Source: Bacteroidota bacterium (GTDB taxonomy: Bacteria > Bacteroidota > Bacteroidia > 2-12-FULL-35-15). Taken from it: DNA of 64,000 nt. The notes beneath the pieces were generated by a model. That model saw only the letters and a list, made by a program, of their open reading frames with translations, was not told the origin of the DNA and did no database searches. This document shows positions 1 to 64,000 of the stretch, piece after piece (positions within the stretch are counted from its first letter, which is position 1; every line of letters starts with the position of its first letter). The DNA is taken from the NCBI GenBank assembly GCA_025963725.1, contig JAOQAE010000002.1:571221-635220 (forward strand), given 5' to 3'. The position numbers and the translations under genes were made by a program.

Positions 1-442
1 CGAGCCGCTGGCGAACCTCGACATACAGGCACAGGAGCTGCTGCTGCAGGACCTGCGCAACCTTGCCGACTCATTGCGAAATCCCGTAAGCATCATCCTC
101 AGCTCGCAGCAGCTGCATGAAGTGGAAACCGTTGCCGACAGGATCATCTTTCTTAAAAATGGAAATGCCATTTTCAACGGCAGCCTGCATGAGTTCAGGC
201 AGCAGGAAACCTCCCGCACATTCGAGATCAACGGCAGCTTCACTTACCAGGAATTGCAAAAGCTGCTTGAAGGCTGGAGCGATGTAAGGATCGAGCAATC
301 CGCCTCCTCCTTTACGATCAGCTGCTCCGCTGCGCACAGCAAGGAAGAGCTGTTCAGGCTGCTGCTCGGCAACAATTACAGCATCGAATATTTCAGGAAT
401 ATTTCCGGCTCCACCAAAAAATTATTCAGCGACAAATACTGA
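1..442 (+). CDS. ABC transporter ATP-binding protein, C-terminal part (cut by window edge)
   Basis: The reading frame is open from base 2 and ends with TGA at 440-442. It begins inside the Walker B/D-loop (EPLANLD), followed by the switch-histidine region read as IILSSQQLHEVE and then the usual RIIFLKNG strand, so this is the last third of an ABC ATPase of the ABC-2/drug or lipid exporter type. An extension of about 75 residues follows the ATPase core, as in many ABC-2 ATPases. The first possible internal ATG (base 74) lies after the Walker B and is not the start. The next gene, a multi-span membrane protein, begins 4 bases downstream and is very likely the permease partner. The transported substrate cannot be told from sequence. 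Confidence 0.9.
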   Translation, partial: EPLANLDIQAQELLLQDLRNLADSLRNPVSIILSSQQLHEVETVADRIIFLKNGNAIFNGSLHEFRQQETSRTFEINGSFTYQELQKLLEGWSDVRIEQSASSFTISCSAAHSKEELFRLLLGNNYSIEYFRNISGSTKKLFSDKY

Positions 443-446
443 TCCG

Positions 447-1982
447 ATGAACTTCATACTAAAAATCTCTCCGCCGTTTCTCCGTAAGCTGGATGATCAT
501 TTAAGGATCAATCATACATGGATCTGGACAACCAGGATCCACCTGCATATTTATCTTTCCGTGCTTGGCTGCCTTTTCTTTTCCTTAATTGGAATGCTTT
601 ACCGGATCGACATTACGGAGGCTCCGGGTGTGCACCAGCAGGACATGTTCCTTGTGCTTCTCTTTATTCCTGCGGTGATCCTCGGCTTCTTCATGATCTA
701 TAACATGTCGCTTTTCAACAGCGACAAAAGCCAGGGCTATCGCTTCCGCTACCAGGAGGTGCTGCTGTTCCTTGTTACCTTCTTCAGCTTTTGCCTTCCG
801 CTGCTGATCCCTTTTTCCGCAGCATTTATCCTTAATGAAAGGATCGCCGGTCTTGAAGAAGACAAGCAGTTCCTGGCAGATGAAACGGCATTCAATGAAG
901 GCATGCCTTTCTTTCCTTCGTCACCTTACAATTACCAGTATTTCCCCTCCGACAGCACCTACCTGCTTGAAACCGTAGATTATACCAACGACGAATTGAA
1001 CGATTACAGGCAGCACTGGAGCCGGATGCGTGATTCCATTTTCTGGCACAGGGGCGTATTCAGGGACGCAAGGCCGTACCTGTATTATACCGAAGCCCGG
1101 ACGTTTGGCCGCAGCAGCTACAATTACCGTTACCGGCCGCACGTCCTGTCTTATTTTAACAGGGATTCTGCCTACACGGCTTATCTCCGCAAGATCAACA
1201 TTGCCCGCGATCCGGCTATTATTATTCCTGCGATTGCCGGAATGGACCTGCTGCTGAATAAATACAGCGAAGGCATAACGGTCGACAGGCAGCTGGTGCT
1301 GAAGCGCTTTATGAATCACGAGTACAAGCCGGATAATGTTGGCGGCGAGCTTCTTGAAACGACCCTGAACAATTGCACGGCGAATATTTATGCGATAGAA
1401 GATGCCAAATGCCGGAATGGCGCGGCCTGGCAAACAGAAGTATGGATGTTCCTTGCGCTTTTTATTTTCTGCTTCACCATCGTTTACAGGGTGTACAAAA
1501 ATGTGCACTGGCAGCAGCTCCTGATCGCAGTTGCTATTATCATTGGCGGACTTTCGATCATTGCTATTTTTGAAGATGCATTCCGTACCTACGGAAACAT
1601 CTTTTTAAACACGGGCATGTTCCTGCCCCTGGTGCTCCTCTTCTTATCCATAAAAGGCTTTTCGATCCGGAGCTTCAGCTGGGTGCTCAGCCAGGCTAAC
1701 ATCCTGCTGTCGGGCTTTCTTCCTTTTTATCCGGTCATTATCCTGTATTATCTTAATCGCTATTTCAACATACTGGAATGTTCTTTCTTCGATCGCTACA
1801 AGGAAATTCTGGGCGAGCCTTCCGGTTACCAGCGCGTGGTTTACAATGCGGAATACTACCGGCTGGTGAAAACCATCTGGTTCTGTACGTTCAGCTTTGG
1901 GATCCTCAGCTATGTGTTCATCTGGAACTGTTACCTGAAAGCCCTGTACCTCCGTTACTGGTCGCTGCCGAAAAACAAGTAA
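447..1982 (+). CDS. Multi-span membrane protein, probable permease partner of the preceding ABC ATPase
   Basis: This 511-residue protein has about eight hydrophobic segments, near residues 34-54, 70-91, 104-129, 331-350, 358-375, 391-405, 419-436 and 476-497. A hydrophilic domain of about 200 residues between segments 3 and 4 is rich in Tyr, Arg and Asp. This layout, with a large extracytoplasmic loop after the first spans, is typical of ABC-2 type permeases, and only 4 bases separate it from the ATPase gene, implying translational coupling. I recognise no specific family motif, so the role as ABC permease is inferred from context and topology. It ends 5 bases before the stop of a convergent gene on the other strand, with no clear terminator between them. 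Confidence 0.8.
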   Translation: MNFILKISPPFLRKLDDHLRINHTWIWTTRIHLHIYLSVLGCLFFSLIGMLYRIDITEAPGVHQQDMFLVLLFIPAVILGFFMIYNMSLFNSDKSQGYRFRYQEVLLFLVTFFSFCLPLLIPFSAAFILNERIAGLEEDKQFLADETAFNEGMPFFPSSPYNYQYFPSDSTYLLETVDYTNDELNDYRQHWSRMRDSIFWHRGVFRDARPYLYYTEARTFGRSSYNYRYRPHVLSYFNRDSAYTAYLRKINIARDPAIIIPAIAGMDLLLNKYSEGITVDRQLVLKRFMNHEYKPDNVGGELLETTLNNCTANIYAIEDAKCRNGAAWQTEVWMFLALFIFCFTIVYRVYKNVHWQQLLIAVAIIIGGLSIIAIFEDAFRTYGNIFLNTGMFLPLVLLFLSIKGFSIRSFSWVLSQANILLSGFLPFYPVIILYYLNRYFNILECSFFDRYKEILGEPSGYQRVVYNAEYYRLVKTIWFCTFSFGILSYVFIWNCYLKALYLRYWSLPKNK

Positions 1983-1987
1983 GAAGC

Positions 1988-2434
1988 CTACAATGGGCTC
2001 AGCTCTTTTGTTTCCAGCATTTCCTTTAAGTTGTTGAGCACTTTTTTCCAGTTCTCCTCGGAATGATTTTTCATTTCTTCTGTGGGAATATTTTCCTGGG
2101 TGATCATCAGCATGGTTTTACCATTCTCCTCCGATAATTCGTAGGTGATGGTTACATAATTCTCGGGCTTGTCAGGGATTCCCGACATCTCGCTCCAGTA
2201 GCTGTAGCGGATGAGGCTATTTTCCTGCATGTCGATGATGGTTCCTTTGTCTTCATATTTTTTCCCCTGCCATTCTCCCGAAAAGGTGATCGGGCTGCCG
2301 GGCTGCCAATCGGTTGTTGTATTTGTTCCGAAGAAATATTTTTTGATAAGCTCCGGCTTCGTCAAGGCTTGCCATACTTTTTCCACCGGCGCATTGATGC
2401 GGATCCCGGCCCTTCCTGTAATATTATTTTTCAT
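1988..2434 (-). CDS. SRPBCC (AHSA1/START-like) domain protein
   Basis: This 148-residue protein starts at an ATG preceded on its strand by AGCAGG. An upstream in-frame Met at 2497 would add 21 residues rich in Cys, Arg and Ser that do not fit the fold, so I chose 2434. The motifs INAPVEKVWQALTKPELIKK near the N-terminus, then FSGEW and the closing helix ENWKKVLNNLKEML, are those of the AHSA1 branch of the SRPBCC ligand-binding fold. Members bind hydrophobic ligands or partner proteins; no specific ligand can be assigned. It is divergent from the HTH_42 gene, with an 89-base shared control region. Confidence 0.88.
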   Translation of the reverse strand: MKNNITGRAGIRINAPVEKVWQALTKPELIKKYFFGTNTTTDWQPGSPITFSGEWQGKKYEDKGTIIDMQENSLIRYSYWSEMSGIPDKPENYVTITYELSEENGKTMLMITQENIPTEEMKNHSEENWKKVLNNLKEMLETKELSPL

Positions 2435-2523
2435 CCTGCTGCTTGATTTTGATTCCCTGCAAATCACGAAAAAACAATGCCAGCAGGAGCTCCGCATTCA
2501 TCATTTTATATTTATTTTTGAGC

Positions 2524-3573
2524 ATGAACAACCGCGGGATCATCCTTCAGCGATTACAAAGCCATCATCTTGAAAAGCCGTTATTTAAAACGCCTGCAGA
2601 GGCTGTTGCATGGTTTGGCGCTATGCAGGCGCAGGATCCCGCAGCTGCAAGGTGGTCTGTTGCACAGCGCATGGCCAGCCCTTCCGGAAAGGCGGTCTTA
2701 AAAGCTGTTGATGACAGGAAGATCGTGCGCACATGGCTGCTGCGCAACACGTTGCATTTTGTTGCCGCTGCCGATATTCACTGGATGCTCCGGCTCATCG
2801 GGCCTGTGGTGCTGCAGCGCAATGCATCGGCATACCGCAAGCAGGATCTGGACGAACATACTTTTGAAAAGATCTCAACAGTGCTCGCAGCAGCTTTGAA
2901 AGGCGGCAGGCAGCTGACCCGCAAAGAGCTTTTCAGCATTTTTGAACAGCATAAGATCCCTACAGGCGGTCAGCGGGGCTCACACATTCTGTATATGGCT
3001 GCATTAAAGGGGATGATCTGCCTCGGTTCACTTAAAGGAAAGCAGGAAACATACACCTTGCTGGACGAGTGGGTCAGGCCTTCGGCAAAGCTTAGCAGGG
3101 AAGTATCATTGGCTGAGCTGGCCCTGCGTTACTTTCAAAGTCATGGCCCAGCAACGCTGCAGGATTTTACCTGGTGGTCGGGATTGCCTGCTGCTGATGC
3201 CAAATCCGGATTAGCTGCCGCGAAGAAGGATCTTCACACGGAAGCATTTAATTCGCAGGATCACTACATGAAAAAGGAAATGCACAAAGCTTCAGCTGAA
3301 CAGGCATTCCTGATCTCCGGCTACGATGAATATTTTGTAGGTTATAAAGACAGGAGCATTGTGCTGGATGATGAATATGCGAATGAGGTAACGCCCGGCA
3401 ATGGCTTCAGCCCCGTGCTCATTCTCGATGGAAAAGTAGCGGGTACCTGGAAAAGGACGATCACAAAGAACACCGTGGAATTTGACATAAAGCCCTTTGC
3501 CCCTCTCGGTCCCGCACACAAAAAAGCCATAGAGGCTGCAAAGAACCGCTATGGCTTGTTTATGGACATGTGA
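2524..3573 (+). CDS. Winged-helix HTH_42 (DUF1006) protein, AlkZ/AlkX-like DNA glycosylase family
   Basis: This 349-residue protein belongs to the HTH_42 family of tandem winged-helix proteins. The sequence MQAQDPAAARW places a Gln-Ala-Gln at residues 35-37. This matches the QxQ catalytic motif known from AlkZ-type interstrand-crosslink glycosylases of this superfamily (AlkX has QxD). Further family signatures are TWLLRNTLHFV (about residue 75), TWWSGLP (about 218) and the C-terminal AGTWKR strand. The known role of characterised members is removal of bulky or crosslinked alkyl bases from DNA; activity here is inferred. The longer frame from 2443 runs through the divergent neighbour's start region and adds an atypical N-terminus, so ATG 2524 (MNNRGIILQRLQSHHLE) was chosen. 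Confidence 0.82.
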   Translation: MNNRGIILQRLQSHHLEKPLFKTPAEAVAWFGAMQAQDPAAARWSVAQRMASPSGKAVLKAVDDRKIVRTWLLRNTLHFVAAADIHWMLRLIGPVVLQRNASAYRKQDLDEHTFEKISTVLAAALKGGRQLTRKELFSIFEQHKIPTGGQRGSHILYMAALKGMICLGSLKGKQETYTLLDEWVRPSAKLSREVSLAELALRYFQSHGPATLQDFTWWSGLPAADAKSGLAAAKKDLHTEAFNSQDHYMKKEMHKASAEQAFLISGYDEYFVGYKDRSIVLDDEYANEVTPGNGFSPVLILDGKVAGTWKRTITKNTVEFDIKPFAPLGPAHKKAIEAAKNRYGLFMDM

Positions 3574-3625
3574 AATAAAGCCGTATAAATAAAGCTGAAT
3601 TATTAAACCACAGCGTTTAATATCC

Positions 3626-3633
3626 TAATTTTG
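3626..3633 (+). promoter_or_regulatory. Possible Bacteroidota -7 element (TAATTTTG)
   Basis: TAATTTTG matches the TAnnTTTG -7 consensus of Bacteroidota promoters. No clean TTTG is seen at -33. Transcription would begin almost at the ATG at 3639, so if real, the transcript is nearly leaderless or starts translation at the in-frame ATG at 3651. Confidence 0.3.
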
Positions 3634-3638
3634 AAAAG

Positions 3639-4325
3639 ATGAACGAAAACATGCAACAACACGACAACACACACCGCAGGGGATTTTTAGGAACACTATT
3701 GAGCGGGGCTGCGGCATTCGGCCTCAGCGCCATTGCGGCGCCGTTTAAATCGGAAGCCGCAGAGCAGCTTTCGAAAGAAACAGTGCCTGCGGAGCGGCTC
3801 TTTAAGAATATGAAAGGAAAGCACAGAATGATCTTTGATGCCCCCGGATACAGGAACGGCGCTGCGCTCGCATGGGCATCCGCCTATCTCAACAGCAACA
3901 ATGAAACCGGCAGCCCTGATGCGGAGCTGAGTGTAGTGGTCGTCCTCCGTTCTGTTGCAATAGGCATTTCGCTAAACGATAAAATGTGGGAAAAATACAA
4001 GCTGGGAGAGCTTTACAAAATTGAGGACCCTACTGCGAAAGCCCCGGCGGCCCGGAATTTATTTTCGAATATTAAAACGGAAGAGCTGCTCGAGCCTTCC
4101 ATGGCGATCGATGTGCTCCAGAAGCGCGGCGTGATCGTTTGCGTGTGCCAAAAAGCCCTGAAAGGCAACAGCGCGCACATCGCTGAAAAGCACGGATTGA
4201 AAGCGGAGGAGGTGCACCTGGACCTGCTTGCCAATATTCTTCCGGATATACATCTTGTGCCTGCGGGGGTGTGGGCTGCGGGACGCGCGCAGGAGAATGG
4301 ATGTGCGTATACGTATGCGGGGTAG
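3639..4325 (+). CDS. Tat-exported DsrE-like protein of unknown role
   Basis: This 228-residue protein has a twin-arginine signal (HRRGFLGTLLSGAAAFG, residues 13-29) followed by an alanine-rich hydrophobic stretch, so it is predicted to be exported folded. The mature part has the alternating strand/helix pattern of DsrE/DsrF-like proteins: VVVVLRSVAIGISLND, a paired-Cys segment VIVCVCQKAL (near residue 170) and the closing LVPAGVWAAGRAQENGC. DsrE-type folds carry sulfur on a cysteine in sulfur-relay proteins; whether these cysteines do so is unknown. Either ATG 3639 or ATG 3651 could be the start; the RR motif is kept in both. The gene stands alone, followed by a dispersed repeat. Confidence 0.8.
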   Translation: MNENMQQHDNTHRRGFLGTLLSGAAAFGLSAIAAPFKSEAAEQLSKETVPAERLFKNMKGKHRMIFDAPGYRNGAALAWASAYLNSNNETGSPDAELSVVVVLRSVAIGISLNDKMWEKYKLGELYKIEDPTAKAPAARNLFSNIKTEELLEPSMAIDVLQKRGVIVCVCQKALKGNSAHIAEKHGLKAEEVHLDLLANILPDIHLVPAGVWAAGRAQENGCAYTYAG

Positions 4326-4340
4326 TTGGCGGGATCGCAC

Positions 4341-4364
4341 GTTCTCGACTTCGCTCGAACTGAC
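4341..4364 (+). repeat. Dispersed TTCTCGA...CTCGAACTGAC repeat, short copy
   Basis: GTTCTCGACTTCGCTCGAAC followed by TGAC lies between two convergent genes. It is the short form of a family with further copies near 15.6, 53.5, 53.6, 59.7, 62.1, 62.3 and 62.4 kb. It is an imperfect palindrome and has no T-run, so it is not a typical intrinsic terminator. Confidence 0.7.
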
Positions 4365-4383
4365 AACGCACTAACAGCTTCTA

Positions 4384-6396
4384 TTACTTCCCTACGATCA
4401 CGAACTCCGTCCGCCTGTTCTTTGCCCTGCCGGCCTCTGTTGAGTTATCGGCGATCGGCTTGCTGGAGCCGAAGCCTTTGAAGTTCAGCAGCCGCTTCTC
4501 GTCAATGCCATTTTCTACCAGAATATCGCGCACGGTGAATGCACGGTCGGTGGACAAAGCAAGATTTGCCTCAGGCTTTCCTACATTATCCGTATGCCCG
4601 TGGATCTCTATTTTGATCGTAGGATTGGCCTTCAAAAATTTCACGAACTCTTCGATCACGATAGAGGAGCGAGGATCCAGCGTTGCGGAATTTGTCTTGT
4701 AATAAATGTCGTTCAATGCGTATGTCTTTCCAATAGCGATGGTATCCACCACAATTGGCGCAAGCTTTTTCGGCTTGGAGCTGTTTAGTGAATCTTTGGA
4801 GATCAGCTGCGAGCTGAATGCATAGCCGTCCTTTTTCGCGGTCACGATCAGGTCGTTCTTCGATTTCGTGTTCACAGCCACAACCACATCTCCTGTGAGT
4901 GAATCCACCATACCGGCAGTTACCTTTTTTGTAACGGCATCGGTCACTTCAACGGTAAAATTCTTCTTCTCCGCATTCGACTTATCCTCTATTTTGGTGG
5001 TGAACAGGGAAACTCCCTGCGGACGTGCTTCCTTGTACAGCTCGAAATAAAAGAGATCGTCTTTTCCCACAGAGCGTCCTTTTGTGCGCGAAGGCTCATT
5101 GGATGCGAAATAAGCGAGATGCCCGTCGGTGCTAACGAACAAGCCAAAGTCATCGCCTTTGGTATTAATAGGCACGCCAATATTTTTAGGCTCTGTCCAT
5201 TTGCCTGCCGAATCGAGGCGGGAATAAAAAATATCCAGTCCGCCAACTCCGGGCTGCCCGTCGGATGCAAAATACATCGTTTCAAAATCGGAGTGCATAA
5301 AGGGAGTGCGCTCCGCATACGGCGTATTGATCGTCCTGCCCAGATTCTGAGGTTTGCTCCAGGCCCCTGTTTTCGGATCTTTTATTGTTTTGTAAATATC
5401 GGTGCCGCCCATTCCGCCCGGGCGGTCGCTTGCAAAATAAAGCGTCACCCCGTCGGATGCCAGTGTAGGCTGCGAATCCCAGTACACAGGGTCATTGATG
5501 CCGGGAACCTTTTGCGGCTCGGTCCATTCGCCGTTCACGAGATCGGAATAATAAATATCGATGTTGATCTGGTCGCCGCCTTCATTATTGCCGCTCGCAA
5601 AGTACATGTGCTTGTTGTCGATCGATAAGGTGGCGCTGCCCTGGTTGAGCGATTTGTTGAAGGGATAAGGCATGCGGCTGCCCTTGTTGAATTTCCCGCT
5701 GGCCTTGTCGCGCTTGCTGTAGCTGAACAATTCAACCTCCTTGTCGCTTTCGCCGAGCTGGTCCTTGCTTACATAAGGCATCCGGCGGATAAAGTACATG
5801 GTTTCATCATCTGCCGCGATCATCCCTAAGTACTCGGAACGCTCGGTGCTTATGTTCTCCACGGGGTAAGGCTCAAAGGGAACAGGATGCAGCAGGATCT
5901 CGCCGTACAGCTTCGCATATTTCAGCATTTCCTTTCCCTGCTTCAGGTAAGCGGTATATTCCTCGTCAAAAGCCTTGTCGTTGTCCGATTTAAAGTTCAG
6001 GAACTCCTTCAGGTATTTGGCGCTCTCCTCCCATTTCTCCTCTTCATAATAAATGAAGCCGAGGAAATAGTACGGATTGGAATGGTATTTCGGGCAGATC
6101 TCGATCACCTTTTTGAAATACGGCTCCGTAGGCTTGAACGACTGGTCGGCGTAGATCAGCGTTTTAATGCGCTCCATGGCATAAGCATAGTTGGCATCCA
6201 CGTAATCGGGCTCCAGCTCCAGCGCCTGCTTTAAATACGCAAGGCGCTCCTCTTTTTTGTTCTTCTTATCAATGCCCTGCTCATAAGCCTTCACGGCTTT
6301 CTTATTATCGATCTCCTGGCACTTCGCTTCATCCTGGCCGGATGAAGAAAGTGATAAGAACAGGGCCGATACCGTAGTTAAAAAAATTGATCTCAT
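4384..6396 (-). CDS. Outer-membrane-associated TPR/PD40 beta-propeller/OmpA-domain protein (PorE-like architecture)
   Basis: From ATG 6396 the protein is 670 residues with a signal peptide (MRSIFLTTVSALFLSLSSSG). Order of domains: TPR-like helices at about 20-170; a PD40/WD-like propeller with repeated MYFASDG, LYFASDRPGG and AYFASNEPS blades at about 180-480; a carboxypeptidase-regulatory-like beta domain at about 485-560; and a C-terminal OmpA peptidoglycan-binding domain with IEIHGHTDNVG and the conserved NRRTEFVI. This order is the one known for PorE of the type IX secretion system, though Bacteroidota carry several paralogues of this architecture, so a secretion role is only suggested. 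The upstream in-frame ATG at 6444 would precede the signal peptide with a charged tail and was rejected. Confidence 0.9.
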   Translation of the reverse strand: MRSIFLTTVSALFLSLSSSGQDEAKCQEIDNKKAVKAYEQGIDKKNKKEERLAYLKQALELEPDYVDANYAYAMERIKTLIYADQSFKPTEPYFKKVIEICPKYHSNPYYFLGFIYYEEEKWEESAKYLKEFLNFKSDNDKAFDEEYTAYLKQGKEMLKYAKLYGEILLHPVPFEPYPVENISTERSEYLGMIAADDETMYFIRRMPYVSKDQLGESDKEVELFSYSKRDKASGKFNKGSRMPYPFNKSLNQGSATLSIDNKHMYFASGNNEGGDQINIDIYYSDLVNGEWTEPQKVPGINDPVYWDSQPTLASDGVTLYFASDRPGGMGGTDIYKTIKDPKTGAWSKPQNLGRTINTPYAERTPFMHSDFETMYFASDGQPGVGGLDIFYSRLDSAGKWTEPKNIGVPINTKGDDFGLFVSTDGHLAYFASNEPSRTKGRSVGKDDLFYFELYKEARPQGVSLFTTKIEDKSNAEKKNFTVEVTDAVTKKVTAGMVDSLTGDVVVAVNTKSKNDLIVTAKKDGYAFSSQLISKDSLNSSKPKKLAPIVVDTIAIGKTYALNDIYYKTNSATLDPRSSIVIEEFVKFLKANPTIKIEIHGHTDNVGKPEANLALSTDRAFTVRDILVENGIDEKRLLNFKGFGSSKPIADNSTEAGRAKNRRTEFVIVGK

Positions 6397-6453
6397 AATT
6401 GTTACCGTACAGAATAAGGTGCTTTTATAACGTGGCCGAAGCAATAAGATACA

Positions 6454-9273
6454 CTACTGCAGTTTTTTATCTGACTCGGCTTTCGCTTTGATCAGGACGT
6501 CGTCCGCTTTTTTGTTAGCTTCATCCAGGATCTTCTGCGCCTGCTTGTCCACTTCCTTTTTAGCGCTCGGCGCAGCTGCTTTGGCTGTTGCTTTCGCGAT
6601 CGGGTTTTTAATATCCTCTATGTTCTTGTCGATAGCAGCATAACCTTCTGTTTTTGTTTTGTCGGCCAGGGCTTTTGCATCCGCTTTGATCTTATCCGCT
6701 TCCGCCTGTGCATCCTTCATGATCTTTTCTGCTTCTTCGCGGGCTTTTGCCTTCGCCATATCCACTCCCTGCCCGATCACTTCCTTCACTGTTTCCTTCG
6801 GCGAGTCGCCGCCCGATCCGAACAGGTCGGTTTTCAATACAGGCTTGGTGATGGTTCCGCCAAACAATGCCTTGATCTTGATCTTATCGCCCATTTTCAC
6901 ATTGGTACCTGCTGCCTTGTTGATCTGGTCGAGCACGCTTCCTGCCGCAGCATTGGCCTGTGAGCCGAACTCTGCACGCGGGATCTCCATGTTCCAGGTA
7001 TAATCGATCGTTTGGTCGAATCCGGTCGAGCCTTTTACCTTCGCGGTAATGTTGCCGGTTTTGATCGGCATCTCTTTCACTTCCACCCTGCCGTCCTTGA
7101 ACTCATAGGTAGCATTCACATTCTCAAAGGTGATCTTTTTGTATTTTTCCTGGTGGAGGGCATCCGCCAGCTTGTTGATGGGCTCAAAGCCTTCAACGCT
7201 CACAGCGTTTGTTTTTAAATGTCCGCCTCCTGTTAATGTATTGTATAAAGGATCCATGTGCTCGTCGAGCTGGGTCTTGAATTTAAGGTCGGTGGAGAAT
7301 TTTCCTTTTGCATATTTCCCGATCGGGGCTAATTTCTGAACAGAGTTAAATGCGGCAAATGTTTTCGGGATATCGAAGTTCGCGATGTCCACATCAAAGT
7401 CGACACTCGGTTTTTTAATGTTCTGCGTATTGTAAACGCCTGTAAGCGCCATGGTGCCTTCGAGCTCGTCGATGGCCAGCTTCAGGTTATCCAGTGTCAT
7501 TTTGCTGTCTTTGATCGCAACGCCGCCGGTTACATTGGAGATCGTCAGGTTATCGTACAGCATTTTTTTAACGTCGGCATTCAGGCGCACATCAAGGTTG
7601 GAAGGCACTTCCACAACGCTTGCAACAGCGGTGTCGGGAGCTGCGGGTGCTGCCGGCTTCGCTGTATCCGTGCTGCTCATCAGTTCATTAAGGTCGAGCA
7701 GCGATGAGTGCAGGCTGAAGCTACCTTTCAGCAATGAATCCTTCAGGGCATACTGCAGGAAGTTCTCGATCTTTCCTTCCATCTGCACATCGCTCTTTCC
7801 AAGCTTTGCGTCCAGCTTGGTAAGATCGACGGTCCTTGGATTGAAATCGAGGTACAACGCGCTGATCTTTACCGGATAGCTCAGGGTGCTGCTCTGGTAG
7901 TTCATATCGAGCACCGCGAGTTTTCCCTGCGCATCAAACTCATCATAACGCCCGTTTTCAATGCTGCTCATGCGGCCTTTCATTTTAACGTCCGCAGTGA
8001 TCATCCCATTCAGGTTATCGCCTTTTTCAATCGGCACAATGTCCTTCATGGTAGCGAGGTTGATCTTCGCCATCACCTTCGCATTGATGTTGGCATCGGA
8101 AACCGGCGTGGATACATGCATTACGGCATCTATCGGGTTGCCGCCCAGGTCTACATGGAATTTGTTCAGGTCGATGACGGTCGCATCCGGCTCACCGGTT
8201 TTATTATCCACTAAAAGATCCACCTGGATGTTTGTTGCAGATTTCGGAAGCGAAGGATACTGGAACATAGCATCCTTGATCAGCAGCTTGCAGCCGAATG
8301 CAGGCATTCTTTTATCGTTGTAAATTCCTTTTGCAAAGGCGTCGAGCGACAGGGAGCCGGCTGTTTTCACATCCTTGAAGCTGGAAGTGTAAATGCCCGG
8401 TACAAGCGACAGGATATTTTTAAATTCGGTTTGGTTCGCTTTTAATTTAAGATCCATGTCCATATCATCCTTTGGCATGGCAAAGAATCCGTCGAGGCCG
8501 AGCGTGAGCTCATTGAAGGAGAATTCATTGTCCTTGAACGTAAATTTAAAGTTCGGCATGTCGGCATCGAGGTCGGCCTTGATGCGGGTCTTCACTTTGT
8601 TCATGTAAGCTACACCGCCATAGTTCACGGTGAAGCGCTCTATTTCGGTAAGCGTTTCCAGCAGGAAATTATCGGAGGTAAAATCGCCTTTCAGCGTGTG
8701 GTTCATGTTGTACAGCTCAGTGTAGAAGCCGAGTGAAGCATCATCATAAACGATATAGCCATTGTTGATCTCGAATTTTTCGAGCCCCATTTTGAAGGGG
8801 GCCGACTGGGATGTATCAGATACAGCCGCTGTATCCGCAGATGGCTTTGCGATATCCCAGTTCGCCTTTCCGTTCTTCAGCACGATCGCGTGGATGCGGG
8901 GCTGGTCGAGGGAAATCGAGTGGATCTCATACTTATCGCCTTTGATCACACTCATCAGGTCGAGTGAGAGTGATAAATTTTTAGCATACAGGAGAGTGTC
9001 GCCTTCAAATTCCCCGATGTTGGCAATGCTTACGCTGTCGACCGACAGGCTGAAATCGGGAAAAGAGCGAAAAAGTGAAAGGTCGAAATCGCCGAAATTC
9101 ACTTTTGCATTCAGCTGCTTGTTTGCAGTGTCCTTCACAAGCTGCACAATTTGTTTCTTGAACAGGAATGGTGCGGAAATGATCAGGATGATCAAAACCA
9201 AAAATGTGATGCCGGTCCATTTAAGGATCCTGCGCAGTAAGCTCTTTTTCTTTTTAGGTGTTTCTGATGCCAT
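6454..9273 (-). CDS. AsmA-family inner-membrane/periplasmic protein with C-terminal coiled coil
   Basis: This 939-residue protein has a lysine-rich cytoplasmic start (residues 1-16), one membrane segment (about 17-38) and then the AsmA N-terminal signature (VNFGDFDLSLFRSFPDFSLS...VDSVSI). A long beta-rich body of repeated LDLNELM/LDLD-type strands follows, ending in the AsmA_2 region near residue 750-830. AsmA/TamB/YhdP-like proteins are bridge-like lipid carriers between the two membranes; that role is inferred by family. The last ~100 residues (from about 838) are an Ala/Lys/Glu/Asp-rich heptad-like helix (AKAREEAEKIMKDAQAEADK), predicted coiled coil, seen in Bacteroidota homologues but not in the E. 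coli protein. It lies 57 bases upstream of the OmpA-domain gene on the same strand, possibly cotranscribed. Confidence 0.9.
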   Translation of the reverse strand: MASETPKKKKSLLRRILKWTGITFLVLIILIISAPFLFKKQIVQLVKDTANKQLNAKVNFGDFDLSLFRSFPDFSLSVDSVSIANIGEFEGDTLLYAKNLSLSLDLMSVIKGDKYEIHSISLDQPRIHAIVLKNGKANWDIAKPSADTAAVSDTSQSAPFKMGLEKFEINNGYIVYDDASLGFYTELYNMNHTLKGDFTSDNFLLETLTEIERFTVNYGGVAYMNKVKTRIKADLDADMPNFKFTFKDNEFSFNELTLGLDGFFAMPKDDMDMDLKLKANQTEFKNILSLVPGIYTSSFKDVKTAGSLSLDAFAKGIYNDKRMPAFGCKLLIKDAMFQYPSLPKSATNIQVDLLVDNKTGEPDATVIDLNKFHVDLGGNPIDAVMHVSTPVSDANINAKVMAKINLATMKDIVPIEKGDNLNGMITADVKMKGRMSSIENGRYDEFDAQGKLAVLDMNYQSSTLSYPVKISALYLDFNPRTVDLTKLDAKLGKSDVQMEGKIENFLQYALKDSLLKGSFSLHSSLLDLNELMSSTDTAKPAAPAAPDTAVASVVEVPSNLDVRLNADVKKMLYDNLTISNVTGGVAIKDSKMTLDNLKLAIDELEGTMALTGVYNTQNIKKPSVDFDVDIANFDIPKTFAAFNSVQKLAPIGKYAKGKFSTDLKFKTQLDEHMDPLYNTLTGGGHLKTNAVSVEGFEPINKLADALHQEKYKKITFENVNATYEFKDGRVEVKEMPIKTGNITAKVKGSTGFDQTIDYTWNMEIPRAEFGSQANAAAGSVLDQINKAAGTNVKMGDKIKIKALFGGTITKPVLKTDLFGSGGDSPKETVKEVIGQGVDMAKAKAREEAEKIMKDAQAEADKIKADAKALADKTKTEGYAAIDKNIEDIKNPIAKATAKAAAPSAKKEVDKQAQKILDEANKKADDVLIKAKAESDKKLQ

Positions 9274-9289
9274 AGTAGGATTATGTTAG

Positions 9290-9319
9290 ATGGATGATGT
9301 TTAAATGGATGATGTTTAA
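9290..9319. repeat. Perfect 15-bp tandem duplication across the aroC stop
   Basis: ATGGATGATGTTTAA occurs twice head to tail (9290-9304 and 9305-9319). The right copy includes the aroC stop codon (TAA on the minus strand, 9316-9318). The rest of this short gap holds nothing recognisable. Confidence 0.8.
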
Positions 9320-10401
9320 TTATTAATTCTCGAACTCCTGTTTCTCAATAGATGATCCGCCATAACCAGCGCTGCCATTGCTTCCACGATGGGCACCGCG
9401 CGGGGCAGCACACAAGGATCATGCCTGCCTTTCCCCATTATTTCGGCTGCTTCCCCTGCCGAATTCACAGTGCTCTGCTTTTGCATAATGGTGGCCACGG
9501 GCTTGAACGCGACCTTAAAATAAATATCCTCTCCGTTGCTGATCCCGCCCTGGATGCCGCCTGAATGATTTGTTGCGGTATGTACCGAATTGTTTTCAGC
9601 AACAAAAAGATCATTGTGCTGCGAGCCGTTCATTTTCACGCCTTCGAAGCCGCTGCCGTACTCAAATCCTTTTACGGCATTGATGCTCAGCATCGCCTTG
9701 CCAAGGTCGGCATGCAGCTTATCGAACACCGGCTCGCCAAGCCCTGAGGGTGTTCCCCTGATCACGCAGGAAATTGTTCCGCCCACCGTATCGCCTGCTT
9801 TTCGCACCTGCTCTATTTTGCTGATCATTGCTTCAGCGATCAGCGCATCGGGGCAGCGTACGATATTGGAATCGGTTGCTCCCAGGTCAAGCTCATGATA
9901 ATCTTTCAGTAATTTAATATCGCCGACCTGAGACGTATATGCGTTTATAGAGATGCCATGCTGTTTCAGCAGCAGCTTTGCAACAGCGCCGGCCACTACC
10001 CTGCTCACGGTTTCCCGTGCCGATGAGCGCCCGCCGCCGCGATGGTCGCGCATGCCGTATTTTGCATCGTAGGTGTAATCCGCATGCGAGGGACGATATA
10101 CATCCTTGTTGTGCTCGTAATCTTTTGATTTCCCGTCCTCATTCCTGATGATGAACCCGATCGGGGTTCCGGTGGTTTTGCCTTCGAAGATGCCTGAAAG
10201 GAATTCGACATGGTCGCTTTCGCTGCGCTGTGTAACGATGTGTGATTGTCCGGGCCTGCGCCTGTCGAGCTCCGACTGGATAAAATCCATATCAATGGCC
10301 AGCCCGGCCGGACATCCGTCGATCATTCCTCCCATCGCTTCGCCGTGCGACTCGCCAAAAGTGCTGAGAATAAAGAGTTTTCCGAATAAATTGCCCGCCA
10401 T
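9316..10401 (-). CDS. aroC: Chorismate synthase
   Basis: This 361-residue enzyme converts 5-enolpyruvylshikimate-3-phosphate to chorismate, the last common step of aromatic amino acid synthesis, using reduced FMN. Family signatures are plain: the opening [20 protein letters not shown] with the catalytic SHG histidine, the second signature [12 protein letters not shown] (about residue 120-131) and the GGISNGEDI region. Length matches the family (about 350-390). The start at ATG 10401 gives the conserved opening; an upstream ATG (10434) adds 11 residues not expected in the family. It sits between an AsmA gene and a T9SS cargo gene on the same strand, with no other aromatic-pathway gene nearby. 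Confidence 0.97.
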
Positions 10402-10456
10402 ACGATCTTTTACAAAACAAGCAAATTTAGTCAATTAAACGAAGGAATGCGAGGGC

Positions 10457-11536
10457 TTAATTATAAATAATTTTTTGCGTGAAGCGGCCTCTTTCAGTGG
10501 TGATGCGCACAAAATACATGCCTTTGTCGAAGGCCGTGAGATCGAGCTCTTTGGCATAATTCCCGGCATACTTTGTCAGCGTTTCTTTATAAACGCAGCG
10601 GCCGGAAATATCGTTGATGCTGATCATCACATCGTTTGAAGCAGGAGCGCTAAAGCTGAGCCGGAAGCGGCCATCCGATGGATTGGGCTCCACCTTGAGT
10701 TCCATAATGCCGCTCGCCGTTTCAGGCACTGCCAGAGCCGGATTGCAAAGCGCCGGTGCCGTGTACACCTGGTTGGCATTGCAGGAGGAGCTTGCGGAAA
10801 AAATAGCGGTGACAAAGCAGCTGGAGCCGTTTGCGCCCAAACCGCTGAGCGTATAATTTGCCGGGCTGCTGAAGGGCGTACTGAAGGTCTGGCTTCCGCC
10901 ACAGCTGCCAAAAACAGTGAGCGTGCCGGTGCTGGGCGGGTTTGAAAAATTCATTGTTCCCGTTACACTGTAAGTATTGGTTGCAGGGTTGCATGCGCCC
11001 GGTGTTGCTGTTATGGAGCTGAACGTACATGGCAGCACACAGGATGCTGCGCCTGTTCCGGCGGTTTGCTCATACGAGAGCGTGGCCGGCATGCCCGAGT
11101 AATCCGACACCATTACCATATAATACGAGCCTGCAATTGCGGAGGGAATGTTAATATTGATCAGGTTATTGGTGGAATAGTCGCAGCCGAGGATGTGCGC
11201 AGCATCCAGCTGAGAATAGCATACTCCCGAAAGGCTGGAGAACGGCCCCCAGTAAATATAGTCGATGTCGATGGGATCATCCGCAGGATCGGTGCCGGCT
11301 CCGGTGATAACGATGCTGCCGGAAGTGGTCACATGCACGGAGAACCAATAAGGGCTAAGCTGCGCGCCGAGGCAGCCGTAATCAGGCCCTGATGGCGCGG
11401 GGGTTCCCGGCGTCATGGTATAGGTATAGGTAGTGCCGGTGCAAAACGGAAGCGCCGACATGCAGCTGTCCTGAGCCTGTATAAAATGAATATTAAACAA
11501 ACAGCAAGCGATAAACAACCCTATAATTTTTTTCAT
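10457..11536 (-). CDS. Secreted protein with type A (Por) T9SS C-terminal sorting domain
   Basis: This 359-residue protein has a signal peptide (MKKIIGLFIACCLFNIHFIQAQ) and a Cys/Gly/Ser/Thr-rich beta-sandwich region (about residues 23-165) that contains the SPYWFSVHVTTSGSIVITG strand typical of Bacteroidota 'PKD-like' surface proteins. A second Cys-containing region is at about 168-270. The last ~80 residues (LKVEPNPSDGRFRLSF ... GMYFVRITTERGRFTQKI) are the type A sorting domain recognised by the type IX secretion machinery and removed at the cell surface. The cargo function itself is not recognisable. It is divergent from hutI across a 64-base gap. Confidence 0.9.
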   Translation of the reverse strand: MKKIIGLFIACCLFNIHFIQAQDSCMSALPFCTGTTYTYTMTPGTPAPSGPDYGCLGAQLSPYWFSVHVTTSGSIVITGAGTDPADDPIDIDYIYWGPFSSLSGVCYSQLDAAHILGCDYSTNNLININIPSAIAGSYYMVMVSDYSGMPATLSYEQTAGTGAASCVLPCTFSSITATPGACNPATNTYSVTGTMNFSNPPSTGTLTVFGSCGGSQTFSTPFSSPANYTLSGLGANGSSCFVTAIFSASSSCNANQVYTAPALCNPALAVPETASGIMELKVEPNPSDGRFRLSFSAPASNDVMISINDISGRCVYKETLTKYAGNYAKELDLTAFDKGMYFVRITTERGRFTQKIIYN

Positions 11537-11548
11537 TAAGCCCGTTTT

Positions 11549-11582
11549 TTTGACCCTATAAAAGTAATTCTTTCTACTTTAG
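11549..11582 (+). promoter_or_regulatory. Candidate promoter of the hutI-hutG-ftcD cluster
   Basis: TTTG (11549-11552), a 22-base spacer and TACTTTAG (11575-11582) resemble the Bacteroidota TTTG / TAnnTTTG promoter with one mismatch in the -7 box. Transcription would start about 12 bases before the hutI ATG. Confidence 0.35.
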
Positions 11583-11600
11583 GTGGCAAATTATTAATGA

Positions 11601-12848
11601 ATGAAAATCCTTGTAAAGAACATAAAGCAGCTGGTTGGAATTGAAGAGGAGCCGCGCCTGAAAGTATGCGGTGCGGAGATGAAAAAGCTGGAATGCATTG
11701 AGCAGGCATGGCTGGCGATAGAAGATGATAAGATCGTGGGATTCGGAAAAATGAACGATTGGGAAGGGATCACCGACTGGACGGGCTTAACCGTGATCGA
11801 TGCATCGGATAAAATTGTGATGCCCTGCTATTGCGACAGCCACACGCACATTGTATATGCCGGCAGCCGCGAAGGCGAATTTGTAGACAGGATCAACGGA
11901 TTAACATACGAGCAGATCTTTGAACGCGGAGGCGGGATCCTGAACTCTGCGAAAAAATTGCAGGATGCCACTGAAGAAGAGCTAATTGAAAGTGCGCTGA
12001 AACGCCTCGACGAGATCATGCGGCAAGGAACCGGAGCCGTGGAGATCAAAAGCGGCTACGGCTTAAGCACGGAAGCAGAATTAAAAATGCTGCGCGTGAT
12101 CCGCAAGCTGAAAGAGCGCAGCCCCTTAACGATCAAGGCTACCTTCCTCGGCGCGCATGCTGTTCCGGCAGAATTAAAAAGCGACAAGCGGAAATACATC
12201 GATATCATCATCCATGAAATGATGCCGCAGATAGGCCAGGAGAAACTTGCCGATTATTGCGATGTGTTCTGCGAGCAGAATTATTTTACAAAAGAAGAAA
12301 CGATAGAGATCCTTACCGCAGGAAAAAAATACGGAATGACCCCGAAAGTGCATGCAGAGCAGCTCAGCAACTCCGGCGGTGTGCTGGCGGGCGTGGAGGT
12401 TGGCGCCATCAGCGTGGATCATCTCGAATACGTTGGCGATGCTGAAATCGAAGCATTAAAAGGCTCGGTGACGATGCCTACCGTATTGCCCGGTGCAGCA
12501 TTCTTCCTCAGCCTTCCCCTGCCTCCTGCCCGGAAGATGATGGATGCAGGGCTGCCGGTAGCCATTGCTTCCGATTACAACCCCGGAAGCAGTCCGAGCG
12601 GGAACATGAACTTTATGCTTTCCCTGTGCTGCGTGCAATACAAGATGACGCCGGAAGAAGCCATCAATGCGGCAACTATCAACTCGGCGTATGCGATGGA
12701 CCTGAGCCGGACACATGGCAGCATCGCGATCGGGAAGCAGGCGAATGTGTTCATCACAAAGGAGATTCCTTCGTATGCCTTTATACCTTATTCGTTTGGA
12801 AGCAATTTAATTGAAACGGTTATTATTAATGGGAAAGTGATCGCATAA
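11601..12848 (+). CDS. hutI: Imidazolonepropionase
   Basis: This 415-residue amidohydrolase hydrolyses 4-imidazolone-5-propanoate to N-formimino-L-glutamate, the third step of histidine degradation. The metal-binding HxH lies at residues 81-83 (CDSHTHIVYAGSR), the substrate region is ERGGGI (about 109-114), and further metal/catalytic residues are His251 (KVHAEQ), His274 (VDHLEY) and the Asp of IASDYNPGS near residue 325. Length and order of motifs match the family. It leads a three-gene cluster with hutG (44 bases downstream) and ftcD. hutH and hutU, which provide the substrate, are not in this window. Confidence 0.96.
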   Translation: MKILVKNIKQLVGIEEEPRLKVCGAEMKKLECIEQAWLAIEDDKIVGFGKMNDWEGITDWTGLTVIDASDKIVMPCYCDSHTHIVYAGSREGEFVDRINGLTYEQIFERGGGILNSAKKLQDATEEELIESALKRLDEIMRQGTGAVEIKSGYGLSTEAELKMLRVIRKLKERSPLTIKATFLGAHAVPAELKSDKRKYIDIIIHEMMPQIGQEKLADYCDVFCEQNYFTKEETIEILTAGKKYGMTPKVHAEQLSNSGGVLAGVEVGAISVDHLEYVGDAEIEALKGSVTMPTVLPGAAFFLSLPLPPARKMMDAGLPVAIASDYNPGSSPSGNMNFMLSLCCVQYKMTPEEAINAATINSAYAMDLSRTHGSIAIGKQANVFITKEIPSYAFIPYSFGSNLIETVIINGKVIA

Positions 12849-12891
12849 CACGCTGTGAAACGCTTACTCCGTTTCCCTGTGTTGAAAATTT

Positions 12892-13917
12892 ATGAAGCAT
12901 TTAAAACATTACTCCAAAGAATACATCACGAGCCTCACCCGCAAACGTTCCGGCGAAACCAAGCTGGGCGAATGCGTGCAAACACTTCCCGAGAGCTCAG
13001 AATTAAAAGATTCATCCGCAAAATTTGTTTTGATCGGGCTCCCGGAAGACATCGGCGTACGCGCCAACCTTGGCCGCGGCGGTGCGCACACAGCCTGGCA
13101 GCCGGCCCTGGGCAATATCCTCAACATGCAGAGCAATGCTTTTTTTAAGGGTGATGAGCTGCTTGTATTGGGGCACCTAAGCTTCGACGACCTGATGAAA
13201 AGGTCCGAACAGGCCGATGTTAAAGGACTGCGTGAACTTACCGCCGAAGTGGACGAACGGGTTTCCGGAACCATCCGCACAATTGTTGCAGCCGGGAAGA
13301 TCCCGATCGTGATCGGCGGCGGGCATAATAACTCCTACGGCAATATCAAAGGAACAGCGCAGGGATTGCTCGATTGCGGAAAAACCGGCGCGGCAAAGAT
13401 CAACGTCATTAACTCCGACGCGCATACCGATTTCCGCGCGATGGAAGGCCGCCACAGCGGGAATGGATTCAGCTATGCTTTTCATGAAGGCTTCCTGGAT
13501 AAATATGCCGTGGTAGGACTTCACGAAAATTACAATTCACAGAATGTGCTGGAAGAATTAATGAAGCACCCGAAACAGATCAGGTTCTCCTTCTTTGAAG
13601 ATATTTTTGTGCGCGAGGAATTAAGCTTTAAGGAAGCGGTGCGTTACGCAACCGGATTTACAAAGGAAGGCTTCTGCGGCATAGAGCTCGATATGGATAC
13701 CGTGCAGAACATTCCGTCGAGCGCAAAGACCTCGAGCGGGATCAGCGCCAACCAGGCAAGGCAATATGTTTCCTGGTGCGCGAAAAACACCAAAGCCGCC
13801 TACCTGCACATCGCGGAAGCGGCACCCGTATTATCGCACATAAAAACCGATAACAAAACCGGGAAATTAATCGCATATTTGGTAACGGATTTTATAAAAG
13901 GATTTAACTCAATATAA
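12892..13917 (+). CDS. hutG: Formimidoylglutamase (arginase/ureohydrolase family)
   Basis: This 341-residue protein has the binuclear manganese site of ureohydrolases: His145 in GGGHNNSYG, Asp176-x-His178-x-Asp180 in NSDAHTDFR, and Asp267/Asp269 in ELDMDTVQN. The first motif reads GGGH where arginase has GGDHS, so the Asp before the histidine is Gly here, while the ligand His is kept. Its place between hutI and ftcD indicates hydrolysis of N-formimino-L-glutamate to glutamate and formamide. This overlaps in substrate with the next gene, which instead passes the formimino group to folate, so the cluster encodes two alternative last steps. The start at ATG 12892 gives an N-terminus (MKHLKHYSKEYITSL) that fits the family. 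Confidence 0.9.
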   Translation: MKHLKHYSKEYITSLTRKRSGETKLGECVQTLPESSELKDSSAKFVLIGLPEDIGVRANLGRGGAHTAWQPALGNILNMQSNAFFKGDELLVLGHLSFDDLMKRSEQADVKGLRELTAEVDERVSGTIRTIVAAGKIPIVIGGGHNNSYGNIKGTAQGLLDCGKTGAAKINVINSDAHTDFRAMEGRHSGNGFSYAFHEGFLDKYAVVGLHENYNSQNVLEELMKHPKQIRFSFFEDIFVREELSFKEAVRYATGFTKEGFCGIELDMDTVQNIPSSAKTSSGISANQARQYVSWCAKNTKAAYLHIAEAAPVLSHIKTDNKTGKLIAYLVTDFIKGFNSI

Positions 13918-13930
13918 TTATTCAAAAACA

Positions 13931-15613
13931 ATGAACCAGCTAATCGAGTGCGTTCCGAATTTCAGCGAAGGGAACGACATGAACATCATTAAGCAGATCA
14001 CGAACGAGATCGAATCGGTGGACGGCGTTAAGCTACTGAATGTTGACCCGGGCAAAGCCACCAACAGGACGGTGGTAACATTTGTAGGCGAGCCGCAGGC
14101 CGTGATCACCGCAGCATTCCTCGCGATCAAAAAAGCAGGCGAGCTTATCGATATGAGCAAGCACAAAGGCGAGCATCCGCGGATGGGCGCAACCGATGTT
14201 TGCCCGCTGATCCCAATTGCAGGCATCACTATGGAAGAAACAGCGGAATACGCAAAGAAGCTGGGCGAGCGCGTGGGCAGCGAGCTGCAGATTCCCGTTT
14301 ACCTCTACGAAGCGGCACAGGCGAACAAGCAGCGCAACAACCTTTCGGTGATCCGCGCAGGGGAATATGAAGGATTTTTCAAAAAGATAAAGCTGCCGGA
14401 ATGGAAGCCTGATTTCGGCCCTGCAGAACATTCGGTACGCTCGGGCTCTACCGTGATCGGCGCGCGCGATTTCCTCGTGGCCTACAACATCAATTTAAAT
14501 ACAACATCCACGCGCAGGGCCAACGCGATCGCATTTGATGTGCGGGAGGCCGGACGCGTGAAGCGTGAAGGAAATCCCGTTACAGGAAAAATTGTAACGG
14601 ATGAAAAAGGAAATCCGGTGAACATCCCGGGATCGCTGAAATCGGTAAAAGCCATCGGCTGGTACATCGAGGAATACGGCATTGCGCAAATCTCCATGAA
14701 CCTTACGAATATTTCCGTAACGCCCGTACACATTGCCTTTGACGAGGTTTGTAAAAAAGCGGCGGAGCGCGGCATCCGCGTTACGGGCTCGGAGCTGGTA
14801 GGACTGATCCCGCTGAAAGCATTGCTGGACGCAGGAAAATACTTCCTTGAAAAGCAGAACCGCTCTACCGGGATCTCCGAAAAAGAGCTGATCAAAATAG
14901 CGGTAAAGTCGCTGGGGCTGGATGAACTGGCGCCTTTCAAGCCGGAAGAGCGCATCATCGAATACCTGCTGAAGGATGTGAGCCAGGCGAGGCTGATCCG
15001 CATGGACCTTGTTGATTTTGCAAATGAAACAGCAAGTGAAAGCCCTGCACCGGGCGGAGGATCCATTTCCGCTTACATCGGCGCGCTGGGGATTTCACTG
15101 GGCACCATGGTCGCCAACCTCTCCTCGCACAAGCCGGGCTGGGACGAGCGCTGGAAGGAGTTTTCCGGCTGGGCTGAAAAAGGCCAGCACTTTAAGAATG
15201 AATTGCTGAAAATGGTAGATGAGGATACAAACGCATTCAACAGGATCATGACGGCATTCGGGCTTCCCAAAGCTACGGATGATGAAAAAAAAGCGCGTAC
15301 CGCAGCCATACAGGATGCCACAAAATATGCAACCGAAGTGCCTTTCAAAGTGATGAAGCTGTGCTACGATTCAATGGAGGTGATCAAAGCCATGGCGGAA
15401 ACCGGCAATCCGAATTCGGTTACCGATGCCGGCGTTGGCGCGCTCTGTGCACGTTCGGCCGTGATGGGCGCTTTCCTGAATGTAAAAATAAACGCTGCCG
15501 GACTTACCGATAAAGACTTTGCAGGGAAACTAATTGCAGAAGGAAACGTAATAGAAGAAAAAACGCAGCAGCTGGAAAACGAGATCCTGAAGCTGGTGAA
15601 CAGCAAGATCTGA
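13931..15613 (+). CDS. ftcD: Bifunctional glutamate formimidoyltransferase / formimidoyltetrahydrofolate cyclodeaminase
   Basis: This 560-residue protein begins with the formiminotransferase signature MNQLIECVPNFSEGND. His82 (GEHPRMGATDVCPL) falls where the catalytic histidine of mammalian FTCD lies. The N-terminal transferase halves span about residues 1-180 and 181-325. A C-terminal four-helix cyclodeaminase domain follows (from about 350; SPAPGGGSISAYIGALG at about 370-386). Together they move the formimino group from formiminoglutamate to tetrahydrofolate and then release ammonia to give 5,10-methenyl-THF. Fusion of the two activities is as in animals and many Bacteroidota. It starts 13 bases after hutG and is followed by a large inverted repeat. 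Confidence 0.96.
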   Translation: MNQLIECVPNFSEGNDMNIIKQITNEIESVDGVKLLNVDPGKATNRTVVTFVGEPQAVITAAFLAIKKAGELIDMSKHKGEHPRMGATDVCPLIPIAGITMEETAEYAKKLGERVGSELQIPVYLYEAAQANKQRNNLSVIRAGEYEGFFKKIKLPEWKPDFGPAEHSVRSGSTVIGARDFLVAYNINLNTTSTRRANAIAFDVREAGRVKREGNPVTGKIVTDEKGNPVNIPGSLKSVKAIGWYIEEYGIAQISMNLTNISVTPVHIAFDEVCKKAAERGIRVTGSELVGLIPLKALLDAGKYFLEKQNRSTGISEKELIKIAVKSLGLDELAPFKPEERIIEYLLKDVSQARLIRMDLVDFANETASESPAPGGGSISAYIGALGISLGTMVANLSSHKPGWDERWKEFSGWAEKGQHFKNELLKMVDEDTNAFNRIMTAFGLPKATDDEKKARTAAIQDATKYATEVPFKVMKLCYDSMEVIKAMAETGNPNSVTDAGVGALCARSAVMGAFLNVKINAAGLTDKDFAGKLIAEGNVIEEKTQQLENEILKLVNSKI

Positions 15614-15624
15614 GTTGAAGTCTG

Positions 15625-15684
15625 CTTCTCGACTCCGCTCGAAGTGACTTTAAGCGCTGTCATTTCGAGCGAAGTCGAGAAAGT
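15625..15684. repeat. Inverted pair of the TTCTCGA/TCGAA-TGAC repeat forming a 24-bp stem
   Basis: The left arm (15625-15648, beginning CTTCTCGACTCCGCTCGAAG) and right arm (15659-15683) are complementary at about 22 of 24 positions, with a 10-base loop. Such a stem could stop transcription or protect the 3' end of the hut transcript, but there is no T-run. Both arms belong to the dispersed family seen elsewhere in the window. Confidence 0.8.
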
Positions 15685-15729
15685 GTGTAAGCAATTACGA
15701 TAACTAATTATAGAATAAATCAAGAACGA

Positions 15730-18015
15730 ATGAGCTTCCCCCGACAATTTAAAAAGGCCCTTCAGAAGCATCCTATTTTCAGGAGGATCTTTTATTCGTT
15801 CTATTTCAGGCTCATCCTGCTCGACTTCAAAAAGAACCAGCTGCTCATCATTTTCTGGCTGGTGTTCTTCGGGATCATTACCAACAAGGTTGCGCCGAGA
15901 TACGGTGTTGCGTACCTTTTCTGGGGGCCCGAGTATTTCGACCATATCAGCTACATCGCTTATTTTATCACCGGATTTGCATGCGGGGGATTCATCATGT
16001 CGTACAACATTGCGAGCTACATCAAGAACGGCTACCGCTTCCCTTTCCTGGCCACGCTGCGTAATCCCTTCATGAAATACTGCCTCAACAACTTCTTTTT
16101 TCCGCTCACCTTCACCCTGCTCTATTGCTCGAAGATCTTTTCCTTCCTGCAGGATGAAGGAAATTTTGCTACATGGGAGATCATGCTGCTGATCATCAGC
16201 TTTGTTGCGGGAAACCTCTTTTTTCTCTTCCTCGCCTTCACGTATTTTTTCCGTACCAATAAAAATATCACAAAGCTCTACGGCATTCAGAGCTCGGAGA
16301 TCACATCCGGCAGGGAACGTGCGATGCACAACAGCAACGGCGAGCGCAATCCACACCTGATCAAAGAATCGCGCGACTGGTATGTGGAAACCTACCTCAT
16401 CACTCCTTTTAAGCTGCGGCTCGTAAGGTCCGTCCGCCATTATAAAAAAGAAATGCTGAAGGCTGTTTTAAGACAAAATCACAAGGCCGCATTCCTGTTC
16501 CAGCTGCTCACCATTGTCAGCCTCATCTCGCTTGGGCTCTGCTCCAGCTTCTCCGCATTCGAGATCCCGGCAAGCGCAAGCATTTTCCTGCTGTTCACCA
16601 TGTTCCTGATGCTGTTCAGCTCGTTCTATACATGGTTCCGCGGCTGGTCCACCGTTATCTTCTTCAGCTTCCTCATCGCCTTCAATTACCTTCACAAGGC
16701 GGATTTTCTCTCTAACCAGAACAGGGCATACGGGCTGAACTACCACACAACAAAGGCAATTTATGATTACGATCATTTCAAGCAGATCGATCTTAATTAT
16801 GAAAACCTGAATACCGACCGCAATGCCACACTCGACATCCTCAATAAATGGAAAGTAAAGAACACAGACTCTTCCGACCCTGAACGCAAGCCCAAAATGG
16901 TATTTGTGAATGTAAGCGGCGGCGGCTCGCGCTCTGCACTGTGGACATTGTACACGCTTCAGTATACCGACAGCCTTTCACACGGAAAGCTGATGAACCG
17001 CACGCAGCTAATGACGGGATCATCCGGCGGAATGGTGGGTGCAGCATACATTCGTGAGCTCTACCTGCTGAAAAAGCAGGGAAAGATCCCCAGCTATTAT
17101 TCGCCCGAATACCGCAGCAACATTGCCAAGGATGTTTTAAACCCGATCGCATTCACCGTTGCCACCAGCGAATGGCTGTTCCCCCTGAAAAGCTTTATGG
17201 TGGATGACCACAAATATTCACAGGACCGAGGCTATGCCTTCGAGCAGCGCCTGGAAGAAAATACGGGAAATGTATTCGACAAGCGGCTCGATGATTACAG
17301 GCTGCCGGAAGCCAATTCTTACATCCCGATGATGATCTTTTCGCCTTCCATTGTAAACGACGGAAGAAAAATGCTGATCTCGCCGCAGGGCATTTCCTAC
17401 ATTACACAAAATGCCAAGGCCGACAAAACCACTTACAATAAATTGTTCGATGCGCTGGAATATTCCCGCTTCTTTAAAGAGCAAAATGCAAAAAACACCT
17501 TGTTCACCAGCGTGCTTCGGATGAGCGCCACCTTTCCTTATATTTCACCCGTTGTTTCGCTCCCAAGCGAGCCGCGGATCGAGATCATGGATGCCGGATT
17601 GCGCGATAATTACGGGCTGGAGACCACGTTCAGGTTCATCAAGACCTTTAACGACTGGATCGCGGAGAATACCAGCGGGATCATCATTATCCAGATCCGC
17701 GACAAGCATAAGAACATCCCGATCGATGAAAACCCTTCCCAAACGCTTGCACAGGCATTGAGCAGGCCCTTGGGCAGCTTTTACGGAAACCTGTTCCAGG
17801 TGCAGGATTTTAACCAGAACCAGCAGATCCAGGTGGCCGACCTCTGGTGCAAATCCCCGATCGACATCATTGATTTTGAATTGAGGAATGAGCTGAACGA
17901 CCGCATTTCCCTGAGCTGGCACCTTACCAACAAGGAGAAGAAAAAGGTATCGGCATCGCTTTACCTCGAGGAAAACCAGGCGGCGATCAAACGATTGATG
18001 GAGCTGCTGAAATAG
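15730..18015 (+). CDS. Polytopic membrane protein with patatin-like phospholipase domain
   Basis: In this 761-residue protein about seven hydrophobic segments fill residues 35-320 (for example LLIIFWLVFFGIITNK and the pair around 270-315), and a patatin domain follows. The oxyanion loop GGGSRSALW lies near 396-404, the nucleophile elbow G430-S-S432-G-G434 (MTGSSGGMVGAAY) gives Ser432, and the dyad Asp is Asp621 in MDAGLRDNYG. Patatins are Ser-Asp acyl hydrolases acting on lipids. A membrane-embedded N-terminal half suggests action on the cell's own membrane lipids, but substrate and side of the membrane are inference. The gene is monocistronic, flanked by an inverted repeat upstream and hairpins downstream. 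Confidence 0.9.
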   Translation: MSFPRQFKKALQKHPIFRRIFYSFYFRLILLDFKKNQLLIIFWLVFFGIITNKVAPRYGVAYLFWGPEYFDHISYIAYFITGFACGGFIMSYNIASYIKNGYRFPFLATLRNPFMKYCLNNFFFPLTFTLLYCSKIFSFLQDEGNFATWEIMLLIISFVAGNLFFLFLAFTYFFRTNKNITKLYGIQSSEITSGRERAMHNSNGERNPHLIKESRDWYVETYLITPFKLRLVRSVRHYKKEMLKAVLRQNHKAAFLFQLLTIVSLISLGLCSSFSAFEIPASASIFLLFTMFLMLFSSFYTWFRGWSTVIFFSFLIAFNYLHKADFLSNQNRAYGLNYHTTKAIYDYDHFKQIDLNYENLNTDRNATLDILNKWKVKNTDSSDPERKPKMVFVNVSGGGSRSALWTLYTLQYTDSLSHGKLMNRTQLMTGSSGGMVGAAYIRELYLLKKQGKIPSYYSPEYRSNIAKDVLNPIAFTVATSEWLFPLKSFMVDDHKYSQDRGYAFEQRLEENTGNVFDKRLDDYRLPEANSYIPMMIFSPSIVNDGRKMLISPQGISYITQNAKADKTTYNKLFDALEYSRFFKEQNAKNTLFTSVLRMSATFPYISPVVSLPSEPRIEIMDAGLRDNYGLETTFRFIKTFNDWIAENTSGIIIIQIRDKHKNIPIDENPSQTLAQALSRPLGSFYGNLFQVQDFNQNQQIQVADLWCKSPIDIIDFELRNELNDRISLSWHLTNKEKKKVSASLYLEENQAAIKRLMELLK

Positions 18016-18045
18016 GGGTTGAACAAAACTAAGTCCTCTTAAAGA

Positions 18046-18067
18046 GATCCCGCATTTCTGCGGGATC
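18046..18067. terminator. Hairpin after the patatin gene
   Basis: GATCCCGCA (18046-18054) pairs perfectly with TGCGGGATC (18059-18067) over a TTTC loop, 30 bases after the patatin stop. There is no T-run on either side, so it may be a processing or protection hairpin rather than a classic terminator. Confidence 0.5.
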
Positions 18068-18093
18068 ACTTCAATCAGTGTTCATTGAACAAA

Positions 18094-18121
18094 AGCGCCC
18101 CGCAATATCTTGCGGGGCGCT
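18094..18121. terminator. Strong GC-rich hairpin between convergent genes
   Basis: AGCGCCCCGCAA (18094-18105) pairs perfectly with 18110-18121 over a TATC loop. On the minus strand it is followed by TTTT, so it can end the transcript of the 62-residue gene; it may also serve the patatin gene from the other side. Confidence 0.65.
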
Positions 18122-18143
18122 GATCAAAAAATAATTAATCCCT

Positions 18144-18332
18144 TTAGTTTAAAACCATTTCGAAATGTTCGAGGTTCTTTGATTTCCTGATACTCAAGGC
18201 TTTTGAGTAGTTCAGGATGTTGCTGATAACAGTGTTTCCAGGTTCATAAGGAAATTCATTCATGGTATCAGCTTGTTCTTTCATGTTGTTTGGGGATGTA
18301 ATGCTTTTTTTAGTAGTAGAGATTTTATTCAT
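18144..18332 (-). CDS. Small protein of 62 residues, unknown function
   Basis: The product starts MNKISTTKKSITSPNN, has an acidic middle (MNEFPYEPGN) and ends with a basic amphipathic stretch, NILNYSKALSIRKSKNLEHF. It has no signal peptide or membrane segment. In Bacteroidota, short proteins with a KALxxxKSK-type end occur beside sigma-factor genes, but that is a remembered impression, not a search result. It has its own terminator downstream and a separate one upstream (end of the sigma gene), so it is a separate transcription unit. Coding support is the compact isolated frame and bounded transcription unit. Confidence 0.6.
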   Translation of the reverse strand: MNKISTTKKSITSPNNMKEQADTMNEFPYEPGNTVISNILNYSKALSIRKSKNLEHFEMVLN

Positions 18333-18393
18333 TCAGCTGTTTTAAAGTTTATAGAGGGATAACGGGACATATTTTACATTATTGCAATTTTAT

Positions 18394-18429
18394 TAAAAAA
18401 AAATCCCCGGTAATGTTGTTACCGGGGAT
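18394..18429 (-). terminator. Intrinsic terminator of the ECF sigma gene
   Basis: ATCCCCGGTAA (18403-18413) pairs with TTACCGGGGAT (18419-18429) over a TGTTG loop. Read on the minus strand, the stem is followed by a run of nine or more T (complement of 18394-18402), 8 bases after the sigma stop. Confidence 0.88.
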
Positions 18430-18436
18430 CATCATT

Positions 18437-19039
18437 TTAAAAGCTAACCGCAATTTCTTTTTCTTCGATCATCTTGCGCAGGTTGATCAGCGCATATCTC
18501 ATCCGGCCCAAAGCCGTGTTAATGCTCACATTTGTTTGCTCCGAGATCTCCTTGAAGCTCATATCATAATAATGACGCATCATTAATACTTCGCGTTGCT
18601 CTGCCGGCAGCATCTCCACCAGCTTGCGGATATCTTTCCTGATCTGGCCCTGAACAATTGCCTGCTCGGCGTTCTTATCCTCCATCGGGATCACGCTGAA
18701 GATGTCGAAATCGTCACCTTCATCGTTCTTGCCCCCGCTGATGGTCGGCATACGCTTATCGCGCCTGAAGCTGTCAATGATTAAGTTATGGGAAATACGC
18801 AATACCCATGGAAGGAATTTACCTTCCTCGTTGTACTGCCCTTTTTTCAGGGTGTTGATCACTTTAAAGAAAGTATCCTGGAAAATGTCCTGGGCTACGG
18901 CTCTGTCCTTCACAGTCAGCATAATATAGCTGAAAATTCTGCGTTTGTGTCTTTGGATCAGTGTAGCGAGGGCGGATTCTTCACCTTTTATGTACCGGTT
19001 AACGAGCTCTTGATCGTCAACAATCTGCTGAATAGACAT
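18437..19039 (-). CDS. ECF-type RNA polymerase sigma factor
   Basis: This 200-residue protein has sigma region 2 at about residues 20-95 (AQDIFQDTFFKVINTL, then WVLRISHNLIIDSFRR) and region 4 at about 135-190 (LPAEQREVLMMRHYYDMSFK, then VSINTALGRMRYALINLR). This is the minimal ECF layout; no anti-sigma gene is adjacent, only the 62-residue protein in a separate unit. The gene has a near-perfect Shine-Dalgarno (AGGAGGT at 19044-19050), which is unusual in this phylum, and its own intrinsic terminator. The regulon is unknown. It is divergent from uvrA across 311 bases. Confidence 0.94.
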   Translation of the reverse strand: MSIQQIVDDQELVNRYIKGEESALATLIQRHKRRIFSYIMLTVKDRAVAQDIFQDTFFKVINTLKKGQYNEEGKFLPWVLRISHNLIIDSFRRDKRMPTISGGKNDEGDDFDIFSVIPMEDKNAEQAIVQGQIRKDIRKLVEMLPAEQREVLMMRHYYDMSFKEISEQTNVSINTALGRMRYALINLRKMIEEKEIAVSF

Positions 19040-19350
19040 AGTTACCTCCTTTTTTAGTTAAAATACAAATTAAAAAAGTAGATGTTTTCCTATGCTTTTC
19101 CGGTTTTAAATGGCTTTTCTTAATTTTTGTTAAAGAATGCCCTGGTGAATACTATTGGTTGTCTTTAGTTTGTTTAACGATGGTATCTTATAAATGTTGC
19201 ATTAAACGAAAAAAATATTTATTACCTATACAAATATACAGCATTTATGCACGATTTGCAAGTCAAAATTGAGTAATTTTGCAGGCCTTTCCGAAAAGAT
19301 CGCCCAAAGCGGAGAAAGAAAGGCTAATGATAAGAAAGAAGGAAATTTAA
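19040..19350. promoter_or_regulatory. Divergent control region between the sigma gene and uvrA
   Basis: This 311-base AT-rich gap holds no convincing reading frame. On the plus strand TTTG (19255-19258) and TAATTTTG (19274-19281) resemble a Bacteroidota promoter for uvrA, but the 15-base spacer is shorter than usual. The uvrA ATG is preceded by a weak SD, GAAGGAAA. No LexA-like palindrome was recognised. Confidence 0.4.
19044..19050 (-). promoter_or_regulatory. Strong Shine-Dalgarno site of the ECF sigma gene
   Basis: On the minus strand the sequence reads AAAAAAGGAGGTAACT directly before the ATG, with AGGAGGT ending 4 bases from it. The other starts I inspected in the window mostly lack such a site. 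In Bacteroidota the anti-SD end of 16S rRNA is largely masked on the ribosome, so a strong SD may mark special translational control. Confidence 0.85.
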
Positions 19351-22263
19351 ATGGCGAAGCCGAACAATAATATAGATAAATTAAGCTCAAAAGAATACAT
19401 CCTTATTAAAGGAGCCCGTGTCCACAATCTCAAAAACATTGATGTGGCCATTCCACGGAACAAGCTGGTGGTGATCACCGGGCTTTCCGGATCGGGAAAA
19501 TCATCCCTTGCATTTGATACGTTATATGCCGAAGGACAGCGCCGCTATGTAGAAAGCCTTTCCGCCTACGCCCGCCAGTTCATGGGCCGGATCAACAAGC
19601 CGGAGGTGGATTACATCAAAGGCATCTCTCCTGCCGTGGCGATAGAGCAAAAGGTGAATACCCGCAACCCGCGCTCAACAGTGGGCACTTCCACCGAAAT
19701 TTACGATTATCTCAAATTATTATTTGCCCGCATCGGGAAAACCTTCTCCCCCATTTCCGGGAACCAGGTGAAGCGCGACACGGTGACCGACGTGGCAAAA
19801 TACATCATGGCGCTGCCGCCTGAAACAAAGCTGCTGCTGCTTTCGCCTGTAAAGAAACAGGCCGGGAAAACATTCAAGGATCAGCTTCAGCTGCTGGCGC
19901 AGCAAGGCTTTACCCGTGTACAGGCGAATGGCGAAGTGCAGAAGATCGAGGATTTTGTCCTGGGAAAAATTTCTGAAAACGATTCGATCTACCTGGTGAT
20001 CGACCGGATCACGGTGAGGCCCGAGGATGAGGACAATGAGAACAGGATCTCGGATTCGGTGCAGACCGCATTTTATGAAGGCGAAGGCGAATGCAGGGTG
20101 GAGATCATGGGTGATGGAAAAGGGAAGATGGAAGTTGTGAAGGAAGAGAAACCAAAAGTTAAAAGTCAAAAGTCAAAAAAGGCGGAAGCTGCTCCTTTGG
20201 AGAGCGCTGGTATTCGCAATTTCTCCAATCGCTTTGAGCTCGACGGAATGACCTTCGAAGAGCCGAGCCTGCATTTTTTCAGCTTTAATAATCCCGTTGG
20301 CGCCTGCAAGCATTGCGAAGGCTTCGGAAGCGTGATCGGCATTGATGCGGACCTCGTGATCCCGAACAAGAACTTATCGGTGTATGAAGATGCGATCGTA
20401 GCCTGGAAGGGCGAAAAGATGAGCGAATGGAAGAATGTGCTGGTAAGGAACGCCCATAAATTCGATTTCCCGGTACACCGCTCCTATTACGACCTTAGCG
20501 AGAAAGAACGGAGGCTGCTCTGGACAGGAAATAAATATTTCGACGGGCTGGATACCTTCTTCAAATACCTTGAAACGCAGGTTTATAAGATCCAGTACCG
20601 GGTTATGCTTTCCCGCTACAGGGGAAAAACGGTTTGCCCGGAATGCAACGGCACCCGCCTTCGCAAGGATGCATCGTACGTAAAAGTAGGCGGCCTCTCC
20701 ATCACCGATGTGGTGCTCATGCCGGTGGACGAAGCAGTGGTATTCTTCCAGGAGCTCAAATTATCCGATTACGATACCGAAGTTTCCAAGCGCATCCTCG
20801 TCGAGATCATCAACCGCCTGCAATTCCTTTGCGATGTAGGCCTGGGATATTTAACGCTCAACCGCTTGTCGAATACCTTATCCGGCGGCGAATCGCAGCG
20901 GATCAACCTGGCCACTTCGCTCGGAAGCAGCCTCGTGGGATCCATGTACATCCTCGATGAGCCAAGCATTGGCCTGCACTCACGCGATACACAGCGGCTT
21001 ATCAAAGTGCTGACCTCGCTCCGTAACATTGGAAATACAGTGGTGGTGGTGGAGCATGATGAAGAGATCATGCGCGCTGCTGATATGCTCATCGACATTG
21101 GCCCGCTGGCCGGAACACATGGCGGAGAGCTTGTTTTCCAGGGCAAGCACGAAGACCTCGCCAAAGAAACACGCAGCCTTACCGCGCTTTATTTAACAGG
21201 AAAAGAAAAAATTGAAACGCCCGATAAGCGCAGAAAATGGAACAATTTCATCGAGCTGAAAGGCGCAAGGGAAAATAACCTGAAAGGCGTGGATGTAAAA
21301 TTTCCGCTGAACGTGATGACGGTGGTTACCGGCGTAAGCGGCTCGGGAAAAACATCGCTCGTGAAGCGCATTTTATACCCGGCATTAAAGAAAATTCACG
21401 GCGGCATGGGCGAACAAACCGGCAGCTTTGAAAAGATCAGCGGCTCCATTAACAGCGTTTCCGCAGTGGAGATGATCGATCAGAACCCGATCGGGAAATC
21501 GTCCCGCTCCAACCCGGTGACCTATGTAAAGGCCTATGATGAGATCCGCGCCTTGTTTGCAGAACAGGCGCTCGCGAAAGCAAGAGGCTATAAGCCTTCT
21601 CATTTTTCATTCAACGTGGATGGCGGAAGGTGCGAAGTATGCGAAGGAGAAGGGATCGTAACGGTGGAAATGCAGTTCATGGCGGATATTCATTTGCTTT
21701 GCGAAGCCTGCAACGGCAAGCGCTTCAAGCAGGAGATCCTCGAGATCAAATACAATGAAAAAACCATTTCGGAAGTGTTGGAAATGACCGTTGATGATGC
21801 GATCGATTTTTTCAACAGCTCCGACCGTCCGACCAATACCGAGAAAAAGATCGTACAAAAGATCCTTCCTTTATCCGAAGTTGGATTAGGATATGTGCAC
21901 CTCGGACAGGCATCCAGCACGCTGAGCGGCGGAGAGGCGCAGCGGATCAAGCTGGCATCGTTCCTCGGCATCGGCCAGAACAACACCACTCCTACCCTTT
22001 TCATTTTTGATGAGCCTACCACGGGATTGCATTTTCATGACATCTCCAAATTGCTGTTCGCATTCAATGCGCTGATCAGGCAGGGACATTCGATCATCAT
22101 CATCGAGCATAATGTGGAAGTGATCAAGTGTGCCGACTGGGTGATCGACCTTGGGCCGGAAGGCGGAAGCCAGGGCGGGAAAATTGTGTTTGAAGGCGTA
22201 CCCGAGGATCTCGTGAACTGCAAAGGCTCGTATACAGGCGAATACCTGAAAGGGAAATTGTAG
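19351..22263 (+). CDS. uvrA: Excinuclease ABC subunit A
   Basis: This 970-residue UvrA is the damage-recognition ATPase of nucleotide excision repair. Two ABC ATPase modules are visible: Walker A motifs [12 protein letters not shown] (about 45-56) and [10 protein letters not shown] (about 663), signatures [12 protein letters not shown] and [12 protein letters not shown], and Walker [15 protein letters not shown] and [14 protein letters not shown]. The second zinc module is intact (Cys761, Cys764, Cys784, Cys787). The first is not: [16 protein letters not shown] has no CPxC before [10 protein letters not shown], leaving only Cys319/Cys322. A lysine-rich linker at about 262-285 is encoded partly by a 7-bp tandem repeat. 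Its stop codon directly abuts the stop of the convergent ABC exporter gene with no base between. Confidence 0.96.
20154..20180 (+). repeat. 7-bp tandem repeat (AAAAGTY) inside uvrA
   Basis: AAAAGTT, AAAAGTC, AAAAGTC and a partial unit lie head to tail and encode a Lys/Ser/Val/Gln stretch (about residues 269-277). The period is not a multiple of three, so copy changes would shift the frame unless three units are gained or lost. Confidence 0.8.
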
Positions 22264-24042
22264 CTACCCTTCCATCTTTATTTCTTCCTTGAACTGCAGC
22301 TCGAACAGCCTTTTGTACGGGCCGTTGTTCCTGAGCAGCTCCTGGTGGCTTCCCATTTCTATCACTTCGCCCTTATCCAGCACAATGATCTTGTCTGCCT
22401 TCTGAATGGTGGCAAGCCGGTGTGCAATTACAATAGAGGTTCTGCCCTGCGTAAGCTTTTCGGTTGCATACTGGATCAGCTTTTCCGATTCCGTATCGAT
22501 GGAAGAAGTTGCTTCATCCAGCACCAAAATCTTTGCATTGTAAACATACGCGCGGATAAAAGAGATGAGCTGCCGCTGCCCTACCGAGAGCATTGCCCCC
22601 CGCTCCATCACATCATAATCATAACCGCCGGGAAGCTTGCTGATAAAATCATGCGCACCCACCGCCTTCGCCGCTTCGATCACTTTTTCCCGCGTAATGT
22701 CGGGGTTGTTCAGGGAAATATTATTGAGGATCGTATCCGAAAAAAGAAAAACATCCTGCAGCACTACGCCAATATTTCTTTGTAGTGATGAAAGCTCGTA
22801 ATCGCGGATGTTAACATCATCTATCTTAATAGCGCCCTTATTGTATTCATAGAACCTGCTCAGCAGATTGATGATGGATGATTTCCCGGCGCCTGTTGCG
22901 CCCACCAGAGCCATGGTCTGCCCGGTCTTCACTTCGAAGGATACATTCTTCAGGATCCAGTCCTCGTTATTATAAGCAAACCATACATTCTCCAGCACTA
23001 CGTTTCCTTTAATGAGATTCGCGTTCTGCTTTCCTTTGTTTTCTATAGAATCCTCGGTATCCAGCACTTTGAACACGCGCTCCGAAGAGATCATTCCCAT
23101 CTGCAGCGTGTTGAAACGGTCGGCCAGCTGGCGGATCGGGCGGAACATCATGTTAATGAACATGATGAATTCGATCACGACACCAAGGCTGATCGTATTT
23201 CCGAGGATGCCGTTTCCGCCCCACCACACAAGCAGCGCAAGCGATACGGAAGAAAGGATCTCGACAACGGGAAAAAAGACCGAATACGCCATGATGCCGC
23301 GGATGTTGGCATCGCGGTGCTTGCCGTTGATCTCTTCAAAAGCTTTCAGCTCCGCCTTTTCCCGGTTGAAGATCTGCACGATCCGCATCCCCGTAATATG
23401 CTCCTGCAGGAAAGCGTTGAGGCGCGCCACCTGCGTGCGCACATCGTGGAAGGAGTTGGCCACCTTCTTTTTAAAAATGTAGGTGGAGATCAGCAGCACC
23501 GGGATCGGCAGCAGCACGATAACCGTAAGCCTTACATCCTCCCAAAGCATAAAGCCCACGATCACCAGCACTTTCAGAATATCGCCGATGATCACGATCA
23601 GCCCTTCCGAAAAAATATCGGCGATCACTTCAATGTCCGACACAGACCTCGTCACCAGCGTGCCGATGGGCGTATTGTCATAGTATTTCAGGCGGAAGCC
23701 GATGATCTTTTTGTACACTTCAGAGCGGAGGTCTTTTATGATCTTCTGCCCCAGCGTGTTCGTTAAAAAAGCGTCGGAGAACTGGAACACCGCTTCCAGC
23801 ATAAGAATGCCAAGCATCAGCAATACCATGTTCAGCAGCATCTCCGCATTGGGAATGGCCACATAATGATCGAAAGTGTATTTGACAAGAAGCGGCCGCA
23901 CGATCGCGAGCGCAGCCAGCGAAATGGTGGTGAACACCGCCATCCCGAAATTGGTGCGGTAAGGCTTTACGTATTTGAAGATCCGCTTCAGGATGGCAAT
24001 ATCAACCGCCTTCCCGATCACTGATTTTTTCTTTTCTGTCAT
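22264..24042 (-). CDS. ABC exporter, fused membrane and ATPase domains (MsbA/MdlB-like)
   Basis: This 592-residue half-transporter has an N-terminal six-helix ABC membrane domain (about residues 30-320; the TPIGTLVTRSVSDIEVI coupling segment is typical) and a C-terminal ATPase with Walker A VGATGAGKSSI, signature LSVGQRQLISF and Walker B ILVLDEATSSID. It likely works as a homodimer or with a paralogue to export lipid or drug; a second exporter of this type lies at 41351-43144. Its ATG overlaps the truA stop as ATGA (24039-24042), so the two are translationally coupled. The signature has Val in place of the second Ser/Gly (LSVGQ), a common tolerated variant. Confidence 0.93.
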   Translation of the reverse strand: MTEKKKSVIGKAVDIAILKRIFKYVKPYRTNFGMAVFTTISLAALAIVRPLLVKYTFDHYVAIPNAEMLLNMVLLMLGILMLEAVFQFSDAFLTNTLGQKIIKDLRSEVYKKIIGFRLKYYDNTPIGTLVTRSVSDIEVIADIFSEGLIVIIGDILKVLVIVGFMLWEDVRLTVIVLLPIPVLLISTYIFKKKVANSFHDVRTQVARLNAFLQEHITGMRIVQIFNREKAELKAFEEINGKHRDANIRGIMAYSVFFPVVEILSSVSLALLVWWGGNGILGNTISLGVVIEFIMFINMMFRPIRQLADRFNTLQMGMISSERVFKVLDTEDSIENKGKQNANLIKGNVVLENVWFAYNNEDWILKNVSFEVKTGQTMALVGATGAGKSSIINLLSRFYEYNKGAIKIDDVNIRDYELSSLQRNIGVVLQDVFLFSDTILNNISLNNPDITREKVIEAAKAVGAHDFISKLPGGYDYDVMERGAMLSVGQRQLISFIRAYVYNAKILVLDEATSSIDTESEKLIQYATEKLTQGRTSIVIAHRLATIQKADKIIVLDKGEVIEMGSHQELLRNNGPYKRLFELQFKEEIKMEG

Positions 24043-24809
24043 TGCTGATCGTATTCTTTAAAATAACCTTCCGGGTACGCAACACGGGCCAGGTAAAGGC
24101 CGCAGGCGGGCACCGAAAATCCTGCATTCGAGCGGTTCCTGCTCTCTATTACCGCTGTAAATTCTTCCGTGCTCATCTTTCCTTTTCCTACTTCTGCAAG
24201 CGTTCCCACAATTGCCCGCACCATGTTTCGCAGGAAGCGGTCGGCAGAAATGGTGAACACCAGCAGATCTCCTTCTTCATTCCATTCAGCCTTATAGATC
24301 CTGCAGTTATTGGTAAAGCTTTGCGTATTGCTTTTCGCGAAGGAACTGAAGTCCGTATGATCAAACAAAAGCGCTGCGGCTTTGTTCATGGCATCCATAT
24401 CCAGATGCCCGTAAAGGAACCAGGCAGCATCGATTCCGAAAGGGTCCTTCTTCCTGCTGATCCTGTATTCATACGTTCGTGAAACAGCATCGAACCTCGA
24501 GTTTGCATCATCCTTTACCCTGTAAACCGCGGAGATCGCAATATCGGCAGGCAAAGCCTGGTTGAAGCGGAAGATCCACTTCTCTTTCGTGCTGAGCAGG
24601 TCGGCATCAGCGTCAAAATGCGCGTAAAAATCCTTCGCATGCACTCCCGTATCGGTGCGGCCGCAGCCGGTAACGGAAACAGCCTGGTTGAGCAGCCGCG
24701 AAAGCATTTCGTTCAGCGTTTCCTGCACGGTAAGCTTTGTGTTCTCCTGCACCTGCCAGCCATGATAGGCTGTTCCATTGTATGAAAGCTGGATGAAATA
24801 ACGCGGCAT
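24039..24809 (-). CDS. truA: tRNA pseudouridine(38-40) synthase
   Basis: This 256-residue protein starts at MPRYFIQLSYNGTAYHGWQ, the TruA opening; an upstream in-frame Met at 24845 adds residues outside the family and was rejected. The catalytic aspartate is Asp53 in GCGRTDTGVHA, followed by the FSSFAKSN and FLRNMVRAIVGTL motifs (about residue 200). It converts uridines 38-40 in the anticodon arm of many tRNAs to pseudouridine. It is the first gene of a two-gene unit with the ABC exporter, overlapping by 4 bases. Confidence 0.96.
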   Translation of the reverse strand: MPRYFIQLSYNGTAYHGWQVQENTKLTVQETLNEMLSRLLNQAVSVTGCGRTDTGVHAKDFYAHFDADADLLSTKEKWIFRFNQALPADIAISAVYRVKDDANSRFDAVSRTYEYRISRKKDPFGIDAAWFLYGHLDMDAMNKAAALLFDHTDFSSFAKSNTQSFTNNCRIYKAEWNEEGDLLVFTISADRFLRNMVRAIVGTLAEVGKGKMSTEEFTAVIESRNRSNAGFSVPACGLYLARVAYPEGYFKEYDQQ

Positions 24810-24937
24810 GTCTTCAGTTAGGTGCTCAAAGATAAAAATAAACACGTTTGGTTTCCGTATATTTCAGCCCTCATTCCACGCCTTTTTTGAGGCGCTCGGG
24901 AGACTCCGGCTTTAACAATTTTTAACAGCCCCAATGG

Positions 24938-24967
24938 CTTGCGCTGCCTGCTTTGTAGTTAATTTTG
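24938..24967 (+). promoter_or_regulatory. Candidate promoter of the moxR/bat operon
   Basis: CTTG (24938-24941), an 18-base spacer and TAATTTTG (24960-24967) match the Bacteroidota promoter pattern with one mismatch in the upstream box. Predicted transcription start is about 40 bases before the MoxR ATG at 25013. Confidence 0.45.
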
Positions 24968-25012
24968 CCTCACTAAAAATGCTAACGGAGTCCGCTCTAA
25001 AAACTTCACATC

Positions 25013-25999
25013 ATGACTGATATTCAAGAATTGAATGCCCGCATTCAGCGCGACAGCGCATTCGTTGACCTGCTTACCCTGGAAATGGACAAAGTGATCG
25101 TCGGCCAAAAATACATGGTTGAACGTTTGCTGATCGGGCTGCTCTCCAACGGGCATATCCTGCTGGAAGGTGTTCCCGGGCTTGCAAAAACGCTTGCCAT
25201 CAAATCGCTGGCAAACACCATTCATGCTAATTTCAGCCGTATCCAGTTCACTCCCGACCTGCTTCCCGCCGATTTGATCGGTACCATGATCTACAACCAG
25301 AAGAAGGAAGAGTTCAGCGTAAAGCAGGGCCCGATCTTCGCCAACTTCATTCTTGCCGATGAGATCAACCGTGCCCCTGCAAAGGTGCAGAGCGCGCTGC
25401 TGGAAGCCATGCAGGAAAAGCAGGTGACCATCGGTGAAAGCACGTTCAAGCTGCCAAACCCTTTCCTCGTGCTGGCAACGCAAAACCCAGTGGAGCAGGA
25501 AGGAACATACCCGCTGCCGGAAGCGCAGGTGGATCGTTTCATGATGAAGCTTGTGATCGGCTATCCTTCGAAGGAAGATGAGCGCAAGATCATCCGCCAG
25601 AACCTCGCCAGCGAATATCCTACAGTTAATGCGGTATTGAATACCGAAGACATCCTGAATGCACGCAAAGTGGTGAAGGATGTTTACATGGATGAGAAAA
25701 TTGAAAAATACATTGTGGATATCGTTTTTGCAACGCGCTTCCCTGCCGATTATAAGCTTGATAAATTCAAGGGCATGATCAATTTCGGAGGCTCGCCGCG
25801 TGCCAGCATCAACCTCGCAATGGCTGCGAAAGCTTATGCATTCATCAAGCGCCGCGGCTACGTGATCCCGGAAGATGTGCGCGCGATCTGCACAGACGTG
25901 CTTCGCCACCGCATCGGGCTTACATACGAAGCGGAAGCCGAGAACATCACTTCAGAGATGATCATTAATGAGATTTTAAATACTGTTGAAGTACCTTAG
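25013..25999 (+). CDS. MoxR-family AAA+ ATPase
   Basis: This 328-residue AAA+ protein has Walker A GVPGLAKT (about residue 47), Walker B ILADEINR (about 117), the MoxR-typical NRAPAKVQSALLEAMQEKQV segment and sensor ATQNPVEQEGTYPLPEAQVDRF, and a C-terminal lid. MoxR proteins act as chaperone-like ATPases on von Willebrand factor A (vWA) partners. Here it heads the Bat cluster, with DUF58, BatA and BatB as vWA-bearing partners downstream. A 208-base gap carrying a MITE-like element and a 25-bp repeat separates it from the DUF58 gene, so full cotranscription is not certain. Confidence 0.95.
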   Translation: MTDIQELNARIQRDSAFVDLLTLEMDKVIVGQKYMVERLLIGLLSNGHILLEGVPGLAKTLAIKSLANTIHANFSRIQFTPDLLPADLIGTMIYNQKKEEFSVKQGPIFANFILADEINRAPAKVQSALLEAMQEKQVTIGESTFKLPNPFLVLATQNPVEQEGTYPLPEAQVDRFMMKLVIGYPSKEDERKIIRQNLASEYPTVNAVLNTEDILNARKVVKDVYMDEKIEKYIVDIVFATRFPADYKLDKFKGMINFGGSPRASINLAMAAKAYAFIKRRGYVIPEDVRAICTDVLRHRIGLTYEAEAENITSEMIINEILNTVEVP

Positions 26000-26004
26000 A
26001 AGAA

Positions 26005-26165
26005 ACACACCCCTAACCCCTCTCAAGAGGGGAATAGACAGTGCACATATTCAAAATCATTTTGATTAAAATAATCTTCAATAAAAATATAATTTCAAAA
26101 TTAAGCAGGATGAACTCCCCGGTTTATCCTGAGCAACGCCGAAGGAAGAGGGGCCGGGGGTGTGT
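26005..26165. mobile_element. MITE-like intergenic element, copy 1
   Basis: The ends are inverted: ACACACCCCTAACCCCTCTC at the left and GAGGGGCCGGGGGTGTGT at the right (ending 26165), 161 bp overall and without a reading frame. The right half (GCAGGATGAACTCCCC ...) resembles that of the second copy at 40549-40689. It splits moxR from the rest of the bat genes. Confidence 0.65.
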
Positions 26166-26166
26166 A

Positions 26167-26207
26167 ATTTTGTAATTCGCAGATTAGCATAGATTCGTAA
26201 TTCGCAA
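26167..26207 (+). repeat. 25-bp tandem repeat ending at a start codon, copy A
   Basis: About 1.6 units of a 25-bp repeat (GTAATTCGCAGATTAGCATA, then GATTCGTAATTCGCAA) run straight into the ATG of the DUF58 gene. The same repeat in the same orientation ends at the ATG of two other genes (45572 minus, 59883 plus). Confidence 0.85.
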
Positions 26208-27071
26208 ATGGAAACATCCGAGCTGTTAAAGAAAGTCAGGAAGATTGAAATTAAAACACGCGGGCTCTCCAACCAGGTGTTTTCGGGAGAGTACCACAGT
26301 GCTTTCAAGGGCCGCGGCATGATCTTCAGCGAGGTGCGCGAATACCAGCCGGGAGACGACATCCGCACTATCGACTGGAATGTAACGGCACGCTTCAACC
26401 ATCCTTACGTGAAGGTGTTCGAGGAAGAGCGGGAAATGACTGTGATGCTGCTCGTGGACGTAAGCGCATCCGGCGAGTTCGGAACACAGAAGCAGCTGAA
26501 GCAGGATGTGATCACCGAATTATGCGCCGTGCTTTCCTTCTCATCGCTACAGAACAATGATAAGGTCGGCGTGATCTTTTTCAGCGATAAGATCGAAAAG
26601 TTCATTCCGCCGAAAAAAGGAAAAATGCATGTGCTGCGCATTATCCGCGACCTCGTGGATTTCAGGCCGGCACAGAAAAAAACAGATATTCAGCTGGCGC
26701 TGAAGTACCTGAGCAGCGTCATCAAAAAAAGAAGCATCGCATTTGTGATCTCCGATTTTATGGATAATAATTTCAGGGAGGCGCTGAAGATCGCGAATAA
26801 AAAGCACGACCTCATCGCGCTGCGCATCTATGATAAGCGCGAGCAGGAACTTCCCGACGTTGGGCTGATCAAGCTGGCGGATGCGGAAACCGGGGCGGTG
26901 AAATGGGTGAATACTTCCGATAAAAAAGTACGGACGCAATTTGCAGTGAATGCAAAAAAGCGGGAAGACCTCCTCAAAGATATATTTAACAAAAGCGGCG
27001 TGGATACGGCCAACATCAGCACATCCGAATCCTATATAGTGCCGCTCACCAATTTGTTTAAAAGAAGATAA
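26208..27071 (+). CDS. DUF58 domain protein with vWA-like fold
   Basis: This 287-residue protein has the DUF58 core FSGEYHSAFKGRGMIFSEVR and YQPGDDIRTIDWN near residues 26-65, then a vWA-like module with a DxSxS metal site at Asp84 (LLVDVSASGEFG). DUF58 proteins regularly sit after moxR and are thought to be its client or adaptor. There is no signal peptide or membrane span, so it is cytoplasmic. Its stop (TAA 27069-27071) shares one base with the next ATG, coupling the two genes. The start METSELLKKVRKIEIKT is typical for the family. Confidence 0.94.
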   Translation: METSELLKKVRKIEIKTRGLSNQVFSGEYHSAFKGRGMIFSEVREYQPGDDIRTIDWNVTARFNHPYVKVFEEEREMTVMLLVDVSASGEFGTQKQLKQDVITELCAVLSFSSLQNNDKVGVIFFSDKIEKFIPPKKGKMHVLRIIRDLVDFRPAQKKTDIQLALKYLSSVIKKRSIAFVISDFMDNNFREALKIANKKHDLIALRIYDKREQELPDVGLIKLADAETGAVKWVNTSDKKVRTQFAVNAKKREDLLKDIFNKSGVDTANISTSESYIVPLTNLFKRR

Positions 27072-28087
27072 TGCTGCGCAGCAGCGATACTATGAACGGA
27101 CAACCGGCATTAAAAAAATGGTTTTGTAGAACAGCGCTGCTGTCGGCATTGCTTTTTATTTCACTGAGCTCCACAGCGCAGGAAATTAAGGCCACTGCGA
27201 AGCTCGACAGCAATTCGATCGTGATCGGCCAGCAGGTGAAGCTGGAGCTGAGCATACAGTACCGCGCCGACAAAGGAAAGCACGTGCAGGTAACATTTCC
27301 GCAGATCACAGATACCATCCGCAAGGAAATAGAAGTTGTAAGCCAGTCGAAGGTGGATACCATCATCGATAAAAATGATCCCTTCCTGTTCACACAGGTA
27401 AAAACACTTTACATCACCTCCTTCGACTCGGGCTACTGGGCGATGCCGCCGTTTAAATTCGATGTGAACACCGATACTGCCGGCGTTCTCACCGAGCCGC
27501 TGCTCCTGCAGGTAAGCACTGTTGCCGTTGATACCACACAAGCGCTTAAGGACATCAAAGCGCCGTATGAGGAAGCCTACAGCTGGGTCGACTGGCTGAA
27601 AGATAACATGTATGTGGTATATACGGGCCTTGCCGCGATCCTCGTGATCATCATTATCATTATCCTCATACGGAAGATGCGCAACGTGAAGCCGCCGGAA
27701 ATTGTGGTGGAAGTTCCGAAGATCCCGGCACACATCATTGCGCTGGAGAAGCTCGAAAAGCTGAGGCAGCAGAAGCTGTGGCAGGAAGGAAAGCTGAAAG
27801 CGTATCACAGCTCGCTTACCGACATCCTGCGTGAATACATCGAGAACAGGTTTAAGATCTCCGCGATGGAGCAAACCACCGACGAGATCATTTACGGCTT
27901 CAGGAATGCCGCCGTGGATGAGGAAAGCAAGCGCAAGCTCAAGCAGGTGCTGATGCTTGCCGACCTTGTGAAGTTTGCAAAAGAGCAGCCGCTGGCAGAT
28001 GAGAATGAAGCAAGCATGAGCAACGTTTCCGATTTCATCAACGGAACAAAACGAGAAGAAGAATATTCAATAGACCCTAAAAAATAG
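27071..28087 (+). CDS. Bat-operon membrane protein with signal peptide, Ig-like domain and one TM helix (BatX-type)
   Basis: This 338-residue protein has a signal peptide (about residues 15-37, ending STAQ) and a beta-rich BatD-like extracytoplasmic domain (about 38-155; SIVIGQQVKLELSIQY). A single membrane helix follows near 185-205 (LAAILVIIIIIILIRKMR), then a cytoplasmic helical tail (IALEKLEKLRQQKLWQEGKL). The tail resembles DUF4381-type segments found in vWA/MoxR operons. In Bacteroidota this gene lies between DUF58 and batA; its biochemical role is not known. It overlaps DUF58 by one base, and its stop TAG shares its G with the GTG start of batA. Confidence 0.82.
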   Translation: MLRSSDTMNGQPALKKWFCRTALLSALLFISLSSTAQEIKATAKLDSNSIVIGQQVKLELSIQYRADKGKHVQVTFPQITDTIRKEIEVVSQSKVDTIIDKNDPFLFTQVKTLYITSFDSGYWAMPPFKFDVNTDTAGVLTEPLLLQVSTVAVDTTQALKDIKAPYEEAYSWVDWLKDNMYVVYTGLAAILVIIIIIILIRKMRNVKPPEIVVEVPKIPAHIIALEKLEKLRQQKLWQEGKLKAYHSSLTDILREYIENRFKISAMEQTTDEIIYGFRNAAVDEESKRKLKQVLMLADLVKFAKEQPLADENEASMSNVSDFINGTKREEEYSIDPKK

Positions 28088-29097
28088 TGCTGAGCTTTTT
28101 CAACGATATCACATTTGCCGATAAGGACCTGAGATGGCTCTTCCTGCTGCTGCCGCTGCTTTTAGGATGGTACATCTGGAAGAACCGCAGCTATAATCCC
28201 GAATTGAAGGTATCTTCTGTTGGCGGCTTCGAAGGCATACAGCCATCGTTCAGGCAGTATTCGAGGCATGGGCTTTTTGCGCTGCGGCTTGCCGCGATCT
28301 CCCTGCTGATCCTTGTGCTGATGCGACCGCAATCGCGCTCCAGCTGGAAGGATGTAAAAACGGAAGGCATCGACATTGTAATGTCGCTCGATATTTCCAG
28401 CAGCATGCTGGCAAGGGATTTTAAGCCCGACCGCCTTGAAGCGGCCAAAGATGTGGCGCAGGATTTTATCGACAGCAGGCCGAACGACCGGATCGGGCTC
28501 GTGATCTTCGCCGCCGAAAGCTTTACGCAGTGCCCGCTTACAAGCGACCATGCCGTGATCAAAAACCTGTTTGCAGGCATCCATACGGGAATGGTGACGG
28601 ATGGCACAGCCATAGGAAACGGCCTGGCAACAGCCATTGCAAGGGTAAAGGACAGCAAGGCAAAAAGCAAGGTGGTGATCCTGCTCACCGATGGCGTGAA
28701 CAACCAGGGCTCCGTAGCGCCGATGACCGCTGCCGAAATTGCCAAAGCATTCAATGTACGGGTATACACCATCGGGGTAGGTACTATGGGGAAAGCACTT
28801 TCTCCTATCGGCATGTACCCGAACGGACAATATGAATACGGCTACCTGGATGTGAACATCGACGAGAAATCGCTCACGGAGATCGCCGGCCTCACGGGCG
28901 GAAAATACTTCAGGGCAACAGATAACAGGAAGCTGAAAGACATTTACAAGGAGATCGACCGTTTGGAAAAAACAATATTTGAGGAAAAGAATTTTACCAA
29001 CAAGGCGGAATGGTTCCTGCCTTTTGCAATAGCGGCAGCGGTGCTGCTGCTGCTGGAATTTATATTGAAGAATACCGTTTTCAGAAGTATATTATAA
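28087..29097 (+). CDS. batA: BatA, membrane-anchored vWA protein
   Basis: This 336-residue protein has membrane segments near residues 17-32, 62-80 and 308-330 flanking a periplasmic vWA domain. The metal-ion-dependent adhesion site is complete: Asp102-x-Ser-x-Ser (DISSSM), the Thr of DGTAIGNG (about 172) and Asp202 (LLTDGVNNQG). Together with BatB it forms the vWA pair of the Bat complex, linked genetically to oxygen tolerance in Bacteroides. The start codon is GTG at 28087, sharing one base with the upstream stop; no ATG lies nearby, so translation probably depends on reinitiation. Confidence 0.94.
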   Translation: MLSFFNDITFADKDLRWLFLLLPLLLGWYIWKNRSYNPELKVSSVGGFEGIQPSFRQYSRHGLFALRLAAISLLILVLMRPQSRSSWKDVKTEGIDIVMSLDISSSMLARDFKPDRLEAAKDVAQDFIDSRPNDRIGLVIFAAESFTQCPLTSDHAVIKNLFAGIHTGMVTDGTAIGNGLATAIARVKDSKAKSKVVILLTDGVNNQGSVAPMTAAEIAKAFNVRVYTIGVGTMGKALSPIGMYPNGQYEYGYLDVNIDEKSLTEIAGLTGGKYFRATDNRKLKDIYKEIDRLEKTIFEEKNFTNKAEWFLPFAIAAAVLLLLEFILKNTVFRSIL

Positions 29098-29101
29098 GAT
29101 C

Positions 29102-30139
29102 ATGCAATTCGAGAACTTCTATTTCATTTATGCTTTTGCCATCGTCCCGGTGCTCATCCTCATCTATTGGATGACCCGGCGCTGGAAGAAAAAAGCATTG
29201 AGAAATTACGGGGATCCGGCAGTGGTGGAGCAATTGTTCCCGGGCTTATCGCGCACAAAGCAGCTCTGGAAATTCATTCTCCTGAACATTGCTTTTGTGT
29301 TGCTGGTGATCGGGATGATCAACCCGCAGATCGGGACAAAGCTGGAGGAGGTAAAGCGCAAGGGCGCCGATATCATGCTCTGCCTCGATGTTTCGAACAG
29401 CATGAAGGCGGAGGACCTTTCGCCTAACCGTCTCGAAAAATCGAAGCAGGCCATTTCGAAGCTGCTGAATAAGCTCGAAGGCGACCGCATCGGGATCATT
29501 GTATTCGGAGGAGAGGCTTATGTGCAGCTCCCGATCACCACCGATTATGCGGCGGCTAAATTGTTTCTTGAAAGCATCAGCACCGACATGATCCCGACAC
29601 AGGGAACCGACATCGGCAAGGCTATCGACCTGGCTGTGGAGTCCTTTGGCAAGGATGAGGGAAAGAACAAAGCCATTGTGGTGATCACCGATGGCGAGAA
29701 CCATGAAGACGATGCGATCCGGGCCGCCGAATCGGCTGCAGGCAAAGGCATCAGCATTCACACCATCGGTATGGGCTCCGAGAACGGCGCACCTATCCCG
29801 GAATACAGGGGAAATGTACAGGAGGGCTTTCGTAAGGACAAAAATGGCACAACCATCATCACAAAGCTGAACGCGGAAGTGCTGCAGGAGATAGCGGCAG
29901 CCGGGAACGGGGTCTATGTAAGGGCGACCAATTCGGATGCAGGGCTGAACCATGTGTTGAGCGCGCTCGACAAGCTGGAAAAAAAGCAGTTCGACAGCAA
30001 GATGTACAGCGATTATGAAGACCGCTTCCAGTGGTTCATTGCAGCGGCGCTGCTGCTGCTCCTGGCCGAAACGCTGCTGAGCGAGCGTAAAAGTAAATTA
30101 TACCAGCGCTTAGACCTTTTTGGAGAAAAGAAAAAATGA
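29102..30139 (+). CDS. batB: BatB, membrane-anchored vWA protein
   Basis: This 345-residue paralogue of BatA has a membrane helix near residues 5-22, another at about 59-77 and a last one near 310-325. The vWA metal site is DVSNSM at Asp96, with Thr in TQGTDIGKA (about 165) and Asp in VVITDGENHEDD (about 197). It starts 4 bases after batA and its last 4 bases (ATGA) contain the start of batC. The sequence between the vWA core and the last helix (ELRDKN-free, GAPIPEYRGN region) has the usual BatB extension. Confidence 0.94.
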   Translation: MQFENFYFIYAFAIVPVLILIYWMTRRWKKKALRNYGDPAVVEQLFPGLSRTKQLWKFILLNIAFVLLVIGMINPQIGTKLEEVKRKGADIMLCLDVSNSMKAEDLSPNRLEKSKQAISKLLNKLEGDRIGIIVFGGEAYVQLPITTDYAAAKLFLESISTDMIPTQGTDIGKAIDLAVESFGKDEGKNKAIVVITDGENHEDDAIRAAESAAGKGISIHTIGMGSENGAPIPEYRGNVQEGFRKDKNGTTIITKLNAEVLQEIAAAGNGVYVRATNSDAGLNHVLSALDKLEKKQFDSKMYSDYEDRFQWFIAAALLLLLAETLLSERKSKLYQRLDLFGEKKK

Positions 30140-30909
30140 GCATTGTATATACCATCATAGAAAGAGCATTCGGAAAAACAGCAATAGTGCTGCTTACGGC
30201 ATTGTTGCCGCTGCTGTCCTATTCCCAGCAGGAAAAAAAATACGTTGTTGAGGGAAATAAGAATTACAAGGACAAAAAATTCCCGGAGGCGGAGAAGAAC
30301 TTCAAGGCAGGACTGAACAAGAATAAAAATTCATACAGCAGCAGCTTCAACCTCGGCGATGCCTATTATAAACAGGAAAAATATGAGGAGGCGGCAGAGC
30401 AGTTCCAGCTGCTTACACACCGTGCCTCTTCAAAAGATACGCTTGCAAAGGCTTATCATAACCTTGGGAACTCCTTGCTCAGGCTGAAAAAATACCAGGA
30501 AAGTGTGGATGCTTATAAAAATGCGCTGAGAAACAATCCGAACGATGAGGAAACCCGGTACAACCTTGCGATGGCGCAGCAGTATTTAAAACAGCAGCAA
30601 CAGCAGCAGCAAAAAAACAAGGATAAGGATAAGGACCAGAAAGACGATAAGAAGGATAAGGATAATAAGAAAGACCAGGACAAGAAAGACAAGGATAAAA
30701 AAGATCAGGAGCAAAAAGACAAAGAGCAGAAGGATAGAGAGAACAAGGATAAAAAGGACCAGAAGAAGCCCGAGGAGAACAAGAACAATATCTCAAAGGA
30801 AGATGCGCAGCGGCTCCTCGATGCCTTGCAGAACGATGAGAAGAACCTTCAGAACAAGGTGAAGAAGGGCCAGCGGGGAATGAAGGTCCAGATAGAGAAG
30901 GATTGGTAA
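30136..30909 (+). CDS. batC: BatC, TPR protein with long charged low-complexity tail
   Basis: This 257-residue protein has an N-terminal signal or anchor (about 15-32) and three TPR-like repeats (about 35-148: NYKDKKFPEAEKNFKAGL, SSSFNLGDAYYKQEKYEEA, AYHNLGNSLLRLKKYQESV). A Gln run and then about 70 residues of Lys/Asp/Gln/Glu repeats follow (about 155-225, KDKDKKDQEQKDKEQKD), and a short ordered end (RLLDALQNDEKNLQNKVKK). BatC TPRs are thought to scaffold the complex. The coding repeats (30600-30770) are purine-rich with frequent AAGGAT/AAGGAC units and are a likely site of length variation. Confidence 0.9.
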   Translation: MSIVYTIIERAFGKTAIVLLTALLPLLSYSQQEKKYVVEGNKNYKDKKFPEAEKNFKAGLNKNKNSYSSSFNLGDAYYKQEKYEEAAEQFQLLTHRASSKDTLAKAYHNLGNSLLRLKKYQESVDAYKNALRNNPNDEETRYNLAMAQQYLKQQQQQQQKNKDKDKDQKDDKKDKDNKKDQDKKDKDKKDQEQKDKEQKDRENKDKKDQKKPEENKNNISKEDAQRLLDALQNDEKNLQNKVKKGQRGMKVQIEKDW

Positions 30910-30922
30910 ACAGCACTATATA

Positions 30923-32635
30923 ATGAAAAGAATAGCCGCCATATTATTTTTTATTTCAGCGCTCACAGGCCTTTCACTTGCCCAGAAATTCACGGTTGCG
31001 GTAAGCAAGAACAAAGTGGCCGTGGGCGAACCATTCCAGATCCAGTTCACGCTGAGCGGGCCCGGATCGGACATGAAGCTGCCCAACCTCAATGATTTCG
31101 AGGTGTACCAGGGGCCTTTCCAGTCATCAAGCGCCACCCTGAGCAGCAGTGGCGTTTATACCCAATCCGCTTCCATCGCCTATGTGATCGGGGCAAAAAA
31201 AGAGGGGAAATTCGTTATCGGGCCTGCAAGCGTAAATGTGAACGGAGCCACGGTTCAATCCAATGCCATTATCATTGAAGTGTCGAAAGGCGCCGGAACT
31301 GCGGCAGCCAGCAGCGCCGATTTAATGGTGAGGGCCATTGTGAACAAATCGAAAGCCTACATCGGCGAAGAGGTTGCCGTTACATTCAAGCTCTATTTCC
31401 GGGTCGACATACTCGGCATGAACGCGATCTCCATGCCTTCCTTCGATGGCTTCTTCCTGCAGGAAGCAAAGAACAACCCGAACCGGGTAACGGAAACAGT
31501 AAATGGTGTTCCTTATGACGTTACCGAGCTCAAGCGCACCTTTGCCATTCCGCAGCGTACAGGCAGGCTCAGCATCGATCCGCTTGAAGTGGAATGCATC
31601 GTGCGCCGCTCCACTTATGGAACAGCTGCTGTTAAAATAAAATCCAACCCGCTGAGCATCGAGGTGCTTCCATTGCCTGAAGCCGGCAAGCCCCCCGGAT
31701 TTGCGGGAGCTGTAGGCGATTACAATTATAAGGTGGAACTATCGGGCGACAAGGTAAAGGCTAATGAAGCGCTCAACCTCCTGATCACGATCTCAGGAAA
31801 AGGAAACCTGAAGCTGGTGGAAGCACCTAAAATAGGGTTCCCGGAAGATTTTGAAGCTTACGACCCGAAGGTGAAGGAGAACATTTCAGTAGGGGCCGGC
31901 ATGAGCGGCAGCAAAACATTTGATTACCTCGTGATCCCGCGGCATGAAGGCGATTACAAGATCAACAATCTCGATTTCAGCTTTTTCAACCCTTCAAAAA
32001 ATGAGTATGTGACCATTCCGGCACCGGAGCTGAACATCCATGTGGATAAGGGCGAGGGGAACAGCAACACCTCAGCGAACGTTTATTCGCCTGCAAACAA
32101 GACCGAAGTGCGCGAGCTGGGCACCGACATCCGCTACATCAAAACACAAGGCCCGGAGCTGAGGGATAAGAATGATTATTTCTTTGGCTCGGGAGCATTC
32201 TGGACAGGACTGATCTCTCCCTTCCTGCTGTTCTTCATCTTCCTGTTCTACAGGAGAAGATCGATCGAGCAGAACAAGGATGCTGTTGCTGTAAAAAGCA
32301 GGCAGGCCACCAAAATGGCAAAAAAGAGGCTTTCCGCAGCCGAGGAGCACCTCCGCTCGCTGAACAGGGAGCTGTTCTACCTTGAGATTTCGCAGGCGCT
32401 GTACGGCTATCTCAGCGATAAGCTGAATATTTCCGGCTCCAGCCTCAATAAAGGAACGATCGCGGAAATGCTTGCAGCCAGATCGGTTTCCGGAACAACC
32501 ATTGCGCAGCTGATCTCCACGCTCGACAATTGCGAATTTGCCCGGTATGCGCCAAGCGCGGTTTCCGGCGACCTGAATCTGATCTATACAAGCACCGTTG
32601 AACTGATCACAAAAATTGAAAATGAAATTAAATAA
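30923..32635 (+). CDS. batD: BatD, oxygen-tolerance protein
   Basis: This 570-residue protein has a signal peptide (MKRIAAILFFISALTGLSLA) and tandem Ig-like BatD domains, with repeats such as KVAVGEPFQIQFTLSGPG (about 31-48) and KAYIGEEVAVTFKLYFR. A TM helix follows near 427-447 (LISPFLLFFIFLFYRRR) and a cytoplasmic helical tail with a DUF4381-like end. The family is BatD, named from the Bacteroides aerotolerance operon. It starts 13 bases after batC and overlaps batE by 14 bases. Confidence 0.94.
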   Translation: MKRIAAILFFISALTGLSLAQKFTVAVSKNKVAVGEPFQIQFTLSGPGSDMKLPNLNDFEVYQGPFQSSSATLSSSGVYTQSASIAYVIGAKKEGKFVIGPASVNVNGATVQSNAIIIEVSKGAGTAAASSADLMVRAIVNKSKAYIGEEVAVTFKLYFRVDILGMNAISMPSFDGFFLQEAKNNPNRVTETVNGVPYDVTELKRTFAIPQRTGRLSIDPLEVECIVRRSTYGTAAVKIKSNPLSIEVLPLPEAGKPPGFAGAVGDYNYKVELSGDKVKANEALNLLITISGKGNLKLVEAPKIGFPEDFEAYDPKVKENISVGAGMSGSKTFDYLVIPRHEGDYKINNLDFSFFNPSKNEYVTIPAPELNIHVDKGEGNSNTSANVYSPANKTEVRELGTDIRYIKTQGPELRDKNDYFFGSGAFWTGLISPFLLFFIFLFYRRRSIEQNKDAVAVKSRQATKMAKKRLSAAEEHLRSLNRELFYLEISQALYGYLSDKLNISGSSLNKGTIAEMLAARSVSGTTIAQLISTLDNCEFARYAPSAVSGDLNLIYTSTVELITKIENEIK

Positions 32636-33380
32636 GCTGATTGCGCTGGCCTTCCTCTTCTGCTCTGCCTTCGCCAAAGCGGATGAGCCCGGCATTGTTT
32701 TCGATTCCGCTAATTCCGCCTACGCTGCCGGCCGGTACGAGCAGGCCATACAGCTGTATGAGCAGGTGCTGAAAAGCGATAAGGAATCGGCTGCACTCTA
32801 CTTCAACCTCGGCAATGCCTACTTTAAAACCGATCACCTCAGCGAAGCCATTCTTAATTATGAGCGGGCAAAGAAGCTCGACCCGGATGACGAGGATATT
32901 GAGATGAATTTAAAGATCGCCAACCAGAAAACGGAAGACAAGATAGAAGCCGCGCCCGAGCTTTTCCTTTCCCAATGGGAGAACAGCATCACCGGCCTCC
33001 TGGATGAGCGGGAATGGAGCCTGCTCCTCATTTGCCTTACCGCTGCCGCGCTTGCATTTTATGTGCTCTACGTGCTTTCAGCCGGCAAAGGCTGGAAACG
33101 GCTGGGATTCTATACCGGAACAGGGCTGATGCTGTTTGCCGTGCTCACATTTTTCATGGCCCGCAGCAAATATGATTCGTCCCTTAACAGTAATTCCGCC
33201 ATCATCACCTCCCCTACTGTAACCGTTACGGGATCACCTTCTGAAAAAGGCACCCGCCTGTTCCTCCTGCATGAAGGCACCAAGGTTCAGGTCACCCAGG
33301 AGGATGGCGAATGGACAGAAATAAAGATCGCGAACGGCAACGTAGGCTGGATAAGGTCGGGCAGCGCCGAAAAAATATAA
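32622..33380 (+). CDS. batE: BatE, TPR and SH3-domain membrane protein
   Basis: This 252-residue protein starts at ATG 32622 inside the end of batD; a TTG at 32616 would add two residues but is less likely. It has a signal peptide (MKLNKLIALAFLFCSAFAKA) and two TPRs (about 27-95: FDSANSAYAAGRYEQAIQLY, YFNLGNAYFKTDHLSEAI). Two membrane helices follow (about 126-146 and 158-177) and a C-terminal bacterial SH3 domain (about 195-250; GTRLFLLHEGTKVQVTQEDG). SH3b domains often bind peptidoglycan, which would tie the Bat complex to the wall; this is inference. It closes the bat operon. Confidence 0.92.
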   Translation: MKLNKLIALAFLFCSAFAKADEPGIVFDSANSAYAAGRYEQAIQLYEQVLKSDKESAALYFNLGNAYFKTDHLSEAILNYERAKKLDPDDEDIEMNLKIANQKTEDKIEAAPELFLSQWENSITGLLDEREWSLLLICLTAAALAFYVLYVLSAGKGWKRLGFYTGTGLMLFAVLTFFMARSKYDSSLNSNSAIITSPTVTVTGSPSEKGTRLFLLHEGTKVQVTQEDGEWTEIKIANGNVGWIRSGSAEKI

Positions 33381-33888
33381 CAAACTGCTATACAACTGCT
33401 TAAACAGGGCATCTTTATTTTTCTTTAAAGATAAATTCAGATGCAACCTTTGCATTAAAACAGGCATCTTCAGAGTACAGAACACGTTATTTTAAGGCCC
33501 GGCCCCCGTGCAGTAAAATACAAAAACCTACTCCCGTGAAGAAGCTTTTACTTTTGGCGATCGCTATTGCATTTTATGCCATTGCCATCCTTGCAAAACC
33601 ATCCAAAAAGGAACAGCGCTCAGCAGCATATTCGGCCAGCTCCACCAGCTCATCAAAAGCCTTTCAGTAGGTACATTCCGCGGATCGTCCAGAAGCTTGT
33701 ATTAATTGATTTTATAGGTGGTTCAGCCCTTTTTATCAAAGCGGATTTTCCATTGGTCTAATTAGTCCTCATTTTTATTCAAAAATAAGACGGGCGTGCA
33801 ACTATTTAGACGAACTTTGCATCTTGATACAACAAGAAGGAAACTTCCATTGTTATTAATCATCTTTTCTCAAACGCTCTTATAAAAA
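33381..33888. other. 508-base gap after batE, mostly non-coding
   Basis: The gap holds one likely small gene (33536-33670). The rest is AT-rich, with weak inverted repeats (ATCTTTA/TAAAGAT near 33410-33433), and near 33812-33819 GAACTTTG, one mismatch from the Bacteroidota -7 box, before the large T9SS gene. No strong terminator was seen after batE. Confidence 0.5.
33536..33670 (+). CDS. Very small exported peptide, 44 residues, GTG start
   Basis: The frame GTG AAG AAG CTT ... TAG encodes a lysine start (KKLLLLAIAIAFYAIAILAK), a hydrophobic core of about 17 residues, and then a Ser/Ala-rich polar tail (SAAYSASSTSSSKAFQ). This is the shape of a signal peptide followed by a tiny mature peptide, or of a single-span small membrane protein. 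It starts 155 bases after batE. No ATG is available; AACCTTTG upstream resembles a -7 box. The coding call rests on the textbook signal-like composition and its position; the function is unknown. Confidence 0.5.
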   Translation: MKKLLLLAIAIAFYAIAILAKPSKKEQRSAAYSASSTSSSKAFQ

Positions 33889-36800
33889 ATGAACTTGTAT
33901 AGAAACATACTTATTGCCGGTTGTTCTATTTTTTTACTTAATATTTCATCTGCTTTAAAGGCACAGACAGTTGATGCCAGCCCGGAAATTTCCAATATCT
34001 GCTTTGGCGCAACCGCAACCTTAACAGCCACCTATTCGGGGCCGGTTGTTACAGCCACCACCAATTATACGGTCAGCAACATTCCTTACGCTCCTGATCC
34101 GATGACAGCCGGAACATCCGTAACGTTATCGGATGATTCGCAAACAGGTTTTTTACCCATCGGCTTCAACTTCTGCTATTTCGGAAATACCTATTCGCAG
34201 TTCATCATCGGTTCAAACAACTGGATCGGCTTCAGCGGCGGGCAAACATCCACATGGGTAACTGCCCCGATCCCTGTGGCAGGCGGTACCACTGCTCCAA
34301 TGAACACTATTATGGGCGCATGGCAGGACATTAATCCCGGCGCCGGCGGAACAGTGAAATATGCCGTTTACGGAACCGCCCCTTTCAGAAGGCTGTCGGT
34401 ATCCTGGAACAATGTACCGATGTTCTCCTGCACAGGCCAGCTGTATTCCAGCCAGATCATCATTTACGAAAGCACCAACATCATTGAAACGCATATTGCG
34501 AACAAATCGCTCTGTACCTCATGGAACAGCGGTAACGCCGTACACGGACTTCACAATTCCACAGGAACAGTAGCCGTTGTAGTTCCCGGAAGGAACAACA
34601 CACAATGGACCGCATCGAACGAAGGCAAGCGCTTCACGCCAAGCGGGCCGGCCACAAGCACCATTAACTGGTACATCCTGCCTTCCAACACACTCGTTGG
34701 TACAGGAACATCCATTACCGTTACTCCTCCTGTTGGGCAGCCGAGCACATTGTACTATGCACAGGTGACCAGCACCGGAACCTGCGTGTCGGGCTTCGGA
34801 ACGGATACCGTTGTTGTGATCCAGACCAACTGCGCTCCCTGCACCACTACAGCAAGCAATGGCGGGCCGGTGTGTGTAGGATCAACCATCAACTTATCAT
34901 CCGCCACCACTTCCATTTCAGGAGTTGCTTCCTATTCATGGACCGGGCCGGGCGGCTACACCTCGAATGTGCAGAACCCCGTGATCCCATCCGCAACCTT
35001 AGCGATGGCAGGAACTTATTCTCTGACAGTAACCGAAAACAACGGCTCCTTCTGTACAAGCACCACCACGGTTGTTGTTAATCCAATCCCTGCTGCTCCA
35101 ACAGCCGGTAACAGCGGGCCGGTATGCTCGGGCTCCACGCTTAACCTCACCGCTTCCACAGTTGCGGGCGGCACTTACAGCTGGACAGGCCCGGGTTCAT
35201 TTACCAACAGCTCCCAGAACCCAAGTATTTCACCTGTTACCAACGCTGCAACAGGAACGTATTCTGTTACCGTTACCGTGAACGGATGTACAAGTCCGGC
35301 CGGAACCACTTCCGCTATTGTTAACAACACACCGAATCCACCGATCCCGAGCATCAACGGAAGCATCTCACCTGCCCCGATCTGCGCCGGCGGAACACTT
35401 ACGCTTACATCCAATAACATTGCGGGAGCCACCTACAGCTGGACAGGCCCTAACACTTATGCTGCAGGCGTAAGGAACCCGCCACCGATCCTGGGGGCAA
35501 CGCCTGCCATGGGAGGAACTTATTCGCTTACCGTAACTGTTGGAGGCTGTACAAGCAACCCTGCAACCGTAAGTATCACCGTTAATGCGATCCCTGCAGC
35601 CCCTACCGCTCCGGGTGTTACGATCTGCTCCGGCGCAACGGCCACACTTACCGCTACCGCACCGGGAGGCACTTACGACTGGTACAATGCGGCAACCGGC
35701 GGAACCTTGCTGGGATCTGGCTCCACATACACTACACCTGTGCTTACAACTACAACCACGTATTATGTGCAAAGCACCATCAGCGGCTGCGTAGGTCCAA
35801 GAACGGCCGTTACCGTAACCGTATCGCCGAGCTTCACCGTTGTTTCCACCGCGGATGACAGCATTTGTTCGGGAACATCAACCACCATCGGGGTGGTTAG
35901 TCCGGCCGGAACCTACACCTATTCATGGGATGCGCCGGCAGCGACAGCTTTCTCCACAAGCGCATCACCAACTGTAACACCGGCAGCAACAACAACCTAT
36001 ACCGTAACCGTGGCTGACCCTTCCGGATGTACCGGATCGGATGTGGTGACCATTTCTGTGGGCAGCCCATTAACGATCACTGCCGGCGGCTTACCTGCCA
36101 ATTGCTTTGGCGCATGCGACGGAAGCGCGGGAGTTATGGCCTCGGGCAGCTTTCCACCGTACAGCTACAACTGGTCGACCGGCGCAACAACACCCGGTAT
36201 TACCGGGCTGTGCGCGGGAACCAACACTATTACGGTTACCGATGTGATCGGATGCTCGGTGCAGGATACCGTACAGATCCAGCAGCCTACACTTATTTCA
36301 TTAACAACAGCTTCCCTTACCTCCCATTGCGGCTTGCCTGACGGCTCCGCTTCTGTGAGCGCAACAGGCGGGGTACCGGGCTACACGTACATGTGGACAC
36401 CGGGAAGCCAGACCAACGACACTGCCATTAACCTGACCCCGGGCGCGTACACGGTTGTTGTTTCAGATGCGCATAACTGCCAGATGAATGCAAACGTAAC
36501 CGTGGCCAACACACCGGGCGTAACGGCTACTGTAAGCTCCACGCCGATCACCTGCAACGGCGGCTGCAACGGAACTGCTACCGTAACTGCTTCGGCAGGC
36601 ATCACGCCTTACACGTATTTATGGAGCAACGGACAAACAACCGCTACGGCAACGGCTTTATGCGCGGGATCATACACCTGCACAGTTACCGATTCAACCG
36701 GCTGTACCAATACCCTTACCATTACGCTCACACAGCCAAGCCCTGTTTTTGTAGATGCCCTTCCTCCTGTGCCGCCGATCTGTATCGGGCAGAGCGCAAC

Positions 36801-38028
36801 GCTTACTGCGACAGCAACCGGCGGGACTGTAGGATCGGGATATGTATTTAACTGGACAGCCCCTGCATTTACCGGGAACCCTAACATTGTTTCTCCGGGC
36901 ACAACCACCAGCTATACGGTGAGCGCTGTGGATGGCAACGGATGCGCTTCCGTGAACACACAAACAGTTACCGTTACCGTAAGGCCGCCGTTAACGGTAG
37001 TGGCAAGCAATGATGAGAACATCTGCGATGGCACAGGCGCTGTTGTATCGGCTGCGGCAACAGGCGGCGATGGTACTTATACCTATACCTGGGCGCCGGG
37101 AGGAACAGCCTCCACTTCACCGAACTTTAACGTTTCACCTTCCACCACAACCACCTACACGGTTACGCTGACCGATGGCTGTACAAGCTTATCTGCTACA
37201 GATATGGTAACGATCACCGTGAGGCCACTGCCGGTGGTGAATATCTCGTCCTCTGCCGTTTCGGGTTGTGCGCCGCTTTGTGTGACGCTGAGCGACCTCA
37301 CTACTATTGGTAGCGGCGGAAGCATTACAGGCTGGCACTGGACGGTTAATGACAGCACCTACGATGTGCAGAATCCAAGCCATTGCTTTACCAATGCAGG
37401 CGTTTACTCGGTTACCCTGTCCGACACCTCCAACTTCGGATGTGTGAACTCGGTTACTGTTAATAACATGATCACTGTAAATGCGATGCCGGTTGCAAAC
37501 TTCACTTACAACCCGAACCCTGCTTCCATCAATTACCCTACAGTGCAGTTCAGCGATCAGTCGCTCAACGCCAGCGCATGGTACTGGAATTTTGCAGATT
37601 CGCTGAACAGTCCGTTCGACAATACCAGCAACATGCTCAATCCGCAGCATACGTATGGCGATGTGGGAACTTATTGCGTGGAGCTGATCGTGACCAATAC
37701 ACCGGCCTGTGTTGATACGGCGATGGATTGCGTTACTATTAATCCCGATTTCACCATTTACATTCCGAATGCCTTCTCCCCTAACGGAAGCGGCCTGAAC
37801 GATGAGTTCTTCGTAAAAGGCGAGAATGTGGACAAGTTCGAGATGATGATCTACGACCGCTGGGGCAATCTGCTTTTCAGGACCGAGAACATTAACGAGC
37901 ACTGGAAAGGCACCGTAAAAGGCGGAAGCGAGATTGCCCAGGAAGATGTGTATGTATACATCATTAACCTGAAAGACAAAGTGGGCGAACGCCACCAGTA
38001 CATTGGCCATGTAACCATTGTAAAATAA
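33889..38028 (+). CDS. Giant T9SS-secreted surface protein with Ig-like, SprB and PKD repeats (type B C-terminus)
   Basis: This 1379-residue protein has a signal peptide (residues 1-26) and an N-terminal beta-sandwich with NFCYFGNTYSQFIIGSNNWI (about 85-110). Several ~85-residue Ig-like units follow (ICSGATATLTATAPGG; GPVCSGSTLNLTAST), then two SprB-type repeats (about 730-805, NCFGACDGSAGV, and 884-950, TCNGGCNGTATV). Two PKD domains come next (about 1117-1195 and 1200-1287; FADSLNSPFDN, HTYGDVGTYCVELIV), then the gliding-motility-associated C-terminal domain (about 1289-1379; YIPNAFSPNGSGLNDEF, IYDRWGNLLF). The last is the type B signal for type IX secretion. It is likely a surface adhesin or motility-related filament; ligand unknown. 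A strong terminator follows. Confidence 0.93.
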   Translation: MNLYRNILIAGCSIFLLNISSALKAQTVDASPEISNICFGATATLTATYSGPVVTATTNYTVSNIPYAPDPMTAGTSVTLSDDSQTGFLPIGFNFCYFGNTYSQFIIGSNNWIGFSGGQTSTWVTAPIPVAGGTTAPMNTIMGAWQDINPGAGGTVKYAVYGTAPFRRLSVSWNNVPMFSCTGQLYSSQIIIYESTNIIETHIANKSLCTSWNSGNAVHGLHNSTGTVAVVVPGRNNTQWTASNEGKRFTPSGPATSTINWYILPSNTLVGTGTSITVTPPVGQPSTLYYAQVTSTGTCVSGFGTDTVVVIQTNCAPCTTTASNGGPVCVGSTINLSSATTSISGVASYSWTGPGGYTSNVQNPVIPSATLAMAGTYSLTVTENNGSFCTSTTTVVVNPIPAAPTAGNSGPVCSGSTLNLTASTVAGGTYSWTGPGSFTNSSQNPSISPVTNAATGTYSVTVTVNGCTSPAGTTSAIVNNTPNPPIPSINGSISPAPICAGGTLTLTSNNIAGATYSWTGPNTYAAGVRNPPPILGATPAMGGTYSLTVTVGGCTSNPATVSITVNAIPAAPTAPGVTICSGATATLTATAPGGTYDWYNAATGGTLLGSGSTYTTPVLTTTTTYYVQSTISGCVGPRTAVTVTVSPSFTVVSTADDSICSGTSTTIGVVSPAGTYTYSWDAPAATAFSTSASPTVTPAATTTYTVTVADPSGCTGSDVVTISVGSPLTITAGGLPANCFGACDGSAGVMASGSFPPYSYNWSTGATTPGITGLCAGTNTITVTDVIGCSVQDTVQIQQPTLISLTTASLTSHCGLPDGSASVSATGGVPGYTYMWTPGSQTNDTAINLTPGAYTVVVSDAHNCQMNANVTVANTPGVTATVSSTPITCNGGCNGTATVTASAGITPYTYLWSNGQTTATATALCAGSYTCTVTDSTGCTNTLTITLTQPSPVFVDALPPVPPICIGQSATLTATATGGTVGSGYVFNWTAPAFTGNPNIVSPGTTTSYTVSAVDGNGCASVNTQTVTVTVRPPLTVVASNDENICDGTGAVVSAAATGGDGTYTYTWAPGGTASTSPNFNVSPSTTTTYTVTLTDGCTSLSATDMVTITVRPLPVVNISSSAVSGCAPLCVTLSDLTTIGSGGSITGWHWTVNDSTYDVQNPSHCFTNAGVYSVTLSDTSNFGCVNSVTVNNMITVNAMPVANFTYNPNPASINYPTVQFSDQSLNASAWYWNFADSLNSPFDNTSNMLNPQHTYGDVGTYCVELIVTNTPACVDTAMDCVTINPDFTIYIPNAFSPNGSGLNDEFFVKGENVDKFEMMIYDRWGNLLFRTENINEHWKGTVKGGSEIAQEDVYVYIINLKDKVGERHQYIGHVTIVK

Positions 38029-38045
38029 AGAATACTCCTTACCCG

Positions 38046-38082
38046 AAACCTCAAAAGATGTATTTCTTTTGAGGTTTTTTTT
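38046..38082 (+). terminator. Intrinsic terminator of the large T9SS gene
   Basis: AAACCTCAAAAGA (38046-38058) pairs perfectly with TCTTTTGAGGTTT (38065-38077) over a TGTATT loop and runs into eight T residues (38075-38082). Confidence 0.93.
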
Positions 38083-38096
38083 ATACTATTGCGCCC

Positions 38097-38594
38097 ATGC
38101 AACGCATTGCCCTTTTATCCGACACCCACAATTACCTTGATCCGAAGATCTTCAAGTACTTCGAGGCCTGCGACCAGATCTGGCATGCGGGCGATATCGG
38201 CACCATTGCCATTGCGGATGAGCTGGCGAAGATAAAGCCGCTGGTGGCGGTATATGGCAATATCGACGGCAGCGACGTGCGCCGGGTGCACCCGCTCAAC
38301 CAGCGCTTCATGTGCGAGGAAGTGGATGTGTTCATGACCCACATCGGCGGATATCCCAACCGTTATTCGCTGGAAGCGCTTGCCGAAATAAAGCGCAAGG
38401 CCCCGAAATTATTCATCTGCGGGCATTCGCATATCTTAAAGGTGATGTTCGACCAAACCTATAAGCTGCTCCACATCAATCCGGGCGCTGCAGGCGTGCA
38501 CGGGTTCCACAAGGTAAAAACCATGGTGCGCTTCACAATCGATGCCGATAAGATAAAAGACCTGGAAGTGATCGAGCTCGGGCCGAGGGCATAA
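38097..38594 (+). CDS. YfcE/MJ0936-type metallophosphoesterase
   Basis: This 165-residue protein has the calcineurin-like metal-binding motifs in order: SDTHNYLD (residues 8-15), HAGDIGT (about 36-42), VYGNIDGSD (about 59-67), MTHIGG (about 82), CGHSHIL (about 110-116) and INPGAAG (about 131-137). The length fits the YfcE-like family of small phosphodiesterases. The physiological substrate is unknown. The gene is alone between the preceding terminator and the rho leader. Confidence 0.93.
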   Translation: MQRIALLSDTHNYLDPKIFKYFEACDQIWHAGDIGTIAIADELAKIKPLVAVYGNIDGSDVRRVHPLNQRFMCEEVDVFMTHIGGYPNRYSLEALAEIKRKAPKLFICGHSHILKVMFDQTYKLLHINPGAAGVHGFHKVKTMVRFTIDADKIKDLEVIELGPRA

Positions 38595-38611
38595 TGTGAA
38601 AAGAATTTTTG

Positions 38612-38641
38612 TTTGTATGTAAAAAAAACTTCGTATTATTG
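38612..38641 (+). promoter_or_regulatory. Candidate rho promoter with a long leader
   Basis: TTTG (38612-38615), an 18-base spacer and TATTATTG (38634-38641, one mismatch from TAnnTTTG) predict a start near 38648 and a 5' leader of about 140 AT-rich bases before the rho ATG. A leader of this size could serve autoregulation, as known for rho in other bacteria. No terminator hairpin is evident in it. Confidence 0.4.
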
Positions 38642-38790
38642 CAATGCGATTCGATTCCACTGTTATATTATCTGTATAACAAATCACAATCCGATTATTT
38701 TATCCAAAGAAAATTAAATCAAATCTTATTATTACTTCCATCCTTTTCAATCAATTTCAAAATTGATCCTCTTAACCAAATAAAAAATTT

Positions 38791-40518
38791 ATGTACGACA
38801 TTATTGACTTAAACAACAAGCTTGTTGGTGAGCTGAAAGAAATTGCAAAAAACCTGAACGTGCCGAAGTATGAAGCGTTGAAAAAACAGGAGCTCATTTA
38901 CAAGATCCTCGACCACCAGGCAATCAACCCTCCTCCCGCTGCCAACGACAACAAGCCCGAAAATAAATCCGAGAACAAGCCTGAAAATAAATCCGAACAC
39001 CGAACCGAGAACAGGGAAAGCCGTGAGAACAGGGCTGATCACAAGCCCCACGAGAACCGCATCCTGCGCCCGCGTAAGCCAAGGCCGGAGAGCGATACAG
39101 AGCGCCCTAAAATAAAACAGGAGCAGAGCAGCTTCTTTCACGATGAAGATTTTAAAGGCCAGAAAACAGAAAGCGCTCCTCATTCAGAGCATGTGAATGA
39201 GCACAAAGAGGCTCAGCCACAGGAGATCCACCCGAACGAAAACACTTCACACCATATCCAGTCTGCCACCGATGGCAACATGAGCGACGGCAACGACAGC
39301 TCTTCCATTGAACGCAAAGACCAGATGAACCGCCAGAACAGCAACCAGCGGACCAACAACAACAGCGTAAAGCAGCAGCAGAAAGAAGACCTTTATAACT
39401 TCGACGGCATTGTGGTGAGCGAAGGCGTACTGGAAACAATGCCTGACGGATACGGATTTCTCCGTTCCTCCGATTACAATTACCTGAACTCCCCTGATGA
39501 TATTTATGTATCACAGTCGCAGATAAAATTATTCGGCTTAAAGACCGGTGATACCGTTCGCGGAAGCATCCGTCCGCCGAAGGAAGGCGAAAAATATTTC
39601 CCGCTCATTAAAGTGGAAAAGATCAATGGCCGCGACCCAAGCTATGTGCGCGACCGCGTTCCTTTCGAATACCTCACTCCACTTTTTCCTTCTGAAAAAT
39701 TCAAGCTTACAGGACATGCGCAATCCAACCTGAGCGCAAGGATCTTCGACCTTGTAACGCCTATCGGTAAAGGGCAGCGTGCGCTTATTGTAGCACAGCC
39801 GAAAACCGGTAAGACCGTATTATTAAAAGACATCGCGAATGCAATTGCGGCGAACCACCCGGAAACATACCTCATCATCCTTCTTATTGATGAGCGCCCG
39901 GAAGAGGTTACCGATATGGCACGCAGCGTAAAGGCGGAAGTGATCGCTTCTACCTTTGATGAGCCTGCCGACCGCCACGTGAAGATCGCGAACATCGTGC
40001 TTGAAAAAGCAAAGCGTATGGTGGAGTGCGGACATGATGTGTGTATCCTCCTCGATTCCATCACCCGTTTAGCGCGCGCGTACAACACCGTACAGCCTGC
40101 CTCCGGTAAGGTATTGAGCGGTGGTGTGGATGCGAATGCACTGCACAAGCCAAAGCGTTTCTTCGGTTCCGCACGTAAGATCGAGAATGGCGGATCGCTT
40201 ACGATCGTTGCAACAGCCCTTACAGAAACAGGATCCAAGATGGACGAGGTGATCTTTGAAGAGTTCAAGGGAACCGGTAACTCCGAGATCCAGCTCGACA
40301 GGAAAATTGCAAACAAACGTATTTACCCTGCTATTGATATCGTTGCTTCCAGCACCAGGAGAGATGATCTTCTTGTTGACAAGGAAACACAGCAGAGAAT
40401 GTGGATCCTCCGCAAGCACTTATCGGATATGAACCCGGTAGAGGCGATGGACTTCCTGAGGGACAGGATCAAGAACACCCAGACCAACGAGGAGTTTTTG
40501 ATGTCGATGAACGGATAA
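38791..40518 (+). CDS. rho: Transcription termination factor Rho with long disordered N-terminal insert
   Basis: This 575-residue protein is about 155 residues longer than E. coli Rho. The SAP-like N-terminal piece ([20 protein letters not shown]) is followed at about 48-200 by an Asn/Glu/Lys/Arg/His-rich insert without hydrophobic residues ([20 protein letters not shown]). Next come the RNA-binding cold-shock-like domain (from about 200: [20 protein letters not shown]), the RecA-like core with Walker [14 protein letters not shown] (about 334), Walker [14 protein letters not shown], the Q-loop GGVDANAL and R-loop [14 protein letters not shown]. Rho inserts of this kind in Bacteroides are known to drive phase separation and alter termination. 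The gene has its own leader and no downstream partner. Confidence 0.97.
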
Positions 40519-40548
40519 GGGAGTTGATAATTCAGGAAGTGTTAAAAA

Positions 40549-40689
40549 ACACGCCCCTGCCCCCTCTCAAGAGGGGAAGGCATCCTGCAAAGTAAAATAA
40601 ATACAGTTATTAATTCATCTCTTTGTTAAAAACGATGATCCTGAAATCAGCAGGATCAGCTCCCCTCTTGAGAGGGGCCGGGGGTGTGT
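40549..40689. mobile_element. MITE-like intergenic element, copy 2
   Basis: This 141-bp element has ACACGCCCCTGCCCCCTCTC at the left and GAGAGGGGCCGGGGGTGTGT at the right, so its ends are imperfect inverted repeats of about 30 bp. Each end also holds a small palindrome (CCCCTCTCAAGAGGGG; CCCCTCTTGAGAGGGG). It shares the internal GCAGGAT...CTCCCC block with copy 1 and has no reading frame of its own. Confidence 0.7.
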
Positions 40690-40724
40690 TAGTGATAGAA
40701 GTAAATTACAGTATCTTACATTTT

Positions 40725-41237
40725 ATGAGATTTCCAATCAGCGTAGCATTAGGCCTTTTAGCCGGACTCATTCTCTCCATCGGTTGGTATGCCATGGGAA
40801 AGTCCATCGGATTTTATTCGGTGCAGGTGTTTATCAATGTGTATATCCTGAAGCTCTGCCTTATTATCGCGGGAGTATTTATTTCCGTGTACCTGGTGAA
40901 GCGGAGGAACAATGGCTTCCTTGAATTTAAAACGGCTTTGCAGACCGGCATGCTCTACTGCCTCGTGTTTGCGGTGATCGCAGCGATCTTCAATTACATC
41001 TATTACACGTACATCACACCCGACACGATCGATTATTTTGTGGCTGAAGCGAAGAAATACGCAGAAGGCATGGGAAACATCAAAGGGGATGACCTTACAA
41101 AGTTCCTCGATGCGGAAAGAAGCCGGTTCGGCTCATTCGCCGCGATCCCCCCTATCCTGTTCTGGGGGCTTATTGTTTCCCTGATCGCCGGACTTATCTT
41201 CCAGAAGAAAGACCCTCATGCTTTTAGTGCAAATTAG
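40725..41237 (+). CDS. DUF4199 family membrane protein
   Basis: This 170-residue protein has four membrane segments (about 5-24, 36-55, 75-98 and 143-162). The DUF4199 hallmark KTALQTGMLYCLVFAVIAAI and NYIYYTYITPD is followed by a helical loop (VAEAKKYAEGMGNIKGD). The true start is ATG 40725 (MRFPISVALGLLAG). The open frame reaches back to 40623, but that part runs through the MITE-like element and encodes its inverted repeat, so it was trimmed. The function is unknown. It is followed by an intrinsic terminator. Confidence 0.85.
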   Translation: MRFPISVALGLLAGLILSIGWYAMGKSIGFYSVQVFINVYILKLCLIIAGVFISVYLVKRRNNGFLEFKTALQTGMLYCLVFAVIAAIFNYIYYTYITPDTIDYFVAEAKKYAEGMGNIKGDDLTKFLDAERSRFGSFAAIPPILFWGLIVSLIAGLIFQKKDPHAFSAN

Positions 41238-41258
41238 TCGCGCTCATTAATTAACAGA

Positions 41259-41288
41259 AGCACTCCCAAACAACAGGAGTGCTTTTTT
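41259..41288 (+). terminator. Intrinsic terminator after DUF4199
   Basis: AGCACTCC (41259-41266) pairs with GGAGTGCT (41276-41283) and runs into TTTTTT. Confidence 0.9.
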
Positions 41289-41350
41289 GTTTTCCATGCA
41301 GGTAGCAGCGACACAGAAAAACAGCTAACTTTACACCCCAATTCACACAC

Positions 41351-43144
41351 ATGGCACGCAAAGTAAAAGAAACCGACGACCTTCCGAAGGCAAAGATCAA
41401 CAAGACCACGCTAAAAAGATCGATGCGCCTGTTTGATTACATCGGTAATCACAAATGGAAGCTGTACCTCGGGATGGTGTTTCTCCTGCTCACCGGCGGA
41501 ACGGCCCTGCTGTTTCCATGGATGCTCAAGGACCTTGTTCAGACCGTGGAGCAGAAAGATTTCTCACGCATCAACGAGATCGGCCTGATCCTGATCCTCG
41601 TGCTTACCTTACAGTCCTTCTTCTCTTATTTCCGCATTTATCTGTTTGTGAATTATACCGAAAACACGCTTGCCGCCTTGCGCCGGGCCGTTTACGCACA
41701 CCTGATCACGCTGCCTATGAGCTACTTTGTGCAGCAGCGTGTCGGCGATCTGAACAGCCGCATGTCGGCCGACATTTCCCAGATCCAGGATACGCTTACC
41801 ACTACCATTGCCGAATTTTTAAGGCAGTTCATTTTAGTGATCGGCGGCATCATTTTCCTTTTGGTGATCTCCCCGCAGCTTACCCTTCTGATGCTCACGA
41901 TCGTTCCGGTTGTAGCTATCGCAGCGGTGATCTTCGGGCGCTTCATCCGTAAAACATCAAAAGAAGTGCAGGAGAAGATCGCGGAATCGAATACTGTAAT
42001 TGAGGAAACCCTGCAGGGGATCAGCAATGTGAAAGCATTCGCCAACGAGTTCTTTGAGAATGTACGTTATAAGAAAAGCACGGAAGAGATCGTGAAGAAC
42101 GCGATCAAAGGCGGAAAATACCGCGGAGGCTTCGCTTCCTTTATCATTTTCTGCCTGTTCGGCTCCATTGTAGCCGTGATCTGGTACGGCGTGTACCTTG
42201 CCTCTAAAAATCAGCTGCAGATCAGCGAGCTCATTGCATTTATCCTTTACTCCGCCTTCGTTGGCGCTTCCTTCGGCGGCATCGCTGAATTGTATGCGCA
42301 GATCCAGAAAGCGATCGGCTCGCTGGAGCGCGTATTCGAGATCCTCGATGAAAAGCCGGAGATCCTCGACATTACCGCGCATCATGCTTTAACAGACCGG
42401 ATCAACGGCGATGTGGTGTTCGAGAACCTTGCCTTCACCTATCCTTCCCGCAAGGAGATCAGAGTATTGAAAAGCATTAACCTTTCCGTGAAAAAAGGCG
42501 AAACCATCGCGATCGTCGGGCCAAGCGGCTCGGGAAAATCAACCATTGTAAGCCTGCTGCTGCGTTTTTACGATCCGGAAAGCGGCGCCATCCTCATCGA
42601 TGGAAAAGACGCCCGTGAATACCCGCTTACACAATTGCGGAACAACATGGCCATTGTGCCGCAGGATGTACTGCTGTTTGGCGGAACCATCCATGAAAAC
42701 ATTGCTTACGGCAAGCCCGGTGCAACCGCTGCGGAGATCGTGGAAGCGGCCCGCAAGGCAAATGCACTCGAGTTCATCAATACTTTTCCTGAAAAGCTCG
42801 AAACGATTGTTGGTGAGCGCGGTGTGAAGCTCTCGGGCGGACAGCGCCAGCGCATTGCCATTGCCCGTGCCGTGCTGAAAGATCCAAGCATCCTGATCCT
42901 CGATGAAGCCACCAGCTCCCTCGATTCGGAATCGGAACGCGTGGTGCAGGAAGCCCTCGACCAGCTGATGGTGGGAAGGACCTCATTTGTGATCGCCCAC
43001 AGGCTGTCGACCATCCGTAAAGCAGACAAGATCGTAGTGATAGAAAAAGGGGAAGTACGTGAAAGCGGCACTCATTACGAGCTCATGAACCTCGAGAACG
43101 GATTGTACAGGAGCCTTTCGAATATGCAGCTGGAGCTAAGCTAA
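41351..43144 (+). CDS. ABC exporter, fused membrane and ATPase domains
   Basis: This 597-residue exporter has a charged N-terminus, six membrane helices (about residues 35-310; QQRVGDLNSRMSADISQIQD is the coupling segment) and an ATPase with Walker A VGPSGSGKSTIVSL (about 395), signature LSGGQRQRIAIARA and Walker B ILILDEATSSLDSESE, ending with the H-loop IAHRLSTIRKAD. It is similar in layout to the protein at 22264-24042 but clearly different in sequence. Substrate unknown; lipid or multidrug export is likely by family. Its last four bases overlap the end of rsmG on the other strand, so the two genes converge with no terminator between. Confidence 0.94.
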   Translation: MARKVKETDDLPKAKINKTTLKRSMRLFDYIGNHKWKLYLGMVFLLLTGGTALLFPWMLKDLVQTVEQKDFSRINEIGLILILVLTLQSFFSYFRIYLFVNYTENTLAALRRAVYAHLITLPMSYFVQQRVGDLNSRMSADISQIQDTLTTTIAEFLRQFILVIGGIIFLLVISPQLTLLMLTIVPVVAIAAVIFGRFIRKTSKEVQEKIAESNTVIEETLQGISNVKAFANEFFENVRYKKSTEEIVKNAIKGGKYRGGFASFIIFCLFGSIVAVIWYGVYLASKNQLQISELIAFILYSAFVGASFGGIAELYAQIQKAIGSLERVFEILDEKPEILDITAHHALTDRINGDVVFENLAFTYPSRKEIRVLKSINLSVKKGETIAIVGPSGSGKSTIVSLLLRFYDPESGAILIDGKDAREYPLTQLRNNMAIVPQDVLLFGGTIHENIAYGKPGATAAEIVEAARKANALEFINTFPEKLETIVGERGVKLSGGQRQRIAIARAVLKDPSILILDEATSSLDSESERVVQEALDQLMVGRTSFVIAHRLSTIRKADKIVVIEKGEVRESGTHYELMNLENGLYRSLSNMQLELS

Positions 43145-43773
43145 GCGCTCACCGGCATGTAAAGCACCTTCTTGGTTTCGAAGAACTCTTCCTTAAAATG
43201 ATCTTTGAGATCGTACAGCACTACGCGTTTCTGAAAATCCTTCAGCTCTTCGGAAAGATCGCCGCCTTTCAGGTAAAGAATTCCGTTAGGCAATGTGTTG
43301 AACTGGTTTTTGGAGACCTTGTTCTGCACCCACCTGTAAAACACCGGGAATTCGGTAACGGCGCGGGAGATGATGAACTCGAACCTGTCCTTTACCTCCT
43401 CTGCCCTCTTGTGCTCGGCCCTTACATTTTTTAAGCCGAGCGCCTGTGCCACCTCATTCACCACCTTAATTTTTTTACCGACGGAATCCACAAGGTAAAA
43501 ATTACATTCGGGAAAAAGGATCGCGAGCGGGATCCCGGGAAAGCCGCCGCCGCAGCCAACATCCATGATGCGCGTTTTCGGGCGGAAGGCCATCGCCTTT
43601 GCAATGCCCAGCGAATGCAGCACATGCCGCTCATACAGCAGGTCGATGTCCTTGCGGGAGATCACGTTGATCTGTGCATTCCAGTGTTCGTAAAGAGGTT
43701 GCAGCTGAGTGAACTGCTGCTGCTGCTCAGCAGTAAGGTCGGGAAAATAATGTTGAATGATGTTAACAGGCAT
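43141..43773 (-). CDS. rsmG: 16S rRNA (guanine527-N7)-methyltransferase
   Basis: This 210-residue SAM-dependent methyltransferase has the RsmG signatures NVISRKDIDLLYERHVLHSL (about residues 37-56) and IMDVGCGGGFPGIPLAI (about 69-85). Further motifs are the ligand-binding VDSVGKKIKVV, and FIISRAVTEFP (about 133-143). It methylates G527 in the 530 loop of 16S rRNA. In this operon it follows a sigma factor and a glycosyltransferase. The ATG at 43773 gives the family opening. Confidence 0.95.
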   Translation of the reverse strand: MPVNIIQHYFPDLTAEQQQQFTQLQPLYEHWNAQINVISRKDIDLLYERHVLHSLGIAKAMAFRPKTRIMDVGCGGGFPGIPLAILFPECNFYLVDSVGKKIKVVNEVAQALGLKNVRAEHKRAEEVKDRFEFIISRAVTEFPVFYRWVQNKVSKNQFNTLPNGILYLKGGDLSEELKDFQKRVVLYDLKDHFKEEFFETKKVLYMPVSA

Positions 43774-43808
43774 AAAATAGTATAATTCGAAATCCCTTAT
43801 GTTACACC

Positions 43809-44426
43809 TTATATTTTACCCTCAGTGTTTTTGAGAATATTCGCAAGGAACTCACGGGCGCGGAACAATTGTGCTTTCACTGTACCAAGCGGCAGCTCCA
43901 GCTTTTCGGCGATCTCCTCATAGGAAAGCTCATCGAAGTAACGCATTTCCACCAGTACGCGGTAGCGGGGCTTTAATTTTTCCACCACATCGTGCATGTG
44001 CTTCACCTTTTGCTTCTTCATGAAGTTCTCTTCCGGGGTAAGGCCTTCCGAGCGGATGTCCATTGCCATTTCTGAGCCTTCCTCATTCTCGAATGTTTTA
44101 TCGATCGAGAAGGTGACCATCTTTTTTCTGCGGATAAAGTCGATACAGTTGTTGGATGCTATTTTGAACAGCCAGGTGCTGAATGCATAATTCGGAGTGT
44201 ATTGGTGAAGCCTCTTGAATGCTTTTCCGAACGCTTCGATGGTAAGGTCATCGGCATCGTCCTTGTTGTTCACCATCTTGAGCAGCATGAAATAAACGGA
44301 ATCGCGGTAGCGTCCCATCAGCTCTGCATAGGCTTTCTGGTCGGCCTTATCGAGGGCGGAACGGATCAGGTTATAATCGTAAACTGCTTTTTCCGAAAGG
44401 TTATTTTCAAAATCTAAGTCGTCCAT
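43809..44426 (-). CDS. ECF-type RNA polymerase sigma factor (second)
   Basis: This 205-residue protein has sigma region 2 at about residues 30-100 (DADDLTIEAFGKAFKRL, then FSTWLFKIASNNCIDFIRRK) and region 4 at about 140-195 (LKPRYRVLVEMRYFDELSYE, then LGTVKAQLFRAREFLANIL). It differs from the first sigma by an acidic 10-residue start and a longer linker. No anti-sigma gene is adjacent. It lies 12 bases after the glycosyltransferase gene and 35 bases before rsmG on the same strand, so all three are likely cotranscribed. Confidence 0.94.
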   Translation of the reverse strand: MDDLDFENNLSEKAVYDYNLIRSALDKADQKAYAELMGRYRDSVYFMLLKMVNNKDDADDLTIEAFGKAFKRLHQYTPNYAFSTWLFKIASNNCIDFIRRKKMVTFSIDKTFENEEGSEMAMDIRSEGLTPEENFMKKQKVKHMHDVVEKLKPRYRVLVEMRYFDELSYEEIAEKLELPLGTVKAQLFRAREFLANILKNTEGKI

Positions 44427-44438
44427 CTGGTAAGCCGG

Positions 44439-45572
44439 TTATTTCCATTTGTTTTTTCTGACGAACATGTTGGCGAATGTAACGAATGGGTACACTGTCA
44501 ATAAAAGTAATTCGATCAGCGGTGAAAGCAGCAGGAGGTCTTTTTCTCCTAATAGCTTCATCGATTTGTTAAAGATAAGCATTTGAATTAATAATCGCAA
44601 AGCAAAAAGCGATACAACCAGAATGGGTGCGAACTGTAGAATGAGGGCCGCAATAAAGGTCCCGTAAAACAGGTACAGGCTGATGCTGAGCAGGGCCAGC
44701 CTGAATTTGCTGGCGCCATTGTAATGCTTGTAGGTGGTTACATGCCTTCGTTTCTGGCGGAACCAGTCGCGGAACGTTTTTTTCGGGCGGGAGATCGTGT
44801 GGCTGTCGATGCTTACCTCCACCTGCGAATTACGCTTGTTGGCGGCTTCGTTCACAAAGAGGTCGTCGTCGCCCGACTCGATATGATAATGCGATGCAAA
44901 GCCTTTCATCTTAAAGAAAAGCGATTTTTTATACGCGAGGTTCCTGCCCGTTCCCATATATGTTTTGCGGGCAAGCGCAAAAGAAAGGAACTGCAGCGCG
45001 ATAAAAAATGTGTCGTAGCGGATCATCTTGTTCAGGAAGCCTTTCTGCTTTTCATACGCGCCGTATCCCAGCACGATCTCCGTTTCCCCCGTGAAATGCT
45101 GCATCATGTTCTTCAGCCAGTCCCTGCCAGTCGGCCTGCAGTCGGCATCCGTAAGCAGCAGGTGCTCATTGCTTGCCCCTTTGATCCCCATCATCAGCGC
45201 TACTTTCTTGCCATGGGAATATGTCTCATCTTCCTTAATGGTCACGATCTTGAGGTTGCTGTGCCGGTTTGCGAATTCCTTGAGGATATCGGCCGAGTTA
45301 TCGAACGAGCAGTCGTTCACCACCACCACTTCAAACTCCGGGTAATCCTGCTCAAAAATGCGCGGCAGGAACTCCACGAGGTTATCATCTTCATTGCGCG
45401 CGCAGATCACGATGGATGCCGGCGGCGTATGCGGCGGCATCTCTGTTTTTTTATAAAAGGCAAGGCGCCGGAACGTGCCGAGGTAAAACGATAGCTGGAT
45501 CAGCAATGCAAGAACAAACGCCCCGAATACTACCAAACCTGCTGAAAACACTGTAAAAACTGACCACACCAT
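44439..45572 (-). CDS. Membrane-bound family 2 glycosyltransferase
   Basis: This 377-residue protein has an N-terminal membrane helix (about 5-30) and a GT2 catalytic domain with SIVICARNEDDNL (about 53), VVVVNDCSFDNS (about 82), the nucleotide-binding LLTDADCRPTG (about 136-146), SGDDDLFVNEA (about 235) and QKRRHVTTYKHY (a Q-x-x-R-H variant of QxxRW, about 270). Two or three C-terminal membrane helices follow. It probably polymerises or transfers sugars at the inner membrane. Sugar donor and product are unknown. Its start codon directly follows a 25-bp tandem repeat. Confidence 0.92.
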   Translation of the reverse strand: MVWSVFTVFSAGLVVFGAFVLALLIQLSFYLGTFRRLAFYKKTEMPPHTPPASIVICARNEDDNLVEFLPRIFEQDYPEFEVVVVNDCSFDNSADILKEFANRHSNLKIVTIKEDETYSHGKKVALMMGIKGASNEHLLLTDADCRPTGRDWLKNMMQHFTGETEIVLGYGAYEKQKGFLNKMIRYDTFFIALQFLSFALARKTYMGTGRNLAYKKSLFFKMKGFASHYHIESGDDDLFVNEAANKRNSQVEVSIDSHTISRPKKTFRDWFRQKRRHVTTYKHYNGASKFRLALLSISLYLFYGTFIAALILQFAPILVVSLFALRLLIQMLIFNKSMKLLGEKDLLLLSPLIELLLLTVYPFVTFANMFVRKNKWK

Positions 45573-45640
45573 ATCTACGAATTACGAATATTTACTAATC
45601 TACCAATTACGAATCTATACTAATTTACGAATTACGAATT
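45573..45640 (-). repeat. 25-bp tandem repeat ending at a start codon, copy B
   Basis: On the minus strand about 2.7 units (ATTCGTAATTCGTAAATTAG, TATAG; ATTCGTAATTGGTAGATTAG, TAAAT; ATTCGTAATTCGTAGAT) run directly into the ATG of the glycosyltransferase. Spacing is exactly 25 bases between units. Confidence 0.88.
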
Positions 45641-45650
45641 GTTCCCGACC

Positions 45651-45732
45651 GTCATCCCGTGCTCCGACACGGGATCTGTTTATAAAAAACCTGCTACCAT
45701 TTATGAGATCCCGTGTCGTGGCACGGGATGAC
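45651..45732. repeat. Pair of inverted ATCCCGTG/CACGGGAT palindromes
   Basis: GTCATCCCGTGCTCCGACAC (45651-45676 in full) and its near-perfect inverse at 45707-45732 differ at only two central positions, and each is itself a palindrome with an 8-bp stem. A further copy identical to the right arm plus flank, 36 bases shared, lies at 53698-53733. The two arms could fold into one long stem. Confidence 0.8.
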
Positions 45733-45779
45733 GATAAAAAACAAAAGACATATCCGAACTATCCCTCCAACAAAAATAC

Positions 45780-45812
45780 CTTGAACAGATCAACTCTAAT
45801 GTGTTATCTTTG
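45780..45812 (+). promoter_or_regulatory. Candidate promoter of tgt
   Basis: CTTG (45780-45783), a 21-base spacer and TATCTTTG (45805-45812, a full match to TAnnTTTG) lie about 35 bases before the tgt start codon. Confidence 0.5.
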
Positions 45813-45847
45813 GCAGGATTTAAACAAAGTAATTAACAATTGAACTT

Positions 45848-46978
45848 ATGAAGTTCAGCATTTCAAACACCGATAAGGGAAGCAAGGCACGCGCAGGAGA
45901 GATCATCACCGATCACGGAACCATCCAGACCCCTATTTTTATGCCTGTAGGCACCGCCGGAACGGTGAAAGCCGTGCATCAGCGGGAATTAAAGGACGAC
46001 ATTAAAGCCCAGATCATTTTAGGCAATACCTATCACCTGTACCTGCGCCCAGGCCTCGATATCATTGAAAAGGCCGGCGGATTGCATAAATTCAACGGCT
46101 GGGACAGGCCATTGCTTACCGACAGCGGCGGCTACCAGGTGTATTCGCTTGCCAACCAGCGCAAGCTCACCGAAGAAGGGGCGCGCTTCACTTCGCACAT
46201 CGACGGCAGCAAGCATACCTTTACGCCTGAAAATGTAATGGACATCCAGCGGACCATCGGGGCCGACATTATCATGGCATTCGATGAATGCACACCTTAT
46301 CCCTGCGAGTATGATTATGCAAAAAGATCGATGGAGATGACCCACCGCTGGCTGAAGCGCTGCTGCAGCCGCTTTGATGCAACCGAAGGAAAATACGGCT
46401 ATTCGCAAACGCTTTTCCCGATCGTGCAGGGCAGCGTGTATCCCGACCTGAGGGAACGCTCGGCAGAATTCATCGCTTCACAGAACAGGGAAGGAAATGC
46501 CATCGGCGGATTATCCGTTGGCGAGCCGGCGGAAGATATGTACGCAATGACGGAAGTGGTTTGCAGGATCCTGCCTGCCGATAAGCCGCGCTACCTGATG
46601 GGAGTAGGCACGCCAATGAATATACTCGAAAGCATCGCGCTCGGGATCGACATGTTCGATTGCGTAATGCCTACGCGCAACGCGAGGCACGGACTACTGT
46701 ACACGCAGAACGGCATCATGAACATGAAGAACGAGCGCTGGAAGGATGATTTTTCGGTGCTGGATGAGAACGGAACATCGTATGTCGACAAAGCCTATAC
46801 AAAGGCATACCTCCGCCATCTTGTGCATTCACAGGAGCTGCTTGCCGCGCAGATAGCCAGCATCCATAATTTGGCGTTCTATTTGTGGTTGGTGGGCGCC
46901 GCACGCGAGCAGATCATCGCAGGCACCTTCTATGAATGGAAGAATAAAATGGTGAAGCAAATGAGTGTGAGGTTGTAG
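45848..46978 (+). CDS. tgt: tRNA-guanine(34) transglycosylase, zinc-site cysteines absent
   Basis: This 376-residue enzyme exchanges guanine 34 of GUN-anticodon tRNAs for preQ1, the base later made into queuosine. Catalytic features are Asp92 (LLTDSGGYQVYS), GGLSVGEP (substrate loop, about 223) and nucleophile Asp268 (LGIDMFDCVMPTRNARHG). The usual CxCxxC zinc cluster before YxxAYLRHL is replaced by DENGTSYVDKAYTKAYLRHL (about 306-325), with no cysteine, while the fourth ligand position is still His340 (SIHNLAFY). Loss of the cysteines appears usual in Bacteroidota, as far as I recall. It is cotranscribed with the LptF/G-type permease 21 bases downstream. Confidence 0.95.
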   Translation: MKFSISNTDKGSKARAGEIITDHGTIQTPIFMPVGTAGTVKAVHQRELKDDIKAQIILGNTYHLYLRPGLDIIEKAGGLHKFNGWDRPLLTDSGGYQVYSLANQRKLTEEGARFTSHIDGSKHTFTPENVMDIQRTIGADIIMAFDECTPYPCEYDYAKRSMEMTHRWLKRCCSRFDATEGKYGYSQTLFPIVQGSVYPDLRERSAEFIASQNREGNAIGGLSVGEPAEDMYAMTEVVCRILPADKPRYLMGVGTPMNILESIALGIDMFDCVMPTRNARHGLLYTQNGIMNMKNERWKDDFSVLDENGTSYVDKAYTKAYLRHLVHSQELLAAQIASIHNLAFYLWLVGAAREQIIAGTFYEWKNKMVKQMSVRL

Positions 46979-46999
46979 TAAATCCGTGATAAATACACA

Positions 47000-48076
47000 A
47001 TGAAGTTAATCGACAGATACATTATCGGCAAGTTCCTGGGGACGTTCTTCTTCTCCCTGCTGCTTATTATCCTGATCGTGGTGGTATTCGATATTTCCGA
47101 AAAGATCGAGGATTTTATCGGCAAGGCGGCGCCGTTTAAAGCGATCGTTGTGGATTACTACTTCAACTTCATTCCCTGGATCATCAACCTGTTCAGCCCG
47201 CTGTTCACTTTTATAGCCGTGATCTTCTTCACTTCCCGCATGGCAAGCCGCACCGAAATTGTGGCGATCCTGAGCAGCGGGGTGAGCTACAGGAGGCTGC
47301 TGTTCCCTTACATGCTTTCCGCAACGGTGATCGCGGCATTGTCGCTTACGCTGAATAATTTTGTGATCCCGCATGCCACCAAAAATCGCATCGAGTTTGA
47401 GAACAAATACATCCGCAATGAATATTACAATACCGACCGGAACATCCATAAGCAGATCTCCCCGGGAAACTACATTTACCTGCAGAATTACAATGTGGAA
47501 GAGAACACCGGCTATAAGTTCTCGATCGAGAAATTCGACAAGGGCAAGCTGTATTATAAGCTGATGGCGGAAACGATAAAGTGGGACAGCGTGAAGAAGG
47601 AATGGGCGATCAATGATTATTACATCCGCTATATCAATGACATGAACGAGTTCATCAAAAAAGGAAAAACGATCGATACCATGCTTGCCTTTACACCCGA
47701 GGAATTCGGGCGGAAGGACAATACCATTGAAGCAATGGATTATAATGAGCTGAATGCCTACATCGAGAGCGAGCGCCTGAAAGGAAGCGATAACATAGAG
47801 CTGATCGAATTGGAAAAGCAGCGCAGGATCGCATTTCCTTTTGCAACCTTCATCCTTACGCTCATCGGCGTTTCCATTGCCAGCCGCAAGGTGCGCGGCG
47901 GGATCGGGATGCACATCGGGCTGGGGATCGGGATCAGCTTTACCTTCATCATGTTCATGCAGATCACCACTACCTTCGCTGCCAGCGGACTTGTTTCTCC
48001 TTTGATCGCTGTCTGGATCCCGAATATCATCTTCAGCATCCTGGCATGGTACCTCTTAAGGATCGCACAGAAATAA
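47000..48076 (+). CDS. LptF/LptG (YjgP/YjgQ) family lipopolysaccharide export permease
   Basis: In this 358-residue protein the family opening is clear: MKLIDRYIIGKFLGTFFFSL. Membrane helices lie near residues 12-35, 55-75, 100-120, 275-295, 305-325 and 330-350. Between helices 3 and 4 sits the periplasmic beta-jellyroll domain (about 130-265; SPGNYIYLQNYNVEENTGYK). The FILTLIGVSIASRKVRGGIG segment is characteristic. In the Lpt system two such permeases with LptB extract LPS from the inner membrane; whether this is F, G or both is not clear from one gene. It lies downstream of tgt. Confidence 0.92.
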   Translation: MKLIDRYIIGKFLGTFFFSLLLIILIVVVFDISEKIEDFIGKAAPFKAIVVDYYFNFIPWIINLFSPLFTFIAVIFFTSRMASRTEIVAILSSGVSYRRLLFPYMLSATVIAALSLTLNNFVIPHATKNRIEFENKYIRNEYYNTDRNIHKQISPGNYIYLQNYNVEENTGYKFSIEKFDKGKLYYKLMAETIKWDSVKKEWAINDYYIRYINDMNEFIKKGKTIDTMLAFTPEEFGRKDNTIEAMDYNELNAYIESERLKGSDNIELIELEKQRRIAFPFATFILTLIGVSIASRKVRGGIGMHIGLGIGISFTFIMFMQITTTFAASGLVSPLIAVWIPNIIFSILAWYLLRIAQK

Positions 48077-48085
48077 TCAGCGCAC

Positions 48086-48865
48086 TTAATTTTTGTCCTT
48101 CGTTTTTACGAGGTCTATTTTCAGCTCGATGTTCACATCCTCCACTTTTTCCGGCACCGATTCGGTAAAGGCGTCATTCCAGTAAAGCACATTGTCCTTC
48201 TTACTGTCGCTCAGGTAAAGGAAGCCCACAATAAAATCCTCGTTCTTCTTAAAGGAGAACACCCTGTCCTTTTCCTTCATGTTCTTATACTCCTGCCCGT
48301 CCGGCGATCTCAGGGTTACTTTCGCCGGAGTGAACATTCCTATTTTATCTCCCACATAGCGGATCTTATAGCGAAGCATGATCTCCTTGCCATCCCTGTC
48401 CCAGCCATCGAGCACCAGCTTAAAGTTGCCGATAACGATCTCCTCGGCAGGAGGCAGCGGCATTGGCGGCGCCGTAACAGGCTCCACGGTGTTGCAGATG
48501 TAGAGCCCTTTTATTTTGAGCGTGCTTGCTTCCACCTTCAGGCCTTCCCCTTTCACATCGATCACCTTCGCTTCCTGCTGCCGCGGCGCAATAATGATCC
48601 AGCGGTCCTTCGAGGGCAACTCACCATTCGGCGTTGTATAATAACATTCTTCCGGCTTTATCACCAGCGTTTTATCCGTGTAGTTGGTGACCTTCACCTT
48701 TGCCTTTATGAATTCCTTTTCACTTATGCCGCCGGTGATCATAAATCGCGCATTCGGGCTTTCCACCGTAAGGTCTTCAAAAAAAACTGTTTCATACTTA
48801 ATGGTCTGCGCATGCAGGACAAAGCTCAGAGAGCAGAAAAGATAAAGTGCGGCGGTTTTTTTCAT
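48086..48865 (-). CDS. Secreted protein of unknown function
   Basis: This 259-residue protein has a signal peptide (MKKTAALYLFCSLSFVLHAQ). The mature part is beta-rich and resembles two Ig-like domains: KVKVTNYTDKTLVIKPEECY (about 55-75) and FKLVLDGWDRDGKEIMLRYK (about 148-168). These are separated by a Pro-rich hinge (PVTAPPMPLPPAEE, about 129-142). It has two cysteines (about 74 and 125) and no lipobox. I recognise no family. It ends 9 bases from the convergent LptF/G gene. Confidence 0.78.
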   Translation of the reverse strand: MKKTAALYLFCSLSFVLHAQTIKYETVFFEDLTVESPNARFMITGGISEKEFIKAKVKVTNYTDKTLVIKPEECYYTTPNGELPSKDRWIIIAPRQQEAKVIDVKGEGLKVEASTLKIKGLYICNTVEPVTAPPMPLPPAEEIVIGNFKLVLDGWDRDGKEIMLRYKIRYVGDKIGMFTPAKVTLRSPDGQEYKNMKEKDRVFSFKKNEDFIVGFLYLSDSKKDNVLYWNDAFTESVPEKVEDVNIELKIDLVKTKDKN

Positions 48866-48939
48866 AGCTGTGAATTTTAAGTGCCCAAAAATAAAAAGCG
48901 ATCTTATTGAGCGGATGCTTTAGTAAGATTTTTAAAATT

Positions 48940-49147
48940 CCGGCAGCTGTGAAGGTCCACAGGCTGCAAAAAAGATCGCATCGGCCGGGATGTTCTTCCG
49001 CAAGCAAGCAAGCCTTTAAAACGCTGGCACAAATTTATAATGTATAAAAGCAGAATCAATCTTGCAGGTTCCAAAAGCTCTTCGGACCAAAGGGAACCTG
49101 CTAAAAAGATCAAAAAGGAAGGCATCCGGAAGGAGCCTTCCTTTTTA
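48940..49147 (+). ncRNA. Candidate structured small RNA in a divergent gap
   Basis: The 330-base gap between divergent genes (48866-49195) ends in a terminator-like hairpin that neither neighbour needs. Just upstream is a strong stem, GCAGGTTCC (49064-49072) with GGAACCTGC (49093-49101), extended by ATCTT/AAGAT, with a 20-base loop holding TCTTCGGA. A smaller stem (CAGCTGTG.../CACAGGCTG near 48944-48966) lies further up. No ORF is convincing. This suggests an RNA gene of about 150-210 bases, start unknown. I do not recognise tmRNA, RNase P RNA or SRP RNA signatures; a 6S-type RNA or cis-acting leader for the next gene remain possible. Confidence 0.4.
49112..49146. terminator. Bidirectional intrinsic terminator in a divergent gap
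   Basis: AAAAAGGAAGGC (49112-49123) pairs perfectly with GCCTTCCTTTTT (49135-49146). The T-rich arm follows on the plus strand and the complement of the A-rich arm on the minus strand. Confidence 0.8.
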
Positions 49148-49195
49148 TTGAAGGCATGTTTTTTTAAACACGTTTACTGATCAACATTTAGAGCT

Positions 49196-49405
49196 ATGAA
49201 AAAATTCGGAATTATCGTACTTATCGCGGGTGTCGTGATAATGGGCATTACAGCTTACAAATTTATTGAACAGCGAAAAAGAGGAAGCGAAGAGCAGGTG
49301 CAGGACCGCAGCGTGCCTTTCCCATGGCTTCCAACAGTTGGAGCGCTGCTCACGGCAGGCGGCATCATCATGCTGGGCTCCGACAGGTTCAGAAGAGTAA
49401 GATAG
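49196..49405 (+). CDS. Small two-helix membrane protein
   Basis: This 69-residue protein has a membrane helix at about residues 4-22 (FGIIVLIAGVVIMGITAY), a charged loop (EQRKRGSEEQVQDR) and a second helix at about 45-60 (WLPTVGALLTAGGIIML) with a basic end. This is the shape of small DUF3185-like envelope proteins, but I do not claim a family. The frame is clean, with ATG and a hydrophobic pattern unlikely by chance. Confidence 0.8.
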   Translation: MKKFGIIVLIAGVVIMGITAYKFIEQRKRGSEEQVQDRSVPFPWLPTVGALLTAGGIIMLGSDRFRRVR

Positions 49406-49420
49406 GGGAATAAAGAAAGA

Positions 49421-49753
49421 TCAGCGCGCTTTTACCAGTTTCAGCATTTCCTCTTTTTCCTTCGCGGCGGAAAAGGTGATCGACCGGGATTGTTGTATTG
49501 AAAAAACTGCTGCCGGACTTTCCTTCAGGGGCTTCAATGGCACCAGGCGGATCTCTTTGCCGGCAGGGGAAGCCTGTCTTGTGAGCGCTTTCGCTTTCAG
49601 CCGGGCTGTTGCGGGCATTATTTCATGCTCTTCTTCCTGAAGCGCATGCTGTTCCGCTTTGAGCGCCCAGTTGCCTTCAATGACCTTGAATATAAAAGCG
49701 AAAACAATAATGATCAATAATACGCCTAATAATTGTATTTCGCTTATCTCCAT
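49421..49753 (-). CDS. Single-span membrane protein of 110 residues, unknown
   Basis: An N-terminal hydrophobic helix (about residues 7-25, IQLLGVLLIIIVFAFIFKVI) is followed by a charged Glu/Lys-rich tail (ALQEEEHEIMPATARLKAKA) with no recognisable domain. Its ATG lies 2 bases after the stop of the GH5 gene, so it is translationally coupled to it, yet it has no obvious link to polysaccharide breakdown. Confidence 0.7.
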   Translation of the reverse strand: MEISEIQLLGVLLIIIVFAFIFKVIEGNWALKAEQHALQEEEHEIMPATARLKAKALTRQASPAGKEIRLVPLKPLKESPAAVFSIQQSRSITFSAAKEKEEMLKLVKAR

Positions 49754-49755
49754 AA

Positions 49756-51246
49756 TTACCAGGATGCTGCTTTAATTATTTTTTTACTTACGCTGCTTTC
49801 ATTTACGCCCTGTACACTGATAAAATAAATTCCCCCGGGAAGCGCAGAAAGGTCGATCTCGGTTTTTATTTCATCACAATGTACGGAAAAGATCATTCGG
49901 CCGTAAGCATCGTACAAACGGATCTGCTTCTTTCCGGTCTTCATACCGCTTACATCGATCGTTAGTTTCGAGGAAGCGGGATTCGGGTAGAGAGATAAAC
50001 CATCATCAGCAAGCGGCTCATCCATCCCCGAGAATGAACAAGCTTTCAATACATCCGACAACGTATCGTTGAAACGGCAATTATCCGCTTTCATATTCAT
50101 GATAAAATCATTGATGCCGGTTTGCATTTCTGCAGCAGTCGGCTGAGGCAGGCTGCTGTTCGAAACCCATTTGATCGTGTTGAACCATTCGGAAGTGGTA
50201 TCTGTTCCCATATAATACGGGTAGGTGTTACCGCTGCTCATTTTTTTCCAGGTCCAGAAAGCCGAGCCGCTCATGCCGTAATACGGATCACGCAGCAGCG
50301 CAAGCGTGGTGCCGAGCTCCGCATAATCGTTCTCGCCCCATTCGCCGCACCATACCGGGACATTCATGTTGGCTGATAAAACCCTATAATCATCGAGGTG
50401 AGCGGCAATGCTGCTGCTGAAGAACCAGGTATAAAAGTGGAACTGGAAAGCCACGTTCGGATCGGGCAGCGAGCTGAACATCGAGAAATCGAGCGCAAAA
50501 TTATTTCCTTCAATAAAGAGCATGTGGTTCTGATCCACAGCCCGGATGCTGTCGATGATCCCCTCATACATAGCCACAAGGTCGGCATCGGCTGACACAT
50601 TCGGCTCGTTCAGCAGATCGTAGCCGGCAATAATGCCACGATCCTTATACCGCAGCGCGATCTCTTTCCACATTCTCCGCGTGCGGTTCTGGTTCACTGT
50701 GCCGTTCCAGAGATTGATGAACAGGTCGGGATCGGCAGTAAATGAATTTGATTGTCCGCCCGGAGCCGAATGCATATCCAGGATCGCATACACATTGTAA
50801 TCCTCGCACCATTTCAGCACACTGTCGAGAACAGCCCAGCCTTCAGGCTTATATGTATACGGGGTAAAGTCCTCTTCGAGCAGTGAGCTGTTAAAAGGGA
50901 TGCGTACCACGTTGAAGCATTCTTCTGAGATCAGCTGGATGTCGCGGCGGGTAATAAAGTTCTTATGGACAGAATCGCGGAATGCATCTGCCGCAGGCGT
51001 TCCCACCACGCTTTCGATCTTGTTGTAAATGGTCTTTTCCTGCGTATAGCCTCCGCCCCAGATCCAGCCCTCCCACATCAGCCACCCGCCGAGGTTAACG
51101 CCCTCCAGCTGCACAGGGTTGTTCTGCCCGTCGAGGATCTGCCGGTTATTGCGGTGAACGAAGGATGAATTATTCCACACTGCCTGTGAAAAAGCGGTGT
51201 TCAGTAAAAGAGAAAACAGAAGAATAAAAAATGGGCTTTTGCTCAT
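49756..51246 (-). CDS. Secreted GH5 family glycoside hydrolase with type A T9SS sorting domain
   Basis: This 496-residue protein has a signal peptide (about 1-20), then the GH5 barrel: LEGVNLGGWLMWEGW (about 47-61), IPFNSSLLEE, LDMHSAPGGQSN (about 154-165), the acid/base Glu214 in LLNEPNVS and nucleophile Glu302 in WCGEWGEND. The C-terminal ~75 residues (LSLYPNPASSKLTIDVSG ... SVSKKII) are the type A sorting domain, so it is exported through T9SS. GH5 enzymes cleave beta-glucans, mannans or glucosylceramides; the LNLGGWLxWE opening is seen in exo-beta-1,3-glucanase-like and related subfamilies, but I cannot fix the substrate. Confidence 0.92.
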   Translation of the reverse strand: MSKSPFFILLFSLLLNTAFSQAVWNNSSFVHRNNRQILDGQNNPVQLEGVNLGGWLMWEGWIWGGGYTQEKTIYNKIESVVGTPAADAFRDSVHKNFITRRDIQLISEECFNVVRIPFNSSLLEEDFTPYTYKPEGWAVLDSVLKWCEDYNVYAILDMHSAPGGQSNSFTADPDLFINLWNGTVNQNRTRRMWKEIALRYKDRGIIAGYDLLNEPNVSADADLVAMYEGIIDSIRAVDQNHMLFIEGNNFALDFSMFSSLPDPNVAFQFHFYTWFFSSSIAAHLDDYRVLSANMNVPVWCGEWGENDYAELGTTLALLRDPYYGMSGSAFWTWKKMSSGNTYPYYMGTDTTSEWFNTIKWVSNSSLPQPTAAEMQTGINDFIMNMKADNCRFNDTLSDVLKACSFSGMDEPLADDGLSLYPNPASSKLTIDVSGMKTGKKQIRLYDAYGRMIFSVHCDEIKTEIDLSALPGGIYFISVQGVNESSVSKKIIKAASW

Positions 51247-51425
51247 TTATGCTTTCGTATTGATATTACGAATATAACCAATTATTTCAAGTTACAATTT
51301 TATGGTTCACAGTCAGCTGTTGCTGATGCGCTCCCTGCTGGCTGTCATCCGGCAAGGAAAAAAAACAAGCGGCAATGTAGCCGGGAAAATATTTTTTTGT
51401 TAAATTGCAGAAAATATAAGCTACC

Positions 51426-51956
51426 ATGAAAACATTAAAACTTAGCCTGATGGCATTTTCAGCTGCGCTCCTGCTGAATTCCTGCACCCCGAGCCCGGAA
51501 GAGGCACGGGTCTATAACGATGAAATTATTGGCCTGGAAAATCCCCTGGCTGAAAAAGAAACCGCATTTATCGACATGCTTTCCGACGACAAATCGCCGG
51601 AAGAAATGAAAAAGGCTTACGATGACCTGGTGAAGCAAAGTGATGAGGCAATGGCCGGGATCGAAAAAGTAGAGGCATTTGATAACAGCACCGCGTTCCG
51701 TGATGCTGCAAAGGAATATTTTGCAACCTTCAGGTCCATCGCTACCAATGAATATAAATCCATCCTGGAGCTGGCAGCAAAAAACCCCGAAGAAATAACA
51801 GATGACGATTCCAAAAAATACGAAGACCTCCTGGCTTCCGTGCAGGACAAATCCGAAAAGGCCCTTGCAAAGATCCAGACCGAACAAAGCGTTTTCGCAG
51901 CCAAATACAAGTTCGAGATCGAAAAAGAACCTAACGTTGAGCAGGCCAGGCCTTAA
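51426..51956 (+). CDS. Small lipoprotein of unknown function
   Basis: This 176-residue protein has a lipobox at LLLNSC (Cys20), so after cleavage it is lipid-anchored. The mature part is alpha-helical and strongly acidic (IDMLSDDKSPEEMKKAYDDL, YEDLLASVQDKSEKALAKIQ) with no other cysteine, suggesting a helical bundle. I do not recognise the family with confidence. It is monocistronic with a strong terminator directly after. Confidence 0.82.
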   Translation: MKTLKLSLMAFSAALLLNSCTPSPEEARVYNDEIIGLENPLAEKETAFIDMLSDDKSPEEMKKAYDDLVKQSDEAMAGIEKVEAFDNSTAFRDAAKEYFATFRSIATNEYKSILELAAKNPEEITDDDSKKYEDLLASVQDKSEKALAKIQTEQSVFAAKYKFEIEKEPNVEQARP

Positions 51957-51972
51957 TTGATTCAACAAATAA

Positions 51973-52009
51973 AAAAATCCCCGCGGACAATATGCCTGCG
52001 GGGATTTTT
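51973..52009. terminator. Bidirectional intrinsic terminator
   Basis: AAAAATCCCCGC (51973-51984) pairs with GCGGGGATTTTT (51998-52009). It can end the lipoprotein transcript from the left and the TPR-gene transcript from the right. Confidence 0.93.
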
Positions 52010-52029
52010 CATTTCAGTATAGCGGGATC

Positions 52030-52455
52030 TTAATTGCAGTAGTTCATCATGGCTGTTGCTGCATCACTGTTCCCAAGGCCGCTGGCTTTGCTAAGGTCTA
52101 TGCAGCAGTCTTTTTTCCTGCCCAGCTCATAAAAGCAGATCCCTCTGCCGTAATACGCGTTGCCATCCGAGTCATTAAAATAGATCGCCCTCGAATAATC
52201 ATTGATCGCAGAACGGTAATCCTTCAGGTTTTGCGATGCCAGCGCGCGGCGGTAATACGCCTCCGCATTTTTCGGGTCAAAGCCCACGGCATTGTTATAT
52301 TCATTCAGCGCACTTTTCCAGTCGCCGTTGTCGGCCATTGCATTTCCTTTTTCAATACAGGCCTTTGCTTCCTCCGGGTGGCTTTTTTGGATTTCCTGTG
52401 AGAACGAGGCCGCCGAAAGCAGCAGCCATGCTGTGATAAAGAATAGTTTTTTCAT
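52030..52455 (-). CDS. Secreted TPR protein
   Basis: From ATG 52455 the protein is 141 residues; the longer frame from 52494 adds a non-signal N-terminus and overlaps the next gene. It has a signal peptide (MKKLFFITAWLLLSAASFSQ) and three TPRs (about residues 30-132): ACIEKGNAMADNGDWKSALN, AEAYYRRALASQNLKDYRSA, GNAYYGRGICFYELGRKKDC. These repeats bind protein partners; none is indicated by context. A Cys pair (CC) lies in the last repeat. Confidence 0.88.
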   Translation of the reverse strand: MKKLFFITAWLLLSAASFSQEIQKSHPEEAKACIEKGNAMADNGDWKSALNEYNNAVGFDPKNAEAYYRRALASQNLKDYRSAINDYSRAIYFNDSDGNAYYGRGICFYELGRKKDCCIDLSKASGLGNSDAATAMMNYCN

Positions 52456-52490
52456 TTTTCGGAATGTATAATGTACTCTTTCAAAGATAA

Positions 52491-53033
52491 TCATTTTATT
52501 TTCTCTATTACCTTTAACAGCGAGCTCACCGCACGATCCAGCTCCTGCGCGGTTGGTTCATCCTTCGGCATTCCAGCAGCATCGAACCTGCTTCTTGCGC
52601 CGCTGATCAGCAAAGCGGTGTCGCCGGTAAAGTTCGCTTCCAGCGTTCTCATGATCAGCTGCAGCGATTCAAATGCCTTCTCTCCCATTCCGGATGCAAC
52701 GATCAGGGCGGTTGGCTTCTTCGCAAAAATAATGGTGGACACCATCCATTCAAGCGCGTTCTTGAGCGAGCCCGGCAGGCTGAACACATACTCAGGTGTG
52801 CAGATGATCACGCCGTCCGCTTTTCGTACCAGCTGGCGAAAGGCTTTTACGGAAGCCGGCGCCTGCTCATTATCAAGATCGGGATTAAAATGCGGAAGAC
52901 TGTCGATTCCCGTGAAGAGCTCCACGTTCACTTCTGCTGAATACTTTTCCTTTATAAACTTAAGGATCGATTCATTGATGGAATTCCTGCGCGTGCTGCC
53001 GGAGATGGCGAGGATGTTTTTCTTTGGTGTCAT
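52491..53033 (-). CDS. NAD(P)H-dependent FMN reductase-like flavodoxin-fold protein
   Basis: This 180-residue protein has the FMN-binding loop ISGSTRRNSIN (about residues 9-19) and the second flavin loop TPEYVFSLPGSLKNALEW (about 79-96), as in ArsH/ChrR/YieF-type NADPH-dependent FMN reductases. Substrate may be quinones, azo compounds or metals; unknown. It is divided by 35 bases from the TPR gene on the same strand. Confidence 0.93.
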   Translation of the reverse strand: MTPKKNILAISGSTRRNSINESILKFIKEKYSAEVNVELFTGIDSLPHFNPDLDNEQAPASVKAFRQLVRKADGVIICTPEYVFSLPGSLKNALEWMVSTIIFAKKPTALIVASGMGEKAFESLQLIMRTLEANFTGDTALLISGARSRFDAAGMPKDEPTAQELDRAVSSLLKVIEKIK

Positions 53034-53104
53034 TGGTCATTAAGAACTGCTGGCATTAAGCCATCAAAGATAGGTTTTAGAAAATTTATTTTAACGTGCC
53101 TGCA

Positions 53105-53458
53105 TCATTCGCTTCCGGAATTAATAGCATAAAGAATAAATACCGGGTACAGAAAGGGCAAAATCATAGCAAGCCAAAACAGGCAGCGGAATAAGATCTC
53201 CCGTCTTCCCGTATCAGCGCTTTTAATAAACTGCCGGTCGATCGCCTCTAGCAAAACAAAAACAAAATTCATTACCGATATGTAAATAAGCAAGATGACC
53301 ACACCAATGGGAAAGATCATTACACCCAGCATCACGGAACGGTCGAGCACATAAAACAGGACGCATGTGAACAGGATCGCAAGCAATCCTGCAACCAGCA
53401 ATCCTTTGTTAAGATGCAGCCGTTTATTTGTCCACCAGGCGGTTTTTGTTAGTTGCAT
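53105..53458 (-). CDS. Small polytopic membrane protein, unknown
   Basis: From ATG 53458 the protein is 117 residues with three membrane segments (about residues 18-37, 45-68 and 90-110). The upstream ATG at 53488 would extend it by 10 Gly/Asn-rich residues encoded in a dispersed repeat region, so it was not used. No family is recognised. It lies 71 bases upstream of the FMN reductase on the same strand. Confidence 0.72.
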   Translation of the reverse strand: MQLTKTAWWTNKRLHLNKGLLVAGLLAILFTCVLFYVLDRSVMLGVMIFPIGVVILLIYISVMNFVFVLLEAIDRQFIKSADTGRREILFRCLFWLAMILPFLYPVFILYAINSGSE

Positions 53459-53848
53459 TGAGTTTAAGTTTAATCCATAGCCACCCACGTTCTCGCCCTT
53501 CGGCTCCGCTCAGGGTGACAGCTCGAACTGACAACACACAGTACGTCAATCATAAACAATCATAAGCGTCGAAGACGATCATCATTTTTTATCATAAAGA
53601 TCCGTGAAGATCAGCGTACCATCACACACAGCCTGCGCCCTTTCTCGATACATTTTCCCAAAAGGAAAAACACTCGAATGACGCCAAAACTGCAAGCATT
53701 TATGAGATCCCGTGTCGTGGCACGGGATGACGGGCTTCGAAAAAGAGAAACACCGAATGACGCCACAAACACTCCGTGCCTCTCCGTGTCCTCCGCTTCT
53801 CCGTGGTAAACTTCTCCACGCTCCAACCTCCTAACTTCCACCTTCTCC
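53459..53848. repeat. 390-base intergenic island of dispersed repeats
   Basis: The gap contains only repeat pieces: a TTCTCGC...CTCGAACTGAC copy (53489-53532), the ACAGTACGTCAATCATAA ... AGCGTCGAAGACGA block (53538-53577), a block ending GATCAGCGTACCAT (about 53579-53626), a degenerate TTCTCGATACATTTT...ACTCGAATGACG copy (53642-53682), an ATCCCGTGTCGTGGCACGGG palindrome (53698-53733) and CTCCGTGCCTCTCCGTGTCC quasi-repeats (53771-53810). No reading frame or RNA gene was seen. Confidence 0.75.
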
Positions 53849-56800
53849 CTAACTCCCCGGCTTCACAACCTCCACCCATTTCCCCGGCTTCCTCGAATTG
53901 ATCGTATTATCATACATCGCCTCGCAATACACCGTAGGCAGGTAATAGCGCCCTACATACGCAGCATTCAGCACAATGCGGAACGTTTTTGATTTCGCCG
54001 GCGACACATCAAAATAAGTGTACACCCTGTCATCGCGGATATCCTGGTAGGTCGGGTAATCGCTCTTGATCACGCTTTCCGCTTCATCCATTCGCACATT
54101 ATGAATTTCCCATCCGCTCGGGAAGATCTGCGACAATGCCATCTGCAGGTATTCTCCGCGTGCTCCCGGATTGGTAATTGTTACTTCCGCAATGAAATCC
54201 GTTCCCTGCTCCAGCCTGCTTACATCGATGGCACCACCGCCCATGCCGGTATAATTCACCTGCATTTCCAGGTCGTTCGATGCAGCGCTCTGGTCGCCTG
54301 TTTCCGGAATTCCTTCCAGGATGAGGCGGGCAAATAAGATCCCGGTTCCGCTGTTGGTCACCGAAACAGTTCCTGCTGAAGCGCCTTTCAGCTGCATGTC
54401 GATCTGCTTCAACGGCAGCTTAGTGTTAAGTGCCACAGGTGTTTTGTTGTCTATTTGTACGTTGTAGCGCATCTCTCCGCCTGCCCCGTTCGCACCCGCA
54501 AATTTGGATACGGCAATAAGGCAATACGCTGTGGTCTGCGTGCTCATCCAGTAATTCGAGCTCAGCGATCTTGCAACCTCTTTCAGCACTGTTCCTGCTT
54601 TTGCTTTCATGTCGAGCAGCGTCAGTGTTTCAAGGATCATTGCTTCATCACGTTCATCGGAGCCATAGCTGTAGGCCAGCTCGCGGTACTCGGGCACGGA
54701 GGTGGCAAGGCTCGTGATCAGCTTGCGTGCGGTTTCCGGCTGGCCTGCTTTTACATAAGCTGCTGCCAGCCTCCATTTCGCGGCAAGCGACAGTTCCGGA
54801 TATTCCTTCAGCCTGTTCATTGCGCCCAGCTCCGGTGCTTTTGCAAGGGCAAGCGTGTAAAGGCGGTATGCCTGGTCGAGGTCATTGTTGTACCACCAAT
54901 AGTTCTCCACCTTTTTGTTTGGCGACCATGCATTGGCCTTGTTGCGCTGGTAGCGCTTCCAGTTGTCGAGGAATCCCGGCGGAAGGCTGTAGCCTTTCAT
55001 TTCCGCTTCAATCATGAAATGGCCCGAATAGCTCGTTCCCCAATCGCTTGCATCGTATTGCCCCGGCCAGTAGCTCATGCCGCCGCCGGCCACCTGGAAT
55101 TGCTTCAGGCGCTCGATCCCGGCCCTGATGTTCTTATCGATCGCGATCTTATAATCGCTGTTCAGCTCCATGATATCTGCAAGGTACAATTGCGGGAAAA
55201 CCGCAGATGTGGTTTGCTCCACGCAGCCATGCGGGTATTCGAGAAGATACTTCAAACGCTCGCCGAGATTGATCGGCGGGATGGATGAAAGCTCCACCGT
55301 TCCTTTGTTGGTGCCGGTCATCCCTGCCGGCGTATACGGCGTGCTCCAGGTCTTGCCCGCTTCCACAATGCCTTCCACCACGTTCACTACTTTCGGGTTC
55401 GGATTGCGCACATCTATCTCTATGTCGTATGTTGCTTTTTCGGAGCCGCTGGTTGCAATGATCTTCACTTTTCCAACTCCCAGCATCGAATTCACCTTCA
55501 GCTTGAAGTTCACTACATCATCTCCCTCCTCTTTGAAAGAAATGGATTTCGAAGTACCGTCCACAGCGCTGAACATATTATTGGCCTGGATCTCCACCTT
55601 CACATTCTTCACCTGTTTTTCCATCGCGAAAACGGTGACGGGCAAGTCCACTTCCTCACCCGGCCCAACTACGCGGGGCAGTGTGCCGAGGATCATCAGC
55701 GGCGTGCGGACAGGTGTTGTTTTATCGGAGGAGCCGTAAGCGCCTTTGTTCCCGGCGATGATCATTGTCCGCACCGATCCTACATACTGCGGCATCATGA
55801 ACTCGATCGTTTTCTTTTCGCCTTTGCCAAGCTGGAAAGGGCCGAAGAATTTCACCATCGGCTTGAAGCGGTTGGCTTTGTTTCCGCCTTTCGCGTCGAG
55901 GTCGCCATCGCCGCCTATCGCGAGGATGCGTGACAATTCCGCTCCGAATGCGCCCATCACCATATCGTACATATCCCAGGTTTTTACACCCAGCGCTTCA
56001 CGGGCATAGAACGCAGCCCATGGATCGGGTGTTTTAAAGCGCGTGAGATCGAGCAATCCTTCATCCACGATGGCTACCGTATAGGTCATTTCCTTGCCTT
56101 CTTTTTCGGATACGGTAAAGCTGCATTTCGACTCGGGCTTCCATACTTCAGGCGTTGTTACAACGGGGTTCAGGTGCGTGGATGGATCTTCCACGGTGAT
56201 CGGGATCACGCCGTACAGGCGGATCGGGAGGTCGTTAATGGTTTGCGCATGCGGCTGCACCAGCGTTACATTCACATACACGTTCGGTGTCATGTCGGGC
56301 GTTACCTTGAACGAATAATTTGTTTCTCCTTTCTTTGTATCCGCCCAATAAGCTTTCAGTACTTTTGATCCGCTCTCGATGCTGATGAGCGCACGGCCTT
56401 CACCGCTCGATGGAATGATCAGCTTCACTTCCTCGCCAACATTGTATTGCTTTTTATCGCTGCTGAAGGAAAGCAGTGTTGCGCCTTCATTTCCTTTCGG
56501 TGAAGGGCCTGCCCAGGATGGCCAGTCGATGTAAACCGTTTGCCCTGTTGTATGCCCGCTTTCCTCATCGGTTACGCGCACGTAGAATCTTCCCCAATCG
56601 GGACGGTTCACACGCAGCGGGAATTGGCCTTTACCGTTGGAGGTCGTGATCTCCATCTGCTGGTACGCTTCCTTGTAATTATTTCCCACATAATTCGCGA
56701 GGTCGCCATCGTAGCTGTCCCACCACCATTTCCACGATACTTTAAAGATCTGCACTTTCAGCTTGCGCGATACAGGTTTTCCGTCAGGATCGAGCGTTGC

Positions 56801-59437
56801 AATTTTTACGATGTGATTGGTATCGGTCACGAGCATCCCGCTGAACTTGTTGCCCTCCGGCACTTTCATCCCTACATAGGAACTGTAGGGCGAATACGGC
56901 ATCGAGAACTGGTCGACGCTGAATGCACCGCCCTGCTCAAATACGCGCACCTTAAAGCTGGCGCGGAGCATGCCGGGCGCTGCATCGTTCACATTGATGT
57001 TCGGCTTCACCATGGCAATGCCCTGCTCATTCAGGTTATCGTCGAAGATCGTTTGTGCTTCCGAAGTGAAATCACGCGCAATATCATCGAATACATAATC
57101 TTCATATTTCTTGAATTGTGTCTGCGTTTCGCTCAGCGTTACCTCCACCTTTGCGTTGAGGTTCTTTGCCACGGCGCCATGCAGCCACTTTACGGTAAGC
57201 GTTCCGGCAGCATCTTTTTTTGCCACCGATAATTTATCAGCATTGAAATCAAGATCTATCTTCAGCCTGTTCGGCATAATGGTCTCTATCTTGATATTCT
57301 TTGTGAACCAGGCCCCGCCAACTTTTACGCGTGCCGTCCAGTTGCCTGTCGGCGATGACTTTTCAGTTGTTGTTGTGAAATTGTAGAAGCCGTTCAGCCC
57401 TCCCGTTTTTGTCATCTTGCGAAACACTTGTCCCTGCGGATTGAGCAGCTCGAACTGCACCGGGTGGTTCTTCGGCAATGTGTTCAGCTTGTCTTCGAGG
57501 ATGAACGAGAGGAACAATGTATCGCCGGGGCGCCAAACGCCGCGTTCGCCGTAAATAAAGCCTTTGAGCCCTTTCTGCACTTCCTCGCCTCCTACTTCAA
57601 ATGCGCTTACCGACAGTGATGAGCCATCGTCGAGCTTTAGGTAGCCGCGCTGTGCACCGCTCTTCACCATCATCAGGAAAGGTTTTTTCTTGAATGTCGC
57701 TTCACACATTCCTTCTGCATCCGTTTTCAGCGTTTTGATCACCTGCAGCTGGTAATCGTACAGCTCAACCGTTGCATTGGAAACCGGTTTGGTGGTGATG
57801 AGGCTGGTGACCAGGAAATTCATCGAGCCGTCGGTACCGCGCTTAGCGATGAGGCCAAGGTCGGAAGCAAGCACATTCCTGCTTACCTCTTTGTGGCTGT
57901 AATAGGAAGCCGAGCAGGGATTGCCGCGCTCCTGGTAATCGTACTCCTCGTAGTATTCATAATTATCATAATAGTAATCGCCGTAATAATCCCATTCGTG
58001 CTCGTCGTCATCATCGGTGCCGTCTGTCACCGCCTGCAGCTCTTCATTGCCTTCATCCGTAGCTGCTCCGTCGGTGCAGGTGTATGTTGAATATTCTTTT
58101 TTAAAGCTGATGATCACTTTGTAGATCGCGCCCGGCTCCGTCTTGATGAGCTCTGCCAGGTCGAAGGAATAGGTGTTCCATTTGCCGAGGTCCATGGCGC
58201 TTTTCTGCGTGAGCTGGATGGTCTTTTTTAATACAACTTTCCCTACACGCCGTAGCTCCCGCTCGCCTTCAAGGCTGTTCACCTGCAGGAACTGTGGAAT
58301 ATTCTTCTCGTAGATCTTCAGGATCTTCAGGTCGATCGCCTTTAAGCTTACGGCTTTGAAGGGGAAGATCAATCCGTTGGAGTTCGGCAGGATCACTCCT
58401 TTACCGATGAGCTGCACCTCCGGCTTCATCTCTTCGAACATGATCTCCATCAGGTAACGCTCTTTCAGTGGCATCCCCAGCACATTTTTCACGCCCAGCT
58501 CGGCGGTGATCGTTCGTGCCCCGATCTGCCTCGCCTGCGGATACACGCGGATCTCATTTCCTTCGATCACATATTTCAATGTGCTTCCGCCTGTTAATGT
58601 TACCAATCCTTCGAGGTTTTGTCCTTCGAGGATAGGGTCGGAGAACTGCAGCACGGCGTATTGTTCCGGCGACTGGACCACCTTTACATCCACTACTTTA
58701 AAATCGCCCAGGGCAGGAATCTCGATGACCTTGCTTCCTTTGATCTCTGTTCCGATAGAAGCGCCATCCCAGCTCAGCTCTACTTTTCCTGCTTTCTCTG
58801 TGCGCTGAATGCCATCTACTGAAAAGTGATGCGTAGTGCGGTTAGGCTCATGCACCCAGCTGATGGCAAGCTCTTTCCCGTCCTGCACCAGCTTCACGAT
58901 CTTTTCCACCTGTGCCGGATCGGCAACATCGGCCGTGGCCAGCGTCCCATCCAGCCGTTGTGTGCGCAGCGTTCTTTTGTCGGTGGTGGTCATCCCGTCC
59001 ACAAACACTTCATACGATTGCTGCATGGTCTGGAAATCGAACTCAAAGGTTTCGAATTCATCCGGCACATCAAGGATCTCCGAAAGGTAAAATTCAGCCT
59101 TATATTCCGTATTGCTTGGCAGCGTGTGTTCCGGCCTGAACTCGATGGTACGGCTGTCGACCCACACCGCTGTTCCTTTAATGGAAGGCGAAAAGCTGAA
59201 CAGCTTTTTATCCACAGGCTTCCCGATCTCGATCGGCGCCTCCGTTTCATTGGTCAGCAGGATGCGGATCGTGGATTCATTGGAGATGATCCCCGAGGTA
59301 TAAGCGCTGATATAGGCGCTGAATGCAGGGTCTTCATGCGTATCGCCGGAAGGGGAATGCATTTTTGTGAATAGGGTAAGACCGATCAGCGCGGCTGCAA
59401 CTAAGCCCGCGATGAGCAATAAAAGTCGTTTCGACAT
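53849..59437 (-). CDS. Alpha-2-macroglobulin family protein (YfaS-like) with intact thioester
   Basis: This 1862-residue protein has an N-terminal membrane anchor (about residues 4-24, no lipobox). Macroglobulin MG domains follow, with the MG2 entry GFIYGERGVWRPGDTLFLSF (about 630). The bait/A2M region has TYTVAIVDEGLLDLTRFKTP (about 1128). The thioester motif HGCVEQTTSA has Cys1405, then an alpha-alpha thioester-helical domain (LYTLALAKAPELGAMNR) and a C-terminal receptor-like beta domain. Bacterial A2Ms trap proteases covalently to protect the periplasm. An Asp/Glu/Tyr-rich segment (about 471-507) lies inside an MG domain. Unlike E. coli, no PBP1C gene is adjacent. Confidence 0.95.
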   Translation of the reverse strand: MSKRLLLLIAGLVAAALIGLTLFTKMHSPSGDTHEDPAFSAYISAYTSGIISNESTIRILLTNETEAPIEIGKPVDKKLFSFSPSIKGTAVWVDSRTIEFRPEHTLPSNTEYKAEFYLSEILDVPDEFETFEFDFQTMQQSYEVFVDGMTTTDKRTLRTQRLDGTLATADVADPAQVEKIVKLVQDGKELAISWVHEPNRTTHHFSVDGIQRTEKAGKVELSWDGASIGTEIKGSKVIEIPALGDFKVVDVKVVQSPEQYAVLQFSDPILEGQNLEGLVTLTGGSTLKYVIEGNEIRVYPQARQIGARTITAELGVKNVLGMPLKERYLMEIMFEEMKPEVQLIGKGVILPNSNGLIFPFKAVSLKAIDLKILKIYEKNIPQFLQVNSLEGERELRRVGKVVLKKTIQLTQKSAMDLGKWNTYSFDLAELIKTEPGAIYKVIISFKKEYSTYTCTDGAATDEGNEELQAVTDGTDDDDEHEWDYYGDYYYDNYEYYEEYDYQERGNPCSASYYSHKEVSRNVLASDLGLIAKRGTDGSMNFLVTSLITTKPVSNATVELYDYQLQVIKTLKTDAEGMCEATFKKKPFLMMVKSGAQRGYLKLDDGSSLSVSAFEVGGEEVQKGLKGFIYGERGVWRPGDTLFLSFILEDKLNTLPKNHPVQFELLNPQGQVFRKMTKTGGLNGFYNFTTTTEKSSPTGNWTARVKVGGAWFTKNIKIETIMPNRLKIDLDFNADKLSVAKKDAAGTLTVKWLHGAVAKNLNAKVEVTLSETQTQFKKYEDYVFDDIARDFTSEAQTIFDDNLNEQGIAMVKPNINVNDAAPGMLRASFKVRVFEQGGAFSVDQFSMPYSPYSSYVGMKVPEGNKFSGMLVTDTNHIVKIATLDPDGKPVSRKLKVQIFKVSWKWWWDSYDGDLANYVGNNYKEAYQQMEITTSNGKGQFPLRVNRPDWGRFYVRVTDEESGHTTGQTVYIDWPSWAGPSPKGNEGATLLSFSSDKKQYNVGEEVKLIIPSSGEGRALISIESGSKVLKAYWADTKKGETNYSFKVTPDMTPNVYVNVTLVQPHAQTINDLPIRLYGVIPITVEDPSTHLNPVVTTPEVWKPESKCSFTVSEKEGKEMTYTVAIVDEGLLDLTRFKTPDPWAAFYAREALGVKTWDMYDMVMGAFGAELSRILAIGGDGDLDAKGGNKANRFKPMVKFFGPFQLGKGEKKTIEFMMPQYVGSVRTMIIAGNKGAYGSSDKTTPVRTPLMILGTLPRVVGPGEEVDLPVTVFAMEKQVKNVKVEIQANNMFSAVDGTSKSISFKEEGDDVVNFKLKVNSMLGVGKVKIIATSGSEKATYDIEIDVRNPNPKVVNVVEGIVEAGKTWSTPYTPAGMTGTNKGTVELSSIPPINLGERLKYLLEYPHGCVEQTTSAVFPQLYLADIMELNSDYKIAIDKNIRAGIERLKQFQVAGGGMSYWPGQYDASDWGTSYSGHFMIEAEMKGYSLPPGFLDNWKRYQRNKANAWSPNKKVENYWWYNNDLDQAYRLYTLALAKAPELGAMNRLKEYPELSLAAKWRLAAAYVKAGQPETARKLITSLATSVPEYRELAYSYGSDERDEAMILETLTLLDMKAKAGTVLKEVARSLSSNYWMSTQTTAYCLIAVSKFAGANGAGGEMRYNVQIDNKTPVALNTKLPLKQIDMQLKGASAGTVSVTNSGTGILFARLILEGIPETGDQSAASNDLEMQVNYTGMGGGAIDVSRLEQGTDFIAEVTITNPGARGEYLQMALSQIFPSGWEIHNVRMDEAESVIKSDYPTYQDIRDDRVYTYFDVSPAKSKTFRIVLNAAYVGRYYLPTVYCEAMYDNTINSRKPGKWVEVVKPGS

Positions 59438-59720
59438 TTGCCTTGGAAGTTTATAGGGTTATTGATAGGGTGTGGTTTGGTCTTTCAAATGTAGGGCAAA
59501 AAAGCAATCTGTTATAAATTGTTAAATAATATTTCTGGAACGTATTTTGAATGAACTTTATACGTCATAGGTTCGTTATCAGATCGACAAAAGCGCCGTT
59601 CATCACATTTATTTTAAAAAGCATTTAAATCTGCGTTCAATAATGGAGAGATTCGTAAATTCGTGAAAATTCGGAATTGTGTGTGTTAGTAAGAGTAATG
59701 TACAGTTAGATGTTAATAGC

Positions 59721-59806
59721 GTCAGTTCGAGTAGCGAGGTACGAGCATATCGAGAACAAGCCACCCGCTTTCTCGATACTCTCCCTTCGGTCGAACTCGA
59801 AATGAC
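59721..59806. repeat. Inverted pair of the TTCTCGA...TCGAAcTGAC repeat
   Basis: The left arm GTCAGTTCGAG ... CATATCGAGAAC (59721-59757) and right arm TTTCTCGATACTCTCCCTTC ... CGAACTCGAAATGAC (59769-59806) are inverted copies of the dispersed family, each with a different core. Confidence 0.7.
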
Positions 59807-59815
59807 CCGCGCACG

Positions 59816-59882
59816 CATCGTAATTCGTAGATTAGTACAGATTCGTAATTCGTAGATTAGTAAACATTCGTAATTCGTAAAT
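59816..59882 (+). repeat. 25-bp tandem repeat ending at a start codon, copy C
   Basis: About 2.6 units with an exact 25-base period (CGTAATTCGTAGATTAGTAC, AG; ATTCGTAATTCGTAGATTAG, TAAAC; ATTCGTAATTCGTAAAT) run directly into the ctp ATG at 59883, in the same orientation relative to the gene as copies A and B. Confidence 0.88.
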
Positions 59883-61970
59883 ATGAAAATCAATAAAAAA
59901 GTACTGTTCCTGCTCCCGGTTGCCGCGCTTGCGGCCTTCTCGTATACGTACAAGGCGCAGGCCGACAAGGATGAGGCGATCGATCAGATCCTGATGCAGA
60001 GCCTTAACAATGTTCATTATTCGCCGCTTACGCTGAATGATGATTTTTCGGAAAAGGTGTTCAAGCTGTACATGCAGCGCCTCGATTACAATAAAAAATT
60101 CTTACTGCAGTCGGATGTGGATGAGCTCAAAAAGCTGAACCATTCCATAGATGAGGACATCAGCACCGGGCACTTCGGCTTCTTCGATAAGTCCTACGGC
60201 ATTATTACAAAACGTGTTGATGAAGCACAGGCGTATTACAAGGAGATCCTGTCACAGCCTTTCGACTTTTCAAAGGACGAGGAGATCGAGCTCGATGAGG
60301 AAAAGCTGAGCTTCGCGAAAAACACCGCAGAGCTGAAGGAAGCATGGAGGAAATCCCTGAAATACCAGGTGCTTGCACGCATGGTGGAAATGTCGGATAA
60401 CCAGGACAAGGCCAAAGCGAAAAGCGACACGGTGACGATGAAATCGAAAGAAACGCTGGAGGCTGATGCACGCAAAAAAGTATTGAAAAGCAACGACGAT
60501 TATTTTAAGCGCATCAAAGAGTTTGACCGCAACGACCGTCTTGCCGTTTACTTTAATTCCATTACCGGGATCTACGATCCGCATACCGAATTCTTTCCTC
60601 CGAAGGACAAAGCTAATTTCGACATCAGCATGAGCGGACAGCTCGAAGGCATTGGTGCGCAGCTACAGGAGAAAGACGGCTACATAAAAGTATCGAGCAT
60701 TGTTCCCGGCAGCGCTTCCTGGAAACAGGGGCAATTAAAGCCCGGCGACCTGATCTTAAAGGTAGCGCAGGGTTCGAATGAGCCGGTTGACCTTACAGAC
60801 ATGCGCATGGATGATGTGCTTCCATTGATCCGCGGTAAAAAAGGCACGGAAGTGCGCCTTACGGTAAGAAAGCCGGATGGCAGCACAACGGTGATCCCGC
60901 TGATCCGCGACATCGTGGTGATCGAGGAAAGCTATGCACAATCGGTGATCCTCAAAGGCAAAAAGAACATCGGCTACATCAAGCTGCCTTCCTTCTATGC
61001 CGATTTTAACGGCAACGGGGGCAGAAGCTGCTCAAAAGACATTAAGAAAGAGCTCGAGAAACTGAAAGCAGAGCACGTGGATGGCGTGATCCTCGACCTT
61101 CGCTACAATGGCGGCGGCTCATTGCCGGATGTTGTGGATATGGCCGGACTGTTCATCGACAAAGGCCCGATCGTACAGGTGAAGCAGAAAACAGGTGTGC
61201 CGCAGGTGCTGGAGGATAAAGATCCTTCAACAATATATGACGGGCCACTGGTGGTGATGGTGAATTCCAACTCCGCTTCAGCATCCGAGATTATGGCTGC
61301 AGCGATCCAGGACTACAAGCGCGGTGTGATCGTTGGAACGTCCCCGGCAAGCTTTGGAAAAGGGACCGTTCAGCGCTTTTACGACCTGGATGATTACCTG
61401 CCTGCACAATACAATACGATTAAGCCACTCGGGCAGGTGAAGATCACCACCCAGAAGTTCTATCGCATCAATGGCGGAGCCACACAGCTGAAAGGTGTGA
61501 TCCCCGATATTGTTCTTCCTGACCCGTATTACCTGCTCGACCAGGGCGAAAAGGAACAGGATTACCCGATGGCATGGGATGAGATCGCTCCGGCAAAATA
61601 CACTGCATGGAAGCCAGCCTACTCTGTCGACAAGCTGAAATCAAACAGCGAAGGCCGTGTGAAAAGCAGCGCGGGCTTCGGTATCCTCAACGATGCTGCA
61701 AAGCGTTTGAAAAAGCAAAAGGACAACACCATCGTTTCCCTGAACTTCGACAAATATGTTGCCGAGCAAAAGAAGAACAAAGAGGAAGCGAAGAAAATGG
61801 ATGAGCTCGACAAGGAGATCCTTTCCATGGAGATCAGCACGCTGAAAGCAGATGAAACTGCCGCCTCTGCCGATTCGGTAACTGTTGCCAAGAAAAAAGA
61901 TTTTTACAAAGCGCTGAAAAAAGATATTTACCTGAATGAGACTGTATCGATCATCAATGAGATGAAGTAG
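59883..61970 (+). CDS. C-terminal processing protease (Tsp/Prc type, S41)
   Basis: This 695-residue protein has a signal peptide (MKINKKVLFLLPVAALAAF) and a Tsp N-terminal domain (about 30-230; FSEKVFKLYMQRLDYNKKFL). A PDZ domain (about 245-330; LEGIGAQLQEKDGYIKVSSI) is followed by the S41 catalytic domain with Ser466 in NSNSASASEIMAA and Lys493 in SFGKGTVQRF, the Ser-Lys dyad. A charged C-terminal tail (about 600-695) is of the DUF3340 type. It degrades or trims periplasmic proteins and wall hydrolases in other bacteria. It is divergent from the A2M gene, preceded directly by a 25-bp repeat and followed by a terminator. Confidence 0.96.
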   Translation: MKINKKVLFLLPVAALAAFSYTYKAQADKDEAIDQILMQSLNNVHYSPLTLNDDFSEKVFKLYMQRLDYNKKFLLQSDVDELKKLNHSIDEDISTGHFGFFDKSYGIITKRVDEAQAYYKEILSQPFDFSKDEEIELDEEKLSFAKNTAELKEAWRKSLKYQVLARMVEMSDNQDKAKAKSDTVTMKSKETLEADARKKVLKSNDDYFKRIKEFDRNDRLAVYFNSITGIYDPHTEFFPPKDKANFDISMSGQLEGIGAQLQEKDGYIKVSSIVPGSASWKQGQLKPGDLILKVAQGSNEPVDLTDMRMDDVLPLIRGKKGTEVRLTVRKPDGSTTVIPLIRDIVVIEESYAQSVILKGKKNIGYIKLPSFYADFNGNGGRSCSKDIKKELEKLKAEHVDGVILDLRYNGGGSLPDVVDMAGLFIDKGPIVQVKQKTGVPQVLEDKDPSTIYDGPLVVMVNSNSASASEIMAAAIQDYKRGVIVGTSPASFGKGTVQRFYDLDDYLPAQYNTIKPLGQVKITTQKFYRINGGATQLKGVIPDIVLPDPYYLLDQGEKEQDYPMAWDEIAPAKYTAWKPAYSVDKLKSNSEGRVKSSAGFGILNDAAKRLKKQKDNTIVSLNFDKYVAEQKKNKEEAKKMDELDKEILSMEISTLKADETAASADSVTVAKKKDFYKALKKDIYLNETVSIINEMK

Positions 61971-62014
61971 GTTGGAGGTTGAAGGTTGGAGACTGAAGCT
62001 TAAAGGTTATAATT

Positions 62015-62043
62015 AAAATGCCTCTCCGTTGGAGGGGCATTTT
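62015..62043 (+). terminator. Intrinsic terminator of ctp
   Basis: AAAATGCCTCTCC (62015-62027) and GGAGGGGCATTTT (62031-62043) form a 13-bp stem with one mismatch and a GTT loop, followed by T residues, 45 bases after the ctp stop. Confidence 0.85.
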
Positions 62044-62471
62044 TGTTTTGTCATTCCGAGCCTGCCCGAGGGATCTTATTCTGTGAGAAAACAAACAGTG
62101 ACGAACTCTACCCGCGTTCTCGATACATTTTTCCGAAAAGGAAAAACACTCGAACTGACACCCGCACAGTACGTCAATCATAATCCATCAAAGCGTCGAA
62201 GACGATGGATCATTTTTGATCATAAACATCTTAAATGATCAGCGTACCATTACACCCAGCCAATTCTTTGCGTCTTTGCGAGAAAAATACAGCGCGCCCG
62301 CGTTCTCGATACATTTTTCCGAAAAGGAAAAACACTCGAACTGACAACACAGTACGTCAATCATAATCCATCATAAGCGTCGAAGACGAGAAAACAACAA
62401 CCCGCCCGCGTTCTCGATACATTTTTCCGAAAAGGAAAAACACTCGAACTGACAGCCCACCGGCCAAAAAC

Positions 62472-62498
62472 AAAAACACCCGGGTATACGGCCCGGGC
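62472..62498 (-). terminator. Intrinsic terminator of the MORN-like gene
   Basis: On the minus strand GCCCGGG (62498-62492) pairs with CCCGGGT (62484-62478) and is followed by a T-rich run (complement of 62472-62476), 37 bases after the stop. Confidence 0.8.
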
Positions 62499-62534
62499 AT
62501 TTTCGCTCTCTCTAAACAATCTAATTATTATTAC

Positions 62535-63095
62535 TTACTTAGATTTTGTGCTTAAAAGTGTTCCATTCTTGAATACCTGCTCATTCACCACATTCCCTTT
62601 TTCATCCCACCATGTCCAAACGCCATCTTTTCTCCCTTCATTATCATAGGAACCCTTGTAATTCTTTGTTCCGTTCTCATAGTAGCCGGTCCATTCGCCT
62701 TTGTAAATCATTCCGCTGGCAATTGTACCCTCGCTGCTGATCACGCCATTCTTATTGTAATAAACGGCTTTGCCGCTTGTAAAATCAAGGATCGCTTCGG
62801 TTTGTCCGTTCTCGTACACCGATTTCCAGGTGCCAACCATTGTTCCGTTGCTGTAATATTCTTCCGACCTCAGGCTGCCATTCTCAAACCAAGTGGTCCA
62901 TTTGCCATCCTTCACTTCAGCACCCATTTTGCGGGCCTGCTCCTCCTTTGTGTCTGAGCTGCTTATTTTTGCATCCCCGATCACCATGCCTTCCGACTTT
63001 TTATTCCCGTTAGGCCAGTTCGTTGTTACTGTATTCTGAGCATTTACAGCAATGAAAGCCATTACAGCTGAAATTGCCAATATGATTCTTTTCAT
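62535..63095 (-). CDS. Secreted MORN-repeat protein (YwqK-like)
   Basis: This 186-residue protein has a signal peptide (MKRIILAISAVMAFIAVNAQ) and five or so MORN-like repeats of about 22 residues: DGKWTTWFENGSLRSEEYYS, VGTWKSVYENGQTEAILDFT, YKGEWTGYYENGTKNYKGSY, DGVWTWWDEKGNVVNEQVFK. The family is often labelled 'YwqK antitoxin', but no toxin gene is adjacent and the signal peptide argues for an envelope role. Function unknown. Confidence 0.88.
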   Translation of the reverse strand: MKRIILAISAVMAFIAVNAQNTVTTNWPNGNKKSEGMVIGDAKISSSDTKEEQARKMGAEVKDGKWTTWFENGSLRSEEYYSNGTMVGTWKSVYENGQTEAILDFTSGKAVYYNKNGVISSEGTIASGMIYKGEWTGYYENGTKNYKGSYDNEGRKDGVWTWWDEKGNVVNEQVFKNGTLLSTKSK

Positions 63096-63350
63096 TTTTA
63101 CCTTTAGTTTTTACGGGTACAAAATTAGGCAAAAAACCTAAGATCACCTATAATTGCGGAATTCCGGGAGAGGTTAAAAACATGCTCATATCTTTCCGGG
63201 AATCCCACTCCCTTAGTAGATGATAATTTTGTAATATTGGTTGCATCCACAGAAAAAAAAATTAAAATGGCCGGGAAAGCCCGGTTTGTAACTAAATGAA
63301 CACCCTGCCGTCATACGCCGGACCAACAACTAAATATAACACTGAACCTC

Positions 63351-64000
63351 ATGGATTTAAAGATCAGCAACCTTTCAAAAACCTATTCAAACGGGCTAAA
63401 AGCATTGAACAATATCAACCTGGAGATCGGCAGCGGCATGTTTGGGCTGCTGGGGCCCAACGGAGCGGGAAAATCCTCACTGATGCGCACCATTGCCACC
63501 TTGCAGGAAGCCGACAGCGGTACGATCACGCTGGGCGACATTGATGTGGTAAAGCAGAAGGATGAAGTGAGAAAAGTGCTGGGCTACCTGCCGCAGGATT
63601 TTGGCTTTTACCCGAAAGTATCGGCCTGGGACATGATCAATCATTTCGCGATCCTGAAAGGCATTTCCAACCCGAAGGAGCGCAAGGAGATCTGCGAGGC
63701 GCTGCTGAACCAGACCAACCTGTTTGAAGCCCGCAAGCGTAACATCGGCGACTATTCCGGGGGAATGCGCCAGCGCTTCGGCATTGCACAGGCGCTTTTA
63801 GGCAACCCAAAGCTGGTGATCGTGGATGAGCCTACCGCGGGGCTCGACCCGATGGAGCGCAACCGCTTCCATAACCTGCTGAGCGAGATCGGTGAGAATG
63901 TGATCGTGATCCTTTCCACGCACATTGTGGACGATGTAAGGAACCTCTGCTCCAAAATGGTGATCATGAACCAGGGCACCATCCTGCTTTCCGGGCAGCC
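63351..64000 (+). CDS. ABC transporter ATP-binding protein, 5' part (cut by window edge)
   Basis: The frame from ATG 63351 (MDLKISNLSKTYSNGLKALN) stays open to the window end (about 216 residues). Walker A is GLLGPNGAGKSSLMRTIATL (about 34-53), the Q-loop is YLPQDFGFYP (about 81-90), the signature DYSGGMRQRFGIAQALL (about 134) and Walker B LVIVDEPTAGLDPMERNR, then the switch histidine in ILSTHIVDDV. This is a full ABC-2 type ATPase of the export or envelope class. A TAATTTTG box (63224-63231) may belong to its promoter. It is divergent from the MORN-like gene by 255 bases that hold nothing else recognisable. Confidence 0.95.
   Translation, partial: MDLKISNLSKTYSNGLKALNNINLEIGSGMFGLLGPNGAGKSSLMRTIATLQEADSGTITLGDIDVVKQKDEVRKVLGYLPQDFGFYPKVSAWDMINHFAILKGISNPKERKEICEALLNQTNLFEARKRNIGDYSGGMRQRFGIAQALLGNPKLVIVDEPTAGLDPMERNRFHNLLSEIGENVIVILSTHIVDDVRNLCSKMVIMNQGTILLSGQ

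Follow-up and report, generated by a model that had tools for sequence, protein, structure and literature searches.

A perfect terminator hairpin lies between two genes that are transcribed away from each other, where neither gene needs it; does it close a small RNA gene, gate the gene downstream, or stand alone? In the window (the whole stretch of DNA analysed, 64 kb), the intergenic gap at 48866-49195 separates a gene for a 259-aa protein on the minus strand (48086-48865) from one for a 69-aa small membrane protein on the plus strand (49196-49405), the divergent arrangement described in the initial annotation. That annotation suggested either a new small RNA of 150-210 nt or a leader attenuator of the 69-aa gene. 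The evidence reviewed here makes it probable that a free-standing small RNA gene occupies 49050-49146 (+), with a sigma-54-type promoter (most likely served by RpoN2, the product of a second rpoN gene), co-induced with the 69-aa gene and acting in trans through the tip of its first hairpin.

Hairpins of the Gap

Two plus-strand hairpins follow one another in the gap, and both were confirmed on the sequence as first described. Stem-loop 1 (49059-49110) contains a perfect 9-bp inner stem, in which GCAGGTTCC (49064-49072) pairs with GGAACCTGC (49093-49101), and an outer extension formed by ATCTT (49059-49063) and AAGAT (49106-49110). Just downstream, an intrinsic terminator recognized from sequence (49112-49146) has the arms AAAAAGGAAGGC (49112-49123) and GCCTTCCTTTTT (49135-49146), paired at 12 of 12 positions around an 11-nt loop, with a T5 end. 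Only a few perfect stems of comparable length with a terminator T-tract exist in the 64 kb, and this one is among the longest. Its 5′ arm is A-rich, so that it could work on either strand, and A and T runs flank it on both sides. Elsewhere in the gap, an AT-rich inverted repeat (ATCTTA...TAAGAT, 48901-48935), followed by CGCTTTTTATTTTT on the minus strand, is terminator-like and sits in the 5′ region of the 259-aa gene.

Conservation and Covariation

The genus was sampled with 36 genomes by DNA search, and searches at the family and order levels gave the same 36. The RNA element is present in four of them, the source genome (G000), G014, G007, and G016. Close orthologues of the 69-aa protein (68-83% identity) are found in exactly these four genomes and in no others of the genus sample, and in each the RNA adjoins the gene, directly 5′ and in the same orientation. 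The 69-aa gene is thus the constant downstream neighbour, whereas the upstream neighbours vary: the 259-aa minus-strand gene in G000, the end of a TGT gene in G014, and the end of an LptF/G-family permease gene in G007 and G016. Since these differ, the RNA and the 69-aa gene form a conserved unit.

Three blocks are conserved among the four genomes. The first, TGGCA(C/T)AAA-TT(G/A)TNAT, lies upstream of the RNA and marks the beginning of conservation at about 49023, which places the left limit of 48940 in the initial annotation too far left. The second is stem-loop 1, in which 16 bases never vary, AAGCTCTTCGGACCAA; the third consists of the terminator and, after it, another GGCAT site. The 16 bases of the tip (AAGCUCUUCGGACCAA, 49075-49090) are identical in all four genomes, each of which contains a single site for this 16-mer, while the stem beneath them diverges. 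The terminator hairpin and its T-tract are kept in the relatives despite sequence change, some pairs being altered on both sides.

The 100 nt from 49050 fold with z = -6.0, and none of 200 shuffles is equally stable. Folded alone, each of the four sequences gives the same two hairpins (z from -2.9 to -6.0). In an alignment made on sequence only, 87% of cells pair under the structure drawn on the window's copy. The compensatory changes that the initial annotation proposed to look for are present: eight pairs have changed on both sides, five of them within the nine-pair inner stem, and the structure is conserved. Covariation scores 0.314, with shuffles at 0.189 ± 0.034 and none of 500 reaching the observed value; when the partner is slid by 1-3 columns, four both-side-changed pairs at most remain and the slid structures are much worse. 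Coming from four related sequences of one genus, this covariation is supportive of an RNA structure, not conclusive.

These data bear on the proposal that the gap contains no RNA gene, only a lone bidirectional terminator (serving, for example, minus-strand transcripts that head to the gap) beside a chance hairpin. The A and T runs on both sides and the minus-strand genes beyond the 69-aa gene would suit such an arrangement. Conservation, covariation, and the invariant tip in four genomes, together with the promoter-like site discussed below, make it highly improbable. A coding function was rejected, because every reading frame across the RNA is interrupted in at least one of the four genomes. 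Manual inspection allowed a pairing between the tip and the terminator loop in G014 and in the window's copy but not in G007, and this pairing was dropped.

Relation to Described RNA Families

Rfam, searched at gathering and lenient thresholds, matched no family at the RNA, including 6S and riboswitches, which leaves the earlier hint of a 6S-type RNA unsupported. A minus-strand match to RNAIII (E = 0.009) covers the terminator only and falls far below the cut-off. A covariance-model search of 295 genomes of the class, among them part of the genus, gave no credible homologue beyond the genus. Within it, the highest-ranking look-alike (L044) is a terminator adjoining other genes. The exact 16-mer of the tip has 52 matches in 84,980 species. 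Three of these, with the stem and a clear model score, are the relatives already known, and nearly all the others lie inside long open frames. The absence of an Rfam match, cross-genome conservation, a recurring promoter type, and the invariant loop on a covarying stem, with its linkage to the 69-aa gene, all of them evident in the sequences, back the original suggestion of a possible new small RNA. It constitutes a new family within a known kind of RNA, the small RNAs, and its membership in described families is unsupported.

Predicted Promoters and Transcript Ends

Upstream of the RNA, at 49023-49042 (+), lies a promoter-like site, TGGCAC-N4-TTTATAAT (in full GC-TGGCAC-AAAT-TTATAATG; -24 GG at 49026-49027), which is conserved in the four genomes. 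The -24 element of sigma-54 promoters, TGGCA(C/T), is present in all of them. The canonical -12 TTGC is replaced at the RNA by TTTAT/TTGT, without the canonical GC and one base closer than the textbook spacing, a departure common to this promoter and those of the rpoN2 cluster. Because the -12 part is non-canonical in both sequence and spacing, the site is named here sigma-54-type, and not a canonical sigma-54 promoter. A sigma-70 promoter scan, with a model that does not represent Bacteroidota promoters, found no match.

The RNA has a predicted promoter and a predicted intrinsic terminator, both conserved. Its start is placed at about 49050 by the distance of 24 bases from the -24 GG and by the conserved GCAG(A)ATC; with the end of the T-tract at 49146, where transcription would stop, this predicts an RNA of about 97 nt (49050-49146, +), shorter than the 150-210 nt first proposed. 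Conservation, fold, and covariation agree with this anatomy. A further promoter-like site of this type, GA-AGGCAT-GTTT-TTTTAAAC (49150-49169, +), precedes the 69-aa gene; each of the four genomes has its GGCAT in the interval from terminator to gene. From this site the 69-aa gene would have its own start near 49178 and an 18-nt leader.

The second site weighs on the possibility that the RNA is a 5′ leader carrying an attenuator or riboswitch, in which the hairpin would sense a ligand or protein and the terminator would gate the 69-aa gene. The invariable position of the RNA directly 5′ of the gene fits a leader, and sensing leaders, too, typically have an invariant loop on a covarying stem and then a terminator. 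However, since a same-class promoter-like site lies downstream of the terminator, ahead of the start codon, in four of four genomes, expression of the 69-aa gene need not depend on read-through from the RNA, and inspection found no antiterminator common to the four genomes. The separate start predicted near 49178 favours an independent small RNA over the attenuator of the initial annotation, and the leader is an unlikely explanation of the locus.

The resemblance of both sites to rpoN2-cluster promoters was evaluated with a matrix trained on 24 sites of that cluster, none from the window. Among 127,962 window positions, 49023 ranks first and 49150 second; with training restricted to the two genomes without the RNA, they rank second and fourth. 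The promoter search was seeded with TGGCA, a motif that had first drawn attention at the RNA itself, so that the core is partly circular, but the columns outside it still support the assignment: scored on the columns 3′ of the TGGCA core alone, the two sites are the top two of 293, 49150 being the best. The third-best match of the matrix in the window, GCTGGCATTGTTTTTTCGTG at 2465-2484 (-), lies some 50 bases ahead of a start codon on the minus strand and may mark another regulon member.

The Second RpoN and Its Gene Cluster

The source genome carries two rpoN genes. RpoN2 has three of three sigma-54 domains and an RpoN-box-like stretch, ARRTVVKYRELLGIP. Its gene occurs in 10 of the 36 genus genomes, including the four with the RNA, an overlap whose chance is 210/58905 = 0.004 if genomes are treated as independent, although in fact they are related. 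According to a 2025 survey, about 5% of organisms carry more than one sigma-54 gene, R. sphaeroides being the example given (PMC12316311). No paper devoted to a second sigma-54 of this phylum turned up in a literature search on rpoN2 and Bacteroidetes.

The gene lies in a conserved cluster (L162 6254-18664, G000 contig C4). The products of the region include YtxH, holin-like, iron-permease-like, response-regulator, and outer-membrane beta-barrel proteins, an Fpg-like glycosylase, and topoisomerase IB. From its gene content the cluster looks like a stress-like set, resembling a sigma-54-2 stress regulon. Many of its genes are preceded by TGGCA(T/C/A)-N4-TTTTAA-like sites at -35 to -80, and TGGCA is about four times denser in the region than across loci overall. 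Genome-wide, TGGCAYN4TTTTAA occurs 10 times, several before start codons, against no occurrence of the reversed control. One perfect TGGCAYN4TTTTAA site (L172 around 1500, G000:C3:555352) is followed by no frame start of at least 50 aa within the next 400 bases and could precede another small RNA.

It is likely but unproven that RpoN2 reads the RNA promoter, and RpoN1 could read the same site. The RNA would be transcribed from the -24 promoter at 49023, most likely by RpoN2 with an enhancer-binding activator, and the 69-aa gene from a separate promoter of this type. As this type precedes both, the RNA and the 69-aa gene would be induced jointly with the stress-like rpoN2 cluster.

The 69-aa protein is apparently a two-helix membrane protein. 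Its family of small membrane proteins occurs in several families of the class (L195-L208), with the consensus GIILI..GV.MM.YTGFNYVT.EKVVD.G...I...ENHPVQWSPI.GG, and a distant paralogue lies roughly 5-8 kb from rpoN2 in six genomes. Two family members were compared with Pfam, with no match for either, and NCBIfam contains nothing that matches the one in the window. The RNA was not found beside more distant relatives of the gene in the class.

The Invariant Tip and Its Proposed Partner

The hairpin would display the invariant 16-nt tip as the proposed effector site, which would contact a partner in trans. The most likely partners are mRNAs, contacted by predicted base-pairing with CUCUUCGGACC; a protein is less likely. 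When sequences antisense to the full tip were sought, allowing up to two mismatches and limited to long matches, no target was common to the four genomes, and a protein partner therefore stays a serious rival. If the tip of an independent small RNA bound a protein instead, by sequestration or as a scaffold in the manner of CsrB or 6S, this result would be accounted for, and so would the invariance of all 16 bases, which may form a small C(UUCG)G hairpin inside the tip. However, the RNA has a single copy of the motif, unlike known sequestering RNAs, no protein partner is suggested, and the target search covered long matches only. Protein binding by the tip is accordingly given a low probability, and the mRNA-pairing small RNA is preferred.

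Comparison with Known Small RNAs

Qrr RNAs depend on sigma-54 and LuxO, are about 100 nt long, and combine a Rho-independent terminator with a strongly conserved loop region. By contrast, the RNA described here is single copy, belongs to another phylum, and has no quorum-sensing link and no Rfam match. One account presents Qrr1-5 of Vibrio as small RNAs that base-pair with mRNAs (PMC2680268). GlmY of E. coli is described in another as a sigma-54/QseF-dependent small RNA gene tied to envelope homeostasis (PMC6075780); as far as that account goes, it shares a sigma-54 promoter with this RNA, where the promoter is predicted, but it belongs to another phylum, and the window matches no Rfam family.

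The nearest precedent is Rfp36, a putative regulatory RNA of Flavobacterium psychrophilum, listed under a sigma-54 -24/-12 motif whose regulon holds envelope-stress and chaperone genes (PMC9723704). The likeness is one of description: in each case a putative or predicted small RNA of this phylum is grouped with stress or stress-like genes through a sigma-54 or sigma-54-type motif. The systems differ in that F. psychrophilum has a single sigma-54 with a typical -24/-12 motif (PMC9723704), whereas the genome studied here has two rpoN genes.

Implications

Among environmental Bacteroidota, small RNAs are poorly charted. The one described here offers a testable regulator in the second sigma-54, along with an effector sequence that is fixed and a gene as partner. 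A broader reading is offered tentatively, as one that may well not hold: in a subset of Bacteroidota, a second sigma-54 whose -12 specificity is altered (TGGCAY-N4-TTTTAA) would be dedicated to a general-stress-like regulon, in which the RNA would be a regulatory arm, paired with a small membrane protein from that regulon, and its invariant tip the effector. The promoter class could also serve to predict the regulons of RpoN2 paralogues in the phylum.
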